Assembly (NCBI RefSeq): GCF_022808855.1
Contig: NZ_JAKZLF010000025.1
Coordinates: 1-64,000, forward strand
Source of the DNA: Anaeromyxobacter soli
GTDB taxonomy: Bacteria; Myxococcota; Myxococcia; Myxococcales; Anaeromyxobacteraceae
Direction: 5' to 3'
Length of the DNA stretch: 64,000 nucleotides
Shown here: positions 1 to 64,000 of the stretch, one piece after another
How the letters are laid out: every line of letters begins with the position of its first letter
Position numbering within the stretch: the first letter of the stretch is position 1
Program-made: the position numbers and the translations under genes
The notes under the pieces: model-generated
Seen by the model: the letters and a program-made list of their open reading frames with translations, nothing else
Database searches by the model: none
Told to the model about the DNA's origin: nothing

Positions 1-286
1 GGCGGGCGGGCGCGCCGGACCGGACGACGCGCGCAGCCGGCGCCCGCGCCGCCGCCGAGAGCACGCGATAGGCCTCCGCCACCGCCCGGAACTCCCGCGC
101 GAGCTCCGCCTCGGGGCGGCCGAGCGCGCGCGCCCGGTCCGGATGCGTCTCGAGCGCGCGGCGCCGGTAGGCCTCGCGCAGCGCGCCGCGCCAAGCGCTC
201 GCGTGCGGCGCGAACGACGGGCCGAACAGCACGCGCCCCGCGTGCGCGAGCGCCTCGACCGTGATCTCCGCCGTCGCCGTGGTCAC
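1..286 (-). CDS. J-domain (DnaJ-like) protein, N-terminal part, cut by window edge
   Basis: The minus strand is open from a GTG at 286 to the window edge. The first 95 residues include a stretch typical of a J domain: a helix rich in Arg/Ala, then Glu-Thr-His-Pro-Asp-Arg with the invariant HPD motif at about residues 49-51, then a helix ending in AEAYRVLS. J domains stimulate the ATPase of Hsp70 (DnaK) partners. The start is inferred because no other start codon lies close by in frame; the upstream GAGCGGG is only a weak ribosome site. The rest of the protein lies outside the window, so its client or extra domains cannot be stated. Confidence 0.7.
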   Translation of the reverse strand, partial: MTTATAEITVEALAHAGRVLFGPSFAPHASAWRGALREAYRRRALETHPDRARALGRPEAELAREFRAVAEAYRVLSAAARAPAARVVRSGAPAR

Positions 287-455
287 CGATATCGCCCGCT
301 CGATGGGTAGCCCTGGCCCGCGCCGCCGGCCAGTTTTCGGCCAGGCGAGCGGGCGGTCGCCCGGCGTCCGGGGCGCGCACGGGCTGCGCGGGCGGCCTCG
401 GCCCGAAGCGTCCGCTGACTACCGGCCGGGCGCCCGACATGGGATAAGCGACCGC

Positions 456-1277
456 ATGATCCGGAAGATCGTTCAGATCGACGAGGCGCGCTGCGACGGC
501 TGCGGCCAGTGCATCCCGTCCTGCGCCGAGGGCGCCATCGCGCTCGTGAACGGGAAGGCGCGGCTCTCGGCCGACGTCCTCTGCGACGGCCTCGGCGCGT
601 GCCTCGGCGAGTGCCCGCAGGGCGCCATCACCGTGATCGAGCGCGAGGCGGCGGCGTTCGACGAGGCGGCGGTGAAGACGCACCTCGAGAAGACCGGCGC
701 GCCGGGTCACGCGCACGCCCACGCCCCGGCTCACCCGGCGCAACCCGCCGCGAGCGCGCCTCCGCCGCGCCCGAGGCCGCGGCTGTCGATCGTCTCGGAC
801 CCGGGCCCCGCCGCAGGCGCCGGCTGTCCCGGGTCGCGGCCGCGCACGCTCTCGCCGCGCCCCGTGCCCGTGCCCCTGCCCTCCCGCGCCGGGTCCGGCG
901 CGGGCCCCGCCCAGAGCCGGCTCGGCCAGTGGCCGGTCCAGCTCCACCTCGTGCCCGTGACCGCCCCGTACTTCCAGGGCGCGGACCTGCTCGTCGCCGC
1001 CGACTGCGTGCCGTTCGCGTACGCCGGCTTCCACGACGAGCTCCTCGCCGGCAAGGCCCTCGTCGTCGGCTGCCCGAAGCTCGACGACAACCGCTTCTAC
1101 GCCGAGAAGCTCACCGAGATCCTCACGTGCTCCGACATCCGGAGCGTCACGGTCGCGCGCATGGAGGTGCCGTGCTGCGGCGGCATCGCGATGTCGGCCC
1201 GGCACGCCGTGGCGGCGTCCGGGAAGGCGCTGCCGCTCAGGGACGTGGTGGTGGGGGTCGACGGCGCGCTGAGGTGA
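456..1277 (+). CDS. 4Fe-4S ferredoxin-domain protein with cysteine-rich C-terminal domain
   Basis: This 273-residue protein begins with a bacterial dicluster ferredoxin fold at residues 1-65. The first motif is complete (C-DG-C-GQ-C-IPS-C). In the second motif the middle cysteine is Leu (C-DGL-GA-C-LGE-CP), so one cluster has a ligand replaced and may be 3Fe-4S or absent. A His/Ala/Pro-rich linker of about 100 residues follows. The C-terminal half has conserved-looking cysteines (VAADC, VGCPKLD, LTCSD, VPCCGG), suggesting a second metal or redox site. I place the start at the ATG at 456, preceded by GGGATAAG, because the longer upstream reading lacks protein character. It is probably a soluble electron-transfer protein; no partner gene is adjacent. 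Confidence 0.8.
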   Translation: MIRKIVQIDEARCDGCGQCIPSCAEGAIALVNGKARLSADVLCDGLGACLGECPQGAITVIEREAAAFDEAAVKTHLEKTGAPGHAHAHAPAHPAQPAASAPPPRPRPRLSIVSDPGPAAGAGCPGSRPRTLSPRPVPVPLPSRAGSGAGPAQSRLGQWPVQLHLVPVTAPYFQGADLLVAADCVPFAYAGFHDELLAGKALVVGCPKLDDNRFYAEKLTEILTCSDIRSVTVARMEVPCCGGIAMSARHAVAASGKALPLRDVVVGVDGALR

Positions 1278-1402
1278 GCGCGCGGGGGACCCGCCCCGCT
1301 GACCGCCGGGTGCCCTGAACCGCGACCGACCTCGACCCCCGTGCGCGAGGCCGACCCGCACTTTCCCCTGCGCGCCGCCGATGTCCGCGGCATCCTCGCG
1401 GC

Positions 1403-1834
1403 GTGCCCGCCCGCATCCTGCGCTTCGCCCTCGAGGACCTCCGCGCGCGCTACGCCGACCCCTCCGCGGCGGGCGTCGATCCGCGCACGGACACCGCGCC
1501 CTTCCGCGCCTTCCGCGCCGCGCTCCTCGAGCTCGCCGCCCGCGCGGCCACCGCCGAGGCCGAGCTCTCGATGTGGTGGGACGGCACGTACAACGGCTAC
1601 TTCCTCGCGGTGGCCGTCGAGCCGCCGGAGGCGCTCGCGGCCCTCGACGTGGCGCCGGCCTGCCCGCCGGACGACGACCGGGTCGCCGTTCCACGCGCCG
1701 ACCGCTATCCTCTCGCGCACCTCGAGCCGGGGCGCGCCGTCGTGGCGCGCGACGCGGACGGCGCGAGCTTCGAGGCACCTTTCGGCGCGCCCAGCGGTCA
1801 CTTCGGCGCGCCCGGCATGAGGAGGATTCCATGA
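1403..1834 (+). CDS. Hypothetical protein, 143 aa, coupled to the quinone oxidoreductase
   Basis: I do not recognise the family. The protein has an Arg/Ala-rich N-terminal helix, then a central stretch containing MWWDGTYNGYF and FLAVAVEPPEAL, which reads like a genuine folded core rather than a shadow frame. The GTG start at 1403 is inferred. The stop codon overlaps the ATG of the next gene in ATGA (1831-1834), a sign of translational coupling, and the ribosome site of that downstream gene lies inside this reading frame. Function is unknown; co-transcription with the quinone oxidoreductase is the only clue. Confidence 0.5.
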   Translation: MPARILRFALEDLRARYADPSAAGVDPRTDTAPFRAFRAALLELAARAATAEAELSMWWDGTYNGYFLAVAVEPPEALAALDVAPACPPDDDRVAVPRADRYPLAHLEPGRAVVARDADGASFEAPFGAPSGHFGAPGMRRIP

Positions 1835-2817
1835 AGGCGGTCCTGTTCGACGGCAAGGGCGGTCCCGAGATCGTGCGCTTCGCCGAGACCTCCGATCCCG
1901 CGCCGGTGCGCGGCGAGGTGCTCGTGCGCGTGCGCGCCGCCGCGCTGAACCGCGCCGACCTCCTCCAGCGCCGCGGCCTCTATCCGCCCCCGCCCGGCAC
2001 GCGTGAGGACATCCCCGGCCTCGAGCTCGCGGGCGAGGTCGCCGCGGTCGGCGCGGGCGTCACCGCCTGGAAGCCCGGCGACCGGGTGATGGCCATCGCC
2101 TCGGGCGAGGGGCAGGCGGAGCTCGCCGTCGTGCACGAGCGGATGCTCGTGCGGATCCCGGACGCGCTCTCCTTCGAGGACGCGGCGGCGATCCCCGAGG
2201 CCTGCGTCACCTCGCACGACGCGCTCTTCACCCTCGGCGGCCTGCGGCCGGGCTGGCCGGTGCTCATCCACGCCATCGGCTCCGGGGTCTCCACCGCGGC
2301 GCTGCAGATCGCGAAGGCGGCCGGCGCGACGGTCATCGGCACCTCCCGCACGGCCGACAAGCTCGAGCGGGCGCGCGCGCTCGGCCTCGACCACGGCCTC
2401 CTCGTCTCGAAGGACGAGCCGCGCTTCGCGGACGAGGTGCGGCGCCTCACCGGAAAGCGGGGCGTGCCGCTCGTGCTCGACTTCGTGGGGGCCCCGTACG
2501 CGGCGGAGAACCTCGCGGCCCTCGCCAGCGGCGGGCGTGTGGTCGTCATCGGCACGATGGGCGGCCCGAAGGCCCAGCTCGACCTGGGGCTCCTCATGCG
2601 CACGCGCGCCACCTTCGTCGGCACGGTGCTCCGGCCCCGCCCGCTCGAGGAGAAGATCGCCGCCACCCTGGCGTTCGCGCGCGACGTCCTCCCGCTCGTC
2701 GCCTCGGGCAGAGTGAAGCCCATCGTGGACGCGGTGATCCCGGCGGAGCGCGCCCGCGAGGCGCACGAGCGGATGGAGCGCAACGAGAGCTTCGGCAAGC
2801 TCGTGCTGAAGTTCTGA
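1831..2817 (+). CDS. NADPH:quinone oxidoreductase, zinc-independent MDR family (PIG3-like)
   Basis: The 328-residue product is a full-length medium-chain dehydrogenase/reductase. The N-terminal GroES-like domain (about residues 1-120) contains AALNRADLLQRRGLYPPPPG and the GLELAGEV segment typical of quinone oxidoreductases. The Rossmann domain follows from about 140, with HAIGSGVSTAALQIAKAAGA as the nucleotide-binding loop. The cysteine ligands of zinc alcohol dehydrogenases are absent. Members reduce quinones or enones with NADPH in the cytoplasm. GGAGG at 1821-1825 sits five bases before the ATG. The PPPPGTREDIPG stretch is characteristic of the TP53I3/PIG3 subgroup; the exact substrate cannot be read from sequence. 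Confidence 0.92.
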   Translation: MKAVLFDGKGGPEIVRFAETSDPAPVRGEVLVRVRAAALNRADLLQRRGLYPPPPGTREDIPGLELAGEVAAVGAGVTAWKPGDRVMAIASGEGQAELAVVHERMLVRIPDALSFEDAAAIPEACVTSHDALFTLGGLRPGWPVLIHAIGSGVSTAALQIAKAAGATVIGTSRTADKLERARALGLDHGLLVSKDEPRFADEVRRLTGKRGVPLVLDFVGAPYAAENLAALASGGRVVVIGTMGGPKAQLDLGLLMRTRATFVGTVLRPRPLEEKIAATLAFARDVLPLVASGRVKPIVDAVIPAERAREAHERMERNESFGKLVLKF

Positions 2818-2956
2818 GCGTCGCGACGCCGGAGCAGGCTCTCCTCGACTCCCACGCGAGCGCGGGGGGCCGCGTCACCTTCACGTGGAGACCGGCCGCC
2901 GCGGCTCCGTGCCGCGCCGCGTTGCGCGCGAGGGTCCCGCGCCCAACGTTCCCTGC

Positions 2957-4030
2957 ATGGCCCGACTTTGGCTCGTCCGCCGGCTGCGCCCGGCGGCCGT
3001 CGCCACCGCGCTCGGCCTCCTCGCCGCGTGCGGTGGCGGCAGCGGGAGCAGCGGCGCGGCGGCACGGGCGGAGGAGCTCCCCCGAAACGAGTGGCGGTGG
3101 ATCGATCTGCCGGGGACGTCGTGCAGCGACGGATCGCCGACCGGCATCGCGGTGAACCGCGGCGACGGCGACGACCTCCTCGTCTTCCTGGACGGCGGCG
3201 GCGCGTGCTGGGATGCGCTCACCTGCTTCACGCTCGGGCTCGCGAAGCCTGGCCCCTTCGCGGCCCCGGAGTTCGCGGCGCGCTCAGCCGACGTTCCGGG
3301 CACGATCCTCGACCGCTCGGCCCCGGGGAACCCGTTCGCGCGCTACACGCTCGTGTTCGTGCCGTACTGCACGGGCGACGTGCACGCCGGGGACGAGATC
3401 CAGCGCTACCCCGGATCGCCGCGCCGCTGGTTCCACAAGGGCCGCATCAACGTCGCGCTCGCCCTCGACTGGCTCGACGCGCACCTGGGGGCGCCGCCGA
3501 AGGTGGTGGTGAGCGGCGCATCCGCAGGCGGCTTCGGCGCCCTGCTCGCCTTCGACAGCTTCCGCCGCCGCTGGCCGGCGACGCGCGGCTATCTCGTGGA
3601 CGACTCCGGCCCGCCGCTCGTCGGGGACGACTTCTCTACCGCGGTGCGCGCCGCCTGGTTCGTGAGCTGGCGCCTCGACGAGGTCCTCCTGCCGCTGTGC
3701 GGGACGCGCTGCGCGGAGGACCTGTCGCAGATCTTCCCCACGCTCTCCGCGCGCTACCCGGGAGATCGCCTCGCGCTCCTCTCCTCCACCCGCGACTCGG
3801 TCATCCGCACCTTCGCCTTCCTCGAGCCCGCCCGCTTCGAGGCGGCCATCCGCCGGCTCGCGACGGAGGTCATCGCGCCGCTCCCGAACGCGCGCACGTT
3901 CCTCGTGCCCGGGGCGACCCACACGCTCGTGGGCGACCCCGCCGCGTTCAGCGCGGGCGGCGTGCCGCTCATGGAGTGGCTGCGCGAGGAGGTGGAGGAC
4001 GATCCGGCCTGGGTATCCGTGGGGCCGTGA
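2957..4030 (+). CDS. Secreted pectinacetylesterase-family esterase, lipoprotein
   Basis: The ATG at 2957 gives a 357-residue protein starting with a basic n-region, a hydrophobic stretch and the lipobox LLAAC followed by a Gly/Ser-rich linker, so it should be lipid-anchored in the envelope. The mature part resembles the pectinacetylesterase/Notum alpha/beta-hydrolase family: FLDGGGACWD near the oxyanion site, VPYCTGDVHAG, the nucleophile elbow SGASAGGFG with Ser189, and a late catalytic His in GATHT (His322). These enzymes remove acetyl or acyl groups from polysaccharides or related esters. An upstream extension to 2885 is possible but would bury the signal peptide. Neighbours give no operon context, and the natural substrate is unknown. 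Confidence 0.85.
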   Translation: MARLWLVRRLRPAAVATALGLLAACGGGSGSSGAAARAEELPRNEWRWIDLPGTSCSDGSPTGIAVNRGDGDDLLVFLDGGGACWDALTCFTLGLAKPGPFAAPEFAARSADVPGTILDRSAPGNPFARYTLVFVPYCTGDVHAGDEIQRYPGSPRRWFHKGRINVALALDWLDAHLGAPPKVVVSGASAGGFGALLAFDSFRRRWPATRGYLVDDSGPPLVGDDFSTAVRAAWFVSWRLDEVLLPLCGTRCAEDLSQIFPTLSARYPGDRLALLSSTRDSVIRTFAFLEPARFEAAIRRLATEVIAPLPNARTFLVPGATHTLVGDPAAFSAGGVPLMEWLREEVEDDPAWVSVGP

Positions 4031-4411
4031 GACGTGGGGGGAACTCGGAACTCTGGGTCAGGTCGGGCAAGCGGGTCGGGCGCGGCGCGGGCGGGTCGGC
4101 GGCCGCCGAGGCCCGCCCAACAGCCGTGCGAGCAGCCGTTCTGGCCGCACGCCGGGTGGACGACCGCTCGGTGAAGGACGGCTCGGCGGCTCGACGGTTC
4201 GCCGCCCGCGCGGCGAAAGCCCTTCCAACGGGCACGCGCCGCGGCGTGGCGGGCTGCGCACGATATGGCGGAATGCGCCTGCCAAAGGCCGGCGCCTCGC
4301 GCAGCCGCTCGCGGCCTGCGCACCCGCGAGGACGCGGGCGCGCGCCGCGACGGGGTCCTCCCGCCCGGACCCGACTGCGCCTCGTCTCGCGGCGGAGAGA
4401 AGGCCACCTTC
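4031..4411. other. Intergenic stretch, no gene recognised
   Basis: These 381 bases separate the pectinacetylesterase and flippase genes. I see no convincing coding frame, RNA gene or T-tailed hairpin. The upstream reading of the flippase frame starts at 4265, but that part has no protein character. GGAGAGAAGG at 4393-4402 probably serves as the ribosome site of the TTG start at 4412. Confidence 0.5.
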
Positions 4412-5887
4412 TTGTCCGAGTCGATCCTCACCCGCGCAAGGCCGCTGCTCGTCGCGCGGCTCGCCGGCGCGCTCCTCACGCTCGCCGTCCCGATGGTGCT
4501 CGCGCGCGTGCTCGTGCCGGCGTCCTACGGCACGTTCAAGCAGGCCTGGCTCCTCGCCCAGACCGTCGCGCTCGTGCTGCCGATGGGCATGACGATGAGC
4601 CTCTACTACTTCGTCCCGCGCGAGCCGGGCGAGCGCGACGCGCACGTCGCGCAGGCGCTCTGGTTCCACCTCGTCCTCGGGATCGCGGCGGCGGCGCTCC
4701 TCCTCCTGTGCGCGCCGCTCGTGGACCGGCAGTTCCACAACCCGGAGCTCTCGCGGAACCTGCGCTGGGTGGCCGCCTTCACGGGCCTGCAGATCATCGG
4801 GGCGCCGCTCGACATCGCCTGGAACGCCTCCGGCCGCATCGGGGCGGCGGCGGTGGCGCGGCTCCTCACCGAGGTCGCGCGCGGGGCGGCGATCCTCGCC
4901 GCCGCCCTCGTCGGCGGCTCCGTCGAGGCGGTGTTCGTCGGGATCACCGCCGCCCACCTGCTCCGCGCGGCCTGGACCTTCGCCGCGCTCGGGCGCGCGC
5001 ACGGGCTCCGCCTCTCCCTGCCCGCCCTCCGCCGCCAGGCCGCCTACGCGCTGCCGTTCGGCGCCGCCTTCCTGCTCATCGTCCCGCAGCAGCAGCTCCA
5101 CCACTACGTCGTCGCGGGGGCGGTCTCGGCGGCGGCGTTCGCCGTCTACAGCGTGGGCACGTTCCAGCTCCCGGTCGTCGACATCCTGTACACGCCCGTC
5201 TCGGAGCTGCTCCAGATCGGGCTCGCCGAGGTCGAGGGCGCCGGTCGGCCGCCGCGCGCCGGGCTGCCGCTCTTCCACGAGGCGGTGCAGCAGCTCGCGT
5301 TCGCGTTCCTGCCGCTCATGGGCCTCCTCGGCGTCATCGCCCCGGCGCTCATCGAGCTCCTCTTCTCGGCCCGCTACCTCGAGGCGGTTCCGATCTTCCG
5401 GCTCGGCATCCTCTCCGTGGCGCTCGCCGCGCTGCCGCTCGACGGCGTGATGCGCGCGCGCGCCCAGACGGGCTACATGGTCGCGCTCTCGGCGGCGAAG
5501 CTCGCCGCCACGGTCCCGCTCGTCGTCGGCGGGCTGCGCGCCGCCGGGCCCATCGGCGCGCTCGGCGGCTGGATCGTCGCCGAGGCGCTCGCCCGCGCGC
5601 TCATGCTGCACCGCGCGGCCCGGCTGTTCGAGGTGCCGCTCGCCCGCATCCTGCCGGTGCGTGCGCTCGCTCGCCAGCTCGCGGCGACGGGCGTCGGGAT
5701 GGCGCCTGCCTGGCTGGTGGTGCGCGGGCTCGACGCGCCGCTCGTGCTGCGCGTCGCGGCCGCGTGCCTCGCCTTCGCCGCGGCGTACCTCGGGCTCTCC
5801 TGGGCGCGCGGCTGGCTGCCCGCCGGCTGGATCTCCCTCTTCGCCACGCGCCGCGCCCGCACGGTCGCGGCTCCGTCGGAGCCATGA
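4412..5887 (+). CDS. Polysaccharide/lipopolysaccharide flippase, MOP (Wzx-like) superfamily
   Basis: This roughly 490-residue protein has about 12-14 hydrophobic segments, starting with LLVARLAGALLTLAVPMVLARVLVPASYGTFKQAW. That arrangement is typical of oligosaccharide flippases of the MOP superfamily, which move undecaprenyl-linked sugar repeats across the inner membrane. I choose the TTG at 4412, behind a good GGAGAGAAGG, rather than the ATG at 4265, because the 49 extra residues are hydrophilic, low-complexity and unlike the family. The next gene is a GT-C type membrane protein, which fits a small surface-polysaccharide assembly pair. Confidence 0.82.
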   Translation: MSESILTRARPLLVARLAGALLTLAVPMVLARVLVPASYGTFKQAWLLAQTVALVLPMGMTMSLYYFVPREPGERDAHVAQALWFHLVLGIAAAALLLLCAPLVDRQFHNPELSRNLRWVAAFTGLQIIGAPLDIAWNASGRIGAAAVARLLTEVARGAAILAAALVGGSVEAVFVGITAAHLLRAAWTFAALGRAHGLRLSLPALRRQAAYALPFGAAFLLIVPQQQLHHYVVAGAVSAAAFAVYSVGTFQLPVVDILYTPVSELLQIGLAEVEGAGRPPRAGLPLFHEAVQQLAFAFLPLMGLLGVIAPALIELLFSARYLEAVPIFRLGILSVALAALPLDGVMRARAQTGYMVALSAAKLAATVPLVVGGLRAAGPIGALGGWIVAEALARALMLHRAARLFEVPLARILPVRALARQLAATGVGMAPAWLVVRGLDAPLVLRVAAACLAFAAAYLGLSWARGWLPAGWISLFATRRARTVAAPSEP

Positions 5888-5936
5888 CCCCGTGCCGGGC
5901 TCGTCGCAGGAGCGCCGAGCGCGCACCGTCGAGGTG

Positions 5937-7529
5937 ATGCGCCGCGGGAACCCCTGGATCCTCCTCCTCGCCGCTGCTGCGCTTGGCCTCGCCACCGCCG
6001 CACGCCTCCCCGCCGCGTGGGAGAGCGGCAACGCGCTCAACCACGTCTCGGGAGCGTGGATGGCGCTCGCCGACGACCTCGCGCACGGCCGGTTCTACCG
6101 GCCGATGGTCGACCCCGAGCTCGGCTACGGCGGGACGCGCTGGTTCCCGCTCGCCTTCGCGGCGCACGCGGGGCTGCGGCGGGCCGGGCTCGATCTCATC
6201 GTCGCCGGCTACGCGCTGTCGCTCGCGACCGGGCTGCTCTCCGTCGCCGCCGCGTACGTCCTGCTCCGCCGCGTGGGCACCCCGCGCGCGCCGGCGGCGG
6301 CGTTCGCGGCGCTCACGCTCGGTACCTTCGCCACCCAGTACTCGCTGTCCTCCAGCCGCTACGACCTCCTGCCCGTCGGGCTCGGCGCGCTCGGCCTCGC
6401 GGCCGTCGCGCGCGGACCGTCAGGCCGAGCGCTCGCGGCGGCGGCGGTCCTCTTCGCGCTCGGGTTCGCCGCGAAGCCCACCGCGCTCACCGCCCCGGCG
6501 GCGGCGATGGCCTGGCTGCTCCTCCGGCGCGAGCGCCGGGCCGCGGTCATCCTGGGGGCGGGCGTCGCGGCCGGCATGGTGGCGGTGGTCGGGCTCACCA
6601 ACGCGTTCTCGGCCGGCCGCTTCTTCGAGCTCCTGGAGGCGACCGCCGTGGGCGGCGGCTCGGCGCGCGATCTCCTCGTCGCGCCGGTCCGGCTCGCCCA
6701 CGAGATCGCCGTCGAGGATCCGGCGGCGATCGGCCTGCTCGGCGCCTCCCTCGCCGCCGCGCTGGCCGGGCTCCGGGGTCACGTGCGTTCCTCTCGCCGC
6801 GGCACCCCTCGCGCGGCCCTGCTGCCCGTGCTCTGGCTCGGGGCGGCGCTCGCCGCGGTGGTGGTGGTGTACGCGTCGCCCGGCACCGGCGTGAACCACC
6901 TCGTCGAGGTGGAGGTCGCCGCGGCGCTCTCGCTCGGCACCGCCTGGCGCGCGCGCGGCACCGCCGGGAGCATCGCGCGGGGCCTCGCGCCGGTGGCCTG
7001 CGCGCTGGGCCTCGTCGTGGTCGCCGGGATGGCGCGGGAGGACCTCGGCCGCTCGCGCCTCGGCGAGCTGCGCGCCCTCGCCGCCGCGCTCCCGCCCGGC
7101 ACCGTCCTCTCCGAGGACCCGCTCCTGCCGCTCGTCGCGGGCCAGCGGCCGTTCGTGCTCGACACCTGGATGCTCCGCCTCGCCTCCGAGCGCGATCCCG
7201 ACCTCGCGCGCCCGCTCCTCGACGAGCTCCGGCGCGACGAGTTCGCGGCGGTCGTCCTCTTCCAGGATCTCGACCTGCCCGGCTCGCGGCGCTGGTACGA
7301 CCGCGGGAACCTCGGCCTCGACGTGGTGGGGGAGGTCGCGCGCCACTACCGGCTCGCCGAGACGTACGGGCGTTACCACCTGTACCTGCCGGCCCGGGCC
7401 GCCCCGACGGACGCGCCGGTGGCGGTCGCGCCCCCGGCACGGACGCGGAGGAGTCAGGGGCCGGTCCCGCCTCGCTCCACGGGGATCCCGGCCTCCTCCG
7501 CGGCGCTCGGCGCGCGGGCCACGCCCTGA
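5937..7529 (+). CDS. Polytopic membrane glycosyltransferase-like protein (GT-C fold)
   Basis: The 530-residue product has an N-terminal membrane anchor, a first periplasmic loop with acidic residues (ALADDLAHGRFYRPMVDPELGYGG), then about ten hydrophobic segments and a soluble C-terminal part. This is the layout of GT-C glycosyltransferases (PMT/ArnT type), which use polyprenyl-phosphate sugars outside the inner membrane. The acidic loop after the first segment is where the catalytic Asp lies in that fold. The ATG at 5937 is preceded directly by a GTG at 5934 that could also serve. It begins 49 bases after the flippase stop and is likely co-transcribed with it. Sugar and acceptor are unknown. 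Confidence 0.7.
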   Translation: MRRGNPWILLLAAAALGLATAARLPAAWESGNALNHVSGAWMALADDLAHGRFYRPMVDPELGYGGTRWFPLAFAAHAGLRRAGLDLIVAGYALSLATGLLSVAAAYVLLRRVGTPRAPAAAFAALTLGTFATQYSLSSSRYDLLPVGLGALGLAAVARGPSGRALAAAAVLFALGFAAKPTALTAPAAAMAWLLLRRERRAAVILGAGVAAGMVAVVGLTNAFSAGRFFELLEATAVGGGSARDLLVAPVRLAHEIAVEDPAAIGLLGASLAAALAGLRGHVRSSRRGTPRAALLPVLWLGAALAAVVVVYASPGTGVNHLVEVEVAAALSLGTAWRARGTAGSIARGLAPVACALGLVVVAGMAREDLGRSRLGELRALAAALPPGTVLSEDPLLPLVAGQRPFVLDTWMLRLASERDPDLARPLLDELRRDEFAAVVLFQDLDLPGSRRWYDRGNLGLDVVGEVARHYRLAETYGRYHLYLPARAAPTDAPVAVAPPARTRRSQGPVPPRSTGIPASSAALGARATP

Positions 7530-7586
7530 CGGGCCCGGCGGTCTCCATGGCCCGCCCGGCGGGTCGGGGATAGAGTCTCGCCCCGC

Positions 7587-9341
7587 ATGCGCGAGCCCTC
7601 CGCCTCGACTCCGGCCACCCCCGTCCTGCCGCCCGCCGTGGCGAAGCGCGAGCTGACCGCCCGCGCCATCGCCATCGCCGTCCTCGTCGCCGCGCTCATG
7701 GGCGCGGCGGAGCCGACCGTGGTGCTGCGCATCGGCTACGGGCCGAACATCTCGGTGGTGAGCGCCTTCCTGGGCTTCATCCTCATCTCGATCATCGGCG
7801 TGATCACCCGCCGCCGCGGCACGCGCTGGGAGAACAACCTCGTCCAGACCGCCGGGACCGCCGCCGGCTCGGGCGTCGGCTTCATGGCGGTGGTCCTCGC
7901 CGCCATCGACATGCTGAACCAGCGCGGGCTCATGAACCTGCACCTCTCGAGCCTGCAGATCTTCGCCTGGCTCGCGCCCTCCGGCCTCCTGGGCGTGCTC
8001 CTCGCGGTGCCGCTGCGCAAGCACTACATCGACCAGGAGAACCTCCCCTTCGCGGACGGCACCGCCGCCGGCGAGACGCTGCTCGTCCTCGACGAGGGGC
8101 CGAAGCAGGCCGGCCCGCGGGTCGCCGCGCTCGGGTTAGGCGGCGCGGTCTCGGCCGGCCTCACCCTCCTCCGCCAGTCGCTCGGCTGGATCCCGGAGAC
8201 CTTCGCCTTCCGCTTCCTCACGCCGCACGCCGAGTCGCTGCGGGTCGGAACCGAGCTCGGCGTGCTGTCGCTCGGCGCGGGCATCCTCGTCGGGTTGCGC
8301 GTCACGCTCTCCATGGCGCTCGGCATGGTGCTCGCCTGGATCGTCGCGCCCGAGCCGCTCCTCGCGCGCGGCCTCGTCCCGGAGCTCACCTTCAACGCGG
8401 TGCTGCAGCGCTGGATCATGTGGCCGGCGACCGGCCTCATGGTGTCGGGCGGCCTCACCGCCCTCGCCCTGAAGTGGAAGGTCATCGCGAAGACGTTCCA
8501 GGGCCTCTCCGGGAAGGAGGCGGACGCGGGCGGCGACTTCCCGATGCGCTGGGTGGTGTGGGGCGCGCTCGCCTGCGGGGTGGTCCTCGCCGCCGTGCAG
8601 AAGATCTCGCTCGGCTTCCCGCTCTGGCTCTCCGCGGTGTCGGTGCTCCTCTCGATGATCCTCATGCTCGTCGGCATCCGCGTGCTCGGCGAGACGAACT
8701 GGGCGCCCATCTCGGCCATGGCGAACGTGATGCAGGCGGTGTTCGCGGTGCTCGCGCCCGGGCACGTGCCGATCAACATGATCGGCTCCGGGATGAGCGG
8801 CGCGGTCGCCGCCAACGGCGAGCACCTCATGCAGGACTACCGGGCCGGCCGGATCGTCGGCTCCACGAACCGCCACCTCACCTACCTGCAGCTCATCGGC
8901 GTCCCGGTCGGCGCCGCGGCGGTGGCGTTCGCCTATCCGGCGGTGCGGGCCAAGTACGGCATCGGCGGGGAGGGCGGGCTCACCTCCCCCATCTCCGTGA
9001 AGTGGGCCGGCTTCGCCGAGCTCCTCTCGAAGGGCTTCGGCGCGCTCCCCACGAGCGCGCTCGTGGCGCTCGTCATCGCCCTCGTCGTCGGGGTGGTGCT
9101 CACGGTCCTCGAGTCGAACCCGCGCTTCGGGCGCTACGTGCCCTCGCCGACCGCCATCGGCCTCGGCGCGCTCATCCCGGGCTTCGCGGTCGTGCCGATG
9201 GTGATCGGCGGGATCGGCCAGGATCTGTGGCGGCGCCTCAGCCCGCGCACGGAGGAGGTCTACGCGACGCCGCTCGCGTCGGGCTTCATCACCGGCGAGG
9301 CGCTCGTGCTGCTCGTCCTCGCGTTCGCCGCGGCGTTCTAG
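7587..9341 (+). CDS. OPT-family oligopeptide/metal-chelate transporter
   Basis: This 584-residue inner-membrane protein has about 14-16 transmembrane segments. Family-like stretches include NISVVSAFLGF, the ENNLVQTAGTAAGSG segment, ADGTAAGETLL and the repeated small-residue helices of the oligopeptide transporter family. Bacterial OPT members import peptides or metal-siderophore-like complexes by proton coupling. The ATG at 7587 gives a short charged N-terminus before the first membrane helix. The gene is apparently monocistronic: it ends at 9341 and a strong hairpin follows at 9364-9392. The substrate cannot be predicted from sequence alone. Confidence 0.93.
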   Translation: MREPSASTPATPVLPPAVAKRELTARAIAIAVLVAALMGAAEPTVVLRIGYGPNISVVSAFLGFILISIIGVITRRRGTRWENNLVQTAGTAAGSGVGFMAVVLAAIDMLNQRGLMNLHLSSLQIFAWLAPSGLLGVLLAVPLRKHYIDQENLPFADGTAAGETLLVLDEGPKQAGPRVAALGLGGAVSAGLTLLRQSLGWIPETFAFRFLTPHAESLRVGTELGVLSLGAGILVGLRVTLSMALGMVLAWIVAPEPLLARGLVPELTFNAVLQRWIMWPATGLMVSGGLTALALKWKVIAKTFQGLSGKEADAGGDFPMRWVVWGALACGVVLAAVQKISLGFPLWLSAVSVLLSMILMLVGIRVLGETNWAPISAMANVMQAVFAVLAPGHVPINMIGSGMSGAVAANGEHLMQDYRAGRIVGSTNRHLTYLQLIGVPVGAAAVAFAYPAVRAKYGIGGEGGLTSPISVKWAGFAELLSKGFGALPTSALVALVIALVVGVVLTVLESNPRFGRYVPSPTAIGLGALIPGFAVVPMVIGGIGQDLWRRLSPRTEEVYATPLASGFITGEALVLLVLAFAAAF

Positions 9342-9363
9342 CTCGAGGGATCCCGAAAAGGCG

Positions 9364-9392
9364 CCGGGCCCGGCGCGTGGCGCCAGGCCCGG
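9364..9392. terminator. Convergent hairpin terminator between OPT transporter and small minus-strand gene
   Basis: The arms 9364-9376 and 9380-9392 pair over 12 of 13 positions (one C/A mismatch at 9371/9385) around a GTG loop. Read on the minus strand it is followed by CGCCTTTTC, a short T tract. It lies between converging genes and probably stops transcription from both sides. Confidence 0.6.
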
Positions 9393-9476
9393 TCGGTGTG
9401 AAGTCTCGCCGGCGGCCGTCCGCGGCGCAGGGCTCCGGTCGCAGGCGGAGCGTGGCGCCGCGCAGGGGGTGGACGG

Positions 9477-9674
9477 CTAGCGGACGAACTCCACGTGAGG
9501 GTTCATGTGACGGGCGAGGGGTGAGCGCGTCAGAAGCTCGAGCGCGCGCTCCAGGCGCTGATCGCCCATCCCCGGAACGGACTCGTACGCGGCGGAGATC
9601 AGCTCACCGAGGGTAGTGACGAGCCGGCGGGTAGCGGTGCTCTTCTCGGAACGACGGCGGCGGTTGGCCTTCAT
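9477..9674 (-). CDS. Small hypothetical protein, 65 aa
   Basis: The ATG at 9674 is preceded by a good ribosome site (GGAGGG about six bases upstream on the minus strand), which supports a real gene. The product has a strongly basic N-terminus (ANRRRRSEKS) and a helical, Leu-rich middle (LGELISAAYESVPGMGD, LERALELLTRSPLARHM). I recognise no family. The basic start could suggest nucleic-acid contact, but that is speculation. It is divergent from queF, with about 210 bp between them. Confidence 0.6.
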   Translation of the reverse strand: MKANRRRRSEKSTATRRLVTTLGELISAAYESVPGMGDQRLERALELLTRSPLARHMNPHVEFVR

Positions 9675-9884
9675 GGTCCCTCCGGTGGGGGCGATTCGGC
9701 GTGGCGTGCTCGTCCTCTCCTCACTAGCAATCCGCTTGCCTCGCCCCGACGGTCGGGGTTACAGGGGCTTGGCTCGATCCAGGGGCCCCGGCACCGGTAG
9801 ACTTTCCAGTGCCTACCTCGAAATCCCGACAGTCCACACGAAGGACGTATCCGGGCTTCCATCGCCCGAAAGAACCACGCCGCC

Positions 9885-10253
9885 ATGCCGACGAAGCCCT
9901 CCCGAGAGCTGGACACCTTCCCCAACCCGAAGCCCGAGCGCCCGTTCGAGATCTCGATGGAGTGCCCGGAATTCACCTGCGTGTGCCCGATGACCGGGCA
10001 GCCCGACTTCGCCACCATCCGGCTTCGCTACGTCCCGGCGGAGCGTTGCGTGGAGCTGAAGAGCCTGAAGCTCTACCTGTGGAGCTTTCGCGACGAGGGG
10101 ACGTTCCACGAGGCCGTGACGAACCGGATCTGCGACGACATCGTCCGGGCGATCCAGCCCCGCTGGATCGAGGTCGTGGGCGACTTCGCCGTCCGGGGCG
10201 GCATCCACACGGTGGTTACGGCGCGCCAGGGCGAGCGCCCGGCCGGCGTGTAG
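9885..10253 (+). CDS. queF: NADPH-dependent 7-cyano-7-deazaguanine (preQ0) reductase
   Basis: This 122-residue protein is a full-length member of the single-domain QueF subfamily of the tunnelling fold. The nucleophilic cysteine that forms the thioimide with preQ0 is Cys34 in [13 protein letters not shown], and the QueF signature follows in [13 protein letters not shown], with the conserved GGIHT near the C-terminus. The enzyme reduces preQ0 to preQ1 with two NADPH in queuosine biosynthesis for tRNA wobble modification. No other queuosine gene is adjacent, and I saw no preQ1 riboswitch upstream. A second tRNA-modification gene, miaE, lies 9 kb away. Confidence 0.96.
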
Positions 10254-10340
10254 TCGCCCGGAAAGGCCCCGGCGCGCCCCGGCCGCGCCGGGTTCCCCTC
10301 CCCTCCCTCGCGGCCCAGCTTTCCCCCCGGGGGGAGCGCG

Positions 10341-11507
10341 TTGCGCACGGGCCGGCTGTCCATCGCGTACGTCCACTACGGCGCGCAGAGCGGCGTCACC
10401 GACCAGGTGGCGCGCGCGCTCGAGGCGCGCGGGCACGACGTCCGGCTCGTCGAGGCGACGGGGGATCTCGAGCCGCGCGACCCGGTGAGCCGAAGGCTCC
10501 GACCCGCGCCCGCGTTCGCCCTGAACCTCGCCGTCGCGGCCGCCCGCTTCGGCCTCGGGCGCAGCGCGCTCGACCACCGCTGGAACACGCCGTACGCGTT
10601 CGACCACCACGCGCTCCGCGCCGGCGAGGCGCTGCGGGCGCTCGACCCGCCGCCCCAGGTCGTGCTGCAGAACGGCGCGCTCTTCGCCCCGGGCCTCCCG
10701 GCCCCGTACCCGTACGCGCTCCTCCTCGATCACACGCGGGCGCTCGCGATGAGGAGCCCAGCCTGGCCGGTGGCCGGGCTCGCCGCGCCGGTGGACTACG
10801 GCGAGGCCTGGCGCGCGCGAGAGACGGCGCTCTACCGTCGAGCCCGCCTCGTCGCGACCTTCAGCGAGAACGTCGCGCGCTCCCTCGCCGACGACTACGG
10901 CGTCGATCCGGCGCGCGTCCGCGTGGTGGGCGCCGGCGCGAACACCTTCCCGGGAAACGCGCCCCGCCAGGACGACGGCCGGACGATCCTGTTCGTCGGG
11001 CGCGACTTCGCCCGCAAGGGCGGCCCGGTGCTCGCGGAGGCGTTCGCGCGGCTGCGGCGGCTCGAGCCGCGCGCGCGGCTGCTCGTGGCCGGCCCGCCCA
11101 CGCCGCCGAAGCTGCCCGAGGGGGGACACTGGCTCGGCCCCGTGGAGCTCGACGAGCTGCCCGCCCTCTTCGCGCAGGCGACCGTCTTCGCCATGCCCTC
11201 GCTGCGCGAGCCGTTCGGCCTCGCGTTCCTCGACGCGATGGCCTGCGCCGTGCCCTGCGTCGGCCCCGACCACGAGGCGGTGCCCGAGATCGTGAGCGAG
11301 GGCGAGACCGGGCTCCTCGTCCCGCCGGGCGACGCCGGCGCGCTCGCGCACGCCCTCGAGCGCCTCCTCGCGGATCCCGTGCGCGCCCGCGCCATGGGCG
11401 CGCGCGGCCGCGCCCGCGTCGCGGCCCGCTTCCTCTGGAGCCACGTCGCGGCCCGCCTGGAGCGCGCCCTCCTCTCCGCGGTCTCGCCCCGCGGGAAGGC
11501 CGCCTGA
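10341..11507 (+). CDS. Glycosyltransferase, GT4-like (GT-B fold)
   Basis: The 388-residue product has the two-domain GT-B layout. The C-terminal domain carries ILFVGRDFARKGGPVLAEAF, the nucleotide-sugar contact region, and then MPSLREPFGLAFLDAMACAVPCVG, where EPFGLAFLDAM is the E-x7-E motif of GT4 enzymes. The TTG at 10341 lies just behind GGGGGGAG and starts the protein at the first beta strand (SIAYVHYG). It is probably a cytoplasmic retaining transferase for surface glycan or glycolipid synthesis; donor and acceptor are unknown. It has no linked glycan genes, since the kinase downstream is unrelated. Confidence 0.88.
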   Translation: MRTGRLSIAYVHYGAQSGVTDQVARALEARGHDVRLVEATGDLEPRDPVSRRLRPAPAFALNLAVAAARFGLGRSALDHRWNTPYAFDHHALRAGEALRALDPPPQVVLQNGALFAPGLPAPYPYALLLDHTRALAMRSPAWPVAGLAAPVDYGEAWRARETALYRRARLVATFSENVARSLADDYGVDPARVRVVGAGANTFPGNAPRQDDGRTILFVGRDFARKGGPVLAEAFARLRRLEPRARLLVAGPPTPPKLPEGGHWLGPVELDELPALFAQATVFAMPSLREPFGLAFLDAMACAVPCVGPDHEAVPEIVSEGETGLLVPPGDAGALAHALERLLADPVRARAMGARGRARVAARFLWSHVAARLERALLSAVSPRGKAA

Positions 11508-11659
11508 CGCCGTCCGCGACGCGGCGCGCCGCGGCGCCGGGCGAGCGCGCCGGACGCCGGTGTAGGTGGCGCGCGGCGCCCCCAACGCCCTCGCCCCTCG
11601 GATACCCGACACGGCCGCGGAGCCGGGAAAAGGAGCGGTGGGGTAGAATTCCGCCCCAG

Positions 11660-13507
<1,848 letters not shown>

Positions 13508-13629
13508 GCGCCCAACAGGCCAGCGCCGCGCGGAGCCCTGCGCGACGCCCGCGGCCGTGCTAAACGACGCCCGCACTCCATTCCCCTCCCTCCGCTCCGG
13601 CGGGGCGGACGGGCTCGCGAGGAGACCGG

Positions 13630-15210
13630 ATGGCGCGGACGAAGGCGACGGCAGCGAAGGCGGCGGCGGGGGCGAAGCCCGCCGCGGTGAAGGCGTCGGG
13701 CACCCCGGCCGCGGAGCTCGCGGCGGACGCGCTCGCGCTGCCGGTGTACGAGGAGGACGTCAAGGGCGGACTGCGCGGGCGCCTGAAGGGGCTCGACGCG
13801 ATGCTCGGCGGCGGCCTCGCGGCGGCCGCGAAGGCCGAGCGGTTCGAGGGAAAGCCCGGTCAGGAGCTGGCGCTCCCGACCCTCGGTCGCGCGCCCGCGG
13901 GCCGCGTGCTGCTCGTCGGCGTGGGACCGCGCGCGAAGGCGAGCGCCTTCGCCGCCGCGGGCTTCGAGCCGCTGCGCGTCGCCGCCGGCAAGGCCGCCCG
14001 CGCGGCCGGCAAGGCCGGCGCGCGCTCCCTCGCGATCGCGCCGCCCGAGGACGGGTTGGGCGACGTCGCCGCCGCGGCGCGCGCGCTGGCGGAGGGCGCG
14101 CTCCTCGGCGGCTACGGGTTCCGGCGCTACAAGAGCGAGGCGCCGAAGCGCGCGCCGCTCGCCGAGCTCACCGTCGCGGTCCCGGCGGGCGCGGAGAAGC
14201 TCCCCGAGGTGAAGGCCGCGCTCGAGCTCGCGCGCGAGGTGGCCCTCGCGGTCGCCTGGGCGCGCGACCTCGTGAACCTCGGCCCGGCGGACTGCACGCC
14301 GGCGCTCCTCGCCGAGCAGGCGGAGGCGCTCGCGCGCGAGGCGAGGCTCGCCGTCGAGGTGCGCGGCCCGAGGGAGATCGCGGCCCTGAAGATGGGCATG
14401 TTCCTCGGCGTGACGCGCGGCTCGTCCGAGCCGCCGCGGCTCGTGACGGTGAGCTACGTGCCGAAGGGCGCGGCGGCGAAGAAGCCCCCGGTCGTGCTCG
14501 TCGGGAAGGCGATCACCTTCGACTCGGGCGGCCTGTCGCTCAAGCCCACCGAGAGCATGGTGACGATGAACACCGACATGGCGGGCTCGGCGGCCGTGCT
14601 CGGCGCGATGCGCGTCGTCGCCCACCTCGCGCCGCCGTTCCCGGTCCACGCGGTGCTGGGCGCCTGCGAGAACATGCCGGGCGGCAAGGCCTACAAGCCC
14701 TCGGACGTGCTCGTCTCGTACGCGGGCAAGAGCGTCGAGATCACCAACACCGACGCGGAGGGGCGGCTCGTCCTCGGCGACGTGCTCGCCTGGGCGGCCG
14801 AGACGCTGAGGCCCGCGGCGATGATCGACGTCGCGACCCTCACCGGCGCCTGCGTGGTGGCGCTCGGCCACACCACCGCCGGCCTGTTCGGCCCGGACGG
14901 CGCGACGGTGGACGGGGTGCTCGCCGCGGCGCGCGCGTCGGGCGAGGAGATCTGGCGGCTCCCCATGACGGAGTCGCTGAAGGAGCAGCTCGAGAGCGAC
15001 CGCGCGGATCTCAAGAACACCGGCGAGCGCTGGGGCGGCGCCATCAGCGCGGCGCACTTCCTCCACGCCTTCGCGAAGGACGTGCCCTGGGCGCACCTCG
15101 ACATCGCCGGCCCGTCGCACGCGCCGAAGGAGCGCGGCTACGTCGCGAAGGGCGGCACCGGGTTCGCGGTGCGGACGCTCGTCGAGTTCGTGCGCGGCTT
15201 CGGCCGGTGA
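13630..15210 (+). CDS. pepA: Leucyl (cytosol) aminopeptidase, M17 family
   Basis: This 526-residue protein is a full M17 aminopeptidase. Metal and active-site residues are visible in VGKAITFDSGGLSLK, in MNTDMAGSAAVL, and in the family signature NTDAEGRL. The N-terminal domain (to about residue 200) is preceded by an Ala/Lys-rich leader (ARTKATAAKAAAGAKPAAVK) not needed for catalysis. The enzyme removes N-terminal residues from peptides using two metal ions and works as a hexamer in the cytoplasm. GGAG sits a few bases before the ATG at 13630. The next gene begins 65 bases downstream on the same strand. Confidence 0.96.
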   Translation: MARTKATAAKAAAGAKPAAVKASGTPAAELAADALALPVYEEDVKGGLRGRLKGLDAMLGGGLAAAAKAERFEGKPGQELALPTLGRAPAGRVLLVGVGPRAKASAFAAAGFEPLRVAAGKAARAAGKAGARSLAIAPPEDGLGDVAAAARALAEGALLGGYGFRRYKSEAPKRAPLAELTVAVPAGAEKLPEVKAALELAREVALAVAWARDLVNLGPADCTPALLAEQAEALAREARLAVEVRGPREIAALKMGMFLGVTRGSSEPPRLVTVSYVPKGAAAKKPPVVLVGKAITFDSGGLSLKPTESMVTMNTDMAGSAAVLGAMRVVAHLAPPFPVHAVLGACENMPGGKAYKPSDVLVSYAGKSVEITNTDAEGRLVLGDVLAWAAETLRPAAMIDVATLTGACVVALGHTTAGLFGPDGATVDGVLAAARASGEEIWRLPMTESLKEQLESDRADLKNTGERWGGAISAAHFLHAFAKDVPWAHLDIAGPSHAPKERGYVAKGGTGFAVRTLVEFVRGFGR

Positions 15211-15275
15211 GCGCGCCCGCCCCGGGCCGCGCGAGGGGCGCTGCGGCGCCCCCGCCGCCGGGGTAACCTTCTCCC

Positions 15276-16382
15276 GTGAACGCGATCGACGCGCTCGTCC
15301 GGATGCTGCGGCCCGCCGGCGGCGGGGTCCACCTCGTCTCGACCGGCAGGGCGGAGCAGCTCGAGCTGCAGCGCCGGCTCTACGGCGCGGCGGACCAGGA
15401 CGCGGTCCGCGCCCGCTGGCGCGAGGCGCTCGGCCGCGCCGCGGGGGCGCGCGCGGTGCTCCTCGGGATCCCGTCGGACTCCGGCGGCGGCGTGCAGCGC
15501 GGCGCGAACCTCGGGCCGGGCGCGATCCGCGCGCAGCTGCTGGAGGACGACTCCCGGTGGGCCGAGCGGGCCCGCGAGGCCGGGCTCGTCGATCTCGGCG
15601 ACGTGTTCGTCGTCCCGCAGCTCCTCGAGGACGCCATGCTCTCGGAGGCGCAGCGCGAGGCGAGCGCCCGCGCGCTCTACCCCGACCTCGCCGACGCCGA
15701 GCGCCGGACCTGGCCGGTCTCGCCCCTGTCGATCGCCGAGCGCGCCCTCGGGCTCGTCCTCGCCGCCAACCCGCGCGCGCGGGTCTTCGCCCTCGGGGGC
15801 GATCACTCCACCGCCTGGCCCGTCGTCAAGGCGCTCGCCGCGGCCCGCCCCGGCCTCGGCATCGTCCAGATCGACGCGCACACCGACCTCCTCGCCGAGC
15901 GGCTCGGCGTCCGCTACTGCTTCGCGACCTGGTCGTTCCACGCGAACGAGCTCCTCGGCCGCCGCGGCCGGCTCGTCCAGGTCGGCACGCGGGCGTCCGG
16001 GCGCGATCGGAAGCACTGGGAGTCGACGCTCGGGGTCCGGCAGTTCTGGGCCGCGGAGGTGCGCCGCGATCCCGCGGCGGCGCTCGACGCGATCCTAGCC
16101 CACGTCAGGGCGTCCGGCGTGCGGGAGGTCTACTTCTCGAACGACATCGACGGCACCGACGCGGCCTTCGCGGACGCGACGGGCACGCCCGAGCCGGACG
16201 GGCTCGCGCCGGACTTCGTGTCCGCGCTCGTCGCGCGGCTCGGGCGGGAGGTCGGGCTCGCGGGCGGCGACGTGATGGAGGTCGCTCCAAACGTCGCCCG
16301 CAGCGCCGGGGGCGGGCCGCGCACCGTCGCGCTCGCGGCGCGGTACCTGCGCGAGACGATCGACGCGGGGCTCGGGAGCTAG
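15276..16382 (+). CDS. Arginase/agmatinase-family (ureohydrolase) hydrolase
   Basis: The 368-residue product carries all manganese-binding motifs of the ureohydrolase superfamily: GGDHST, DAHTDL and SNDIDGTD. Members cleave guanidino or formimino groups from arginine, agmatine, guanidinobutyrate or formiminoglutamate. It is longer than E. coli agmatinase (about 300), with an extra N-terminal region and an insertion at about residues 110-150 (the segment with VVPQLLEDAMLSEAQ), so I do not assign a substrate. The GTG at 15276 gives the start. It follows pepA on the same strand; a role in amino-acid turnover is plausible. Confidence 0.88.
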   Translation: MNAIDALVRMLRPAGGGVHLVSTGRAEQLELQRRLYGAADQDAVRARWREALGRAAGARAVLLGIPSDSGGGVQRGANLGPGAIRAQLLEDDSRWAERAREAGLVDLGDVFVVPQLLEDAMLSEAQREASARALYPDLADAERRTWPVSPLSIAERALGLVLAANPRARVFALGGDHSTAWPVVKALAAARPGLGIVQIDAHTDLLAERLGVRYCFATWSFHANELLGRRGRLVQVGTRASGRDRKHWESTLGVRQFWAAEVRRDPAAALDAILAHVRASGVREVYFSNDIDGTDAAFADATGTPEPDGLAPDFVSALVARLGREVGLAGGDVMEVAPNVARSAGGGPRTVALAARYLRETIDAGLGS

Positions 16383-16445
16383 GGGCGCGCCGCCCGGCGG
16401 GGTCCGGCGCGCGGCCGGGAAAAGGCGCGGCCGCGCAAAAGAAGA

Positions 16446-16470
16446 GCCCCGGATCCGTCGGATCCGGGGC
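16446..16470 (-). terminator. Rho-independent terminator of the small membrane protein gene
   Basis: A perfect 11-bp stem (16446-16456 with 16460-16470) with a 3-base loop is followed on the minus strand by TCTTCTTTTG, a T-rich tail. It lies between the converging arginase-family gene and the small membrane protein gene, and its T tail points to the latter. Confidence 0.8.
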
Positions 16471-16513
16471 CTCGGGTGTTCGGACGGGATCGAGCGGGTC
16501 GCTCGTCGGGTCG

Positions 16514-16828
16514 TTACGCCTTCGCCTTCTCGGCGGCCTTCTTGGGCGTCGCGGGCGTGAGCCCGATGATGGCGCCGATGGCCGCGCCCGCGGCCGCGCC
16601 GCCGACGGCGAAGAGCGAGCCGATGGCGGTGACGCCGAGGACCATGCCGAAGACGATGAGCGCCCGGGCAGCGAAGGAGGCGGTGACCGGCGTGCCGAAG
16701 ATGCCCCCGGCGAGCATCACGCCCGCGTAGCCGCCGTAGAGGAGCGCGGGCAGGAGCGCGACCGCGAGGAAGAGGGCGAGACCGACGCCGGCGCCAACGA
16801 GAGCAGGAACCTTCGAGTTCTTCGTCAT
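16514..16828 (-). CDS. Small Ala/Gly-rich membrane protein, 104 aa
   Basis: The ATG at 16828 lies behind AAGGAG on the minus strand. The protein starts with a short basic segment (TKNSKV) and has about three hydrophobic segments rich in Ala and Gly (VGAGVGLALFLAVALLPALL, an ALIVFGMVLGVTAIGSLFAV segment, GAAAGAAIGAIIGL), ending in a Lys-rich tail (PKKAAEKAKA). I recognise no family. It is monocistronic, with its own terminator. An inner-membrane location is likely. Confidence 0.75.
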   Translation of the reverse strand: MTKNSKVPALVGAGVGLALFLAVALLPALLYGGYAGVMLAGGIFGTPVTASFAARALIVFGMVLGVTAIGSLFAVGGAAAGAAIGAIIGLTPATPKKAAEKAKA

Positions 16829-17014
16829 GACCGTTTCTCCTTTTCGTCCCGGGGCCGTCCGTCCGGCCACCCACCCTCGCCAATGTGCATCTCGCCTGCC
16901 AGCTCGTTCGCGTCTCGTTCCGCGGGCTTCCACGCGGCCGTGTCGGGGATTCCCGACGCGCCCGCCATGCCGCCCGACAGCGCGGTGCCGCCCGGGTGGT
17001 GCTACCCTCACCCC

Positions 17015-18055
17015 GTGAACGCCTTCAAGCCGCACCTTGTCGCAGTCGCCGATTATCCGTACGCGAAGGTCGACGCGCGCGTGAAGCTCGACCAGAACGA
17101 GAGCCCCGAGGACTTCCCGCCGGAGCTCAAGGCCCGCGCCCTGGCGCGCCTCGAGGCGCTGCCCTGGAACCGTTACCCGGAGCTGCACGCCGAGGACGTC
17201 CGCGCGGCGCTGTCGCGCCACGAGGAGTGGCCCGAGGAGGGGATCGTCGTCGCCCCGGGCTCGAACCTGCTCGTCCTCGCCCTCGCGCAGGGTGCGCGCT
17301 CCGTGCTCGATACCGCCCCGGCCTTCCCTTACTACAAGGGGGGCGCGACGGCGGCCGGCACCCCGTACCGCTCCATCCCCCTCGGCGAAGGCTTCGCGCT
17401 CCCCGTGGACGCGCTCCTCGCCGCCATGGAGGGCCCTCCCGGCGTCCTGTTCCTGCCGAACCCGCACGCGCCCACCGGGCGGCTGTTCGAGACGGCGGAG
17501 GTGGAGCGGCTCGCGGCGCGGGCGCGCGAGCGCGACTGGCTCCTCGTCGTGGACGAGGCGTACCACGCCTTCGCGGGCACCGACTCGCGCCCGCTCGCGC
17601 GCGCGAACGCGAACGTCGCGATCCTGCGCACCTTCTCGAAGGCGTGGTGCCTCGGCGGCATCCGCGCGGGCTACCTGCTCGCCGCGCCGCGCGTCGCCTC
17701 GATCGTGCGGGCGCTCGTGCCGCCGTTCTGCATCCCCGCGCACACCGGCGCGATCCTGCTGACCGCGCTCGAGGCGCCGGGCGCCTTCGCGCCGATCCAT
17801 GCCCGGATCCGCGCGGAGCGCGCGAGGCTCCTCGCCGGCCTCGCCGCGCACCCGACCTGGAAGCCCTACCCGAGCGCCGCGAACTACGTGCTCGTGCGCA
17901 CGCCGGACGCGAAGGCGGCGTTCGACGCGCTCGTCGCGAAGGGGATCCTCGTGCGCCGGCAGGATCACTACGCCGGGCTCGAGGGGTGCATCCGCATCTC
18001 GGTGGGGACGCCCGAGGAGAACGACGCGCTGCTCGCGGCGGCGGCCAAGCTCTAG
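17015..18055 (+). CDS. hisC: Histidinol-phosphate aminotransferase
   Basis: The 346-residue product is a class II-type PLP aminotransferase of the HisC group. It begins with LDQNESPEDFP, the substrate-binding N-terminal motif. VDEAYHAF carries the PLP-contacting Asp/Tyr pair, and TFSKAWCLGGIRAGY holds the PLP lysine (Lys209) and the conserved Arg-Ala-Gly-Tyr. The enzyme converts imidazole-acetol phosphate and glutamate to histidinol phosphate in histidine biosynthesis. The GTG at 17015 is chosen because the protein starts there at the family's usual position. No other his genes are linked here. Confidence 0.9.
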   Translation: MNAFKPHLVAVADYPYAKVDARVKLDQNESPEDFPPELKARALARLEALPWNRYPELHAEDVRAALSRHEEWPEEGIVVAPGSNLLVLALAQGARSVLDTAPAFPYYKGGATAAGTPYRSIPLGEGFALPVDALLAAMEGPPGVLFLPNPHAPTGRLFETAEVERLAARARERDWLLVVDEAYHAFAGTDSRPLARANANVAILRTFSKAWCLGGIRAGYLLAAPRVASIVRALVPPFCIPAHTGAILLTALEAPGAFAPIHARIRAERARLLAGLAAHPTWKPYPSAANYVLVRTPDAKAAFDALVAKGILVRRQDHYAGLEGCIRISVGTPEENDALLAAAAKL

Positions 18056-18069
18056 GTGACGCGTACGGC

Positions 18070-18109
18070 GCGCGAACCGGCCTCGCGGGCACGCGAGGCG
18101 GGTTCGCGC
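18070..18109. terminator. Large hairpin between converging hisC and alcohol dehydrogenase genes
   Basis: Arms 18070-18087 and 18092-18109 pair over 17 of 18 positions (single G/G mismatch) with a GGCA loop. There is no T tract on either side. It fills the 65-bp gap between two converging stops, so a bidirectional termination or insulation role is likely. Confidence 0.5.
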
Positions 18110-18120
18110 CCGCCGGGCCG

Positions 18121-19161
18121 TCACTCCGCTCGCAGGATGACCTTCAGCGCCCGCTCCTTCGCGGCGTTGGCGAACGTGTCGTAGGCCTTCACGACGTCGT
18201 GGAGCGCGAACTCGTGGGTGATGAGCTTGCGCGGCGCGAGCCGCCCCGCGACGACGTTCTTGAGGAGCATCGGGGTCGTGTTCGTGTCCACGAGCCCCGT
18301 CGTGATCGTGACGTTGCGGATCCAGAGCTTCTCGAGCTTCAGGGAGACGCTCTTGCCGTGCACGCCGACGTTCGCGACGTGCCCGCCCGCCGCGACGATC
18401 TCCTGGCAGACGTCGAAGGTGGCCGGGATCCCCACCGCCTCGATGGCCACGTCCACGCCCTTGCCGCCGGTGAGCGCCATGACCTTCTCGACCGCCTTCC
18501 CGTCTCCGCTGTTGACGGTCTGGGTCGCGCCGAGGCTCTTCGCGACCTGGAGGCGGTTGTCGTCGAGGTCCACCATGATGAGCTCGGCCGGAGAGTAGAA
18601 CTGCGCGGTCAGGAGCGCGGCGAGGCCCACCGGCCCGCCGCCGACGATGGCCACCGTGTCGCCCGGCTTCACGGCGCCGTTGCGGACGCCGACCTCGAAG
18701 CCGGTGGGGAGGATGTCGCTCAGCATGACGAGCGCGCCCTCGTCCACGCCCGGGGGCACCGCGTAGAGGCTCGTGTCGGCGTACGGGATCCGGACGTACT
18801 CGGCCTGCGTCCCGTCGATGAGGTGACCCAGGATCCAGCCCCCGTTCGCGCAGTGCGAGTACATCCCCTTCTTGCACGCCTCGCACTTGCCGTCGGCGGT
18901 GATGCAGGAGATGAGGACCCGGTCGCCCTTCTTGAAGGTCGTGACGCCCGCGCCCGCCTCCTCGACGACGCCGACCCCCTCGTGCCCGAGGATCCGGCCG
19001 TCGGTGACCGCCGGGACGTCGCCCTTCAGGATGTGGAGGTCGGTGCCGCAGATCGTGGTCTTCACCACCTTCACGATCGCGTCGGTCGGTTCCTTGATCG
19101 TCGGCTTCGGCTTCTCCTCCCACGCCTTCTTCCCGGGGCCGTGATAGACGAGCGCCTTCAT
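18121..19161 (-). CDS. Zinc-dependent alcohol dehydrogenase, MDR family
   Basis: This 346-residue protein is a zinc-dependent medium-chain dehydrogenase. Catalytic zinc ligands are Cys38 (TTICGTDLH) and the His60-Glu61 pair in GHEGVG. The Rossmann loop is VAIVGGGPVGLAAL and the acidic residue MVDLDDNR indicates NAD preference. In the structural-zinc lobe the usual C-G-K-C-x2-C-x7-C is here Asp90-G-K-C93-EA-C96-x7-C104, so the first ligand is Asp. The overall sequence resembles the group of secondary alcohol/threonine-type dehydrogenases. GGAGGAGG precedes the ATG at 19161. The enzyme likely interconverts alcohols and ketones or aldehydes; the substrate is unknown. Confidence 0.9.
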   Translation of the reverse strand: MKALVYHGPGKKAWEEKPKPTIKEPTDAIVKVVKTTICGTDLHILKGDVPAVTDGRILGHEGVGVVEEAGAGVTTFKKGDRVLISCITADGKCEACKKGMYSHCANGGWILGHLIDGTQAEYVRIPYADTSLYAVPPGVDEGALVMLSDILPTGFEVGVRNGAVKPGDTVAIVGGGPVGLAALLTAQFYSPAELIMVDLDDNRLQVAKSLGATQTVNSGDGKAVEKVMALTGGKGVDVAIEAVGIPATFDVCQEIVAAGGHVANVGVHGKSVSLKLEKLWIRNVTITTGLVDTNTTPMLLKNVVAGRLAPRKLITHEFALHDVVKAYDTFANAAKERALKVILRAE

Positions 19162-19438
19162 CGCAACCTCCTCCTTTCGTGGAGCGCCTGGAGCGCGGAG
19201 CGAACGCGCCGCACCTCCCGCAGCCTCCCAGACCACGGCCGAAATGGCAGGACCACGACGGAGCCCCGCCGCTTTTCCGGAGCCCCGGGGTCCCTCCGAA
19301 GTGGAGCGGCCGAGCCCGCGCACCGAGGCCGGCGCGGCGGGCGCGATCTCCGCCCGCGCCCGGCCGCCGGCCTCGAGCGCTCGTCCGCGTCCCGCCGCGG
19401 GCTCCCGCGCTGGGCGCGCGCAGGTGTTCACCGCGCTG

Positions 19439-20005
19439 TCAGTGAATCCTGGGCAGGAGCGGCAGGCCCGCGACGATCCGCGCCTCCTCCGCCGCGAGCT
19501 CGGCGAGGCGTGCGTCCACGTCCCCCGCCCCGTGCCGCCGGGCGAGCTCGACGAAGAGCCGCTCGTGCCCCGCCTCGGACTGCGCGAGCCGGGCGTACAG
19601 CTCGCGCAGCCGCGGCTCCTCGAGCGCGCCGGCGAGGAGCGCGAGGCGCTCGCAGCTCCGCGCCTCGATGAGCGCCGCCGCGAGCAGGCGGTCCACGAGC
19701 CGACCTTCGCCGCCGCGCACGCGCCGCAGGAGCGCCTGCGCGTATGGATCGCCCCCGTCGGGCGTGAGCGCGACGCCGAGGCGGCCCATCTCGGCGAGCA
19801 CCGCGAGGAAGTGCTGCAGCTCCTCCTGCGCGAGCCGCGCCACCGCCCGCACGAGCTCCGGGCGGTCGGGGTGCTCGGCGACGAGCTTCACCGCGCTCGC
19901 GGCCGCCTTCTTCTCGCAGTGCGCGTGGTCGGCGAGGATCGACGGCAGGTCGGCGAGCGCGACCTCGAGCCAGCGGGGATCGGTGCGAGAGCGGAGGAGC
20001 GACAC
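19439..20005 (-). CDS. miaE: tRNA-(ms2io6A37) hydroxylase, MiaE-like
   Basis: The product of about 188 residues is a four-helix diiron protein of the MiaE family. Diiron ligand motifs are visible in order: DHAHCEKKAA, EELQHFLAVL, IEARSCERL and SEAGHERLF, giving the Glu, Glu-x2-His, Glu and Glu-x2-His pattern. MiaE hydroxylates the isopentenyl group of 2-methylthio-N6-isopentenyladenosine at tRNA position 37 using oxygen. The GTG at 20005 is the likely start, since sequence further upstream is Pro/Arg/Gly-rich and unlike the family. Need for oxygen suggests that the host can live at least micro-aerobically. Confidence 0.88.
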   Translation of the reverse strand: MSLLRSRTDPRWLEVALADLPSILADHAHCEKKAAASAVKLVAEHPDRPELVRAVARLAQEELQHFLAVLAEMGRLGVALTPDGGDPYAQALLRRVRGGEGRLVDRLLAAALIEARSCERLALLAGALEEPRLRELYARLAQSEAGHERLFVELARRHGAGDVDARLAELAAEEARIVAGLPLLPRIH

Positions 20006-20128
20006 GGCCGGGGTTGTAGCTGCCGTGCCCCTCCCCCGCTCGTCCGCCCCCCCGGGATGGGCTCGGACGGGGATGCGCGCGTGCGCACTTTCGAGTGAAG
20101 GCTGGAACTCGAGCGGGGGGGAGAGCGC

Positions 20129-20659
20129 ATGCGCGTTCGGACGGTGGTGGCGGTGGCGTTGCTCGCAGGCGCTGGGGTCGCGCGGGCCGGCGTGTCGCTG
20201 GGCGTCGAGGCGACCATCGGCGCGGAGAAGCTCGGGGTGGAGCGCGCGCCGCTCTCCAACGAGGCGCTCCTGCCCATGGGACAGCTGGGCGGCACGGTGC
20301 TCCTGCGCGTCGGCACGCTCGCGCTGGGCGCCGCGGCCGGCGGCTACTTCCACCGCTCGCAGCTCGAGCGGTACGACGCGAGCGGCCTCGCGGGGCTCTC
20401 CTTCGACGTCCTGCCCCTCCTGCGGATCGAGCTCCTCGGCGAGGTCGGTGCCGCGAACCTTCGCACGCGCTCGGACCTCGGCGAGGCCGTCGCGGGCAAC
20501 TGGTCCACGTTCTACGGCGTGCGCCCGGGCGTCTCGCTGAAGCTCCCGGTGTTCCCGCTCCGGCTCGGCGTGTGGGGGCTCGCGCGCTGGGGGCTGCCCG
20601 GCATGGACTCTCACGAGCCGGCCCTCGGGATGCTGGGGCGCGTCGGGGTGGATTTCTAG
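20129..20659 (+). CDS. Small outer-membrane-like protein with signal peptide
   Basis: This 176-residue protein has a clear signal peptide (RVRTVVAVALLAGAGVARA, cleavage near AGVARA-G). The mature part has alternating hydrophobic residues and ends in aromatic Phe (GRVGVDF), both typical of small outer-membrane beta-barrels. A Gly-rich Shine-Dalgarno (GGGGGGGAGAG) precedes the ATG at 20129. No specific family is recognised. It is divergent from miaE and convergent with gluQRS. Confidence 0.7.
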   Translation: MRVRTVVAVALLAGAGVARAGVSLGVEATIGAEKLGVERAPLSNEALLPMGQLGGTVLLRVGTLALGAAAGGYFHRSQLERYDASGLAGLSFDVLPLLRIELLGEVGAANLRTRSDLGEAVAGNWSTFYGVRPGVSLKLPVFPLRLGVWGLARWGLPGMDSHEPALGMLGRVGVDF

Positions 20660-20743
20660 AGCGACCGGCGGCGGGCGCCCCCGGGGCACCACCGCGCGGC
20701 CGGCGAGGCCGCCCGCGCCCGGCGCACGGGCTCCGCGATCACC

Positions 20744-21703
20744 TCAGCCGAGCGCCGCCACCCGCGCCGCGCCGAGCGTCACCGGCCGGCGCGGGATCCG
20801 CCCGAGCGTGAAGCCTCCGACGAGCTCCGCGGGACGGCAGCGCGCGCCCGGCAAGGCGAGCCCGGACAGCTCGGCGAGGAGCCCCACCACCGCCCCGGGC
20901 GCCACGCCGCGCTCGCGCAGCTCGGCGAGCGAGAGCGCGCCGTGCCGCTTCGCGAGCCGCTCTCCGTCCTCGCCCACGACGAGCGGGACGTGGGCGAACC
21001 GCGGCGCCGCGAGGCCGAGCGCGCGGTAGAGCTGGAGCTGGCGCGCGGTCGAGGGGAGGAGGTCGTCGCCGCGCACGACGTCCGTCACCTCCATCGCCGC
21101 GTCGTCGACGACGACCGCGAGCTGGTAGGCCGGGAGGCCGTCCGCGCGCGCCACGACGAAGTCCCCCACCGAGCCCTCCACGTCGAAGGCCTGCGGCCCG
21201 TGCACCCCGTCCTCGAACGCGACGAGGCCCGGCTCGCTGCGGAGCCGCCACGCCGGCGCGCGGGTGCGCGCGCGGAGGGCGCGCTCGGCCCTGGAGAGTC
21301 CGCGGCAGGTGCCCGGGTAGCGCGGGCCCTCGTCGGACGGCCCGTGGGGCGCCTGCGCCGCGGCGGCGACCTCGGCGCGCGAGCAGAAGCAGGGGTAGAC
21401 GCGGTCGTCCGCGCGCAGCCGCTCGAGCGCGGCGGCGTAGCGCGGGAGCCGCTCGGACTGGCGGTAAGGTCCGGAGGGCCCCCCCACGTCGGGCCCCTCG
21501 TCCCAGTCGAGCCCGAGCCAGGCGAGCTCGTCGAGGATGCGCGCCTCCAGGCCGGGGCGGACGCGCGGGCCGTCGAGGTCCTCGACGCGCAGGGCGTAGA
21601 GGCCGCCGGGCGCCCGCGCGGCGAGCCAGGAGAGGAGCGCCGTCCGGGCGTTGCCGAGGTGGAGCGGACCGGTGGGGGACGGTGCGAAGCGGCCGCGGAT
21701 CAA
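20744..21703 (-). CDS. gluQRS: Glutamyl-queuosine tRNA(Asp) synthetase (GluQ-RS)
   Basis: The product of about 319 residues is a truncated glutamyl-tRNA synthetase paralogue without an anticodon-binding domain. It has APSPTGPLHLGNART (HIGH-type motif), RVEDLDGPR, a zinc site of the GluQ-RS type (CFC followed by a Tyr and Cys in YPGTCRG), and LAKRHGAL in place of KMSKS. The enzyme attaches glutamate to queuosine in tRNA(Asp), which links it to queF in this window. The TTG at 21703, directly before the first beta strand, is my choice; a longer reading to about 21871 lacks family character. It is divergent from malQ. Confidence 0.9.
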   Translation of the reverse strand: MIRGRFAPSPTGPLHLGNARTALLSWLAARAPGGLYALRVEDLDGPRVRPGLEARILDELAWLGLDWDEGPDVGGPSGPYRQSERLPRYAAALERLRADDRVYPCFCSRAEVAAAAQAPHGPSDEGPRYPGTCRGLSRAERALRARTRAPAWRLRSEPGLVAFEDGVHGPQAFDVEGSVGDFVVARADGLPAYQLAVVVDDAAMEVTDVVRGDDLLPSTARQLQLYRALGLAAPRFAHVPLVVGEDGERLAKRHGALSLAELRERGVAPGAVVGLLAELSGLALPGARCRPAELVGGFTLGRIPRRPVTLGAARVAALG

Positions 21704-21885
21704 GGCGTGCCTTGCGTGGCCGCGCGCGCGGCCTGGATGCGGGGATTCGGCCGCGCGCCGGTGGCGTATCGCCCCGCTTTTCAGGTGCCGGATGGGCGCG
21801 CCTCCTGATAATGCCTGCCCCCGATCGCCACAAGCCCAAACCTTTCGAGCGCGGCCGAAGGGCCCGCTCACGAGCCCGCTCCTCC

Positions 21886-23466
21886 ATGCCCCGACAGGCC
21901 GGCGTCCTCCTCCCGCTCTTCTCCATGCGCTCCGCCCGTGACTGGGGCGTCGGGGAGATCCCGGACCTCGTCCCGTTCGCCCGCTGGTGCGCGGGCGCGG
22001 GCTTCTCCATCGTGCAGGTGCTGCCGGTGAACGAGGCCTCGCGCGGGCAGAGCAGCCCCTACGCCGCCCTCAGCGCGTTCGCGGTGGACCCGGTCTACCT
22101 GGCCCTCGGCGGGCTCGAGGACTTCGAGGCGGCGGGGGGCGAGGGCGCGCTCTCCGCCGAGGATCGCGAGCGGCTCGCGCGCGTGCGGGCGGCGCCGGCG
22201 GTGCGCTGGGAAGAGGTGCGCGCCCTCAAGCGGCGCGCGCTCGAGCTCGCCTTCGCGCGCTTCGAGCGGGACGAGTGGTCCCGCGGCACGGCGCGCGCCC
22301 GGGCGCTCGAGGCGTTCCGGCGCGAGGAGGCCGCGTGGCTCGAGGACTACGCGCTCTTCGTCGCCATCCACGACGACGCGCTCGGCGGCCGCGCCTGGAT
22401 GGAGTGGCCCGAGCCGCTGCGCGACCGCGCCCCGGAGGCGCTCGCCGACGCGCGCGCCCGCCACTCCCGCGCGATCCTGTTCTACGCGTGGCTCCAGTGG
22501 CAGCTCGAGGAGCAGTGGCGCGCCGCCCGGCACGCCGCGAACGGCGCCGGCGTCGAGCTCGCCGGCGACCTGCCGTTCATGGTCGCGACCGACTCCGCCG
22601 ACGTCTGGGCGCGGCGCGACGACTTCCGGCTCGACGCCCGCGTCGGCGTGCCGCCCGACGCGTTCAGCGCGACCGGGCAGGACTGGGGGCTGCCCGTCTA
22701 CCGCTGGGACGTGATGGAGCGCGAGGGGTACCCCTGGCTCTCCGAGCGCGCCCGCCGCATGGCGGACCTCTACGGCCTCTACCGCGTCGATCACGTGGTC
22801 GGCCTCTACCGGACCTACTTCTTCCCGAACGACGGCAGCCCGCCGGCCTTCATCCCCGAGGGCGAGGCGGCGCAGATCCAGAACGGCGAGCGCGTGCTCG
22901 GGCTGTTCTCCTCCGGCGCGCGCGTCATCGCGGAGGACCTCGGGACGGTCCCGGACTTCGTGCGCGCCTCGCTGCAGCGGATCGCCGTGCCGGGCTACCG
23001 CGTGCTGCGCTGGGAGCGGGAGTGGAACGCGCCCGGCCAGCCGTTCCGCGACCCGCGCGCGTGGCCCGCCCTGTCCGTGGCCACCACCGGAACGCACGAC
23101 ACGGACGCGCTCGCGGACTGGTGGGACGGCATGCCCGGCGACGAGCGCGCCGCCTTCCTCGCCCTCCCCGAGCTCGCCCCGCTGCGGGCGCGCGGCCAGG
23201 TCCCCTTCGACGACGGCGTGCGCGACGCGCTGCTCGCCCTCGTCTACGGCGCCGGGTCGGACCTCCTCCTCCTGCCCTTCCAGGACGCGTTCGGGCTGCG
23301 CGAGCGGGTGAACGTGCCGGGGACCGTGAACGACGAGAACTGGACGTACCGGATGCCGCGCGACCTCGGCGCGCTCGCCGCCGACCTGTCCGCGCGCGAC
23401 CGGCTGCGCGCGCTCTCCGAGCGGAGCGGGCGAATCGCGAGGACCTCGGGTGGCGGACGCGACTGA
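21886..23466 (+). CDS. malQ: 4-alpha-glucanotransferase (amylomaltase)
   Basis: The product of about 526 residues is a full GH77 enzyme. It starts with the family's RQAGVLLPLFSMRS and contains LYGLYRVDHVVGLYR (nucleophile Asp), VIAEDLGTV (acid/base Glu) and TTGTHDTD (stabilising Asp), plus NVPGTVNDENWTYRMP near the end. It transfers alpha-1,4-glucan segments between maltodextrins in the cytoplasm. The ATG at 21886 has a poor ribosome site; the ATG at 21811 would add 25 basic residues. The stop lies 17 bases inside treY, so the two are translationally coupled. This supports a shared role in glycogen or maltodextrin to trehalose conversion. Confidence 0.94.
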   Translation: MPRQAGVLLPLFSMRSARDWGVGEIPDLVPFARWCAGAGFSIVQVLPVNEASRGQSSPYAALSAFAVDPVYLALGGLEDFEAAGGEGALSAEDRERLARVRAAPAVRWEEVRALKRRALELAFARFERDEWSRGTARARALEAFRREEAAWLEDYALFVAIHDDALGGRAWMEWPEPLRDRAPEALADARARHSRAILFYAWLQWQLEEQWRAARHAANGAGVELAGDLPFMVATDSADVWARRDDFRLDARVGVPPDAFSATGQDWGLPVYRWDVMEREGYPWLSERARRMADLYGLYRVDHVVGLYRTYFFPNDGSPPAFIPEGEAAQIQNGERVLGLFSSGARVIAEDLGTVPDFVRASLQRIAVPGYRVLRWEREWNAPGQPFRDPRAWPALSVATTGTHDTDALADWWDGMPGDERAAFLALPELAPLRARGQVPFDDGVRDALLALVYGAGSDLLLLPFQDAFGLRERVNVPGTVNDENWTYRMPRDLGALAADLSARDRLRALSERSGRIARTSGGGRD

Positions 23467-26400
23467 GACGGGGACCGAGCCGGCGGCGGAGATCGCGCGG
23501 GCGGCGCTCGCCGAGGAGCTCATCCTCGCGCTCGGGCAGGAGCTCTCGCACGGCACCGGCGTGACGCGCCGCCCCGCCTCGACCTACCGCCTTCAGCTCC
23601 ACGGCGACTTCGACTTCGAGGACGCCGCGCGCGTCGTCCCCTACCTCCACGCGCTCGGCGTCACGGACCTCTACCTCTCGCCCATCCTCGAGGCCGCGCC
23701 CGGCTCGCGCCACGGCTACGACGTCGTGAACCACGGGCGGCTCAACCCGGAGCTGGGCGGCGAGGAGGCCTTCCTCGGGCTCGCCGCGGCGTGCGCCGAG
23801 CGGGGCATGGGGATCCTCGTCGACTTCGTCCCGAACCACATGGGCATCGGGGCGAGGAACCCGTGGTGGACGGACGTCCTCGAGAACGGCCCGTCGTCGG
23901 TCCACGCCCCCGCCTTCGACGTCGAGTGGCGCCCGCTCAAGACCGAGCTCGGCCACAAGGTGCTCGTCCCGCTGCTCGGCGATCAGTTCGGCAAGGTGCT
24001 CGAGGCCGGCGAGCTGAAGCTCGCGCGCGAGGGCGGCGCGCTCGAGGTCCGCTACTGGGACCACGTGTTCCCGGTGGCGCCGCGCTCCGTCCCGCAGCTC
24101 CTCCGCCACCGCCTGCCCGAGCTGCGCGCCGAGCTCGGCGAAGGCGACGTCCACTTCCAGGAGCTCGAGTCCATCTGCGTCTCGCTCGAGAAGCTGGCGC
24201 CGCGCACCGACACCTCGCCCCAGGCCGTGGCCGACCGCGCGCGCGAGAAGGAGGTGGCGAAGCGGCGGCTCGCGGCCCTCTGCGACGCGAGCCCGCGCGT
24301 GCGCGCCTTCGTCGACGAGAACATCCGCGTCTTCAACGGCAGGAAGGGCGACCGGAGCAGCTTCGATCTGCTCGAGCGGCTCCTCGAGGGTCAGGCCTAC
24401 CGGCTCGCCTTCTGGCGGGTCGCCGGCGAGGAGATCAACTACCGCCGCTTCTTCGACGTGAACGCGCTCGCGGCGATCCGCATGGAGGAGCCGCGCGTCT
24501 TCCGGGAGGCGCACCGGCTCGTGCTGGGGCTGCTGCGCGACGGGCACATCACGGGCCTGCGCATCGACCACCCCGACGGCCTGTACGCGCCGCCCGCCTA
24601 CTTCCGCCGGCTCCAGGCGTCCTACCTCGTCGAGCGGACGCGCGCGCTCGCGGCCCGGCGCGGCACGCCGCTCGACGCGGACACCGAGGCGCTCGTGCTC
24701 GAGCGCATCTTCGAGGCGCTCGAGGCGGGCCGGCTCCCCGCGAGGCCGCTCTACGTGGTGGTCGAGAAGATCCTGGTCGCGCCGGAGCGCATGCCGGAGG
24801 GCTGGGACGTGGACGGCACCACGGGCTACGAGTTCCTCGCCGCCGTGAACGGGCTCTTCGTGGAGCCGGAGGCGGAGCGCGCCTTCGACGGGATGTGGAC
24901 GCGCCTCTCCGGCCGCCGCGAGCAGTTCGCCGACGTGGTGGTGGACAAGAAGCGGCTCGTGATGTCCTCCTCGATGGCCGGCGAGGTGAACACCCTCGCG
25001 CACCGCCTGAACCGCATCAGCGAGATGAACCGGCGCACGCGCGACTTCACCCTCAACGAGCTCACCCGCGCGCTCGTGGAGTTCGTCGCGCTGTTCCCGG
25101 TCTACCGCACCTACGTGACCCGCCGCGGCGAGGTGGACGATCGCGACCGGGCGCTCGTCGAGCGCACCATCGCGCGGGCGCGGCGGCGGAGCCCGGTGGT
25201 GGACCCGTCCATCTACGACTTCCTGCGCGACGTCGTGCTGCAGCGCTATCCGGAGGGGCTCACCGAGGACGAGCGGCACGAGTGGCTCGAGTTCACGCTG
25301 AAGCTGCAGCAGGTCACCGGGCCGGTGACGGCGAAGGCCGTCGAGGACACCGCCTTCTACAGCTACGTCCGGCTCGCGTCCCTGAACGAGGTCGGGGGCG
25401 AGCCGCGCCACTTCGGCTCGACGCCGGAGGAGGTCCACGCGCTCCTCTCCGAGCGGCAGGCGCGCTTCCCCGGCTCGCTCTCGGCCACCTCGACGCACGA
25501 CACGAAGCGCAGCGAGGACGTGCGCACCCGCATCGACGCGCTCTCGGAGATCCCGGCCGAGTTCCGGAGCGCGGTCCTGCGCTGGCACCGCATGAACCGG
25601 CCGCACGTGGGGGGCGAGAACGGCAGCGCCCCCGATCGCGCCGACGAGCTCCTCCTCTACCAGACGCTCGTCGGCGCGCTCCCGGACGGCGGCGGCGAGC
25701 CGGGCCCCCCCCACCCCGCCGACGTCCGGGGCCGCATCCCGGGCAACATGGAGAAGGCCATCCGCGAGGCCAAGGTGCACACGAGCTGGACGAGCCCGAA
25801 CGAGGACTACGAGTCCGGCGTCCGGACCTTCGTCGAGCGGTGCCTCTCCGCGACCCCCTTCCTCGCCGACCTCACCGCCTTCGCGGGGCGTACGGCGGCG
25901 GCGGGGCGGCTGTCCTCGCTCGCGCAGGTGGCGGTGAAGTGCGCCGCGCCGGGCGTGCCGGACGTGTACCAGGGCTGCGAGCTCTGGGACCTCTCGCTCG
26001 TCGATCCCGACAACCGGCGCCCCGTGGATTACGGGCTGCGCGCGCGCACGCTCGAGGCGCTCTACGCGGAGGTCGCGCGCGGCCCCCACGCGCGGCGCGC
26101 GCTCGCGCGGCAGGTGTCCGCGCCGGAGGCGCTCGCCGACGGCCGCGCCAAGCTCCTCCTCCTCCACGCGGCGCTGCACGCACGCCGGGAGCACCGCGAG
26201 CTCTTCCTCGCCGGCGACTACCGGCCGGCGCTCGCCGAGGGGCCGCACGCGCGGAGCGTGTTCGCGTTCGCGCGGGCGCACGCCGGGAACGGCGGCCGCG
26301 CCGCGCTCTGCGTGGTGCCGCGCCTCGTGCTCGGCCTCATCGAGGCGGGCGGCGGGCGGATCCGCTGGGAGGGGGCGATCCCCGTGCCGCACGGCCTGCC

Positions 26401-26506
26401 GCGCCGCTGGCGCGACGTCGTGACCGGCGCGGTGCGCGAGGGCGACGCGCTCCCCCTCGAGGCGCTCTTCTCCGACTTCCCGGTCGCGCTGCTCGTCTCG
26501 GAGTGA
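23450..26506 (+). CDS. treY: Maltooligosyltrehalose synthase
   Basis: This 1018-residue protein is a full TreY of family GH13. After a 40-residue N-terminal extension comes [15 protein letters not shown], the typical family start, then [26 protein letters not shown] (nucleophile), VVVEKIL (acid/base) and [15 protein letters not shown]. TreY rearranges the reducing-end bond of maltodextrin to alpha-1,1, giving maltooligosyl-trehalose. The hydrolase that normally completes the pathway (TreZ) is not in the window. The GTG at 23450 overlaps malQ by 17 bases, and sixA follows after three bases, so all three appear to be one operon. Confidence 0.97.
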
Positions 26507-26509
26507 GCC

Positions 26510-26956
26510 GTGGCCGGCCGCGTCTACCTCGTCCGTCACGCGGACGCCGCCCCGCGGACGACCACCGACGCGGCCCGGCCCCTCACGCCCGCGGGCCGGA
26601 CGCGCTTCGAGGCGCACGCGCGCGCGCTCGCGCCGTCGCTCGGGCTCGCGGCCGTGCTCACCTCGCCCCTCGAGCGCGCCCGCGAGACCGCCGCGCTGCT
26701 CGCCGCCGCGACCGCCGCGCCGGTCGACGAGGAGCCTGCGCTCGCCTCCGGCGCCTCGACCGGGCGCGCCCTCCTCGCCCTCGCCCGGCGGGTGTCCCCG
26801 GGGACCGCGCTCGTCGGCCACAACCCGGAGATCGCCGAGGCGGTCGCGCTCGCCGCAGGCCGCGAGCTGGCCGTGCCGCCCGGCGCGGTGGCGGCGCTGG
26901 AGCTCGCGCCCGACGGCGCGATCGCGCTCGCCTGGCTCCGGGCTCCGAGCGCCTGA
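26510..26956 (+). CDS. sixA: Phosphohistidine phosphatase SixA-like (histidine phosphatase superfamily)
   Basis: The 148-residue product begins with VYLVRHADA, the RHG-type motif with the catalytic His, and has [12 protein letters not shown] and VGHNPEI, with the second His. The short length and HAD variant of the motif match SixA, which dephosphorylates histidine-phosphorelay proteins. Its GTG start lies three bases after the treY stop, so translation is probably coupled. Whether it acts on a phosphorelay or on a small phosphorylated metabolite in this carbon-storage operon cannot be decided from sequence. Confidence 0.85.
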
Positions 26957-27068
26957 GGGCGCCGCGGGGGCACCGCGCGATCGGCCAGGCAGCCGCCCGG
27001 CGGCGGTCCCCCTTGATCTCCCTCCCCCGCTGCGCGATGTTGCGCCCGCGAATTTACGGAGGAACCCC

Positions 27069-29069
27069 GTGCCGAGCGCGAGCAGAGATCTCGTCGAGAA
27101 GGCGGTCAACACGATCCGCATGCTGGCGGCGGACGCCGTGCAGCAGGCGAACAGCGGCCACCCCGGCATGCCCATGGGCGCGGCCGACATGGCCTTCGTC
27201 CTGTGGACGCGCCACCTGCGCTTCGACCCGAAGGAGCCCCGCTGGCTCGGCCGCGACCGGTTCGTGCTCTCCGCCGGGCACGGGTCGATGCTGCTCTACT
27301 CGCTCCTCCACCTCGCCGGCTTCGACTGCACCATCGAGGATCTCAAGAAGTTCCGGCAGATCCACTCCCGCACCCCCGGCCACCCGGAGTTCGGCTACCT
27401 GCCGGGCGTCGAGATCACGAGCGGCCCGCTCGGCCAGGGCTTCGCGAACGGCGTCGGCTTCGCGCTCGGCCAGGCGATGCTCTCGGCGAAGCTCGGCCCG
27501 GGGAATCCGCTCGAGGACCACTTCGTCTACGCGATCGTCTCCGACGGCGACCTCATGGAGGGCGTCGCCGCCGAGGCGGCGAGCTTCGCCGGCCACAACG
27601 CGCTCGGCCGCCTCGTCTACCTCTACGACGACAACGAGATCACCATCGACGGCCACACCTCCATCGCCTTCACCGGCGAGGACGTGACGAAGCGCTTCGA
27701 GGGCTACGGCTGGCACGTCCAGGAGGTCGAGGGCCGCGATCACGAGGCGATCGACCGCGCCATCGTGGCGGCCAAGGCGGAGACGGGGAAGCCGTCGCTC
27801 ATCCGCGTCCGCACCACCATCGGCTTCGGCTCGCCGGCCAAGGCAGGCAAGTCGTCCGCGCACGGCGCGCCGCTCGGCGAGGCCGAGCTCGCCGCCACCA
27901 AGAAGAACCTCGGCTGGCCGGAGGAGCCGCGCTTCCTCGTGCCGGACGAGGTCCGCGCCTTCTGGCGCGAGGTGCAGGCCGAGAAGGCGCGCGAGGTCGA
28001 GGCCTGGCGCGCGAAGGAGCGCGGCTGGCGGCAGGCCCACGGCGAGAAGGCGGCGCTCCTCGACGTGCACGTCGAGCGCTGGGTGCCGGAGCGGATCCTC
28101 GAGCGCGTCCTCGACGGCGCCGCCGGCGCGGAGGCGACCCGCAAGCTCTCCGCCGCGACGATCCAGAAGATCGCGGCGCTCGTGCCGTGCCTCGTCGGCG
28201 GCTCCGCCGATCTCGCGGAGTCGAACCTCACCGACATCAAGGGCGGCGGCTCGTTCTCGCCCGCGAACCCGGCCGGCCGGAACGTCCACTACGGCATCCG
28301 CGAGCACGCCATGGGCGCCATCGCGAACGGCCTCGCCTACGACGGGCTCCACGTTCCGTTCACCGGCACGTTCCTGCAGTTCGCCGACTACATGCGCCCG
28401 CCGGTGCGCCTCGCCGCGCTCTCCGGCCTCCAGAACATCTTCGTCTGGACGCACGACTCGATCTTCCTCGGCGAGGACGGCCCGACCCATCAGCCCATCG
28501 AGCACCTCACCGCGCTGCGCGCGATCCCGAACCTCCACGTCTGCCGGCCCTGCGACGGCGACGAGGTGGCGGTCGCGTGGGCGCACGCGCTCACCCGGCG
28601 CGACGGCCCGACCGCGCTCATCCTCTCGCGCCAGAAGATCGCGCCCGTGAAGCGCGACGCCGAGTTCGACGCAGAGGCGGCGCTCCGCGGCGCCTACGTC
28701 GTCGCGGGTCCGGAGGGCGCGCGCTTCGCGATCCTCGCGACCGGCGCGGAGGTGGCGCTCGCGCAGGCCGCCCTCGAGCTCCTCGCGCAGAAGGGGCTCC
28801 GCGGGCGGCTCGTCTCGGTGCCGTGCCTCGCGTGCTTCGAGGCGCAGCCGAAGGGCTGGCGGGACGAGGTGCTCCCGCCCGCGCTTCCGGCCGTGGCGCT
28901 CGAGGCGGCGCGCGGGATCGAGTGGTGGAAGCTCGTGGGCAAGGACGGGCTCGTCCTCGGGATCGACCGCTTCGGGGCGAGCGCCCCGGAGAAGGCGCTC
29001 GCCGAGGAGTTCGGCTTCACGCCCGCGAAGGTCGCGGCGCGCGTCGAGTCCTGGCTCGCGGCGCGGTGA
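27069..29069 (+). CDS. tkt: Transketolase
   Basis: This 666-residue protein is a complete transketolase. The thiamine-diphosphate motif reads [19 protein letters not shown]...DDNEITIDG at about residues 155-195, the pyrimidine-binding half contains [17 protein letters not shown], and N-terminal [16 protein letters not shown] is the substrate-phosphate region. It transfers two-carbon units between sugar phosphates in the pentose phosphate pathway. GGAGG at 27058-27062 precedes the GTG at 27069. It follows sixA by 112 bases and could be read from the same transcript, but that is not certain. Confidence 0.97.
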
Positions 29070-29238
29070 CCCTCGGCGCGCGCCGCTCCCTCGCGGCGCT
29101 GCGCCACGGCACCTTCAAAACGCATCGCGCGCCCGCCCCGCACCCCTCCACGGGGCGCGCGGCAAGCGCGCGGCGTCGATACGCGATCGAGTGACTGCGC
29201 CCGGCCGCTTCGGCGGTGGGGCGACGACCTGCGTGCTG

Positions 29239-29580
29239 CTAGCGAGCTACGACGGCGGAGGAGGCCGTCGCGGCAGGCTGCGGCTGCGCCGGGACGACGG
29301 GGCGCGGCTCGATCCGCTCACCCTTCGCGAGCATCTTGAGCGAGAGGGCGAGGAGGCTCGCGAGGAGCTCGCCGGAGCCGGGGACGTCGAGCTTGCGGTA
29401 GATGCGCTTGCGGCGCGCGCGGATGGTCTCCGGCGAGACGCCGGCCGCAGCCGCGGAGTCCTTGCAGGCGAAGCCCTGGGCGATCCGGAGGACCTCGGCG
29501 CGCTCCGCAGGCGTGAGCGTCGTGCCCTCCATGAACTTGGCGGCGAACGGCGTGAGGATCTCGATATCGATCTGAGCCAT
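29239..29580 (-). CDS. Single-domain LuxR/GerE-type DNA-binding regulator
   Basis: The 113-residue product is essentially a stand-alone LuxR-type helix-turn-helix: LTPAERAEVLRIAQGFACKD, then SAAAAGVSPETIRARRKRIYRKLDVPG, the scaffold and recognition helices (about residues 22-72). No receiver or autoinducer domain is present, only a 15-residue N-terminus and a Pro/Ala-rich tail. GGGGAAG precedes the ATG at 29580. The 259-bp region upstream (to 29839) is less G+C-rich than most of the window and probably holds its promoter. Targets are unknown. Confidence 0.85.
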   Translation of the reverse strand: MAQIDIEILTPFAAKFMEGTTLTPAERAEVLRIAQGFACKDSAAAAGVSPETIRARRKRIYRKLDVPGSGELLASLLALSLKMLAKGERIEPRPVVPAQPQPAATASSAVVAR

Positions 29581-29839
29581 CGTTTCTTCCCCGGAAGGGC
29601 CCTGAATGTAGGGCCGTTTCGCCGACCAAATCGAGACTCAGCCGAGCAACTGCTGCCCCACCGCACCCCTGCTCGGTCGCCCGTCGTCGGCGATGGGGAC
29701 GATAATAACGCCCCACACGGTTGCCACCCCCCGGGCACAACTATTTTCTAACCCCCCGTTTCGACGGCCCAATTATGGCTCGTGGTCCCGGCAGGGGCTG
29801 AGGCGGATGCCCGTCTGCTCCCCCAGCTGTATCCCCGCT

Positions 29840-31201
29840 TCACGGGACCCGGTTTCTCGGTAGCGGAGCCCCGCTGCCGTCGCGGACGGTGCCGCCGTTC
29901 GCCGGCTCCCGCCCCGGCGGCCGGATCACCGCGAGCCCGTCCGCGCCCGCCTGGGTCGCCGCGACGAGGTCCGCCTGCTCCTCCTCGCGCTCGCGGATCC
30001 GCTCGGCCACGCGCGCCCGCACGAGCTCGGAGCCCGAGCCGTCGCCGCCGTCCTCGGCCCGCCGGTAGCGAAGCACGAGGGCGAGCTGCTCCCAGAGGGC
30101 GTCGCGCAGCTCGCTCTCGCCCGAGCCCGCCCCCGCCCCGCCGAGGACGGCGAGCTCGACGCGCGTCGACAGCGGGTAGCTCGCGTCGAGCAGGGAGAAC
30201 CGCACGCCGCCGCCCGTCGCCTCGACGCGCACCGCGCGCCCGCCGAAGGGCATCACGATGGGCCCTCTCGCGAGCGCCGCGCGCGCGGCGGCCGGATCGG
30301 CGCCGGGCTCGCGCCCGGCGAGCTCTCGCGGCGAGGGGCGCAGCTCCGTGAGGAGTCCGCGGAGCTGGTCGATGCCGATGACGACGTTCAGCCCCTGCGC
30401 CCCGCGGTAGCCCGCGTGGTAGATGCCGACGAGCTCGGGCTCGCCGGTGGCGCAGGAGACCGCGAGCACCGGGCTCCCCGAGCTGCCGAGGTTGAGGAGC
30501 GCGTCCACCGCGAAGTCCTCGTGGTCCCAACCCCGGTCGAGGTCGCGCTGGCCGACCGCGATGACGCGCCCCGCGTTGGCCGCGGGGAACGCGCCGAGCG
30601 GGAAGCCGCGCACGAGGACGGCGTCGCCCACGCGGAGCTCCTCCGCGCTGCCGGTGCGGTACGGCATCGTCCGGAGCTTCGCCGGGGCCGAGAGCACCGC
30701 CACGTCGAGCGCCGGGTCGGACACCACCGGGGTGAGCGCGAGCTGGGCCGGCGCGTCCTGCTCCGCCTCGTTCGCGACGATCCGGATCTCCTCGCGCACG
30801 CGCCGCGAGCCGGGCGGCACGCCCTCGAGCTCGACCCCGTCGCCGGTCACCTCGGGGAAGTCCACCACGTGGTGGTTCGTGGCGAGGAGCGCCTCCTCCC
30901 CGCGCAGCCGGTAGGCGAAGCCGGTGCCGTGGCGGACCTTCGTGTAGTACTGCCGGCGGAGCTTTCCCCCGCGGCCGTACGAGAGCTGCTCGTACACCGC
31001 GGTCGCGCGCAGGCAGTACACGTAGTCCGCCGCGGGCCGCGCCTCGCGAGCGCGCGCGCCGGGCTTCATCGCCGAGAGGGTGTCCGCGTACCGCCCGGCG
31101 CACTCCACCCGCGGCGCGCCGCGCTCGGCGGCCGGTGCGGGGGCCGCGGCGGCGACGCCGAGGGCCAGGGGCAGGAGCGCACGGGCGGCGCGGACGTGCA
31201 T
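29840..31201 (-). CDS. Secreted trypsin-like serine protease
   Basis: The 453-residue protein begins with a signal peptide (VRAARALLPLALGVAAAAPAPAA). The catalytic triad is readable: His in LLATNHHVVDFP, Asp in ALDVAVLSAP, and Ser in LGSSGSPVLAV. The domain spans about residues 75-270 and resembles HtrA-type or S1 endopeptidases, but no PDZ domain follows; instead there is an Ala/Glu-rich C-terminal region of unknown role. The ATG at 31201 is preferred because the signal peptide starts there; the upstream ATG at 31276 would add 25 residues. It probably acts in the periplasm. Confidence 0.85.
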   Translation of the reverse strand: MHVRAARALLPLALGVAAAAPAPAAERGAPRVECAGRYADTLSAMKPGARAREARPAADYVYCLRATAVYEQLSYGRGGKLRRQYYTKVRHGTGFAYRLRGEEALLATNHHVVDFPEVTGDGVELEGVPPGSRRVREEIRIVANEAEQDAPAQLALTPVVSDPALDVAVLSAPAKLRTMPYRTGSAEELRVGDAVLVRGFPLGAFPAANAGRVIAVGQRDLDRGWDHEDFAVDALLNLGSSGSPVLAVSCATGEPELVGIYHAGYRGAQGLNVVIGIDQLRGLLTELRPSPRELAGREPGADPAAARAALARGPIVMPFGGRAVRVEATGGGVRFSLLDASYPLSTRVELAVLGGAGAGSGESELRDALWEQLALVLRYRRAEDGGDGSGSELVRARVAERIREREEEQADLVAATQAGADGLAVIRPPGREPANGGTVRDGSGAPLPRNRVP

Positions 31202-31394
31202 CGAGAGGAAGCTAGGTGCCCGCCGAGCGGACGGCGCCTGCGACGAAGGGTCCTCCCGGCCGGTCCCCCGGCGCACTGCCAGGCGCCGCTCCGGCGCGGC
31301 TCCCGGCGGAGGTGCCTTTGGCGCGCGCTGCGGGTCCCCGGCTCCGGGCTCTACGCCTCGATGGCGCGAGAGGCGGCGGCTCGCCGCCTCCCCA

Positions 31395-32372
31395 TCACCT
31401 CGCGCCGGGCGTCCCCTTCGTGAACCCCTCCGGCCAGCGCGCGAGCCGCGCCGTCTGCCGCGCCGTCTCTGCGGCGAGCGCGTCCCAGTCGAACGAGAGC
31501 GTCACGAGGTTCCCTGCCGGCTCGACTCCGACCGGGACCGGCACCTCGGGGCGCAGCGGCAGGAGCCCGGGGATGCGGGCGACCAGGATCCGCTCCGCCT
31601 CGGGGCCGGCGAGCCAGCCCGCGAGGGCGCGCGCGCCGTGGGAGGCGCCGCGGAGGAGCGCGACCGCCGTGGGGAGCGCGACGGCGCCGGCGCCGACCTG
31701 ATCCGGGTAGACGACCTCGAGCGGCGCCGCGCTGGCGGCGGCAGCCGCGCCCTCGAGCGAGCCGGCGAGCCCGAACGCCGCCCCGCCCGAGGCGACGCGC
31801 GCGCGGACCTCGCCGTCCGAGGCGGCGAGCTGCGGCGCGTTCTCGGCGACGAGCGCGAGGAACCGGCCCGCGCTCTTCTCGCCGTACGCGAGGGTGAGCG
31901 CGGCGACCGTCACCGGACCGGCGCCCTGTCCGAGCGGGACGAGCGCGAGCTTGCCGCGGGCGCGGCGGTCGGCGAGGTCGCGCAGGTTCGAGGGCGCGAA
32001 CGGGAGCCGGGCGCGGGGCGACACGAGCAGCACGCGCGCGCGGGCGCCGAGCGGCGCGAAGCGGCGCCGCGCGTCCCGCCAGCGCGCCGGGACGTCCTCG
32101 GCGGCCGGGGCGCTGCCGGGGTCGAGCCGCTCGCGGAGCGCGAGCGCCTGGGCCGGATCGCCGGCCCAGACGAGCTCCGCCTCGTCGGCGCGGGCGACGC
32201 GGACGACGCGCGCGATCCCGCGGTGGGCGGCGACCTCGACGAGGACGTCCGCGGGCAGCTCCGCCGCGACGAAGACCTTCACCTCGGGGAGCGTCCGCGC
32301 CGGGCGCGAGCAGGCGAGCGCGAGCGCGAGCGGGAGCACGGCGAGGACGCGGCGGCGCGCGATGGCGGTCAT
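31395..32372 (-). CDS. Solute-binding lipoprotein, ABC-transporter type 2 fold
   Basis: The 325-residue product begins with a signal peptide ending in a lipobox-like LALALACS. The mature protein shows the pattern of iron/molybdate/phosphonate-class periplasmic binding proteins: VKVFVAAELPADVLVEV at the start, VVRVARADEAELVWAGDP, ALVPLGQGAGPVTVAALTLAYGE in the middle, and HGARALAGWLAGPEAERIL towards the end. No permease or ATPase is adjacent, so the ligand and transporter are unknown. It is divergent from nadE with a 69-bp gap. Confidence 0.75.
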   Translation of the reverse strand: MTAIARRRVLAVLPLALALACSRPARTLPEVKVFVAAELPADVLVEVAAHRGIARVVRVARADEAELVWAGDPAQALALRERLDPGSAPAAEDVPARWRDARRRFAPLGARARVLLVSPRARLPFAPSNLRDLADRRARGKLALVPLGQGAGPVTVAALTLAYGEKSAGRFLALVAENAPQLAASDGEVRARVASGGAAFGLAGSLEGAAAAASAAPLEVVYPDQVGAGAVALPTAVALLRGASHGARALAGWLAGPEAERILVARIPGLLPLRPEVPVPVGVEPAGNLVTLSFDWDALAAETARQTARLARWPEGFTKGTPGAR

Positions 32373-32441
32373 GGCGGCCTCGGGCGAGGCGCCTCGCGGA
32401 AGTGCGGGCGCGGCGCGCGCCCGGCAATGTAACATCCTCGC

Positions 32442-34148
32442 GTGGCCCCCCAAGGACGCATCGCCCTCGCGCAGGTGAACACCACGGTCGGGGACTTCGC
32501 CGGCAACGCCGCGAAGATCCGCGCCGTCACGGAGCGCGCGCGCGCCGACGGCGCGGCGCTCGTGGTCTTCCCCGAGCTCGCCCTCTGCGGCTACCCGCCG
32601 CGCGACTTCCTCGATCTCCCCGAGTTCCTCGAGCGCGCGGCGCGCACGCTCGCCGAGCTCGCCGCGCCGGCCGAGTGGTCCCGCGGCATCGCGGTCGTCG
32701 TCGGCTTCCCGGAGGGCGTCCCCGGCGCGCCGCCGCCGGGCGTCTACAACTCCGCGGCGCTCATCTCGGAGGGCCGCGTCGTCGCGGTCGGGCGCAAGTC
32801 GCTCCTGCCCACCTACGACGTGTTCGACGAGACGCGCTACTTCCTGCCGTCCGAGGCGTCCACGGCGGCCGACGCGGGGGGCGTGGGGCTCCGCCTCGGC
32901 CTGTCCGTCTGCGAGGACGTCTGGAACGACAAGCGCTTCTGGGTGCACCCGCGCTACGCGCGCGACCCCATCGCGGAGCTCGTGAAGGCGGGCGGCGCGG
33001 GGCTCGTCGTGAACATCTCCGCCTCGCCCTACGCCATGGGCAAGCCCGCCCTGCGCGAGCGGATGCTCGCGGCGAGCGCGGCCGGCCACCACGCACCCAT
33101 CGCCTACGTGAACCAGGTGGGCGGCAACGACGCGCTCATCTTCGACGGAGGGTCGATGCTCGTGGGCCGGGACGGCGCGATCCTCGCGCGCGCCCCGCTC
33201 TTCGAGGAGGTGCTCCTCGTCGCCGACCTCGCGACGGGCGCCTCTGCGACCATCCGGCTCGACGGCGAGAAGGTCGCCGTCGCCGCGGGCGCCGCCGATC
33301 CCGAGGCGGACGAGGTCCACTGCGCGCTCGTGCTCGGCGTCCGCGACTACGTGCGCAAGTGCGGCTTCAGGAGCGCGGTCGTCGGGCTCTCCGGCGGGAT
33401 CGACTCCGCGCTCACCGCCTGCCTCGCCGCCGACGCGCTCGGGCCGGAGAACGTCCTCGGCGTGGCGATGCCGTCCCGCTACAGCTCGAGCCACTCGCGG
33501 GAGGACGCCGCCGCGCTCGCGGAGAACCTGGGTCTCCCTTTCAAGGAGATCTCGATCGAGCCGATGCACGCCGCGTTCATGGCGCAGCTCGAGCGCGCCG
33601 AGGGGAAGCCCCTCGGCGACCTCGCCGAGCAGAACGTCCAGGCCCGCATCCGCGGGCAGATCCTGATGGCGATCTCGAACGACACGGGCGGGCTCGTGCT
33701 CTCGACCGGCAACAAGAGCGAGCTCGCGGTCGGCTACTGCACGCTCTACGGCGACATGGCCGGCGGCCTCGCCGTCATCGGCGACGTGCCGAAGACGCTC
33801 GTCTACCGCGTGTCACGCGCCGCGAACGCGCGCGCGGGCCGCACGCTCATCCCCGAGCGCACCTTCACGAAGCCGCCCTCCGCGGAGCTGAAGCCCGGCC
33901 AGGTGGACCAGGACTCGCTGCCGCCCTACGAGATCCTCGACGACATCCTCGAGGCCTACGTCGAGGAGCGGCTCCCGCTCGACGCCATCGTCGCGCGCGG
34001 CCACGCGGAGCCGGTCGTGCGGCGCGTGCTGCGCATGGTCGTCGCGAGCGAGTACAAGCGCCGCCAGGCGGCGCCGGTGCTCAAGGTGAGCGAGAAGGCG
34101 TTCGGCGAGGGGCGGCGGTTCCCGATCGCGCACGGGTACCGGTACTGA
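32442..34148 (+). CDS. nadE: Glutamine-dependent NAD+ synthetase
   Basis: This 568-residue protein has two domains. The N-terminal nitrilase-type glutaminase (to about 270) has its Glu-Lys-Cys triad in FPELALCGYPP, VGRKSLLPTYDVFDE and LSVCEDVWND. The C-terminal synthetase carries the ATP-pyrophosphatase loop LSGGIDSALT (Ser317 onward) and later LSTGNKSELAVGYCTLYGDM. It forms NAD+ from deamido-NAD+, ATP and glutamine. The GTG at 32442 starts the protein directly before the first strand. It is in the cytoplasm and is divergent from the solute-binding lipoprotein. Confidence 0.97.
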   Translation: MAPQGRIALAQVNTTVGDFAGNAAKIRAVTERARADGAALVVFPELALCGYPPRDFLDLPEFLERAARTLAELAAPAEWSRGIAVVVGFPEGVPGAPPPGVYNSAALISEGRVVAVGRKSLLPTYDVFDETRYFLPSEASTAADAGGVGLRLGLSVCEDVWNDKRFWVHPRYARDPIAELVKAGGAGLVVNISASPYAMGKPALRERMLAASAAGHHAPIAYVNQVGGNDALIFDGGSMLVGRDGAILARAPLFEEVLLVADLATGASATIRLDGEKVAVAAGAADPEADEVHCALVLGVRDYVRKCGFRSAVVGLSGGIDSALTACLAADALGPENVLGVAMPSRYSSSHSREDAAALAENLGLPFKEISIEPMHAAFMAQLERAEGKPLGDLAEQNVQARIRGQILMAISNDTGGLVLSTGNKSELAVGYCTLYGDMAGGLAVIGDVPKTLVYRVSRAANARAGRTLIPERTFTKPPSAELKPGQVDQDSLPPYEILDDILEAYVEERLPLDAIVARGHAEPVVRRVLRMVVASEYKRRQAAPVLKVSEKAFGEGRRFPIAHGYRY

Positions 34149-34240
34149 GGAGAGGCGCCGCGGCCGCACCCCGGACGGTCGCCGACTCTTCTCCGGCGGT
34201 GCGGCTCGCCTTCACGCGCCGCCGCCATTAAGCCCACCCC

Positions 34241-34576
34241 ATGATCGTCGTCGCCGTCCGGGATCTGCTCTTCCGCTCCAAGATCACCTCCGCCGCCGAG
34301 CGGCTCGCGGTGCCCATCGTGCTCGTGCCGCGCGACCGGCCGCTCGCGGACGTCGTCCGCGAAGCGCCGGGCGCGAGCGTGCTCGCGGATCTCAACCAGC
34401 CCGGCATCGTGAGTGAGCTCGCGGCGCTGAAGCGCGACACCGGCGCGCGCGTGGTCGGGTTTCTCGGCCACCTGCAGGCGGACCTCATCGAGGCAGCCGA
34501 GGAGGCCGGGGTCGACGAGGTGCTCACCCGCGGCCAGCTCACCGGCCGGCTCGACGAGGTGCTGCGGCGTGGGTGA
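34241..34576 (+). CDS. Small receiver-like protein, 111 aa
   Basis: The protein is one compact domain with the alternating strand-helix pattern of a response-regulator receiver: MIVVAVRDLLFRSKI at the start, SVLADLNQPG at the place of the phospho-acceptor strand (Asp followed by a Pro-Gly loop), VVGFLGH at the fourth strand and VDEVLTRGQ at the fifth. The paired acidic residues at the end of strand one are not obvious, so it may be a degenerate receiver. It follows nadE after 92 bases on the same strand. Function unknown. Confidence 0.6.
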   Translation: MIVVAVRDLLFRSKITSAAERLAVPIVLVPRDRPLADVVREAPGASVLADLNQPGIVSELAALKRDTGARVVGFLGHLQADLIEAAEEAGVDEVLTRGQLTGRLDEVLRRG

Positions 34577-34723
34577 CGAACGTCCGGCCGCGCGAGGCCG
34601 CCGTGCACCTATGGCGAACGCGTGCGACCTTGCGCAGCACCTCTGCGTGACGAGCCGGCCAGCGAGCCTCCGTTAAGCTCCGCCCGGGCGCTGCGGCGCC
34701 CGACTCCTCGGAGGGAACACACC

Positions 34724-35161
34724 TTGAACGACCTGCTCCGGTTCCTCCACATCCTCTCCGCCTCGGCCTGGCTCGGCGCGACGCTCTGGGTCGCCGGCGA
34801 CGTGCGGCGCACGCTGGCGCTCGGGCGGCCCTACCCGGCGGGCCTCGCGGCGCGCGTCGCACCCGCGATCACGCTGGACGTCGTCATGGGCGTCGCGACC
34901 GTGCTCACCGGGCTCCTCGTGCTCGCCTTCCAGGGCGTCCACCCGCGCACCGGCATCATGATCGGCTTCACGCTCACGCTGATCCGGATCGTCGTGGTGC
35001 TCGTCGGGCTCAGGCCGGCGTGGCGCGCGATCGCCGCCCGGCTCGGGGGCGGCCAGGACGTCCCGCCCGCGGATCCTGCCGTGAAGCGGATGGCGATGTG
35101 GTCCGGGATGGCCCACACGCTCTGGCTCATCGCGCTCGCGACGATGGTGTTCCCCATCTGA
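34724..35161 (+). CDS. Small four-helix membrane protein, CopD/DUF2269-like
   Basis: A TTG at 34724 lies nine bases after GGAGGG (34710-34715), which decides the start. The 145-residue product has about four transmembrane segments, beginning with LLRFLHILSASAWLGATLWVAGD, whose His and Trp-Leu-Gly pattern resembles the CopD and DUF2269 families. A second His lies in WSGMAHTLWLIALAT. Conserved histidines could bind haem or copper, but this is inference. It is placed downstream of the receiver-like gene. Confidence 0.7.
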   Translation: MNDLLRFLHILSASAWLGATLWVAGDVRRTLALGRPYPAGLAARVAPAITLDVVMGVATVLTGLLVLAFQGVHPRTGIMIGFTLTLIRIVVVLVGLRPAWRAIAARLGGGQDVPPADPAVKRMAMWSGMAHTLWLIALATMVFPI

Positions 35162-35173
35162 TCGGTGACGCGA

Positions 35174-35205
35174 CCGCTCGCCCTGCGACAGGCTCGGGGG
35201 AGCGG
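35174..35205. repeat. Imperfect palindrome with a GACAGGCTC core
   Basis: CCGCTC at 35174-35179 pairs with GAGCGG at 35200-35205, and CCC (35181-35183) with GGG (35196-35198), around a CGACAGGCTC core. Elements with a CGACAGGCTC core and CCGCTC-type arms recur as short palindromes in many high-G+C genomes. Here it sits between two converging genes and may act as a weak terminator. Confidence 0.3.
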
Positions 35206-35302
35206 CCTTCACCTGGGGAACCGTCGACGCCGGTCTGCTCCCGGTGCGCCCGTCGAGCCACGGGAGGTCACGGACCGTCGCGCCCGCGGCGCGGACAGGA
35301 CC

Positions 35303-35512
35303 TCAGAACAACCCGAGCGCCGCCGCGAGGAACAGCCAGAGCGGCGTGCCGCCGAGCAGGAGCAGCACCCACGCGGCCTGGAGCGCGCGGCGCCGGCGGT
35401 GGTTGGTGCCGGGGCGGGACGCGAGCGCGCGCAGCGCGCCTGCGCCGAAGCCGAGCAGGAACAGGGGACCGAAGACGACGAGGAGCGACGGGAGCGAGCG
35501 GGGGAGGCTCAC
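35303..35512 (-). CDS. Small membrane protein, 69 aa, coupled to frr
   Basis: The GTG start overlaps the frr stop in GTGA (35509-35512), so this reading frame is probably translated by coupling. The product has two hydrophobic segments (SLLVVFGPLFLLGFGAGALRAL and ALQAAWVLLLLGGTPLWLFLAAALGLF) separated by a basic loop (RPGTNHRRRR). I recognise no family. It is the last gene of the rnhB-pcnB-pyrH-frr block on the minus strand. Confidence 0.6.
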   Translation of the reverse strand: MSLPRSLPSLLVVFGPLFLLGFGAGALRALASRPGTNHRRRRALQAAWVLLLLGGTPLWLFLAAALGLF

Positions 35513-36072
35513 ACCTGCATCACTTCCTTCTCCTTCGCGGCGGTGATCTCGTCGACCTTCTTCACGCCCTCGTCGGTCTCCTTCTGCATCTTCTCGAGGG
35601 CCTTCTTCGCGTCGTCCGCCGAGATGTCGCCGTCCTTCTCCGCGACCTCGATGAGCTCCTTCGCGTCGCGGCGCTGGTTGCGGATGGCGACCTTGTGGTC
35701 CTCGCCCTTGTGCTTCACCTGCTTCACGATCTCCTTGCGGCGCTCCTCGGTGAGCGGCGGGATCGGGACGCGGACGAGGTCCTTGTCGGACTGGGGGTTC
35801 ACGCCGAGGTTGGCGTCACGGATCGCCTTCTCGATCGGCGGGATCATGTTCTTCTCCCACGGCTTCACCATGATGAGCCGCGCCTCGGGGACGGAGAGCG
35901 TGGCCACCTGGTTGAGCGGCGTGGGCGTGCCGTAGTAGTCGACCTTGACGCCGTCGAGGAGGTGCAGGCTCGCGCGCCCGGTCCGCACCGCGGAGAGCTC
36001 GCGCCGCAGGTCGTCCAGCGTCTTCGCGATGCCGCCGTGCAGGTCGTTCAGGATGTCGTCCGCGACGCTCAT
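35509..36072 (-). CDS. frr: Ribosome recycling factor
   Basis: This 187-residue protein has the standard RRF length and sequence, including LSAVRTGRASLHLLDGVKVDYYG, PLNQVATLSVPEARLIMVKPWE and LPPLTEERRKE-like IPPLTEERRKEIVKQVK. It releases ribosomes from mRNA together with EF-G after termination. It lies 18 bases after pyrH, the usual order, but rpsB and tsf, which normally precede pyrH, are about 11 kb away on the other strand. Confidence 0.98.
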   Translation of the reverse strand: MSVADDILNDLHGGIAKTLDDLRRELSAVRTGRASLHLLDGVKVDYYGTPTPLNQVATLSVPEARLIMVKPWEKNMIPPIEKAIRDANLGVNPQSDKDLVRVPIPPLTEERRKEIVKQVKHKGEDHKVAIRNQRRDAKELIEVAEKDGDISADDAKKALEKMQKETDEGVKKVDEITAAKEKEVMQV

Positions 36073-36090
36073 GGCCCCTCTCCTCGCGTC

Positions 36091-36852
<762 letters not shown>

Positions 36853-36930
36853 CTACAGAAGGCCGCCGAGTCGGTCAAGGCGGCGCGGTTCGTGCGGAAT
36901 TCTACCCGACGCGCGGGCGGCGCGCCGGGA

Positions 36931-38544
36931 TCATGATCCGGCCGGGGCCGGGGCCCCCGCGCCGCGACGCCGACGGCGCTTCCCGCCGCGGTGCCGACGG
37001 CGGCGGCGCGAGCCCTCGGCGGCCTCGGGAGTGCCCTCGGCGCCCGTACGGGGGCTCTCGCCCCCGGCCGTAACCTCGACCGACGGGGTCTCCGTCGCGC
37101 CACCCGGTCCGGCCTCGGCGACAACCTCCCGTGTGCTCCCCTCGACGTGAGCGGGAGCGGCCGCAGGACCGCGGCGGCGCTCCGGCCCGCGCTCCGGCCG
37201 CGGGCGGCGCTCCTCGTGCTCCTCGCGAGGCGGCGGGCCGCCCGCGGAGGCGCGCCAGCGCTCGAGCAGCTCCTGCCCCTCGCCGGTCGCGGCGACGGAG
37301 ATCTCGAGGAGCTGCACGGCGTCCTGGAAGTAGCTCTGGCCCGCGAGCCCGCGCCCGCGGCGGCGCCGCTTCTTCGACGGCTCGCGGAACGTCCGCAGGG
37401 CGTGGAGCGCGAGGCGGGTGCGCTCGGCGATCTTGCGCGGCAGGCGGGAGGTCTGGACGAGCGATGCGAGCAGCGCGTCCGCCGTGTCGTGGCCGCGCTC
37501 CGGGCCGGCGTGGTCGCCCGTCGCGTCCGAGTCGGGCGCCGCGATCGCGGGGCCGCCGAGGTGCATCACGATCGCGCCGAGCAGGACCGCGTCGGAGACC
37601 TCCTCGCCCGAGCGGACGAGCCGGTCGAGCGCGGAGAGGTGCGCGAAGAAGGCGCGTCGCCCGCGCTCTTCCCAGCCCTCGAGGGCCGCGGCGAGCGACG
37701 GCAGGATGACCGGCAAGGCGCCGCTCGCGCGGAGCAGCTCGAACGCGCGCGCCGACCCGCCGCAGCGGAGGATCTTGAAGATCTCCTCGAGCACGCGGGC
37801 GGGCGCGCAGCGCGCGAGCTCGCCCGCGTGGCGGCGCATGGCCTCGAAGGTGTCGGGCGAGATGGTGAAGCCGAGGCGCGCCGCGAAGCGGACGGCGCGG
37901 AGCAGCCGCACCGGGTCCTCGCGCATGCGGATCTCGGGGTCGCCGATGGTCGCGATCCGGTGCGCCTCGAGGTCCTCGCGCCCGCCGACGTAGTCGATCA
38001 CCTCGCCGGTCGAGACGTCGTAGAAGAGGCCGTTCACCGTGAAGTCGCGGCGGACGGAGTCCTCCTCGGCGGTGCCGAAGACGTTGTCGCGGGTGATGAG
38101 CAGGTCGCTGTCGTCGGGGACGTCCTCGCCCACGTCCACCGGGTTCTTCCGGAAGGTCGCGACCTCGATCACCTTCCCGCCGCGGAAGTAGACGTGCGCG
38201 AGCCGGAAGCGCCGGCCGATGAGGCGGCAGTTGCGGAAGATGGCGCGGACCTCGCCCGGGTGGGCGTCGGTCGCGACGTCGAAGTCCTTGGGCTTGGCGC
38301 CGAGGAGCAGATCCCGCACGCAGCCACCGACGAAGTACGCGCGGTGGCGCATGTGCCTGAGCCGCGCGATGACCTTCACCGCGTCGGAGTCGAGCCGATC
38401 GAGCGGGATCTCGGGCGGGTGCTCCGGCGGCGGCTCCTCGGGAGGATCGAGCGCGAGGCCGGGTGGCGGGCGGTGCGGGCGGCTCTCTTCGACTTCTTCT
38501 TCGGGCGTTGCGGGAAACGGATCGGTCGGAGATCGGTCGTGCAT
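36931..38544 (-). CDS. pcnB: Poly(A) polymerase / CCA-adding-type nucleotidyltransferase (PcnB-like)
   Basis: The product has about 537 residues from the ATG at 38544. The class II nucleotidyltransferase head is clear: YFVGGCVRDLLLGAKPKDFDVATDAHP (Gly-Gly and Asp-x-Asp metal site), then RRDFTVNGLFYD and RMREDPVRLLRAVRFAARLGF. A helical C-terminal half ends in an Arg-rich tail (SRRRRRHRGGKRRRRRG), as in E. coli PcnB, suggesting RNA binding. A TTG at 38664 overlapping the rnhB stop (TTGA) would add 40 low-complexity residues. Pro/Glu-rich residues at 10-45 precede the catalytic domain. It likely adds poly(A) tails to RNA 3' ends. Confidence 0.9.
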   Translation of the reverse strand: MHDRSPTDPFPATPEEEVEESRPHRPPPGLALDPPEEPPPEHPPEIPLDRLDSDAVKVIARLRHMRHRAYFVGGCVRDLLLGAKPKDFDVATDAHPGEVRAIFRNCRLIGRRFRLAHVYFRGGKVIEVATFRKNPVDVGEDVPDDSDLLITRDNVFGTAEEDSVRRDFTVNGLFYDVSTGEVIDYVGGREDLEAHRIATIGDPEIRMREDPVRLLRAVRFAARLGFTISPDTFEAMRRHAGELARCAPARVLEEIFKILRCGGSARAFELLRASGALPVILPSLAAALEGWEERGRRAFFAHLSALDRLVRSGEEVSDAVLLGAIVMHLGGPAIAAPDSDATGDHAGPERGHDTADALLASLVQTSRLPRKIAERTRLALHALRTFREPSKKRRRRGRGLAGQSYFQDAVQLLEISVAATGEGQELLERWRASAGGPPPREEHEERRPRPERGPERRRGPAAAPAHVEGSTREVVAEAGPGGATETPSVEVTAGGESPRTGAEGTPEAAEGSRRRRRHRGGKRRRRRGAGAPAPAGS

Positions 38545-38660
38545 GCAGTCGCCGGATCGGGGGGCGGTCCCGCGCCGAGGTGAACTCCCCGGCTCGCGGG
38601 AACGCGCCTGCACCGTCGGGCTCGTCCTTGGGGGCGTTGTAGCGAGCGGCGCGGCTTTGG

Positions 38661-39626
38661 TCAAACCCGTCGTGCGATCGCGGGGGTGCGCGGCTCACGC
38701 GCGTCCAGGGCCGCGGTCGCGTCCGGGTCCCCCTGCTCCGGAACCATTTCGGCGACGCCGCACGGTGTTTCTTCGCCAGGAGGCAGGTCCTCGTCGCTCA
38801 CGGGCGGCGCGAACAGCTCGCCCTGCAGCGGCTCGAGGCCGAGCGCCTCACGCACGGGCTGGAAGGAGCGCCGGTGGACCGGGCAGGCGCCGAGCCGCCT
38901 GAGTGCCTCGAAGTGCTCGGCGGTCGGGTAGCCCTTGTGGCGGCAGAACCCGTAGCCCGGGTGGACGGCGTCGAGCTCGGTCATGAGCGCGTCGCGCGCG
39001 GTCTTCGCGAGGATGCTCGCCGCGGCGATGGTGAGCGAGAGCGCGTCGCCGTGGATGATGGGCGTCTGCGGGAGCGGGAGCTCGGGGAGCTTGCGGGCGT
39101 CGATGAGCACGTGCCCGGGGAGGGTCGCGAGCCCCTGCACGGCGCGCGTGAGGGCGAGCAAGCCGGCGCGGTAGATGTTGAGCCGGTCGATCTCCTCGAC
39201 CTCGGCGCGCGCCACGGCCCAGCAGATGGCGTTCGCGCGGATGTCCTCCGCGAGCCGCTCGCGCTCCCGCCGGTCGAGCTGCTTCGAGTCGTCGATGCCG
39301 CGCGGCCGGTAGTCGCGCGGGAGGATGCACGCGCCCGCCACCACCGGCCCCGCGAGCGGCGCCATGCCGGCCTCGTCCACGCCCGCGACCAGCGTGACGC
39401 CCCTGTCCCAGAGTTCCCCCTCGTAGCGCAGCAGATGCCGAAGGCGCTGTCCTTCCGCGCGGTTGGCGTGCCGACGCTTCAGGATCTGGCGGAGCACCTC
39501 GCGCGCGCCCGCCCGCGGGTCCACCGTGAGGGCCGCCTCGCACTCGGGCGAGAGGGCGCGGTTCCGGTCGAGGAACCGCTCGCGCAGCTCGGCCACGGAC
39601 ATCCGCGCGAGGTCTTCGGGGCGCAT
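38661..39626 (-). CDS. rnhB: Ribonuclease HII with N- and C-terminal extensions
   Basis: The catalytic domain (about residues 78-265) carries the RNase HII motifs: [15 protein letters not shown] with Asp-Glu, the Lys in [19 protein letters not shown], and [16 protein letters not shown]. It cleaves RNA in RNA-DNA hybrids and ribonucleotides in DNA. At 321 residues it is about 100 longer than typical. The first 75 residues form a separate helical segment ([18 protein letters not shown]...[10 protein letters not shown]), and the C-terminus ends in an acidic Pro-rich tail. It heads the pcnB-pyrH-frr block. Confidence 0.93.
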
Positions 39627-39636
39627 CGGGGCGAGT

Positions 39637-39726
39637 CTAGCGCCACCTCGTCGCGGCGCGAAGGGCGAACCACGCCGCGGTCCGCAGCGACGGGCCGAAG
39701 GCGTTCACCTCGACGAGCTCGACCGA
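39637..39726 (-). pseudogene. Possible C-terminal remnant of a native gene truncated at the island edge
   Basis: Upstream of rnhB on the minus strand a 29-residue open stretch with native G+C ([19 protein letters not shown]..., ending TRWR and a TAG) starts right after an in-frame stop at 39727-39729, where composition drops. No start codon exists in it. It looks like the end of a gene whose front was lost when the low-G+C segment arrived. I do not recognise the family; chance is possible. Confidence 0.35.
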
Positions 39727-39743
39727 TCAGCGACATTACCTGC

Positions 39744-39963
39744 TCAGGGTAACCACCCCGCGAGACCAAAGATGGACATGCCGATCATCAAGCAGCCCCC
39801 GGCTGCAACTAACAAGCACAATCCCCTGCCGATCTCTTTCGCCTAAACGAATCCCGAGCACCCAATTTTGGGAGTCGACAACGTGGTCGGCGAAGCGCCT
39901 GCGAAACAGTATCAACAATATGCCAATGACCAGGCCGGGCACCGATTGCAGCCACTCCGTCAT
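39744..39963 (-). pseudogene. Small two-helix membrane protein gene with a frameshift
   Basis: From an ATG at 39963 the reading frame gives VPGLVIGILLILFRRRFADH, a membrane helix with a basic flank, then NWVLGIRLGERDR. After that the same frame turns into non-protein-like sequence (SCSRGLLDDRHVHLWS). Skipping one base near 39820-39835 enters a frame encoding GLCLLVAAGGCLMIGMSIFG, a second clean membrane helix, and stops at 39744-39746. The simplest reading is a one-base insertion in a former two-helix protein, or a sequencing error. Function of the family is unknown. Confidence 0.5.
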
Positions 39964-40028
39964 GGCGCGTTACCTAGCTCACCGGAAGACCGGATCGGAA
40001 ATGCGTAGAACAGCGCCACACGACGACG

Positions 40029-40451
40029 TCACGGCGTACCCGTGACTGGAACGTACTTCACGTCCACGCGGCGGACCTTCGCCTCGTTCCGGAACAGGCG
40101 CAGGCGCGAATCGTAGTTGACCCTTAAGGTGTCGTCGGAGTCCCAGCGCACTCCGACCGTCAAACGTGCGCCCGTATCCCCGGCGTCCGCGATGAACGCG
40201 TTCCCCGGCTTGTCCCCCAGACGCTCGCCCACACTCAGGACGGATACCTGCACGGAATCGCTAACAGTCGCGCAACTTCTCCGAAACACGACCGCACGAC
40301 GTTGACCCGATGGTGCGACCATCTCTGAAATCACCTTCACATCGCACGGCCCGAAGCACCCACACCACAACGGAACAGCAGCGGCCACTGCAGTCCATTT
40401 CATACGCGCGAGCGCCCAGGCCAGCTTCTTCCCGGATCGACCTATCATCAT
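40029..40451 (-). CDS. Hypothetical lipoprotein, 140 aa
   Basis: The product has a basic n-region, a hydrophobic segment (WTAVAAAVPLWCGC) with a lipobox-like cysteine, and a mature part with repeated beta-strand patterns (SEMVAPSGQRRAVVFRR, VQVSVLSVGERLGDKPGNAFI, TVGVRWDSDDTLRVNYD). This resembles small envelope lipoproteins of unknown function found in many Proteobacteria. Its ATG overlaps the stop of the upstream gene in ATGA (40448-40451), which decides the start; an internal Met 16 residues later is an alternative. G+C is lower than in the flanks. Confidence 0.65.
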   Translation of the reverse strand: MMIGRSGKKLAWALARMKWTAVAAAVPLWCGCFGPCDVKVISEMVAPSGQRRAVVFRRSCATVSDSVQVSVLSVGERLGDKPGNAFIADAGDTGARLTVGVRWDSDDTLRVNYDSRLRLFRNEAKVRRVDVKYVPVTGTP

Positions 40452-40657
40452 CGGATCACCTCTCGCTCGGCTCGATCCCTCTCCACCTGCTCCTTCTCGA
40501 TCGCTACCAACGCAGCCGCGGCCTCCGTCTTTCCAAGCCGCTCGAGGTTTTCGGAGGCTCGCTCGACGGCAGCGGGAACCCTTATGTAACGCTCGGCGGC
40601 ATTCCTCTGCGAGTCGATCTTCTGGCGCTCGGTGGAGATTCTCAGCCAGATGGCCAC
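40448..40657 (-). CDS. Small charged helical protein, 69 aa
   Basis: A GTG at 40657 opens a frame for a product that is mostly one long, highly charged helix (TERQKIDSQRNAAERYI, AVERASENLERLGKTEAAAALVAIEKEQVERDRAERE), so a coiled coil is likely. The frame stays open further upstream without a clear start, and the protein may therefore be longer or be a truncated remnant. Its stop overlaps the start of the lipoprotein gene, suggesting coupled translation. Function unknown. Confidence 0.4.
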   Translation of the reverse strand: MAIWLRISTERQKIDSQRNAAERYIRVPAAVERASENLERLGKTEAAAALVAIEKEQVERDRAEREVIR

Positions 40658-40778
40658 GATCGCTTCATAGCTTCGAACCCAGAATACGATCCCGGGCTGA
40701 CGACCGCCGGAACGTGCTGCTGCGCACCCACATCTGGATGGTGAGGATCCGAGACGGCAAGCAGCGGGAACGGCGCGG

Positions 40779-41102
40779 TCATCCCCCGCTCTTGAGCTCG
40801 ATGCAGATGGTCTGCACTACCGTGCCGCCGACGTTCTCGACCGCGTGTGAGCCCACGGGAGCAGGGATCACCTGCCCGTCGGTGAGCGCCACGTCGACGA
40901 CCGAGCCGTCGAGGCTGGTAAGGCGCAGCGTACCCGGCTTGAGGATGTAGTTGATGTTCTCCGGGTTCCTATGCATGGCCACCCGGTCGCCGGGTTTGAC
41001 CGTTACCTTGAGCACACGGATCCGGTCGTTTTCGAAGATGACCTCGTGGATCTCCGGGGAGATCTTGACGATGTCGTCGATCGGGTCTGCCACGTCGTTC
41101 AC
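40779..41102 (-). CDS. Cupin-domain protein
   Basis: The 107-residue product is a single small cupin barrel: FENDRIRVLKVTVKPGDRVAMHRNPENINYIL is the first motif region (only one of the usual histidines is present, with Asn-Ile-Asn in place of His-x-His), and VIPAPVGSHAVENVGGT is the second with its His. The GTG start overlaps the stop of the DHFR-like gene in GTGA (41099-41102), so the two are coupled. It may bind a small metabolite or metal; no substrate can be named. Confidence 0.8.
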   Translation of the reverse strand: MNDVADPIDDIVKISPEIHEVIFENDRIRVLKVTVKPGDRVAMHRNPENINYILKPGTLRLTSLDGSVVDVALTDGQVIPAPVGSHAVENVGGTVVQTICIELKSGG

Positions 41103-41635
41103 GTGGAGTGGCTACGGCTTCGCGCGGCGACCCGATAGTGCAGCCGAATCGTGTCGTCATTCAGCTTTGCGCTGTCGATCAGGTGGAGCTTGTGGTCGTG
41201 CGCGACCCCTCTCAGCAGCGGTAGGGCCTCGCCACCAAAGAGCACCGGCTCCACCACCAGGATGATGTCGTTCACCAGCCCAGCATCGATGAACTGGCTC
41301 ATTGTGACCGTGCCCCCGACGATCACCGCCTCCGAGAACCCCTTCCCCTCGAGCATCGAGACGATCTCGTGGGGACGGGCGCTCGTGAACACGACGCTCG
41401 GGTTCGGGGTGGCCGCGCCCGCGTGGCTCGTGAGCACCACCACGAGGCTCCCCTCGCTCAGCGGAAGATGGTCCGGCGCGAGGATGTCGTACGTCTTCCT
41501 GCCCATGATGACGGCTTTCGTCCGGCAGGTCTCGTAGAACCCCCGACCGTACTCTGGAGACAGCCAGTCGGGGACGTTGCGGGCATTTGAGATGAAGCCG
41601 TTCGCCGAGGTGGCGATGTAGATGGCGATGTTCAT
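41099..41635 (-). CDS. Dihydrofolate reductase-like (RibD C-terminal family) protein
   Basis: The 178-residue product starts with MNIAIYIATSANGFISN, contains AVIMGRKTYDIL, the NADPH-contacting GRKTY pattern, and later AVIVGGTVTMSQFIDAGLVNDIILVVEPVLFGGE, typical of the RibD C-terminal/DHFR-like family (YwjB/YyaP type). These are NADPH-dependent reductases of unknown physiological substrate, often carried in accessory DNA. It is coupled to the cupin gene and lies within the low-G+C segment. Confidence 0.87.
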   Translation of the reverse strand: MNIAIYIATSANGFISNARNVPDWLSPEYGRGFYETCRTKAVIMGRKTYDILAPDHLPLSEGSLVVVLTSHAGAATPNPSVVFTSARPHEIVSMLEGKGFSEAVIVGGTVTMSQFIDAGLVNDIILVVEPVLFGGEALPLLRGVAHDHKLHLIDSAKLNDDTIRLHYRVAARSRSHST

Positions 41636-41697
41636 GTCGTTGTGGGGATCACCTGGCCGCCACACGGGGTCCGTGCATCGCATACACTCTCGAGCGC

Positions 41698-42135
41698 TCA
41701 GCCGAGTTCTTCGGCGAGCCCGATGAGAAGTCCTTCGGGCCCGCGTATGTAGGCGAGCCGATACGTGTCTTCGTACTGGACCACGTCGCCGACGAGCTCT
41801 GCGCCGCGCTTGCGGAGCCGGGTGATCGTATCGTCGAGGTCCTCGACGGCGAACATGACACGTAGGTAACCGAAAGCGTTCACTGGGGCGTTCCGGTGAT
41901 CGGCGACCACACGGGGCGTGAGAAATCGAGACAGCTCGAGCCGGCCGTGGCCGTCCGGCGTGCGCATCATGGCGATCTCGACGCGCTGGTCGCGCAACCC
42001 GGTAACGCGCCCCGCCCACTCTCCTTCGATCGTGGCTCGTCCTTCGAGCTTCAGGCCCAGCTCACCAAAGAACGAGATCGCGGTATCGAGCGACTCCACC
42101 ACGATCCCGACGTTGTCCATGCGCTTGACCGTCAT
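41698..42135 (-). CDS. VOC (glyoxalase/bleomycin-resistance) family protein
   Basis: The product of about 145 residues shows the paired beta-alpha-beta-beta-beta modules of the VOC superfamily: MDNVGIVVESLDTAISFFGELGL at the start, then RVEIAMMRTPDGHGRLELSRF, and a second module VMFAVEDLDDTITRLRKRGAELVGDVVQYEDTYRLAYIRGPEG. The last stretch carries a typical late Glu-Gly. Metal ligands are only partly evident, so enzyme or binding function is open. The ATG at 42135 matches the family start; 42180 would add 15 residues. It is in the low-G+C segment. Confidence 0.85.
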   Translation of the reverse strand: MTVKRMDNVGIVVESLDTAISFFGELGLKLEGRATIEGEWAGRVTGLRDQRVEIAMMRTPDGHGRLELSRFLTPRVVADHRNAPVNAFGYLRVMFAVEDLDDTITRLRKRGAELVGDVVQYEDTYRLAYIRGPEGLLIGLAEELG

Positions 42136-42300
42136 CGACGCTATGCCTTCCAGTACCTGTATCCGCCTCGTGCTCGCCATCCGTTGACTTAGGAGGTCAC
42201 GCCTCGTGATGCACGGTCTCGCGCGGGTCAGCGTAGCGAGCCGGAGTGGCTCGGATGTCGCGAATTCGTGGCCGGCGCTAAGCGGCTAATCAGGCATGAC

Positions 42301-42687
42301 ATGACAACACCGAGAACCTACAGCGCCAGTTGCCATTGTGGTGCCGTCCGTTTCACGTTCACGTGCGAGGAGATCACGAGCGGCCGAAGGTGCAACTGCT
42401 CCATCTGCATCCGCAAGGGGGCGGTCATGTCCTCGAACTATTTCCGCCCATCGGATGTCGACGTGGAAGGTAAAGAGCACTTGGCCCTCTACCAGTTCGG
42501 GGACAAGGCCATGAACCACTTCTTCTGCCGCACCTGCGGCATATCTCCGTTCAGCACGGTGGCGTCCGTACCACCCGACTACCAAGGACCCGCAAGGCTG
42601 GGGGACTATCGGGTCAACCTCGGCTGCGTTCATGACCTCGATGTTCTCTCCCTAGAAGTCCAGGTCATCAACGGGAAGGCGCTCTAG
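42301..42687 (+). CDS. GFA-family (glutathione-dependent formaldehyde-activating enzyme-like) zinc protein
   Basis: The 128-residue protein carries the zinc-binding cysteine sets of the GFA family: SASCHCGAVRF, RRCNCSICIRKG and HFFCRTCGISPF. Members bind glutathione adducts or act as small carbon-sulfur lyases; most are uncharacterised. The ATG at 42301 is the family start; a GTG at 42268 is a weaker alternative. It is the only plus-strand gene in the low-G+C segment, divergent from the VOC gene. Confidence 0.88.
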   Translation: MTTPRTYSASCHCGAVRFTFTCEEITSGRRCNCSICIRKGAVMSSNYFRPSDVDVEGKEHLALYQFGDKAMNHFFCRTCGISPFSTVASVPPDYQGPARLGDYRVNLGCVHDLDVLSLEVQVINGKAL

Positions 42688-42708
42688 AGCGACGGCCGGA
42701 ACATTCCT

Positions 42709-42765
42709 GATGGCACGTGGGAGCTGATCGCCCCGCTCCTTCCGGCTCGCCGTAGCGAGCCAAGC
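42709..42765 (+). pseudogene. Possible remnant of an IS5-family transposase N-terminus
   Basis: The plus strand here encodes DGTWELIAPLLPARRSEPS. The W-x-L-I-x-P-L-L-P stretch is the typical beginning of IS5/DUF4096 transposases. There is no start codon and the rest of the frame shows no transposase character, so at best a short scrap survives. The fragment lies at the right edge of the low-G+C segment. Confidence 0.3.
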
Positions 42766-42890
42766 GCCCACGTCTCGGTGGCGCTCACGTCGCGAGGCGG
42801 AGAATTCGGGTCGAGGTCCGCGGGAGAACGATTCGAAATCGCAATCTGGCGCGCGGGTGCGGTTCCTCGTCCCGAAGCCGGCCGTGACCC

Positions 42891-43718
42891 TCACCGCTGG
42901 CAGCGCGGACAGTAGAACGTCGAGCGCTGTGCCTGCACGATGCGGACGATCTCCGCCCGCCGGCAGCGCGGGCAGCGCTCGCCCTCGCGCGCGTAGACGA
43001 GGAACGGGTTCTCCGCCCCCTCCTCCACGTAGGTGATCTCAGGGCCCTCCTCGCGCGCGATGGTCTCCTTCACTGTCGCGAGGATCCCGTCGGCGAGCCG
43101 TCGAACCTCGGCGCGCGTGAGCGAGCGGGCCTGCCGGCGTGGATCGATCTTCGCGCGGAAGAGCGACTCGCTCGCGAGGATGTTGCCGACGCCGGGGAGG
43201 AGCGCCTGGTCCAGGATGCGGACCTTCACGGGGAGCTTCGAGCGGCCGAGCGAGTTCGCGAGCCGCTCGAGATCGATGCCCTGCTCCAGCGGATCGGGCC
43301 CGAGCTCGGCGATCTCGGGCACCTCCTCGAAGCGCGCGCCCGGCACGACCCGCAGCCGGCCGAAGAGCCGCATGTCGTCGAAGTGCAGCACGGCGCCGTC
43401 GTCGAGGTGGAAACGCGCGCGGGAGAAGCGGGTCGGGACGCCGTCGCCGTCGCGGCGGAGCCACTTGCCCGTCATGCCGAGGTGGGCGAGGAGGCCGACC
43501 GGCGCGCCGTCCTTCTCGAGCGTGACGAGGAGCTGCTTGCCGATCCGGCGGATCGAACCGAAGCGCGCGCCCTCGAGGCCGCGCGCGAACGCGGCCGGCC
43601 TCGCGGGCCGGAAGACGTAGCGCGCCTTCGGGTCAGGCTCGATCCGCTCGATGCGCCGGCCCTTCGTCCAGCGGCGGAGATTACGCGCGGCGATCTCGAC
43701 CTCGGGAAGCTCAGGCAC
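42891..43718 (-). CDS. mutM: Formamidopyrimidine-DNA glycosylase
   Basis: The 275-residue product begins PELPEVEIAARNLRRW: the Pro2 nucleophile and Glu3 of the Fpg/Nei family are in place. It contains LLAHLGMTGKWLRR, LPGVGNILASESLFRAKIDP (helix-two-turn-helix) and ends in a C4 zinc finger (CPRCRRAEIVRIV...FYCPRCQR). It removes 8-oxoguanine and formamidopyrimidines from DNA. The GTG at 43718 places Pro directly after the initiator. It is the third gene of a bcp-rsmB-mutM run, 53 bases after rsmB. Confidence 0.96.
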   Translation of the reverse strand: MPELPEVEIAARNLRRWTKGRRIERIEPDPKARYVFRPARPAAFARGLEGARFGSIRRIGKQLLVTLEKDGAPVGLLAHLGMTGKWLRRDGDGVPTRFSRARFHLDDGAVLHFDDMRLFGRLRVVPGARFEEVPEIAELGPDPLEQGIDLERLANSLGRSKLPVKVRILDQALLPGVGNILASESLFRAKIDPRRQARSLTRAEVRRLADGILATVKETIAREEGPEITYVEEGAENPFLVYAREGERCPRCRRAEIVRIVQAQRSTFYCPRCQR

Positions 43719-43771
43719 GCGTGACCTCGGCTTCGAGCCCGCTCTCGATCCCCACCGCGACCGCCGTCGCC

Positions 43772-45085
43772 CTACTTCCGCTTCTCGAACGCCGCCACGA
43801 AGAACCCGTCCGTCCCGTGCCGGTGCGGGAAGAGCTCGAGCCGCGCGCCGTCCACCCCGAGCACCTTCGCCCGCTCCTCGCCGAGGAAGGGCGCGAGCGG
43901 GACCGGCACGAGCCCGACCTCGCGCTCGGCGAAGTCCGCCACCTCACCGTTCTCGGTCCGGCCGATCGAGCAGGTCGCGTAGACGAGCCGCCCGCCCGGC
44001 TTGAGCAGCGCCGCGAAGCGCCGCACGAGGGTGCGCTGGATCCCGGCGAAGCGGACCGGGTCCTCGGGCGTGAGGCGCCAGCGCGCGTCGGGCTTGCGGC
44101 GCAGCGTGCCGAGGCCGCTGCACGGCGCGTCCACGAGCACGAGGTCGGCCTGACCGGCGAGGTCCTGGAGCTGCCCCTCGGCCTCGGGCCCTGCGGCGAT
44201 GACGCGGGCGCGGAGGTTGTGCACGCCGGCGCGGCGGGCGCGCTTCTTCGCGTCCTCGAGCCGGTCCGCGTCCGTGTCGAGGGCGTGGAGCGAGCCCTTG
44301 TTGTGCATCTCCATCGCGAGCGCGAGCGACTTGCCGCCCGCGCCCGCGCAGGCGTCCACCACGATCTTGCCGGGCCGCGCGCCGCACGCGAGCGCGATGA
44401 GCTGGCTGCCCTCGTCCTGGATCTCGAAGCGGCCCTCGCGGAACGAGCCGAGCGCGAAGGCGTTCTGGTGGCCGTCGAGGACGAGCCCCCATGGAGAGTG
44501 GCGGGTCGGCTCCGCGGCGACGCCCTCCGAGCCGAGCTTGCCGCGCAGCTCCTCGCGGTCGCCCTTGAGGAGGTTCGTGCGGACCGTGAGCGGCGCACGC
44601 GCGTTCATGGCGGCCGCGAGCACGCGCGCCTCGTCGAGGCCGAGCTCGCCCGCGAAGCGCTCGGCGATCCAGCGGGGCAAGGAGGCCTCGAGCGCGAGCC
44701 GCTCGATCGGGTCCGCGATCGCGGCGATCCGCGCCTCGGCGCCCTCGAGCCGGGCGAGCGCCGCCGGGGAGACCGCGAGCCGCCGCGCCGCGTCCGCCGG
44801 GGCGAGGTGCTCGAAGCGGACGAGCCAAGCGGCGTAGCGCGTCGCGAGATCCGGCGCGCCGCCGAGCAGGTAGTCGAGCTGCGCCTGCCAGCGGATGAGC
44901 CCGTAGACCGACTCGGCGACCGCTCGCCGCTCGGAGGCCCAGAGCTTCGGGTCGCGGCGGAGCGCGCGCTCCAGGGCGCGATCCGCGAGCCAGCCCTGGT
45001 CGCGCACGAGGCCGTAGACCTCCAGGACGAGCGGGTCCACGAGGTCGAGGCGGTTCGGGCGGGGTCGGAGCGGTTTGCGCGGCAT
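43772..45085 (-). CDS. rsmB: 16S rRNA (cytosine-C5)-methyltransferase, RsmB/Sun-like
   Basis: This 437-residue protein has an N-terminal NusB-like helical domain (about residues 15-150) and a methyltransferase domain with IVVDACAGAGGKSLAL (SAM site), LVDAPCSGLGTLRRKPD and LVYATCSIGRTENGEV, whose cysteines include the catalytic nucleophile and the release cysteine. The family makes m5C967 in 16S rRNA (E. coli numbering). The N-terminal domain supports RsmB over other RsmB/NOP paralogues. It follows bcp by 44 bases, with a hairpin between. Confidence 0.92.
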   Translation of the reverse strand: MPRKPLRPRPNRLDLVDPLVLEVYGLVRDQGWLADRALERALRRDPKLWASERRAVAESVYGLIRWQAQLDYLLGGAPDLATRYAAWLVRFEHLAPADAARRLAVSPAALARLEGAEARIAAIADPIERLALEASLPRWIAERFAGELGLDEARVLAAAMNARAPLTVRTNLLKGDREELRGKLGSEGVAAEPTRHSPWGLVLDGHQNAFALGSFREGRFEIQDEGSQLIALACGARPGKIVVDACAGAGGKSLALAMEMHNKGSLHALDTDADRLEDAKKRARRAGVHNLRARVIAAGPEAEGQLQDLAGQADLVLVDAPCSGLGTLRRKPDARWRLTPEDPVRFAGIQRTLVRRFAALLKPGGRLVYATCSIGRTENGEVADFAEREVGLVPVPLAPFLGEERAKVLGVDGARLELFPHRHGTDGFFVAAFEKRK

Positions 45086-45096
45086 GGCAGTCGGGG

Positions 45097-45120
45097 GCCC
45101 GCCGGCGGGGGCCGGCGGGC
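45097..45120 (-). terminator. Hairpin between bcp and rsmB
   Basis: A perfect 10-bp stem (45097-45106 with 45111-45120) with a GGGG loop lies just after the bcp stop on the minus strand and just before the rsmB start. No T tract follows, so it may attenuate rather than end transcription into rsmB, or protect the bcp 3' end. Confidence 0.4.
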
Positions 45121-45129
45121 GCGCGGACC

Positions 45130-45585
45130 TTACAGGCTCTCGAGCACCTCCGCCACGTGCCCCTCCACCTTCACCTTCGGGAAGACGTGCTCGACCTTGC
45201 CGTCCGGGCCGACGAGCACGGTCGTCCGCTCGGTCCCCATCGTCTTCTTCCCGTACATGTTCTTCTCCTTCCAGACGCCCCAGGCCTGCATCACCTCGGC
45301 GCCCGGGTCGGAGAGGAGCGGGAACGGCAGGTCGTACTTCTCCTTGAACTTCTTCTGCGCGGCGGGGGTGTCCTTCGAGATCCCCACCACCGCGACCTTC
45401 TTCCTCTTGAACGCGTCGACTTCGTCACGGAAGTCGCAGGCCTCCCGCGTTCAACCGGGGGTGTCGGCCTTCGGGTAGAAGAACACGACGACGCGCTTCC
45501 CGGCGAAGTCGGAGAGCTTCACCTCGTTCCCCTCCTCGTCCGGCAGCGCGAACTGCGGGGCCTTCTGGCCCACCTCGAGCGCCAT
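45130..45585 (-). CDS. bcp: Selenocysteine-containing peroxiredoxin, Bcp/PrxQ family (in-frame UGA)
   Basis: From an ATG at 45585 behind GAGGAGG, an open frame of 151 codons runs to TAA with one interruption: TGA at 45451-45453 (codon 45). Both sides match Bcp/PrxQ throughout: KAPQFALPDEEG, VVVFFYPKADTPG, then the TGA, then TREACDFRDEV, VVGISKDTPAAQKKF and WGVWKEKNMYGKK. In E. coli Bcp the residue after TPG is the peroxidatic cysteine, so the UGA falls exactly on the catalytic position. The resolving Cys50 (U-x4-C) is kept. Reading frame, length and conservation are intact after the UGA, which argues against a pseudogene. A SECIS-like hairpin follows immediately. Bcp enzymes reduce peroxides with thiol donors such as thioredoxin. 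Standard calling would report only an 86-residue downstream piece from 45390. Confidence 0.88.
45407..45454 (-). promoter_or_regulatory. SECIS-like hairpin directly downstream of the bcp UGA
   Basis: Reading the minus strand 5' to 3', UUGAACGCG (45454-45446, containing the UGA) pairs perfectly over 9 bp with CGCGUUCAA (45415-45407). Inside, CGACUUC (45436-45430) pairs perfectly over 7 bp with GAAGUCG (45423-45417) around the loop CGUGAC (45429-45424). Between the stems lie 9 unpaired bases on the 5' side and one on the 3' side. The loop begins 21 bases after the UGA and has G as its second base. Both agree with bacterial SECIS rules as I recall them (apical loop about 16-37 bases from UGA, G among the first two loop bases). 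It would recruit SelB to insert selenocysteine. Confidence 0.8.
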
Positions 45586-45707
45586 GGATCCTCCTCGGGC
45601 TCCCGCCGGCGCGGTCACGACCGGCTGTCGGAAGCGACCGCGTACCCGTACCCGGCGCGGAGCGCGGGCGCAGGATCCCGGGCGGGGACGGCGCTACACT
45701 CCGACCG

Positions 45708-46727
45708 ATGCGCCGCCGCTCGAAGCCCAGGCACGGCCCTACCCTCGCGCCGCCCGGAGCCTCGCCCGCGGCTCCCCGCGCCCGTCCGACCGCGCCGGGG
45801 GCCGCGGACGACGTGCTCCTCGCCTGGGCGCGCGACCGCGACGGCAGGAAGGTCCACGCGCTCCGCCTCGACCCCGCGGACCGCCGCCGCCGCGCGCCGT
45901 TCACCTGCCTCGGCTGCGGCGACGAGCTCGTGCCGCACCTCGGCAAGGTGCGCAGGCGCCACTTCGCCCACCGGGCCGGCTCGGCCTGCCCGCTCACCGC
46001 GCCCGAGACCGCCCTCCACCTCGACGCGAAGGAGCGGCTGCTCGCGCTCTGCGAGGACGCGTTCGCCGGCCGCCGCCGCGTGACGCTCCTCGCGCGCTGC
46101 CCCTCGTGCCGGCGCGCCGCGCCCCGGGACCTCGCCCGCGAGGGCGATCGGGCCCTGACCGAGGGCGCCGTCGGCGCGCTCCGCGCGGACGTGCTCGTCC
46201 TCGCCGGGGAGCGTCCCGCGCTCGCGATCGAGGTGGTCGTGACGCACGCGGTGGACGCGGAGAAGGAGGCGGCGCTCTCGGCGGCGGGCGTCCCGGCGGT
46301 CGAGATCGACGCTCGAGAGGAGTGGGAGGGAGAGGACGCGGAGGGGATCTCCGTCGCATGCCTCCGGAGCCTGGGGTTTCGCCCCTGCCCCGCCTGCGCG
46401 GCGGAGGCGCGGGCGGATGCGGATCGGGCGCTCGGCGGCGAGCACGCGGAGATCGCCGAGCTCGAGGCGTACCGGGCGCGCGGCTTCTTCGGCGCCCGGC
46501 CGGCGCTGGCCTCCGCCACCCCCGCGGCGGCCAAGGGGGACGCACCGCTCTCCGACGCTGATCGGGCGGACCTCGCCGAGCGCTTCCGCTGCCCGGAGTG
46601 CGGCGGCGGGGAGCTCGGCTTCGGAGCGCGCATCGCCCGCCACGCCTGCCCCGATCGCACCGCGCGGCCGGTCGCCTGGCGGGGCTACGACGGCACGGTC
46701 GTGGCGCTGTCCTGGTGGCGGCGCTGA
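45708..46727 (+). CDS. CoiA-like competence/nuclease-domain protein with zinc-finger motifs
   Basis: The 339-residue product begins with a linker and then a CoiA-type zinc motif (FTCLGCGDELVPHLGKV...HFAHRAGSACP, about residues 65-95), followed by helices and a likely PD-(D/E)xK nuclease core (LRADVLVLAGERPALAIEVVVTHAVDAEKE). More cysteine pairs follow (CPACAAEA, CPECGGGELGF, and a late Cys-Pro). CoiA is needed for DNA uptake and recombination in competent bacteria. The resemblance is in motif layout, so a general DNA-repair or restriction-related role is also possible. It is divergent from bcp. Confidence 0.72.
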   Translation: MRRRSKPRHGPTLAPPGASPAAPRARPTAPGAADDVLLAWARDRDGRKVHALRLDPADRRRRAPFTCLGCGDELVPHLGKVRRRHFAHRAGSACPLTAPETALHLDAKERLLALCEDAFAGRRRVTLLARCPSCRRAAPRDLAREGDRALTEGAVGALRADVLVLAGERPALAIEVVVTHAVDAEKEAALSAAGVPAVEIDAREEWEGEDAEGISVACLRSLGFRPCPACAAEARADADRALGGEHAEIAELEAYRARGFFGARPALASATPAAAKGDAPLSDADRADLAERFRCPECGGGELGFGARIARHACPDRTARPVAWRGYDGTVVALSWWRR

Positions 46728-47043
46728 CCCTTCACGGAGGGCGCAGGAAAGTCCCCCGCAAGCCGCGGCAACCACGGAGGTTTTCGACATCCTCCGCCAC
46801 TCGCCGTCCACGTCGGGTCGCCTTGCGACGGGGAGTCCGTTGTGTTAGAGGACGGTCCCCCGTGCGCCCTCGTGGCTCGCGGTGGCGCGACCCGCAGCCT
46901 GGGACGCGTGGCGCAGCAAATTCACACACCTCCCGCATCGGCGCGCTCCGGTGCTCCCGGCGACGGCGGCTTCTCGCCCGTCCCGTGGGTCAAAAGGCGC
47001 GTCTTCAGTCCCGGCGAGGTGGCGGACACAAACCGGAGATCAC
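46728..47043. other. rpsB upstream region with a candidate promoter and a short hairpin
   Basis: These 316 bases hold no gene I can support. A 6-bp hairpin lies at 46775-46796 (CGGAGG/CCTCCG), just after the CoiA-like gene. A weak promoter-like pair follows: TTGCGA at 46823-46828 and TAGAGG at 46846-46851, 17 bases apart. If used, transcription would begin near 46858 and leave a long rpsB leader, the usual place for S2 autoregulation. GGAG precedes the rpsB ATG. The promoter call is tentative. Confidence 0.3.
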
Positions 47044-48102
<1,059 letters not shown>

Positions 48103-48185
48103 ACCCGGCGCATCCCGGAGCTTTCCGGGGGCGGGCCCGGCGGGTCCGCCCCCGATCCTTTTTCAACGCACGAAGGAGAACACCC

Positions 48186-48845
48186 GTGGCCGAAGTGAAC
48201 GCGAACATGGTGAAGGAGCTCCGGGAGAAGACCGGGGCCGGGATGATGGACTGCAAGAAGGCGCTCGCCGAGGCCGGCGGCGACTTCGCGAAGGCGGAGG
48301 AGGTGCTCCGCAAGAAGGGCCTCGCCGCCGCGGCCAAGAAGTCCTCCCGCGCCGCCACCGAGGGCCAGGTCGCGAGCTACATCCACATGGGCGGCAAGAT
48401 CGGCGTCCTCGTGGAGGTGAACTGCGAGACCGACTTCGTGGCTCGCACCGACGGCTTCCAGGCGCTCGTGAAGGACATCGCGATGCAGATCGCCGCCGCG
48501 TCGCCCACCTGGGTCCGCCGCGAGGAGGTCCCCGCCGAGATCGTCGCGAAGGAGCTCGAGATCGCGAAGGCGCAGATGCGCGATCAGAAGAAGCCCGAGG
48601 CGATCCTCGAGAAGATCGCCCAGGGCAAGCTCGAGAAGTTCTACGAGCAGTTCTGCCTGCTCGACCAGCCGTTCGTGAAGGAGGACAAGAAGAAGATGTC
48701 CGAGGTCCTCACGGACGCGGTCGCCAAGATCGGCGAGAACATCCAGGTCCGCCGGTTCGCCCGCTTCGTGCTCGGCGAGGGGCTCGAGAAGAAGCAGGAG
48801 AACCTGGCCGAAGAGGTCGCCAAGGCGGCCGGCCTGCAGAAGTAG
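48186..48845 (+). CDS. tsf: Elongation factor Ts
   Basis: This 219-residue protein begins with NMVKELREKTGAGMMDCKKALAEAGGD, the EF-Tu-contacting N-terminal domain, followed by VEVNCETDFVARTD and the C-terminal VRRFARFVLGEG. EF-Ts exchanges GDP for GTP on EF-Tu. The GTG at 48186 is preceded by AAGGAG. It forms an operon with rpsB and ends at a strong intrinsic terminator (48876-48910), so the operon closes here and does not continue into pyrH. Confidence 0.98.
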   Translation: MAEVNANMVKELREKTGAGMMDCKKALAEAGGDFAKAEEVLRKKGLAAAAKKSSRAATEGQVASYIHMGGKIGVLVEVNCETDFVARTDGFQALVKDIAMQIAAASPTWVRREEVPAEIVAKELEIAKAQMRDQKKPEAILEKIAQGKLEKFYEQFCLLDQPFVKEDKKKMSEVLTDAVAKIGENIQVRRFARFVLGEGLEKKQENLAEEVAKAAGLQK

Positions 48846-48875
48846 GCAGCGGTTCCAGAAGCCTCGCAGCATCCG

Positions 48876-48910
48876 AAGCCCCGGTCCGCGCAAGCGGGCC
48901 GGGGCTTTGT
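48876..48910 (+). terminator. Rho-independent terminator of rpsB-tsf
   Basis: Arms 48876-48889 and 48894-48907 form a 14-bp stem (one T/G wobble) with a GCAA tetraloop, followed by TTTGT. It lies 30 bases after the tsf stop. Confidence 0.9.
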
Positions 48911-49070
48911 CGTGGCACGGGTTTCCACGGAGCGGGCGCCGCAGCGCGACCGTCCGCGGGACGGACTCACCGGACGAACGCGAGAACTCTCGGTCGGGTC
49001 GCGGGGGTCGCGGGTCGGTCGCGTCGCGCGGGGGGCTGGGGCGGGCTTGTTGGCGTCACCCGCAAATAGA

Positions 49071-49098
49071 AGAGGGCCGGCCCGGAGGCCGGCCCTCT
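49071..49098 (-). terminator. Rho-independent terminator of the receptor/lipoprotein operon
   Basis: A perfect 12-bp stem (49071-49082 with 49087-49098) with loop CGGA is followed on the minus strand by TCTATTTG. It lies 26 bases after the lipoprotein stop. Confidence 0.85.
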
Positions 49099-49124
49099 CA
49101 TGTCTTACGTGGTGCTCGCGACGC

Positions 49125-49679
49125 TTACGGCGCGCAGGCACCCAGCGTCACGTCGATGGCCCTGCCAGCGACGGTGCCGGTGATGTGGACCGGAGCGGAG
49201 CCGTCGATGAACTCCGCGTCCCCCCAGCCGTCCGAGCCGGCGGCGGGGCCGAGGTACACGACGACCGACCCGCCCTCCGCCGCGCTGGGCGACGACGGCG
49301 AGTAGCACGAGTACCAGGCCGATCCCGCCGGAGCGGCGGGCGTCACGGTGAGCCAGCCGGCCGCGGGCGTGCAGTCGGTCAGCGACGTCTGCACGAGGCC
49401 GCCGTCGACCTGTCGATCGAACGTGACGAAGATGGTCGTCGCGTCGAACTGGCCAGGATTCACGACAGCTTTATCCTTGTCGAGGATCCCGCCGCAGGTG
49501 CCCGCGGAGCTCCACGCCTCGCCGGTCCGGTCTGCGGAGACGGCGTCTGCACCGCCCGCCAGGTTCGCCGCGGTCACGGCGACGATCTGGGGCGAGCCCT
49601 TCTTCGCGTCCGAGTACGGATCACAGGCGACGGCGAGCGCCGCCACCGCCACCAGGGACAACCACTTGGTGTTCTTCAT
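49125..49679 (-). CDS. Hypothetical lipoprotein encoded with the TonB-dependent receptor
   Basis: The 184-residue product has a classic lipoprotein signal (KNTKWLSLVAVAALAVACDP). The mature domain has extended strands (ATTIFVTFDRQVDGGLVQ, GGSVVVYLGP, VHITGTVAGRAIDVTLGACAP), suggesting a beta-sandwich such as an Ig-like fold. GGAGG lies just upstream of the ATG at 49679. It begins 22 bases after the receptor stop and ends before its own terminator. In such pairs the lipoprotein often helps capture the ligand at the outer membrane; here this is inference from position. Confidence 0.8.
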   Translation of the reverse strand: MKNTKWLSLVAVAALAVACDPYSDAKKGSPQIVAVTAANLAGGADAVSADRTGEAWSSAGTCGGILDKDKAVVNPGQFDATTIFVTFDRQVDGGLVQTSLTDCTPAAGWLTVTPAAPAGSAWYSCYSPSSPSAAEGGSVVVYLGPAAGSDGWGDAEFIDGSAPVHITGTVAGRAIDVTLGACAP

Positions 49680-49701
49680 GTCGTTTCCTCCCTGGACCGG
49701 G

Positions 49702-52700
49702 CTAGAACGAGAGCGCCACGCCCAGCCGCAGCGAGATCGGCAGCTGGTACGCGGTGGTGGCGCGGCTCGGACGGCCGAAGTTGGGGTTGACGGTGACGGG
49801 ACGGCCGTCGACGCTCTTGAGGTAGGCGAGCCCCGGGCAGTCCTTCTGGATCGCGCCGATCGGGTCAGACTTTCCGATCGAGTTCTTCGAGTCGCAGTTC
49901 AGCCCGTTCATCGGAGTGACCGTGTCGAACGTGTAGTCCTGGTCGTACTCCAGGGTCTCCTGCGCGTTGAACACGTTGAACACGTCGACGCGGAAGTTGA
50001 GCGCGTACGGCGGCTTCACCGTGTAGCCGATGCCGGCGCCGACGTCGATCGTGTTCACGAACGGCGTGCGGCCGGCCTGGCCGCGCGGGATGATGAACGC
50101 GGAGCTCGAGCCGTACTCCGGGTGGGCGCCCATCGCGCTGACCGGCGTGCCGGAGATGCCGTTGTAGGCGCCCGAGGCGGTCGCGCTCAGGCGGGGGCTG
50201 AAGCTGTAGGTGTACGCGCCGAAGAGCTTGACCTGGTGGGTGGTGTCGCCCGGGAGGTAGCCCGTCGTGTTCGCCATGAGCGACGCGAGGTCGTACGCGG
50301 CGGTGATGCCCGGGTCGAGCTGGCCGTACTCAGGGTAGTACGGGCCGGAGTAGTTGCCGCGCAGCGACGAGTACGTGTAGCTCGCCTGGGCGAGCCAGCT
50401 GTTCGAGAACTGCTTCGTCGCCTTGAAGGTGACGCCGTCGTACGAACGCTCCGGCTTCGGGAACTTCGTCGTGACCGTCTTGTTCGTCATCGGATCGTAG
50501 GTCTGCACGTTCGTCGCGTTGCCGACGACCACCCCGTTCACGGTGATGTCACCGCTCCGCTCGCCGGGGTTGGAGATGAAGAACGTACCGCCGTCGTTGG
50601 AGGACATGTCCTCGATGACGGCGCCCTGGCGGCGGCCCTGGTAATCGACGCCCACGGCGAGATCGGGGAGGATCTCGTACTCGGCCTGAGCGCCGAACTG
50701 GTCGTTGTACGAGCCCTTGAGCTTCGGGTCGATCGGGGTCGCACCACCGTACAGGCGCACGTCGTTGTTGCCACCGGAGCGGGGCTGGATCGCGCAGGAG
50801 GTCGAGTTGAACCCGTTGCCGAGCGCCGACGGGAAGTCGAGGCTCTTCGGGTCGAACGAGCCGAAGTTCCCGGCGAAGCCGCAGCTCGACGCGTTCAGGA
50901 AGTACTGGAGCTGGACCTCGGCGCCGAACGACCGGTTACCCATGTCGAGCGGCATCGCGTAGTAGTAGCGGCCCCACGCACCGGCGAGCTTGCCGCGGCC
51001 GTTCCCCGTGAAGTCCCAGATCGCCTGGACGCGCGGCGCCCAGTTGTCGGTGATGTCGAACGAGCTGCCGTTCTTCACGGACAGGTTCTTCATCGACTGG
51101 GTCTCGAGGCGGAGGCCCGCGTTGAGGGTCAGGTTCGGGAAGAACCCGGGCTGCCACGAGTCCTGGAGGAAGTACGCGAAGCTGTCGGTCTCGGACTTGT
51201 TGGTCTGGGTGGTGCGCGTGACGACCGGCGTACCAGCCGCGGCCGCGGCCTGGATAGCAGACAGCTCCAGGCCGGGGAAACCCGTGCTGGCGTTGGTCGG
51301 AAGCGGACCGCCGCCCGGGTTCACGATCGTGCCGAACGACCGGTACGCGTAGAAGCGATCCGGCAGGGTAGAAGTCGCTGGCGCGAAGTACCAGATCGCG
51401 CCGCCGGAGTGATATCCGTCGACCTTGTACTGGACGCGCTCGAGGTCGACGCCGCCCTTGAGGGTGTGCTGGCCGGCGAGCTCGGCGAGGTACGCCGCGG
51501 ACGCCCTGCCGTTGAAGCGGTCACTCGTGCTGTCGAAGACCGTGCCACGGCCACCCGTCGTGTACGCGTCGAGCGGGCACGCCGCCGTGTCGGCGGGGTT
51601 GCTGCAGAAGCCCTGCGCCACGGCGCCGGCCGGAAGGGCCTCGAAGTCGGTCAGGTTCAGCTCCGTGCCGCCCCACTCCACCTCGGCGGTCTTGAACTGG
51701 TCGACGCCGCCGACGGTCTTGTCCTGGGGAGAGGTCTTCGAGTGGTAGACGCCGCCCGAGACCTCGGTGATGAGCTTCTTGTCCAGGAACTTGCCGCCGT
51801 AGCGACCGAGCACCGACAGCTGGTTCTCGTCGAGCGGGAGGAGCTCGCGGCTCCGGGCCGCCGCGGCCGGCGAGGCGCCGTAGAACGGACCGCCGGCGTT
51901 GAGCGACGTGCGCGAGGACGGCGCACCCCAGCCCGTGACGGTGAAGTTGTTGTTCTCGTCGAGCAGGTAGGTGAGCTTGCCGACCCACTGGTAGGTGGTG
52001 CGGCTCGTCCGGAGGTTCCGCTCCGTCCCGGGGATCGTGGTCTGGATCGGGTTGAGGAGCGCGTCCACGCACTCACCGTGACCGCCGTCCGGCGTCGTCC
52101 CGGCGGGGCAGGTGCCGCCCGAGTTGAGCTCGGTGGCGTTCTGGCGGGCGAACCGCTGGTACATGGTCCGGCTCGTGACGGGCGAGAACCCGGCGTAGAA
52201 CCAGAGCTTGTCCTTCATGATCGGGCCGCCGACCTCGAAGCCGAAGTCGAGGCCGTAGGACCCCTCGTCCGGCTTGGCGCGGTAGGCGAGCGCCTCGCCG
52301 AGGCCGCCCGTCGTCTTGCCCGTCGGCTCGACGAGCATGCTGGGCGTGAAGGTGGAGAAGACGGACCCGTGGAACTCGTTCGAGCCCGACTTCAGGATGA
52401 CGTTCATGATGCCGCCGGTGGCGCGGCCGTACTCGGCGTTGAACCCGCTCGTCTTGACGTCGATCTCCTGGAGGAAGTTCGAGCGAAGCGAGGGCGGGGC
52501 GTTGAAGCCGCCGTTGCCGCCGCGCGTACCGTACGCGGGGTCGGTCGTGTTGAAGCCGTCGACGATGTACTGGTTCTCGGCGCCCTGCGCGCCGGCGAAC
52601 CCGACGCCCGTGGCGTCCAGCTTGGCGGTCGGGGCGACGACGGCGATGGCGTCGAACCCGCGGCCGACCGGGATGCTCGACATGAACTCCTTGGAGACGA

Positions 52701-53118
52701 CGGCGCCCGCCTCGGCGGAGCCGACGTTCACCGCGGGTGCGGCCCCCGTCCGGACGACCTGCTCCTCCATCTGCACCGCCTCGGGGACGACGGCGAGGTT
52801 CGCGCGGATGGTCTTGTCGGGGCGCAGCGTGACGTCGGAGCGCTCGGTGGACTTGTAGCCCTCGAGCTGCACCGCGAGGCGGTAAGCGCCGGAGGGGAGA
52901 AGGGTGAAGCGGAAGTTGCCGTTGTTGTCCGTGACGGCCGTCTGCTCACCCTGAAGCGCAGGGCTCGTGGCGACGATGACGGCGCCGGCGACCGGCTTTC
53001 CGGTCGAAGCATCGGTTACCACACCGAGAATGGTGCCGGTGGTTTGCGCGGAGGCGACACTCGCGAACAGCAACGCGAGCGGCGCGAGGCGCGCGAGGCG
53101 AAGCAACTTCTTCCTCAT
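49702..53118 (-). CDS. TonB-dependent outer-membrane receptor, Oar-like, with CarboxypepD-regulatory domain
   Basis: The 1138-residue protein has a signal peptide (RLAPLALLFASVASA), then a carboxypeptidase-regulatory-like Ig domain (about 22-105: GTILGVVTDASTGKPVAGA...NGNFRFTLLPSG), a plug with the typical IPVGRGFDAIAV and NQYIVDGFNTTDP, and a beta-barrel to the C-terminal Phe (LGVALSF). This layout is that of the Oar/OmpA-related receptors common in myxobacteria. GGAGGAAG precedes the ATG at 53118. The receptor imports or recognises a large substrate using TonB energy; tonB and exb genes are divergent next door. Confidence 0.93.
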   Translation of the reverse strand: MRKKLLRLARLAPLALLFASVASAQTTGTILGVVTDASTGKPVAGAVIVATSPALQGEQTAVTDNNGNFRFTLLPSGAYRLAVQLEGYKSTERSDVTLRPDKTIRANLAVVPEAVQMEEQVVRTGAAPAVNVGSAEAGAVVSKEFMSSIPVGRGFDAIAVVAPTAKLDATGVGFAGAQGAENQYIVDGFNTTDPAYGTRGGNGGFNAPPSLRSNFLQEIDVKTSGFNAEYGRATGGIMNVILKSGSNEFHGSVFSTFTPSMLVEPTGKTTGGLGEALAYRAKPDEGSYGLDFGFEVGGPIMKDKLWFYAGFSPVTSRTMYQRFARQNATELNSGGTCPAGTTPDGGHGECVDALLNPIQTTIPGTERNLRTSRTTYQWVGKLTYLLDENNNFTVTGWGAPSSRTSLNAGGPFYGASPAAAARSRELLPLDENQLSVLGRYGGKFLDKKLITEVSGGVYHSKTSPQDKTVGGVDQFKTAEVEWGGTELNLTDFEALPAGAVAQGFCSNPADTAACPLDAYTTGGRGTVFDSTSDRFNGRASAAYLAELAGQHTLKGGVDLERVQYKVDGYHSGGAIWYFAPATSTLPDRFYAYRSFGTIVNPGGGPLPTNASTGFPGLELSAIQAAAAAGTPVVTRTTQTNKSETDSFAYFLQDSWQPGFFPNLTLNAGLRLETQSMKNLSVKNGSSFDITDNWAPRVQAIWDFTGNGRGKLAGAWGRYYYAMPLDMGNRSFGAEVQLQYFLNASSCGFAGNFGSFDPKSLDFPSALGNGFNSTSCAIQPRSGGNNDVRLYGGATPIDPKLKGSYNDQFGAQAEYEILPDLAVGVDYQGRRQGAVIEDMSSNDGGTFFISNPGERSGDITVNGVVVGNATNVQTYDPMTNKTVTTKFPKPERSYDGVTFKATKQFSNSWLAQASYTYSSLRGNYSGPYYPEYGQLDPGITAAYDLASLMANTTGYLPGDTTHQVKLFGAYTYSFSPRLSATASGAYNGISGTPVSAMGAHPEYGSSSAFIIPRGQAGRTPFVNTIDVGAGIGYTVKPPYALNFRVDVFNVFNAQETLEYDQDYTFDTVTPMNGLNCDSKNSIGKSDPIGAIQKDCPGLAYLKSVDGRPVTVNPNFGRPSRATTAYQLPISLRLGVALSF

Positions 53119-53220
53119 GACTTCCTCCAGGGAGAGAGCACTCAGCCGCAGCCAGGCGGGCGATCGCTCGTGTGGGCACATCACGGCACACATAGCGATC
53201 GACCGACGGGTCAGTGCGCC

Positions 53221-53250
53221 CTTGTAGGCAGTCGTTATGAGGAATGTCAA
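53221..53250 (-). promoter_or_regulatory. Sigma-70-type promoter of the receptor-lipoprotein operon
   Basis: On the minus strand, TTGACA (53250-53245) matches the -35 consensus exactly; after 18 bases TACAAG (53226-53221) matches the -10 at four of six positions. It lies about 100 bases before the receptor ATG. Confidence 0.6.
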
Positions 53251-53513
53251 GACGACGCCGACTGTTAGCCGAGCTTGTCTCTTACACCCCGCCCGGGACG
53301 TAACACTCCGAGTTTACGTGCTTTTTCCGAAAGCCCCGGCAAGTCGCGACGTTCCGCTTAGGGCGTGGAGGGCACCGCAGAAGGGACGCTGCTCGCACGC
53401 CCTCGGGGGATCCCGAGCGGCTGGAAGGTCGGCCGGCCGTGGTCAGCGCACATCGAGCACGCGCAACGGTTTGCCTTCGCCTCCGCGCCATGCGCACTAT
53501 TTTCGCCAGCGCT

Positions 53514-53543
53514 GTTGACAACGTGCAGGCGCGGAGACTAGGA
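53514..53543 (+). promoter_or_regulatory. Sigma-70-type promoter of tonB-exbB-exbD-exbD
   Basis: TTGACA at 53514-53519 matches the -35 consensus exactly and TAGGAA at 53538-53543 is a weaker -10, with 18 bases between them, the same spacing as on the other side of the region. The tonB start lies 63 bases further on. Confidence 0.5.
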
Positions 53544-53606
53544 AGCGTCTTCAATTTTTCCGGCTGATTCTGCCGTCAACCGCAGCAGCAGCGAGGCCGC
53601 CGGCGC

Positions 53607-54350
53607 GTGTTCGACGAAGTCACCAAGAAGGAAGGCGGTAAGGCCGCTGCGCGTCGCGCGGGCTACGTCTTCGGTTCCACGCTTTTCCAGGGCATTCTCA
53701 TCGCGGCGATCATCACCGCCTCCGCAGCCATCAAGGCGAAGGTGATCGACGAGCCGGTCGTGGACGTGAAGTTCGTCAAGACCGCGCCGCCGCCGCCCCC
53801 TCCCCCGCCGCCTGCGCCGCCCCCCGCGGCCCGCAAGCGGCCGCCCGACGCGAAGCCGCGGACGGATCTGCCCAAGCCGCCGCCGCCCCAGGCGCTGATC
53901 CAGCCTCAGGAGATCCAGCCTGAGATGAAGGCGCCGGATCCCAACGAGGCGCCCGAGCCGGAGTACGACTACGGCGACGCGGCCGAGGGCGAGGGCGTGG
54001 TCGGCGGTGTCGTCGGCGCCCGGCCCACGAACGAGATCGAGGACGCACCCGCGTTCGCCACTGCGGGCTACCGCAAGCCGCAGATGGCCGAGCCGGGCTG
54101 CGTCCAGCGCTCGGTCCGCATCCCGCAGCAGCTCGCCGGCTACATCTCCGGCCCGATCACCGTGAAGTTCGCGATCCGGCCGGACGGCTCGCCGTCGCGC
54201 TTCGAGGTGATGACCAACGTCCCCGACCAGCGCATCTCGACCGCGATCTGGCAGGCGGTCCAGGGGTGCCGCTGGGTGCCGGGCGCGGATGCCCAGGGCC
54301 GCCCGGTGTCCATCTGGGTGATCCTCCCCATCCGCTTCACCGCAGGCTAG
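53607..54350 (+). CDS. tonB: TonB-family energy transducer
   Basis: The 247-residue product has one N-terminal membrane segment (GYVFGSTLFQGILIAAIITASAAI), a periplasmic Pro-rich spacer (a run of about ten prolines near residues 61-72, then PKPPPPQALIQPQE), and a TonB C-terminal domain from about 160 (GPITVKFAIRPDGSPSRFEVM, QAVQGCRWVPGADAQGRPV). TonB spans the periplasm and passes the proton-motive force of ExbB-ExbD to outer-membrane receptors. The GTG at 53607 is inferred. exbB follows after 65 bases, and the receptor gene is divergent. Confidence 0.93.
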   Translation: MFDEVTKKEGGKAAARRAGYVFGSTLFQGILIAAIITASAAIKAKVIDEPVVDVKFVKTAPPPPPPPPPAPPPAARKRPPDAKPRTDLPKPPPPQALIQPQEIQPEMKAPDPNEAPEPEYDYGDAAEGEGVVGGVVGARPTNEIEDAPAFATAGYRKPQMAEPGCVQRSVRIPQQLAGYISGPITVKFAIRPDGSPSRFEVMTNVPDQRISTAIWQAVQGCRWVPGADAQGRPVSIWVILPIRFTAG

Positions 54351-54415
54351 GCGCTCGTTCCCGCGTCGAGGCGTTCACCTTTCGAAGAAGTAGTTTCAGC
54401 CCACAGGAGATGTCG

Positions 54416-55174
54416 ATGTTCCAGCCGCTCGCTTCCTTGAACAACCTCGTCATGGCCCAGGCCGCCGGCGCCGCCCCGGGCACCTTCGATCTCGTCAACA
54501 TGGTGAAGTCGATCGAGGGCTTCGGCATCGTGGTCGCCGCGATCCTCGGCATCATGAGCATCTACTCGCTCGGCGTGATGGCCGAGCGGCTCGTGACCTA
54601 CTCCCGCGCCAACAAGGCCTCCCGCCAGTACGCCGCGAGCCTGCGCGACCTCCTCCCCGGCGGGAAGTTCGGCGACGCGGTGGAGCTCTCCAAGAAGCTG
54701 AAGCGCGGCCACCTGCCCAAGGTGCTCGGCCTCGCGATCGAGGAGTACAGCCGCGGCGTCGACGCGGTCCGCACCAAGGGTCCCCACGACGTGGGCGACT
54801 TCGACGTGATCGCGGCCGTGAACCGCGCGGTCGAGCGCAGCTCGCTCCGCACCGTCAACGACCTCCGCCGCGGCCTCGGCTCGCTCGCGACGATCGGCTC
54901 GACGGCCCCGTTCGTCGGCCTCCTCGGCACGGTGTGGGGCATCATCAAGGCCTTCCAGAACATGGCGGCCACCGGCTCCGGCGGTCTCGGCACGGTGTCC
55001 GGCGCGATCGCCGAGGCGCTCATCAACACCGCCTTCGGCCTCCTCGTCGCGATCCCCGCCGTCATGATGTTCAACTACCTCACGAACCGCGTCGAGGACA
55101 TGCAGGTCGACATCACCGACTCCGCCACGGAGCTCGTCGACTTCTTCATGAAGGAAGGCCGCGAGGCGAAGTAG
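54416..55174 (+). CDS. exbB: ExbB/MotA/TolQ-family proton channel protein
   Basis: The 252-residue protein has three transmembrane segments in the ExbB layout: GFGIVVAAILGIMSIYSLGVMAERL first, then GLGSLATIGSTAPFVGLLGTVWGIIKAF, a conserved family motif, and the last segment AEALINTAFGLLVAIPAVMMFNYL. It forms the proton channel with ExbD. The ATG at 54416 lies six bases after AGGAG; the ATG at 54410 is too close to it. Confidence 0.95.
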   Translation: MFQPLASLNNLVMAQAAGAAPGTFDLVNMVKSIEGFGIVVAAILGIMSIYSLGVMAERLVTYSRANKASRQYAASLRDLLPGGKFGDAVELSKKLKRGHLPKVLGLAIEEYSRGVDAVRTKGPHDVGDFDVIAAVNRAVERSSLRTVNDLRRGLGSLATIGSTAPFVGLLGTVWGIIKAFQNMAATGSGGLGTVSGAIAEALINTAFGLLVAIPAVMMFNYLTNRVEDMQVDITDSATELVDFFMKEGREAK

Positions 55175-55217
55175 CCGCCGCGCGCACCTCCGGGACGCCT
55201 CTCAGGAGCCGAACGCG

Positions 55218-55634
55218 ATGTCGATGGATGTCGGCAGCAAGTCGGTGAAGAGCGACATCAACGTGACGCCGCTCGTCGACGTCGTGCTGGTGCTCCTCAT
55301 CATCTTCATGGTCATCACCCCGATGCTCCAGCGCGGGAAGCCGGTGCAGCTCCCCGACGCGAAGCACGTCTCCGCCCTGAAGGGCGGCGGCGACCCGGTC
55401 CTCCTCTCCATCACCGCCGATGGGAAGGCCTGGATCGACAAGGCGGAGGTGCCCCTCGAAGAGCTCTCCACCGAGCTCAACGTGGCGATGCAGATGGCGC
55501 CCGGCTCGCCCGTGATGATCAAGGGCGACAAGGCCGTCGACTACAAGCGCGTCCGCGAGATCATCCTGGAGGTCTCGAAGACGCACCTGCTCGGCGTGAG
55601 CCTCGCCGCGAGCGAGATCAAGGAGAAGAGATAG
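55218..55634 (+). CDS. exbD: ExbD/TolR-family protein
   Basis: The 138-residue product has the short cytoplasmic tail SDINVTPLVDVVLVLLIIFMV, where the Asp in the membrane helix (PLVDV) is the proton-carrying residue. The periplasmic domain follows. AGGAG precedes the ATG at 55218. It is part of the tonB operon and a second exbD follows after two bases. Confidence 0.95.
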   Translation: MSMDVGSKSVKSDINVTPLVDVVLVLLIIFMVITPMLQRGKPVQLPDAKHVSALKGGGDPVLLSITADGKAWIDKAEVPLEELSTELNVAMQMAPGSPVMIKGDKAVDYKRVREIILEVSKTHLLGVSLAASEIKEKR

Positions 55635-55636
55635 CC

Positions 55637-56092
55637 ATGGGGATGGCGCTCGGGACGAAGAAGCCCGCCTCGGACATCAACGTCACGCCGCTCATCGACG
55701 TGGTGCTGGTGCTGCTCATCATCTTCATGGTGCTGACGCCGCTCGCCGAGAAGCAGAAGTTCATCCGCGTCCCCGACTACCAGCCGGAGATGCAGCCGGT
55801 CCCGCCCGACTCGGTGCCGCCCGACCAGACGATCCTCACGGCGCTGCAGAACGGGAACGTGCTCCTCAACAAGCAGGAGATGAGCGTCGCCGACGCGATG
55901 CAGCGGCTCCACGTGGCGTACGACGGACGGCCCTCGAAGGTGCTGTTCTTCAACGCCGAGGACACCGTGAAGTACGACCAGGTCGTGTACGTGCTCGACC
56001 AGGCGCACGGCTCCGGCGTGAACACCATCGGCATGATGACCGACCCGCCGATCACCGCCCAGGCCGCGGCGGCGCAGCCCGCGCCGCAGTAG
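55637..56092 (+). CDS. exbD: ExbD/TolR-family protein, second copy
   Basis: The 151-residue protein again carries SDINVTPLIDVVLVLLIIFMV with the membrane Asp. Its periplasmic part differs clearly from the first copy (PDQTILTALQNGNVLLNKQEM...PPITAQAAAAQPAPQ), so it is a diverged paralogue and not a recent duplicate. It starts two bases after the first exbD stop and is followed by a terminator. Paired ExbD proteins with one TonB are common in myxobacteria and may form mixed complexes. Confidence 0.94.
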   Translation: MGMALGTKKPASDINVTPLIDVVLVLLIIFMVLTPLAEKQKFIRVPDYQPEMQPVPPDSVPPDQTILTALQNGNVLLNKQEMSVADAMQRLHVAYDGRPSKVLFFNAEDTVKYDQVVYVLDQAHGSGVNTIGMMTDPPITAQAAAAQPAPQ

Positions 56093-56115
56093 CCGCGCTC
56101 CAGGCGGAGCGTCTC

Positions 56116-56141
56116 GAAGGGCCGGCTCGCGCCGGCCCTTC
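56116..56141 (+). terminator. Rho-independent terminator of the tonB-exb operon
   Basis: GAAGGGCCGGC (56116-56126) pairs with GCCGGCCCTTC (56131-56141) in a perfect 11-bp stem with loop TCGC, followed by TCATTACT. It lies 24 bases after the second exbD stop. Confidence 0.8.
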
Positions 56142-56187
56142 TCATTACTAGCGGCGCGCCCCGATCCCAGGCTCCGGGGCCCCAGCC

Positions 56188-57123
56188 CTACTGGGCCGCG
56201 CCGAGCCGCTCGAGCACCGCCTCGAGCTCCGTCGGGAGCGGGCTCATCGCCTCGACGCGCGCGCCGTCGGGGCCGTCCACGGCCAGCCGCGAGGCGTGCA
56301 GGAACTGACGGCGCAGCCCCGGGAGCTCGGACGCCGCGCCGCCGTAGAGCGCGTCGCCCGCGACCGGGTGACCGAGGTTCGCGAGGTGCGCGCGGATCTG
56401 GTGCATGACGCCCGTGACGATGCGGACGCGCAGCAGCGTGTGCGTCTCGTAGCGTCGCGCGACCTCCCAGTGCGTCTCGGCGGGTCGCGGCCGGAGCCCC
56501 TTCGCGAGGAGCCGCTCCTCCGTCTCCGGATCGGGGACCGGCACCGACCGGCCGCCGCGCTGCGCGAGCGGGACGGACGAGACCCCGCCGGAGGCGACCC
56601 GCCCGACGACGAGCGCGAGGTACACCTTCTCGACCTCGCGCAGCGAGAAGCGGGAGTGCAGCGCCTCCCACGCCTCGGCGTCGCGCGCGAACAGCACGCA
56701 CCCGCTCGTCTCGATGTCGAGCCGCTGGACGGCGCCGCCCTCGCGCGGCTCCGGCGACGCGCCGGCGCACTCGGGGAAGCGCGCGACCACCGCGTTCGCG
56801 AGCGTCCCGCCCTCGCCGGGGGCGAGCGGGTGGACGGCGATGCCCGCCGGCTTGTCGACGACGACGAGGCGCGGCGTCTCGACGAGCACCGCGAGCGGAG
56901 CCTCCGGCTCGGGCTCGGGCGGACCCGCCGGCGCCTCCACGTCGATCTCCACCAGGGCGCCCGGCTCGACCGCGTCGCTCGCGCGCGCGCGGCGTCCACG
57001 CACCCGCACCTCGCCGAGCTGGAAGGCGCGCTTCACCGTGGCCCGCCCGAGCCCGAGCGCGTCCGCGAGCGCCCGATCGAGCCGCCCCGAGGCGGTGAGC
57101 GGCAGTCGAATCTCCCGTCGCAT
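56188..57123 (-). CDS. RluA/RluD-family pseudouridine synthase
   Basis: This 311-residue protein has an N-terminal S4 RNA-binding domain (RLDRALADALGLGRATVKRAFQLGEVRV) and an RluA-type synthase domain with the catalytic Asp136 in QRLDIETSG. The usual His before RLD is Gln here. Later motifs are LLRVRIVTGVMHQIRAHLANLGHPVAGDALYGG. It converts uridine to pseudouridine in rRNA or tRNA; the exact target cannot be read from sequence. The ATG at 57123 is clear. It converges with the tonB-exb operon and is divergent from the next gene. Confidence 0.93.
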   Translation of the reverse strand: MRREIRLPLTASGRLDRALADALGLGRATVKRAFQLGEVRVRGRRARASDAVEPGALVEIDVEAPAGPPEPEPEAPLAVLVETPRLVVVDKPAGIAVHPLAPGEGGTLANAVVARFPECAGASPEPREGGAVQRLDIETSGCVLFARDAEAWEALHSRFSLREVEKVYLALVVGRVASGGVSSVPLAQRGGRSVPVPDPETEERLLAKGLRPRPAETHWEVARRYETHTLLRVRIVTGVMHQIRAHLANLGHPVAGDALYGGAASELPGLRRQFLHASRLAVDGPDGARVEAMSPLPTELEAVLERLGAAQ

Positions 57124-57343
57124 GCGATCCGTTCTCCGCGCCCCTGGCGCGGCCTCTTGCGGAGCCAGCCCCTGGGCCCCGTTCGGCGCCGGGTTCGCGG
57201 CGCCACGCTATCGGGGAGGCTCGGCCCCGAGAGGGAGATAGAGCCTCTCCGCCCGGCGAGGCAACCGCGTTTCGCCTGCAGCGCCCCGGTCGAGCGGCCG
57301 CCCCGCCGCGGCGCAGCGCCCCACCTCCGGCTAGGACCGGATC

Positions 57344-57937
57344 ATGCCGACCTCGCTCACCCTGCCCCTCGACGACGAGGCCGTCCGCTCGCTCCACGTC
57401 GGCGACGAGGTGCTCTTCAGCGGTCGCATGATCACGGCTCGCGAGGCCGCCCACCGCGCCCTCCTGCGCGCGCTCGATCCGGCCGTGAAGGGGCTCGTCG
57501 AAGGGCGCTTCATCTATCACTGCGCCCCGGTGGTCGCCCAGGATCCGGCCACGCACGCCTGGCGCTTCGCCGCCGCCGGCCCGTCCGTGTCGCTGCGCGA
57601 GGAGCCTTACCAGGCCGAGGTGATCGCGCGTTACGGGGTGCGCGGCGTCGTCGGAAAGGGCGGCATGGGGCCCGCGACGCTCGCCGCGCTCGCCGCCCAC
57701 GGCGCGGTCTACTTGCACGCGGTCGGCGCGCTCGCCGTGACGCTCGCCCGCCGCGTGGTGCGCGTGCACGGCGTGCACAGGCTCGACGAGCTCGGGGTGC
57801 GCGAGGCGATCTGGGACATCGAGGTGAAGGACTTCCCCGCGATCGTCACCATGGACGCGCACGGCGAGAGCCTGCACGCGACGCTCGAGCGCGAGGCGGA
57901 GGCGGCGCGCGCGCTGCTGGAGCGGACGAGCCTCTGA
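57344..57937 (+). CDS. Class I fumarase/tartrate dehydratase beta-subunit-type protein, orphan
   Basis: The 197-residue product is the swivelling C-terminal (beta) domain of class I hydro-lyases: LHVGDEVLFSGRMITAREAAHR, then GPSVSLREEPYQAEVIARYGVRGVVGKGGMG and AVYLHAVGALAVTLARRV. In two-subunit fumarases this pairs with an Fe-S alpha subunit that holds the cluster. No alpha subunit is adjacent, so the partner is encoded elsewhere or the protein acts alone. ATG at 57344. Confidence 0.88.
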   Translation: MPTSLTLPLDDEAVRSLHVGDEVLFSGRMITAREAAHRALLRALDPAVKGLVEGRFIYHCAPVVAQDPATHAWRFAAAGPSVSLREEPYQAEVIARYGVRGVVGKGGMGPATLAALAAHGAVYLHAVGALAVTLARRVVRVHGVHRLDELGVREAIWDIEVKDFPAIVTMDAHGESLHATLEREAEAARALLERTSL

Positions 57938-58076
57938 TTGCGTTCGCGCTCGGGCGGTGCGGCTCCCGCCGAGGCGAAAGGCTGCCCCGCGGCGACGCCT
58001 TCGGGCGCCTCGGCGAGGAGCTCGAGCCGCGCGGGCCGGCCGTGAGTGCCCCGCGGGCGCCCCGCCCCGCGAACGC

Positions 58077-58697
58077 TCACCGCGCCTTGCGGCGCGGCGC
58101 GCGGCGACGCCCGGGCGGCTCCATGCGCACGAGGCCGTAGAAGAGCTGCGCCTCCGTGTAGGTCTGCCGACCGCGGTAGCTCTCCTCGCGGTAGTAGCCG
58201 CAGGGCCGCTCGAGCCACATGCGCGCCCGGACGATCCCGTGCTTGGAGAAGGGCGCGACGATCTCGGCCGGCGCCTCGGCCAGGTAGCGCTCGAGGAGCC
58301 TGCGGATCTTGCGGTTGTAGGGTCCCCGCGCGAGCCGCGAGTGACGCCGGCCGCGGTGCAGCGTGCCGTCGAAGCGCGTGGAGGCGTGGTAGAGCTCGTG
58401 GAGGATCGTGCCGATCCGCTGCTCCGGCGTCGAGGCGCGGAACCAGAGCGGCCGCAGCGTGACCACGTAGAGGATCTTGCGGCCCTTCACGCGGATGAGC
58501 GGCTTCTTCCGGCCCGCGTCGCCGCGGGCACGCGTCTGCCTGAAGTGGGCCGGCCGGATGGTGGCGCGGGAGGCGCGCCGCGCCTCGCCGGCGACGACGA
58601 GGATGCGGGAGGCGCGCACGTGCGCGAGCTCGGGGATCCGCGCGGCGACGTCGCGCACGAGCCGCTTCACCGCCAGCGTCACGTTGAGCCGGGCCAC
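58077..58697 (-). CDS. Putative HExxH metallopeptidase-like protein
   Basis: The product of about 206 residues has TILHELYHAS, a zincin HExxH motif (His100, His104), preceded by ILYVVTLRPLWFRASTPEQR. Basic, Arg-rich stretches flank it (PYNRKIRRLLERYL, RRRAPRRKAR at the end). The layout resembles SprT-like or phage-related putative metallopeptidases. The GTG at 58697 is my start; the ATG at 58775 would add 26 residues without family character. It is probably a DNA- or RNA-associated protease, but the target is unknown. Confidence 0.75.
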   Translation of the reverse strand: MARLNVTLAVKRLVRDVAARIPELAHVRASRILVVAGEARRASRATIRPAHFRQTRARGDAGRKKPLIRVKGRKILYVVTLRPLWFRASTPEQRIGTILHELYHASTRFDGTLHRGRRHSRLARGPYNRKIRRLLERYLAEAPAEIVAPFSKHGIVRARMWLERPCGYYREESYRGRQTYTEAQLFYGLVRMEPPGRRRAPRRKAR

Positions 58698-58807
58698 GCA
58701 GGGCCAGGATCGCCCAGCGCCGCCCGGGCGACAAGCTCCCACAGCGACGCCGTTCGCCGCACCCGCATCCTTCACTTCGCCGGGCCGGCCCGATACGATG
58801 GCCGCCG

Positions 58808-59110
58808 ATGGTCCTGCTCCTCACGGTCGCCGTCGCCCTGCTCTCCACCGCGCTCGTGCGGCTCGTCCGCCGCGAGCGCGGCCTGGTCGCCGAGGTCTCC
58901 GAGCTGGGAGAGCGCGTGAGCGAGCTCGGGCTGCGGCTCGAGGCCGCCGAGGGGGAGGTCGCCCAGGCCGTCACGCAGGCGGAGATCGCCGAGAACGTGC
59001 TGCTCGAGAAGGGCGTCGCCGACGAGGACGACATCGAGGCGGTGCGCCGGCGCTTCATCGCCGACGCGCCCTCGGGCTACGACCGGGCGCGCGACGGCGA
59101 GCTGAATTGA
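58808..59110 (+). CDS. Small membrane-anchored coiled-coil protein, 100 aa
   Basis: The product has one N-terminal membrane segment (VLLLTVAVALLSTALVRLV) and then a long heptad-rich helix (VAEVSELGERVSELGLRLEAAEGEVAQAV). The C-terminal part is acidic. I recognise no family. It is divergent from the metallopeptidase-like gene. It may form a scaffold or an anchor, which is only inference. Confidence 0.65.
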   Translation: MVLLLTVAVALLSTALVRLVRRERGLVAEVSELGERVSELGLRLEAAEGEVAQAVTQAEIAENVLLEKGVADEDDIEAVRRRFIADAPSGYDRARDGELN

Positions 59111-59115
59111 TCCAA

Positions 59116-59245
59116 CGGGGACTGCGTCCCCGCCCCAGCGGCAGAGCCGCTGGGGCCCCACCCCTGCGCGGCGGGTCCCGTGAACGGTCGCGCCCGCTTC
59201 GCGGGTTCGCGACCGTTCCCCGCCGGGAGGGATTGCATCCCTCCC
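59116..59245. repeat. Cluster of four consecutive hairpins
   Basis: Four inverted repeats stand almost head to tail: 59116-59122/59126-59132 (7 bp, loop TGC); 59132-59142/59146-59156 (11 bp, loop AGA); a nested one with arms 59183-59192/59208-59217 (10 bp), an inner 5-bp stem and an outer 6-bp stem at 59170-59175/59219-59224; and 59225-59233/59237-59245 (9 bp, loop TGC). The first and last share a GGGA(C/T)TGC(G/A)TCCC pattern. They lie between converging genes. Confidence 0.75.
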
Positions 59246-59286
59246 TGCGGACGTGAGACGGCGCTGACCGGCCCGTGAGCCGGGCC

Positions 59287-59754
59287 CTAGCGCGTGCGGG
59301 TCCGGGGTCCGGACCGGCCGGCGCCCCGGGTGGGCTTCGCGCGAGCCGCCGTCGACTTGCGCGCCGACGTGCGCTTCGTCGCGCGCGCGCGCGTGGGACG
59401 CTCGGGCGCCTCAGCCGCGGGGCGCGCAGGGGCGGCCTCGTAGCGCGGCTTCTCGGGGTGCCGCCGGTAGACGAGGATCGTGCGCCCGAGGATCTGCGCG
59501 ACCTGCGCGCCGGTCTCGGCGCCGAGCCGGTCCGCCGCCTCGAAGCGATCCTCGGGGGTCTCGGTCCCGATCTTCACCTTCACGAGCTCGTGCGTCCCGA
59601 GCGCGTCGTCGAGCTGGCGCAGCACCGCCTCGGTCACGCCCTCCTTGCCCACCTGCACGACGGGCGAGAGGTGGTGTCCGGCGGCGCGCAGGGTCTTGCG
59701 CAGCCGGGTCGAGGCCATCAGGGCGCGCTTCTTCGGGTTCGTGGGAGCAGGCAT
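59287..59754 (-). CDS. yhbY: YhbY/CRM-domain RNA-binding protein
   Basis: Residues 9-100 match the YhbY (CRM) fold: ALMASTRLRKTLRAAGHHLSPVVQVGKEGVTEAVLRQLDDALGTHELVKVKIGTE with its GKEG loop, and later VAQILGRTILVYRR. E. coli YhbY is linked to pre-50S ribosome assembly. An Ala/Arg-rich tail of about 50 residues follows and is absent in E. coli. AGGA precedes the ATG at 59754. It starts six bases after the upstream J-TPR gene stop, so both are probably co-transcribed. Confidence 0.9.
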   Translation of the reverse strand: MPAPTNPKKRALMASTRLRKTLRAAGHHLSPVVQVGKEGVTEAVLRQLDDALGTHELVKVKIGTETPEDRFEAADRLGAETGAQVAQILGRTILVYRRHPEKPRYEAAPARPAAEAPERPTRARATKRTSARKSTAARAKPTRGAGRSGPRTRTR

Positions 59755-59760
59755 GTGCGT

Positions 59761-61611
59761 TCACTTCCTGAGATAGCGGAGCTCGCGGACGAGGTCCACG
59801 TGCTCGGGCGCGACCGCGAGGCCGCGCCTGAGGTGGCGCTCGGCGAGGGAGAGGTCCCCCACGAGCTTGGCCATCTGGCCGAGGAACAGGTACCCCGGCG
59901 CGCAGCGGGAGTTCCGGCGGAGCCCCTCCTCGATGGAGGCGGCGCTCGCCGCGTGCTGCGCCCGCGGCTCGCTCGCGACGAGGAACTCGCACCACGCCGC
60001 CCAGATCGCGAACTCCGGCTCGTCGGCGTTGAGCACGATCGCCTCGCGGAGCTTCGCGAGCGCCTCGGCGTAGCGGCGGGCGCGGACGAGGACGGTCGCC
60101 GCCTGGAACACGTTCTCGGCCTGGAGGATCCGCATGACGTCCACGTCTGCGGCCCCGCCGGACGCGAGCTCTTCCTCGTACTTCGCGCGCTGCGCCTCGT
60201 CACCGAGCACGCTCCACGCGGCGCTCACCTTCGCGAACACGTCGGCGCAGAGCGCACGCACCTCGGCGGGGGCGTCCGCCGGGACCGCGTCCGGGTGGTA
60301 GGTCTTCGCGAGCCGGAAGTAGGCGACCTTCACCTGCGCCGCAGTCGCCGCGCGCTTCACGCCCAGGACCTCGAAGTGATCGGCGCTCGCGAGCCCCTCG
60401 AGGAGGACTCGGAGCTCCCCGGCGTCGAGCGGAGGAGGAGGCGGCGGGGGCGCGCTCGGGCGGGACCCCGCGGGCGCCGCCGGCGGACGGGTGGCGGCGG
60501 GCGGGGGTCGCGGAGCGACGGGGGATGGCTTCGCGGGCGAGGCGGGTCGCGCGGCGGGCGGTCCGGGCGAGGGCATGGGCGAAGTCGCGGCCGAGGGCGC
60601 GCGCGCGGCGGGAGTGGCGACCGGGGGCGGGCTCGCAGTGGGAGCCGGGCCGCGCGGGGCCGCCCGCGGGGCCGCCCGCGGCGCTCCGAACGCGAGCAGC
60701 TCGGCCTCGGCGAGCAGGAACGCGACGCGGAGGAGGGTCGCGGCCTCGGCCGGCTGCGCCGCCGCGAGCTCGGCCGGGCTCCGCCCGTCGAAGCTGCCCG
60801 CGGCGCGCGCCTCCTGCGGCGTGAGCCGCAGGTCCTCGAGCCGCACGCGTCCGACGACGCGCGAGGCGGCGCGCGTCATGCGCTCGCCGAGGCGCCGCTC
60901 CGCGCCGACGACGTCGAGCGCGCGCACCGCGGCGGAGACCATCGCGTAGGGATTGCCGAGCGGAAAGCCCGACGGCGGCGGCGCCACGCCCGGCTCCCAT
61001 CCCCAGCTCCCCGCCTCGAGCGCGAGAGCGCGCGCGACGATGGCGGCGCCGTGGTCGGCGAGGAAGACCGCGATGTCCGCCGGCGCGACGAGCCGCTCCG
61101 CGAGGAGGGCGGAGACCAGGTCGCCGCCCGTGCCGGCGCGCGCGCCCTCCGCGCGCACGAGCTGCTCGGGGGTGAGCGCTCCGCGCCGCGCCAGGAACCG
61201 GCCGAGCTCGTCCTCGGGTGCGGCCGAGGCGGCGTGCTCGACGGCGCCGCGGCGGAAGGTGAGCGCGTACCGCGCCTGACCCGACGCGAGCGCGAGGCGG
61301 CCGTGCGCCTGGTTCGCGGCGGCGAGCAGGAAGAGCCGGAGCGCGCCGTCGCTCGCGAGCGTCCCCTCGCGCGGCAAGCCCGCCGCGATCGCGGCGGCGG
61401 CGGTGACCTCTCGCTCGGCGAGGCCGTACGCCGCGCGCGGCGCAGCGGCCTCCGGCGCGCCCGCCGCCGCGGGGGCGGTGCCCGGCGGCGGCGGCGTGGG
61501 GCGGGCGGGCGGAGGACGGTAGCCCGGCGGGACGCGCTCGAGCCGCGGCGGCGCCGCGTCCGTCGGATGCTGCGGCCCCGCCCCCTTCCCCTGCCCGTTC
61601 CCGTCGCTCAC
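59761..61611 (-). CDS. DUF4388-J domain-TPR protein
   Basis: This 616-residue protein has an N-terminal region (about 60-300) with LFLLAAANQAHGRLALASGQARYALTFRRG, the DUF4388/PATAN-type pattern seen in delta-proteobacterial regulators, then a 90-residue Pro/Ala-rich linker, a J domain (about 408-480) with the HPD motif in TYHPDAVP, and C-terminal TPR-like helices (AATVLVRARRYAEALAKLREAIVLNADEPEF). The combination suggests a Hsp70 cochaperone scaffold, perhaps for motility or signalling complexes. GTG at 61611. It begins just after the mutase stop. Confidence 0.85.
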   Translation of the reverse strand: MSDGNGQGKGAGPQHPTDAAPPRLERVPPGYRPPPARPTPPPPGTAPAAAGAPEAAAPRAAYGLAEREVTAAAAIAAGLPREGTLASDGALRLFLLAAANQAHGRLALASGQARYALTFRRGAVEHAASAAPEDELGRFLARRGALTPEQLVRAEGARAGTGGDLVSALLAERLVAPADIAVFLADHGAAIVARALALEAGSWGWEPGVAPPPSGFPLGNPYAMVSAAVRALDVVGAERRLGERMTRAASRVVGRVRLEDLRLTPQEARAAGSFDGRSPAELAAAQPAEAATLLRVAFLLAEAELLAFGAPRAAPRAAPRGPAPTASPPPVATPAARAPSAATSPMPSPGPPAARPASPAKPSPVAPRPPPAATRPPAAPAGSRPSAPPPPPPPLDAGELRVLLEGLASADHFEVLGVKRAATAAQVKVAYFRLAKTYHPDAVPADAPAEVRALCADVFAKVSAAWSVLGDEAQRAKYEEELASGGAADVDVMRILQAENVFQAATVLVRARRYAEALAKLREAIVLNADEPEFAIWAAWCEFLVASEPRAQHAASAASIEEGLRRNSRCAPGYLFLGQMAKLVGDLSLAERHLRRGLAVAPEHVDLVRELRYLRK

Positions 61612-61618
61612 CGGCCGG

Positions 61619-63268
<1,650 letters not shown>

Positions 63269-63316
63269 GTCGGTCCCTCGACGCGCTCGCGGGCAACGTG
63301 CCCGCGGAAGAGTTCG

Positions 63317-63829
63317 CTACTCCACGACGCAGAGCTTCGCGTTGCCCTCGACGACCTGGCCCTCCGTGACGAGGACCTCCACCACCCGGCCGCCCTTCGG
63401 GCTCCGCAGCTCGTTCTCCATCTTCATCGCCTCGACGACGAGGAGCGCCTGCCCCTCCCGCACCGCGTCGCCGACCTTCACCTGCACCTTCGCGATCCTG
63501 CCCGGCATGGGCGCGGCGAGGGTCTGCCGGCCCTCGACCGTGAACCCGCCGGCCGCGCGGCGCATGCGGAGCTTCTTCTCGTCGAGGATCTCGATCGGAT
63601 ACACCGAGTCCCGCACCCGCACCCGCACGTGCGAGTCGCGCTCGTCGAGCATGGCGGTGTAGCTCGCGGTGTCCACGATGAGCGAGAGCGTGCCGTAGTC
63701 GTGCCTGAAGGCGTCGACGACGTGCACCCGCCCGCGAAGCCGCACCTCGAACTGCCCGGGCGCCGTCTGCCTCACCTCGATCGGCTCCTCGCGCCGTCCG
63801 CCGTCGAGGAGGGCGACGTAGCGGCTCAC
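63317..63829 (-). CDS. Biotin carboxyl carrier protein (acyl-CoA carboxylase)
   Basis: The C-terminal half of this 170-residue product is a biotinyl domain with VVEAMKMENELRSPKGG, biotin lysine at 136. The N-terminal half (FEVRLRGRVHVVDAFRHDYGTLSLIVD...) resembles the BT-like domain of propionyl- and pyruvate-type carboxylases. The GTG start overlaps the stop of the upstream gene in GTGA (63826-63829), so the two are coupled. Together with the mutase it suggests a propionyl-CoA to succinyl-CoA route. Confidence 0.92.
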   Translation of the reverse strand: MSRYVALLDGGRREEPIEVRQTAPGQFEVRLRGRVHVVDAFRHDYGTLSLIVDTASYTAMLDERDSHVRVRVRDSVYPIEILDEKKLRMRRAAGGFTVEGRQTLAAPMPGRIAKVQVKVGDAVREGQALLVVEAMKMENELRSPKGGRVVEVLVTEGQVVEGNAKLCVVE

Positions 63830-64000
63830 GCGCCACCTCCGCGCAGCGCGCGGGCGCGCCCGAGCCGCGCCCAGTTCGAGCGGCTGGCCGCCACCGAGCC
63901 GGCGCGCGCCACGGACGCCTCCGCCGCGGCGCGATCCCGCTTGTACGCCTCGACCGCCGCGGCGATGAGGGCCACGTCCTCGAAGGCGGGATCCGGGGGC
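63826..64000 (-). CDS. C-terminus of an acyl-CoA carboxylase biotin carboxylase subunit (partial)
   Basis: Minus-strand codons are open from the window edge to a TGA at 63826-63828. The last 57 residues include FEDVALIAAAVEAYKRDRAAAEASV and SNWARLGRARALRGGG. The family is inferred mainly from overlap coupling to the biotin carrier gene and from a tail that resembles the C-termini of biotin carboxylases in actinobacteria and myxobacteria. The catalytic ATP-grasp part lies outside the window. Confidence 0.5.
   Translation of the reverse strand, partial: PPDPAFEDVALIAAAVEAYKRDRAAAEASVARAGSVAASRSNWARLGRARALRGGGA

Follow-up and report, generated by a model that had tools for sequence, protein, structure and literature searches.

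The known systems to which the present locus comes closest are integration-tolerant hot spots. Features shared with these are the same core flanks, different inserts in sister genomes, mosaic content, broken leftovers and low G+C. The locus differs from them in that no integrase, attachment site or tRNA is present at its junctions (the tRNAs of the window, that is the whole stretch of 64,000 nucleotides of Anaeromyxobacter soli DNA that was analysed, lie at 2853 and 28116), in its small size (2-6 kb) and in having been observed in one three-species clade. Among the papers listed in literature searches, none had a title on this rnhB-mutM locus. In our view what separates mutM from rnhB is very probably a patchwork of accessory genes, specific to one lineage, that has built up in a single Anaeromyxobacter clade. 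The locus and its flanks comprise the following features (G000 is the source genome, G003 and G007 are its nearest relatives):

38661..39626, minus strand, rnhB (ribonuclease HII), left flank; Pfam RNase_HII, 1.1e-37
39627..39687, no strand, old sequence just upstream of rnhB; over 61 bp about 84% identical to the sequence flanking the duplicated rnhB start in G003
39736..39963, minus strand, 75-aa ORF of no known family that may not be a gene; GC3 64%
40029..40451, minus strand, probable lipoprotein (140 aa), family uncharacterised; G003 and G007 have relatives at the same site
40448..40657, minus strand, ORF of 69 aa, the C-terminal end left of a truncated HEAT-repeat gene; tblastn matches to G003 and G007
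40779..41102, minus strand, small cupin-like gene; Cupin_2, 6.2e-05, under the curated cut-off
41099..41635, minus strand, RibD/DHFR-like reductase gene; RibD_C, 2.2e-11, and DHFR_1, 1.1e-07
41698..42135, minus strand, VOC (glyoxalase-family) gene; Glyoxalase, 1.4e-09
42301..42687, plus strand, GFA-family gene, 128 aa; Pfam GFA, 6.3e-12
42749..42819, no strand, older non-coding patch; matches a patch of the G003 insert with 86% identity over 71 columns
42891..43718, minus strand, mutM (formamidopyrimidine-DNA glycosylase), right flank; Fapy_DNA_glyco, 3.7e-28, and H2TH, 2.3e-21

Within the interval only the GFA gene is located on the plus strand; all others run in the same direction as rnhB. 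A match to rnhB was obtained in 35 of the 41 genomes, namely the own genome and 34 relatives. Conserved sequence extends to about 39687 on the left, and on the right conservation begins at the mutM stop. The gene calls made in the sequence-only reading hold for the RibD/DHFR-like gene (44.4 bits versus a Pfam cut-off of 24.1), the VOC gene (38.8 versus 20.6) and the GFA gene (46 versus 24.3), while the cupin call stays below its cut-off (23.1 versus 27.2 bits). That reading also placed broken genes at the left and perhaps the right edge; the clearly broken HEAT fragment is internal, and a possible remnant of rnhB at the right edge is weak, with eight of 500 shuffles (dinucleotides kept only on average) scoring equally. 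The 75-aa ORF matched nothing in Pfam, PHROGs, NCBIfam or PADLOC, the stretch 39400-43000 gave no Rfam hit even at E=1, and promoters and terminators in the interval did not exceed their numbers in shuffles. A separate observation concerns the nearby gene for a Bcp peroxiredoxin, which carries an in-frame TGA at the catalytic position, probably encoding selenocysteine.

The interval between rnhB and mutM (39627-42890) has a G+C content of 62.9%, compared with a mean of 74.2% (sd 2.2) for a background of 20 stretches of 20 kb from the same genome, all contig starts and covering 400 kb of 5.3 Mb. Not one background window of equal length was as G+C-poor, be it among 420 overlapping or 120 non-overlapping ones. 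None of the 120 windows was as extreme in tetranucleotide distance and none as low in Markov-corrected tetranucleotide correlation, so that the interval is an outlier in both G+C and tetranucleotide profile and the claim of a low-G+C accessory segment at this place is borne out. In the seven ORFs of the interval GC3 amounts to 64-87% versus 92-97% in four flanking genes.

In most congeners rsmB, mutM, rnhB and pcnB form a close row on one strand. Taken from tblastn edges, and hence possibly some bases off, the distances between rnhB and mutM in the eight congeners are 13, 13, 13, 50, 269, 622, 2188 and 6068 bp. Across 15 relatives (all eight congeners plus seven genomes of the family's other genera, picked without a written rule), nine have spacings below 100 bp, two of about 270 and 620 bp and four of 1.9-6.1 kb. 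Among congeners, inserts in the kilobase range (2.2 and 6.1 kb) occur only in the nearest relatives G003 and G007 and differ largely in content; inserts are also present in G009 and G011, which represent two other genera. A tree of rnhB, mutM and rsmB separates G000, G003 and G007 from the rest (bootstrap 100, FastTree 1.000), and it is this clade that shares the HEAT and lipoprotein remnants. With six congeners tight and only the two nearest carrying largely different inserts, a lineage-specific insertion has split a tight gene row. The same genes are not found at the same place in all close relatives, and the horizontal acquisition proposed earlier withstands this synteny comparison among nine Anaeromyxobacter genomes, own included.

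The sharp step in composition seen here is what the single-step insertion of one mobile element, be it a genomic island, a transposon, a prophage or a plasmid fragment, would produce. Such an origin would also fit the gene for a Y1-type transposase in the G003 insert, of which a 95-bp piece recurs identically in the insert of G007. The segment itself, however, contains no integrase, transposase or phage structural gene according to Pfam, PHROGs and NCBIfam. Its two PHROGs matches are to a general dihydrofolate-reductase family (RibD) and, weakly, to a family without known function (VOC). Furthermore, no second copy was detected in the own genome among the 40 of 232 candidates that were scored, one phage record and the best 15 of 176 plasmid matches align in the VOC region only, and some of the genes predate the others and occur in the relatives as well. 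A single mobile element is thus a very unlikely source of the segment, and we retain the reading as a patchwork.

The older part consists of the lipoprotein gene and the HEAT fragment, whose reading frames overlap by four bases; their greater age follows from the sharing of the same site with the two nearest relatives. At this site, relatives of the lipoprotein are full-length in G003 and fragmentary in G007, and a survey of 195 Myxococcota genomes at E<=1e-5 detected the family in six, among them the own genome. No solved relative was recovered by sequence up to E=1, and structure prediction from the single sequence (mean pLDDT 41.8) was too poor for use. By tblastn, the 69-aa ORF shares 84% identity with G003 over 37 aa and 71% with G007 over 24 aa; the HEAT-repeat genes there encode 232 and 471 aa, respectively. 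The HEAT_2 profile matched in longer relatives of this ORF, the match in G003 lying under the cut-off. The G007 HEAT protein, of which 40448..40657 is the remnant, weakly resembles OloA (E 0.0012). An anti-phage defence system was considered and rejected, as none of the seven segment proteins had a match among the defence proteins of PADLOC.

Since lipoprotein and HEAT parts are common to two congeners and likewise low in GC3, one might regard all genes of the interval as old and vertically inherited, with low G+C stemming from low expression or relaxed selection and with losses in the relatives. Distant RibD-like DNA in four of the eight congeners points in the same direction. Vertical descent is, however, contradicted for both VOC and GFA by the 90% DNA identity of the former to a gene from another family and the differing locations of the latter. 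It also sits badly with a site that is tight in six of eight congeners (at most 622 bp) and in five of the seven measured genomes of other genera (less than 100 bp). As an explanation for the whole interval it is therefore highly improbable, and the patchwork reading is preferred.

For the VOC gene horizontal acquisition is supported directly by sequence comparison. Over 454 bp its DNA is 90% identical to a gene of G066, a member of a different family of the same order, and in the eight congeners no match was found at E<=1e-20. The rnhB of three genomes of the G066 family is only 57-58% identical to the present one. The VOC reading frame is open to 42180; homology begins near an internal ATG at 42135, and relatives begin at residue 11-16. 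From residue 14 to its end the protein aligns without gaps to a glyoxalase family protein of known structure (PDB 1ss4, E 1.9e-69), which stems from Bacillus cereus, a member of a phylum other than that of the VOC host.

Acquisition from outside is directly supported for the GFA gene too, which recurs at 91-92% identity in four other places in three congeners, one of which (G006) is listed with 6% contamination. The gene shares with the family the Pfam match, and its sequence contains the cysteine motifs CHCG, CNCSIC and CRTCG; the family name is no indication of formaldehyde activity for the present gene. When the regions were compared, the gene alone aligned between them. Homology with the copies elsewhere covers at most 42286-42692 and in most pairs stops about 5-10 bp past the stop codon. 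An 11-bp direct repeat surrounds the gene; five of 300 composition-only shuffles contained one as long, and the other GFA copies lack the repeat.

Small, unrelated, low-G+C and separately distributed ORFs are also what one would expect of an integron cassette cluster without integrase (CALIN), in which genes are captured serially via attC recombination. Scanning both strands of 39427-43091 yielded no R''/R' pair of the attC type; as shuffles, with dinucleotides kept only on average, contain 0.24 such pairs on average, the pattern scan alone has little power. The overlaps of four bases between cupin and RibD and between lipoprotein and HEAT fragment, however, leave no room for attC sites, and GFA homology ends in most pairs where a cassette attC would be expected. 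The Pfam scan revealed no integron integrase among the ORFs of the segment. On the missing attC-like pairs, the gene overlaps and the end of GFA homology, integron cassettes were rejected, and we give this origin a minimal probability. Likewise, we attach hardly any probability to the idea that GFA is a gene-sized mobile unit of about 400 bp, moving with neither a recombinase nor attC or shared flanks. The stretch in question reaches from 2-15 bp before the start to 5-10 bp after the stop, one pair sharing 549 bp, and occurs with 91-98% identity in five places in four Anaeromyxobacter genomes, own copy included.

The RibD/DHFR-like protein is matched over nearly its whole length by RibD C-terminal/DHFR-like reductases of known structure (PDB 1cz3, 1.6e-16; 3ky8; 2gd9). 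In PHROGs it falls into a general dihydrofolate-reductase family, and the best 15 of 61 plasmid matches are about 30-32% identical. A role as trimethoprim-resistance DHFR was dismissed, the NCBIfam resistance models scoring far under their cut-offs. No match at E<=1e-20 was obtained in the 194 other Myxococcota genomes, absence being defined by this E-value cut-off and 149 of the 195 genomes being at least 90% complete. Matches of 27-56 bp to DNA within the gene in four of eight congeners indicate that more distant family members exist there. Horizontal acquisition of RibD is proposed from absence only. The GTG start of the cupin gene overlaps the RibD stop by four bases. Its product bears no more than a resemblance to Cupin_2, and the closest relative in the phylum is 35% identical. 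A relative (33%) adjoins rsmB in G063, on an 11.6-kb contig that has neither mutM nor rnhB, and the cupin gene was therefore rejected as an old resident of the neighbourhood. RibD and cupin could nevertheless be old genes lost elsewhere.

The horizontal acquisition postulated in the sequence-only reading thus stands for VOC and GFA and is, from absence, probable for RibD, but it does not hold for the segment as one acquired unit, because the lipoprotein/HEAT part is shared and older and the other genes are separately distributed. A foreign affinity of RibD, lipoprotein, cupin and 75-aa ORF would go beyond the evidence, unlike that of VOC and GFA. Among 119 loci examined, the own locus alone combines at least two of the four genes for cupin, RibD, VOC and GFA. 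In the patchwork scenario a HEAT-repeat gene and one of the lipoprotein type would have settled between mutM and rnhB, either in the common ancestor of the clade formed by G000, G003 and G007 or through exchange among these genomes. Deletion, tandem duplication (observed in G003) and the arrival of more genes would later have remodelled the site. G000 would have lost most of the HEAT gene and gained VOC, GFA and probably RibD and cupin from outside. For the incoming DNA we infer illegitimate or homology-flanked recombination, with no dedicated element and no diagnostic trace. Judged by their families, the intact genes, which encode the VOC protein, the RibD/DHFR-type reductase, the cupin-like protein and the zinc-binding GFA protein, likely provide small-molecule enzymes useful in some conditions.

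The process reflected in this interval is ordinary accessory gene turnover, a normal genome process. Wider consequences would arise only if the GFA unit does move as a single gene; single genes would then be moved by an unrecognised process, perhaps mediated by RNA or transformation. The locus cautions that one low-G+C segment does not equal one transfer event, and it adds a further, reasonably well resolved example of how a tight row of core genes in a high-G+C soil bacterium has been opened into a site of accessory turnover.

Base composition sets the stretch between rnhB and mutM apart from the rest of the genome (5.3 Mb in 80 contigs, the window being part of contig C18). The G+C content of positions 39627-42890 is 62.9%, against a mean of 74.2% (sd 2.2%) in twenty 20-kb stretches taken from the same genome as background, and neither 420 overlapping nor 120 non-overlapping background windows of segment length included one with G+C as low. 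With two tetranucleotide measures, none of 120 background windows was as extreme, and GC3 amounts to 64-87% in the seven open reading frames of the segment versus 92-97% in pcnB, rnhB, mutM and rsmB. On these grounds the low-G+C segment described in the sequence-only reading is real. It carries the following genes:

75-aa ORF, minus strand, no family
Probable lipoprotein, 140 aa, minus strand
69-aa ORF, minus strand
Small cupin-like protein, minus strand, under the Pfam cut-off
RibD/DHFR-like reductase, minus strand
VOC protein, minus strand, ORF open from 42180
GFA protein, plus strand

The cupin and RibD genes overlap by four bases, as do the lipoprotein gene and the 69-aa ORF. Translation of the VOC gene probably starts at 42135 because its relatives begin at residue 11-16, and 42301 is the probable start of GFA, in line with its copies elsewhere. 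Putative functions can be assigned from sequence at family level, namely a VOC protein, a RibD/DHFR-type reductase, a small cupin-like protein and a zinc-binding GFA protein. The VOC, RibD and cupin genes share an orientation, overlap or are separated by short gaps, and could form one transcript. Since all genes except GFA point the same way as rnhB, transcription of the latter may now come from the insert.

The spacing of rnhB and mutM was measured in 15 relatives. It is 13, 13, 13, 50, about 270, 622, 2188 and 6068 bp in eight congeners and 39, 63, 64, 74, 86, 1944 and 4239 bp in seven genomes from other genera in the same family. The usual arrangement is a close row of rsmB, mutM and rnhB, mostly together with pcnB, on a single strand. 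Within the genus, which is Anaeromyxobacter, kilobase inserts occur in the genome studied here (G000) and in its two nearest relatives, G003 and G007, and a tree of rnhB, mutM and rsmB sets these three apart from the rest (bootstrap 100; FastTree 1.000).

A separate observation concerns the gene for a Bcp-type peroxiredoxin at 45130-45585 (minus strand), which has an in-frame TGA at 45451-45453, exactly at the catalytic position (PG-U-T-R-E-A-C). A match was present in 13 of the 15 relatives' loci searched, ten with TGA and three with TGC. A similar hairpin is predicted 3' of the TGA in nine of eleven TGA sequences (window counted), TGC sequences also folding there, and Rfam gave no match. The genome encodes tRNA-Sec (two places above cut-off) and SelB, and the protein is probably a selenoprotein. 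The name Anaeromyxobacter is contained in a paper on bacterial selenoproteins (PMC1794560).

Part of the insert is old. In G007, a 471-aa HEAT-repeat gene precedes a fragment of the lipoprotein gene. In G003 the HEAT gene is present as a 232-aa version and the lipoprotein gene has a full-length relative. In G000 the HEAT gene is reduced to its last part, the 69-aa ORF (84% over 37 aa versus G003). The broken gene lies inside the segment, not at its edge. With the G007 HEAT protein as query, matches at E<=1e-8 were confined to G003 and G007 among nine genomes of the genus. Being common to all three inserts, the HEAT/lipoprotein part is, to judge from these alignments, either older than the split of G000, G003 and G007 or has been exchanged among them. 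G003 furthermore contains an old tandem duplication adjoining rnhB (locus L032, 3190-5405 and 5414-7177), in which 230 bp of the rnhB start and its upstream flank appear again at a distance of 2.2 kb (81.5% over 276 columns). Each copy of the rnhB start is followed by lipoprotein-like sequence and a 91-bp repeat; the duplicated rnhB piece contains a stop, and in its flank the second copy matches the sequence flanking rnhB in G000.

Other parts are new in G000, namely VOC and GFA and, probably, RibD and cupin. The VOC gene has relatives at E<=1e-20 in 16 of 195 Myxococcota genomes (own counted) and in none of the eight congeners. The best, in G066 from another family, shares 88% identity at the protein level and 90% at the DNA level over 454 bp; three genomes of that family reach only 57-58% for rnhB, and the other segment genes are absent from the 10.8-kb contig carrying the G066 gene. 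Plasmid relatives at about 76-81% are rhizobial (among the 20 listed of 199 records), and one more plasmid record matches in the 90-95% band. PDB 1ss4 aligns with the VOC protein without gaps.

For RibD, a search of 194 further Myxococcota genomes gave no match at E<=1e-20, and identity stayed below 60% in each of 61 plasmid records, the 15 listed lying at about 30-32%. In four of eight congeners, short DNA matches (27-56 bp) hint at distant members of the RibD family. For the cupin, the best identity in the phylum is 35%. A 33% relative lies tail to tail with rsmB in G063, a genome of another family (L212, contig C574, 6946-8617); mutM and rnhB are absent from that contig, and the position beside rsmB is probably coincidence.

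GFA recurs at 91-92% DNA identity in four other places, two in G003, one in G007 and one in G006, a genome listed with 6% contamination. When the 15-16 kb around these places were compared pairwise, only the GFA unit aligned, plus a repeat of about 60 bp in two of them. Across the five contexts (L057, L058, L059, L060 and window 42286-42692), homology in most pairs ends within about 5-15 bp of the ORF boundaries; L058 and L060 have 549 bp in common at 97.8%. An 11-bp direct repeat flanks the GFA gene of the window (as long in 5 of 300 composition shuffles) and was not found around the other copies.

Since VOC, GFA, RibD and cupin appear to have separate histories, we consider it very likely that the segment is a patchwork; the presence of distant RibD-like DNA in some congeners and the G063 cupin weigh slightly against this reading. 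Among 119 loci collected, none except the window's own has at least two of these four genes, each locus spanning some kilobases and linkage over a wider range being possible. Horizontal acquisition, as originally proposed, accordingly holds in part, not as one transfer.

Neither an integrase, a transposase nor a phage structural gene is present in the segment, and a search for an attC-like pair within it found none. The G003 insert contains a Y1-type (IS200-like) transposase gene (L032, 7280-8164), just under the Pfam cut-off and of a kind frequently named RAYT, with relatives in all nine genomes of the genus. A 95-bp piece of it is 100% identical in the G007 insert (contig C1, 351482-351576, in L033), versus about 79% for the shared HEAT sequence next to it; this difference suggests recent exchange or insertion. 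Entry into the genome studied here may have been by DNA uptake and then ordinary illegitimate or flank-guided recombination. The segment is ordinary in kind, and possible gene-sized mobility of GFA is the one thread worth following.
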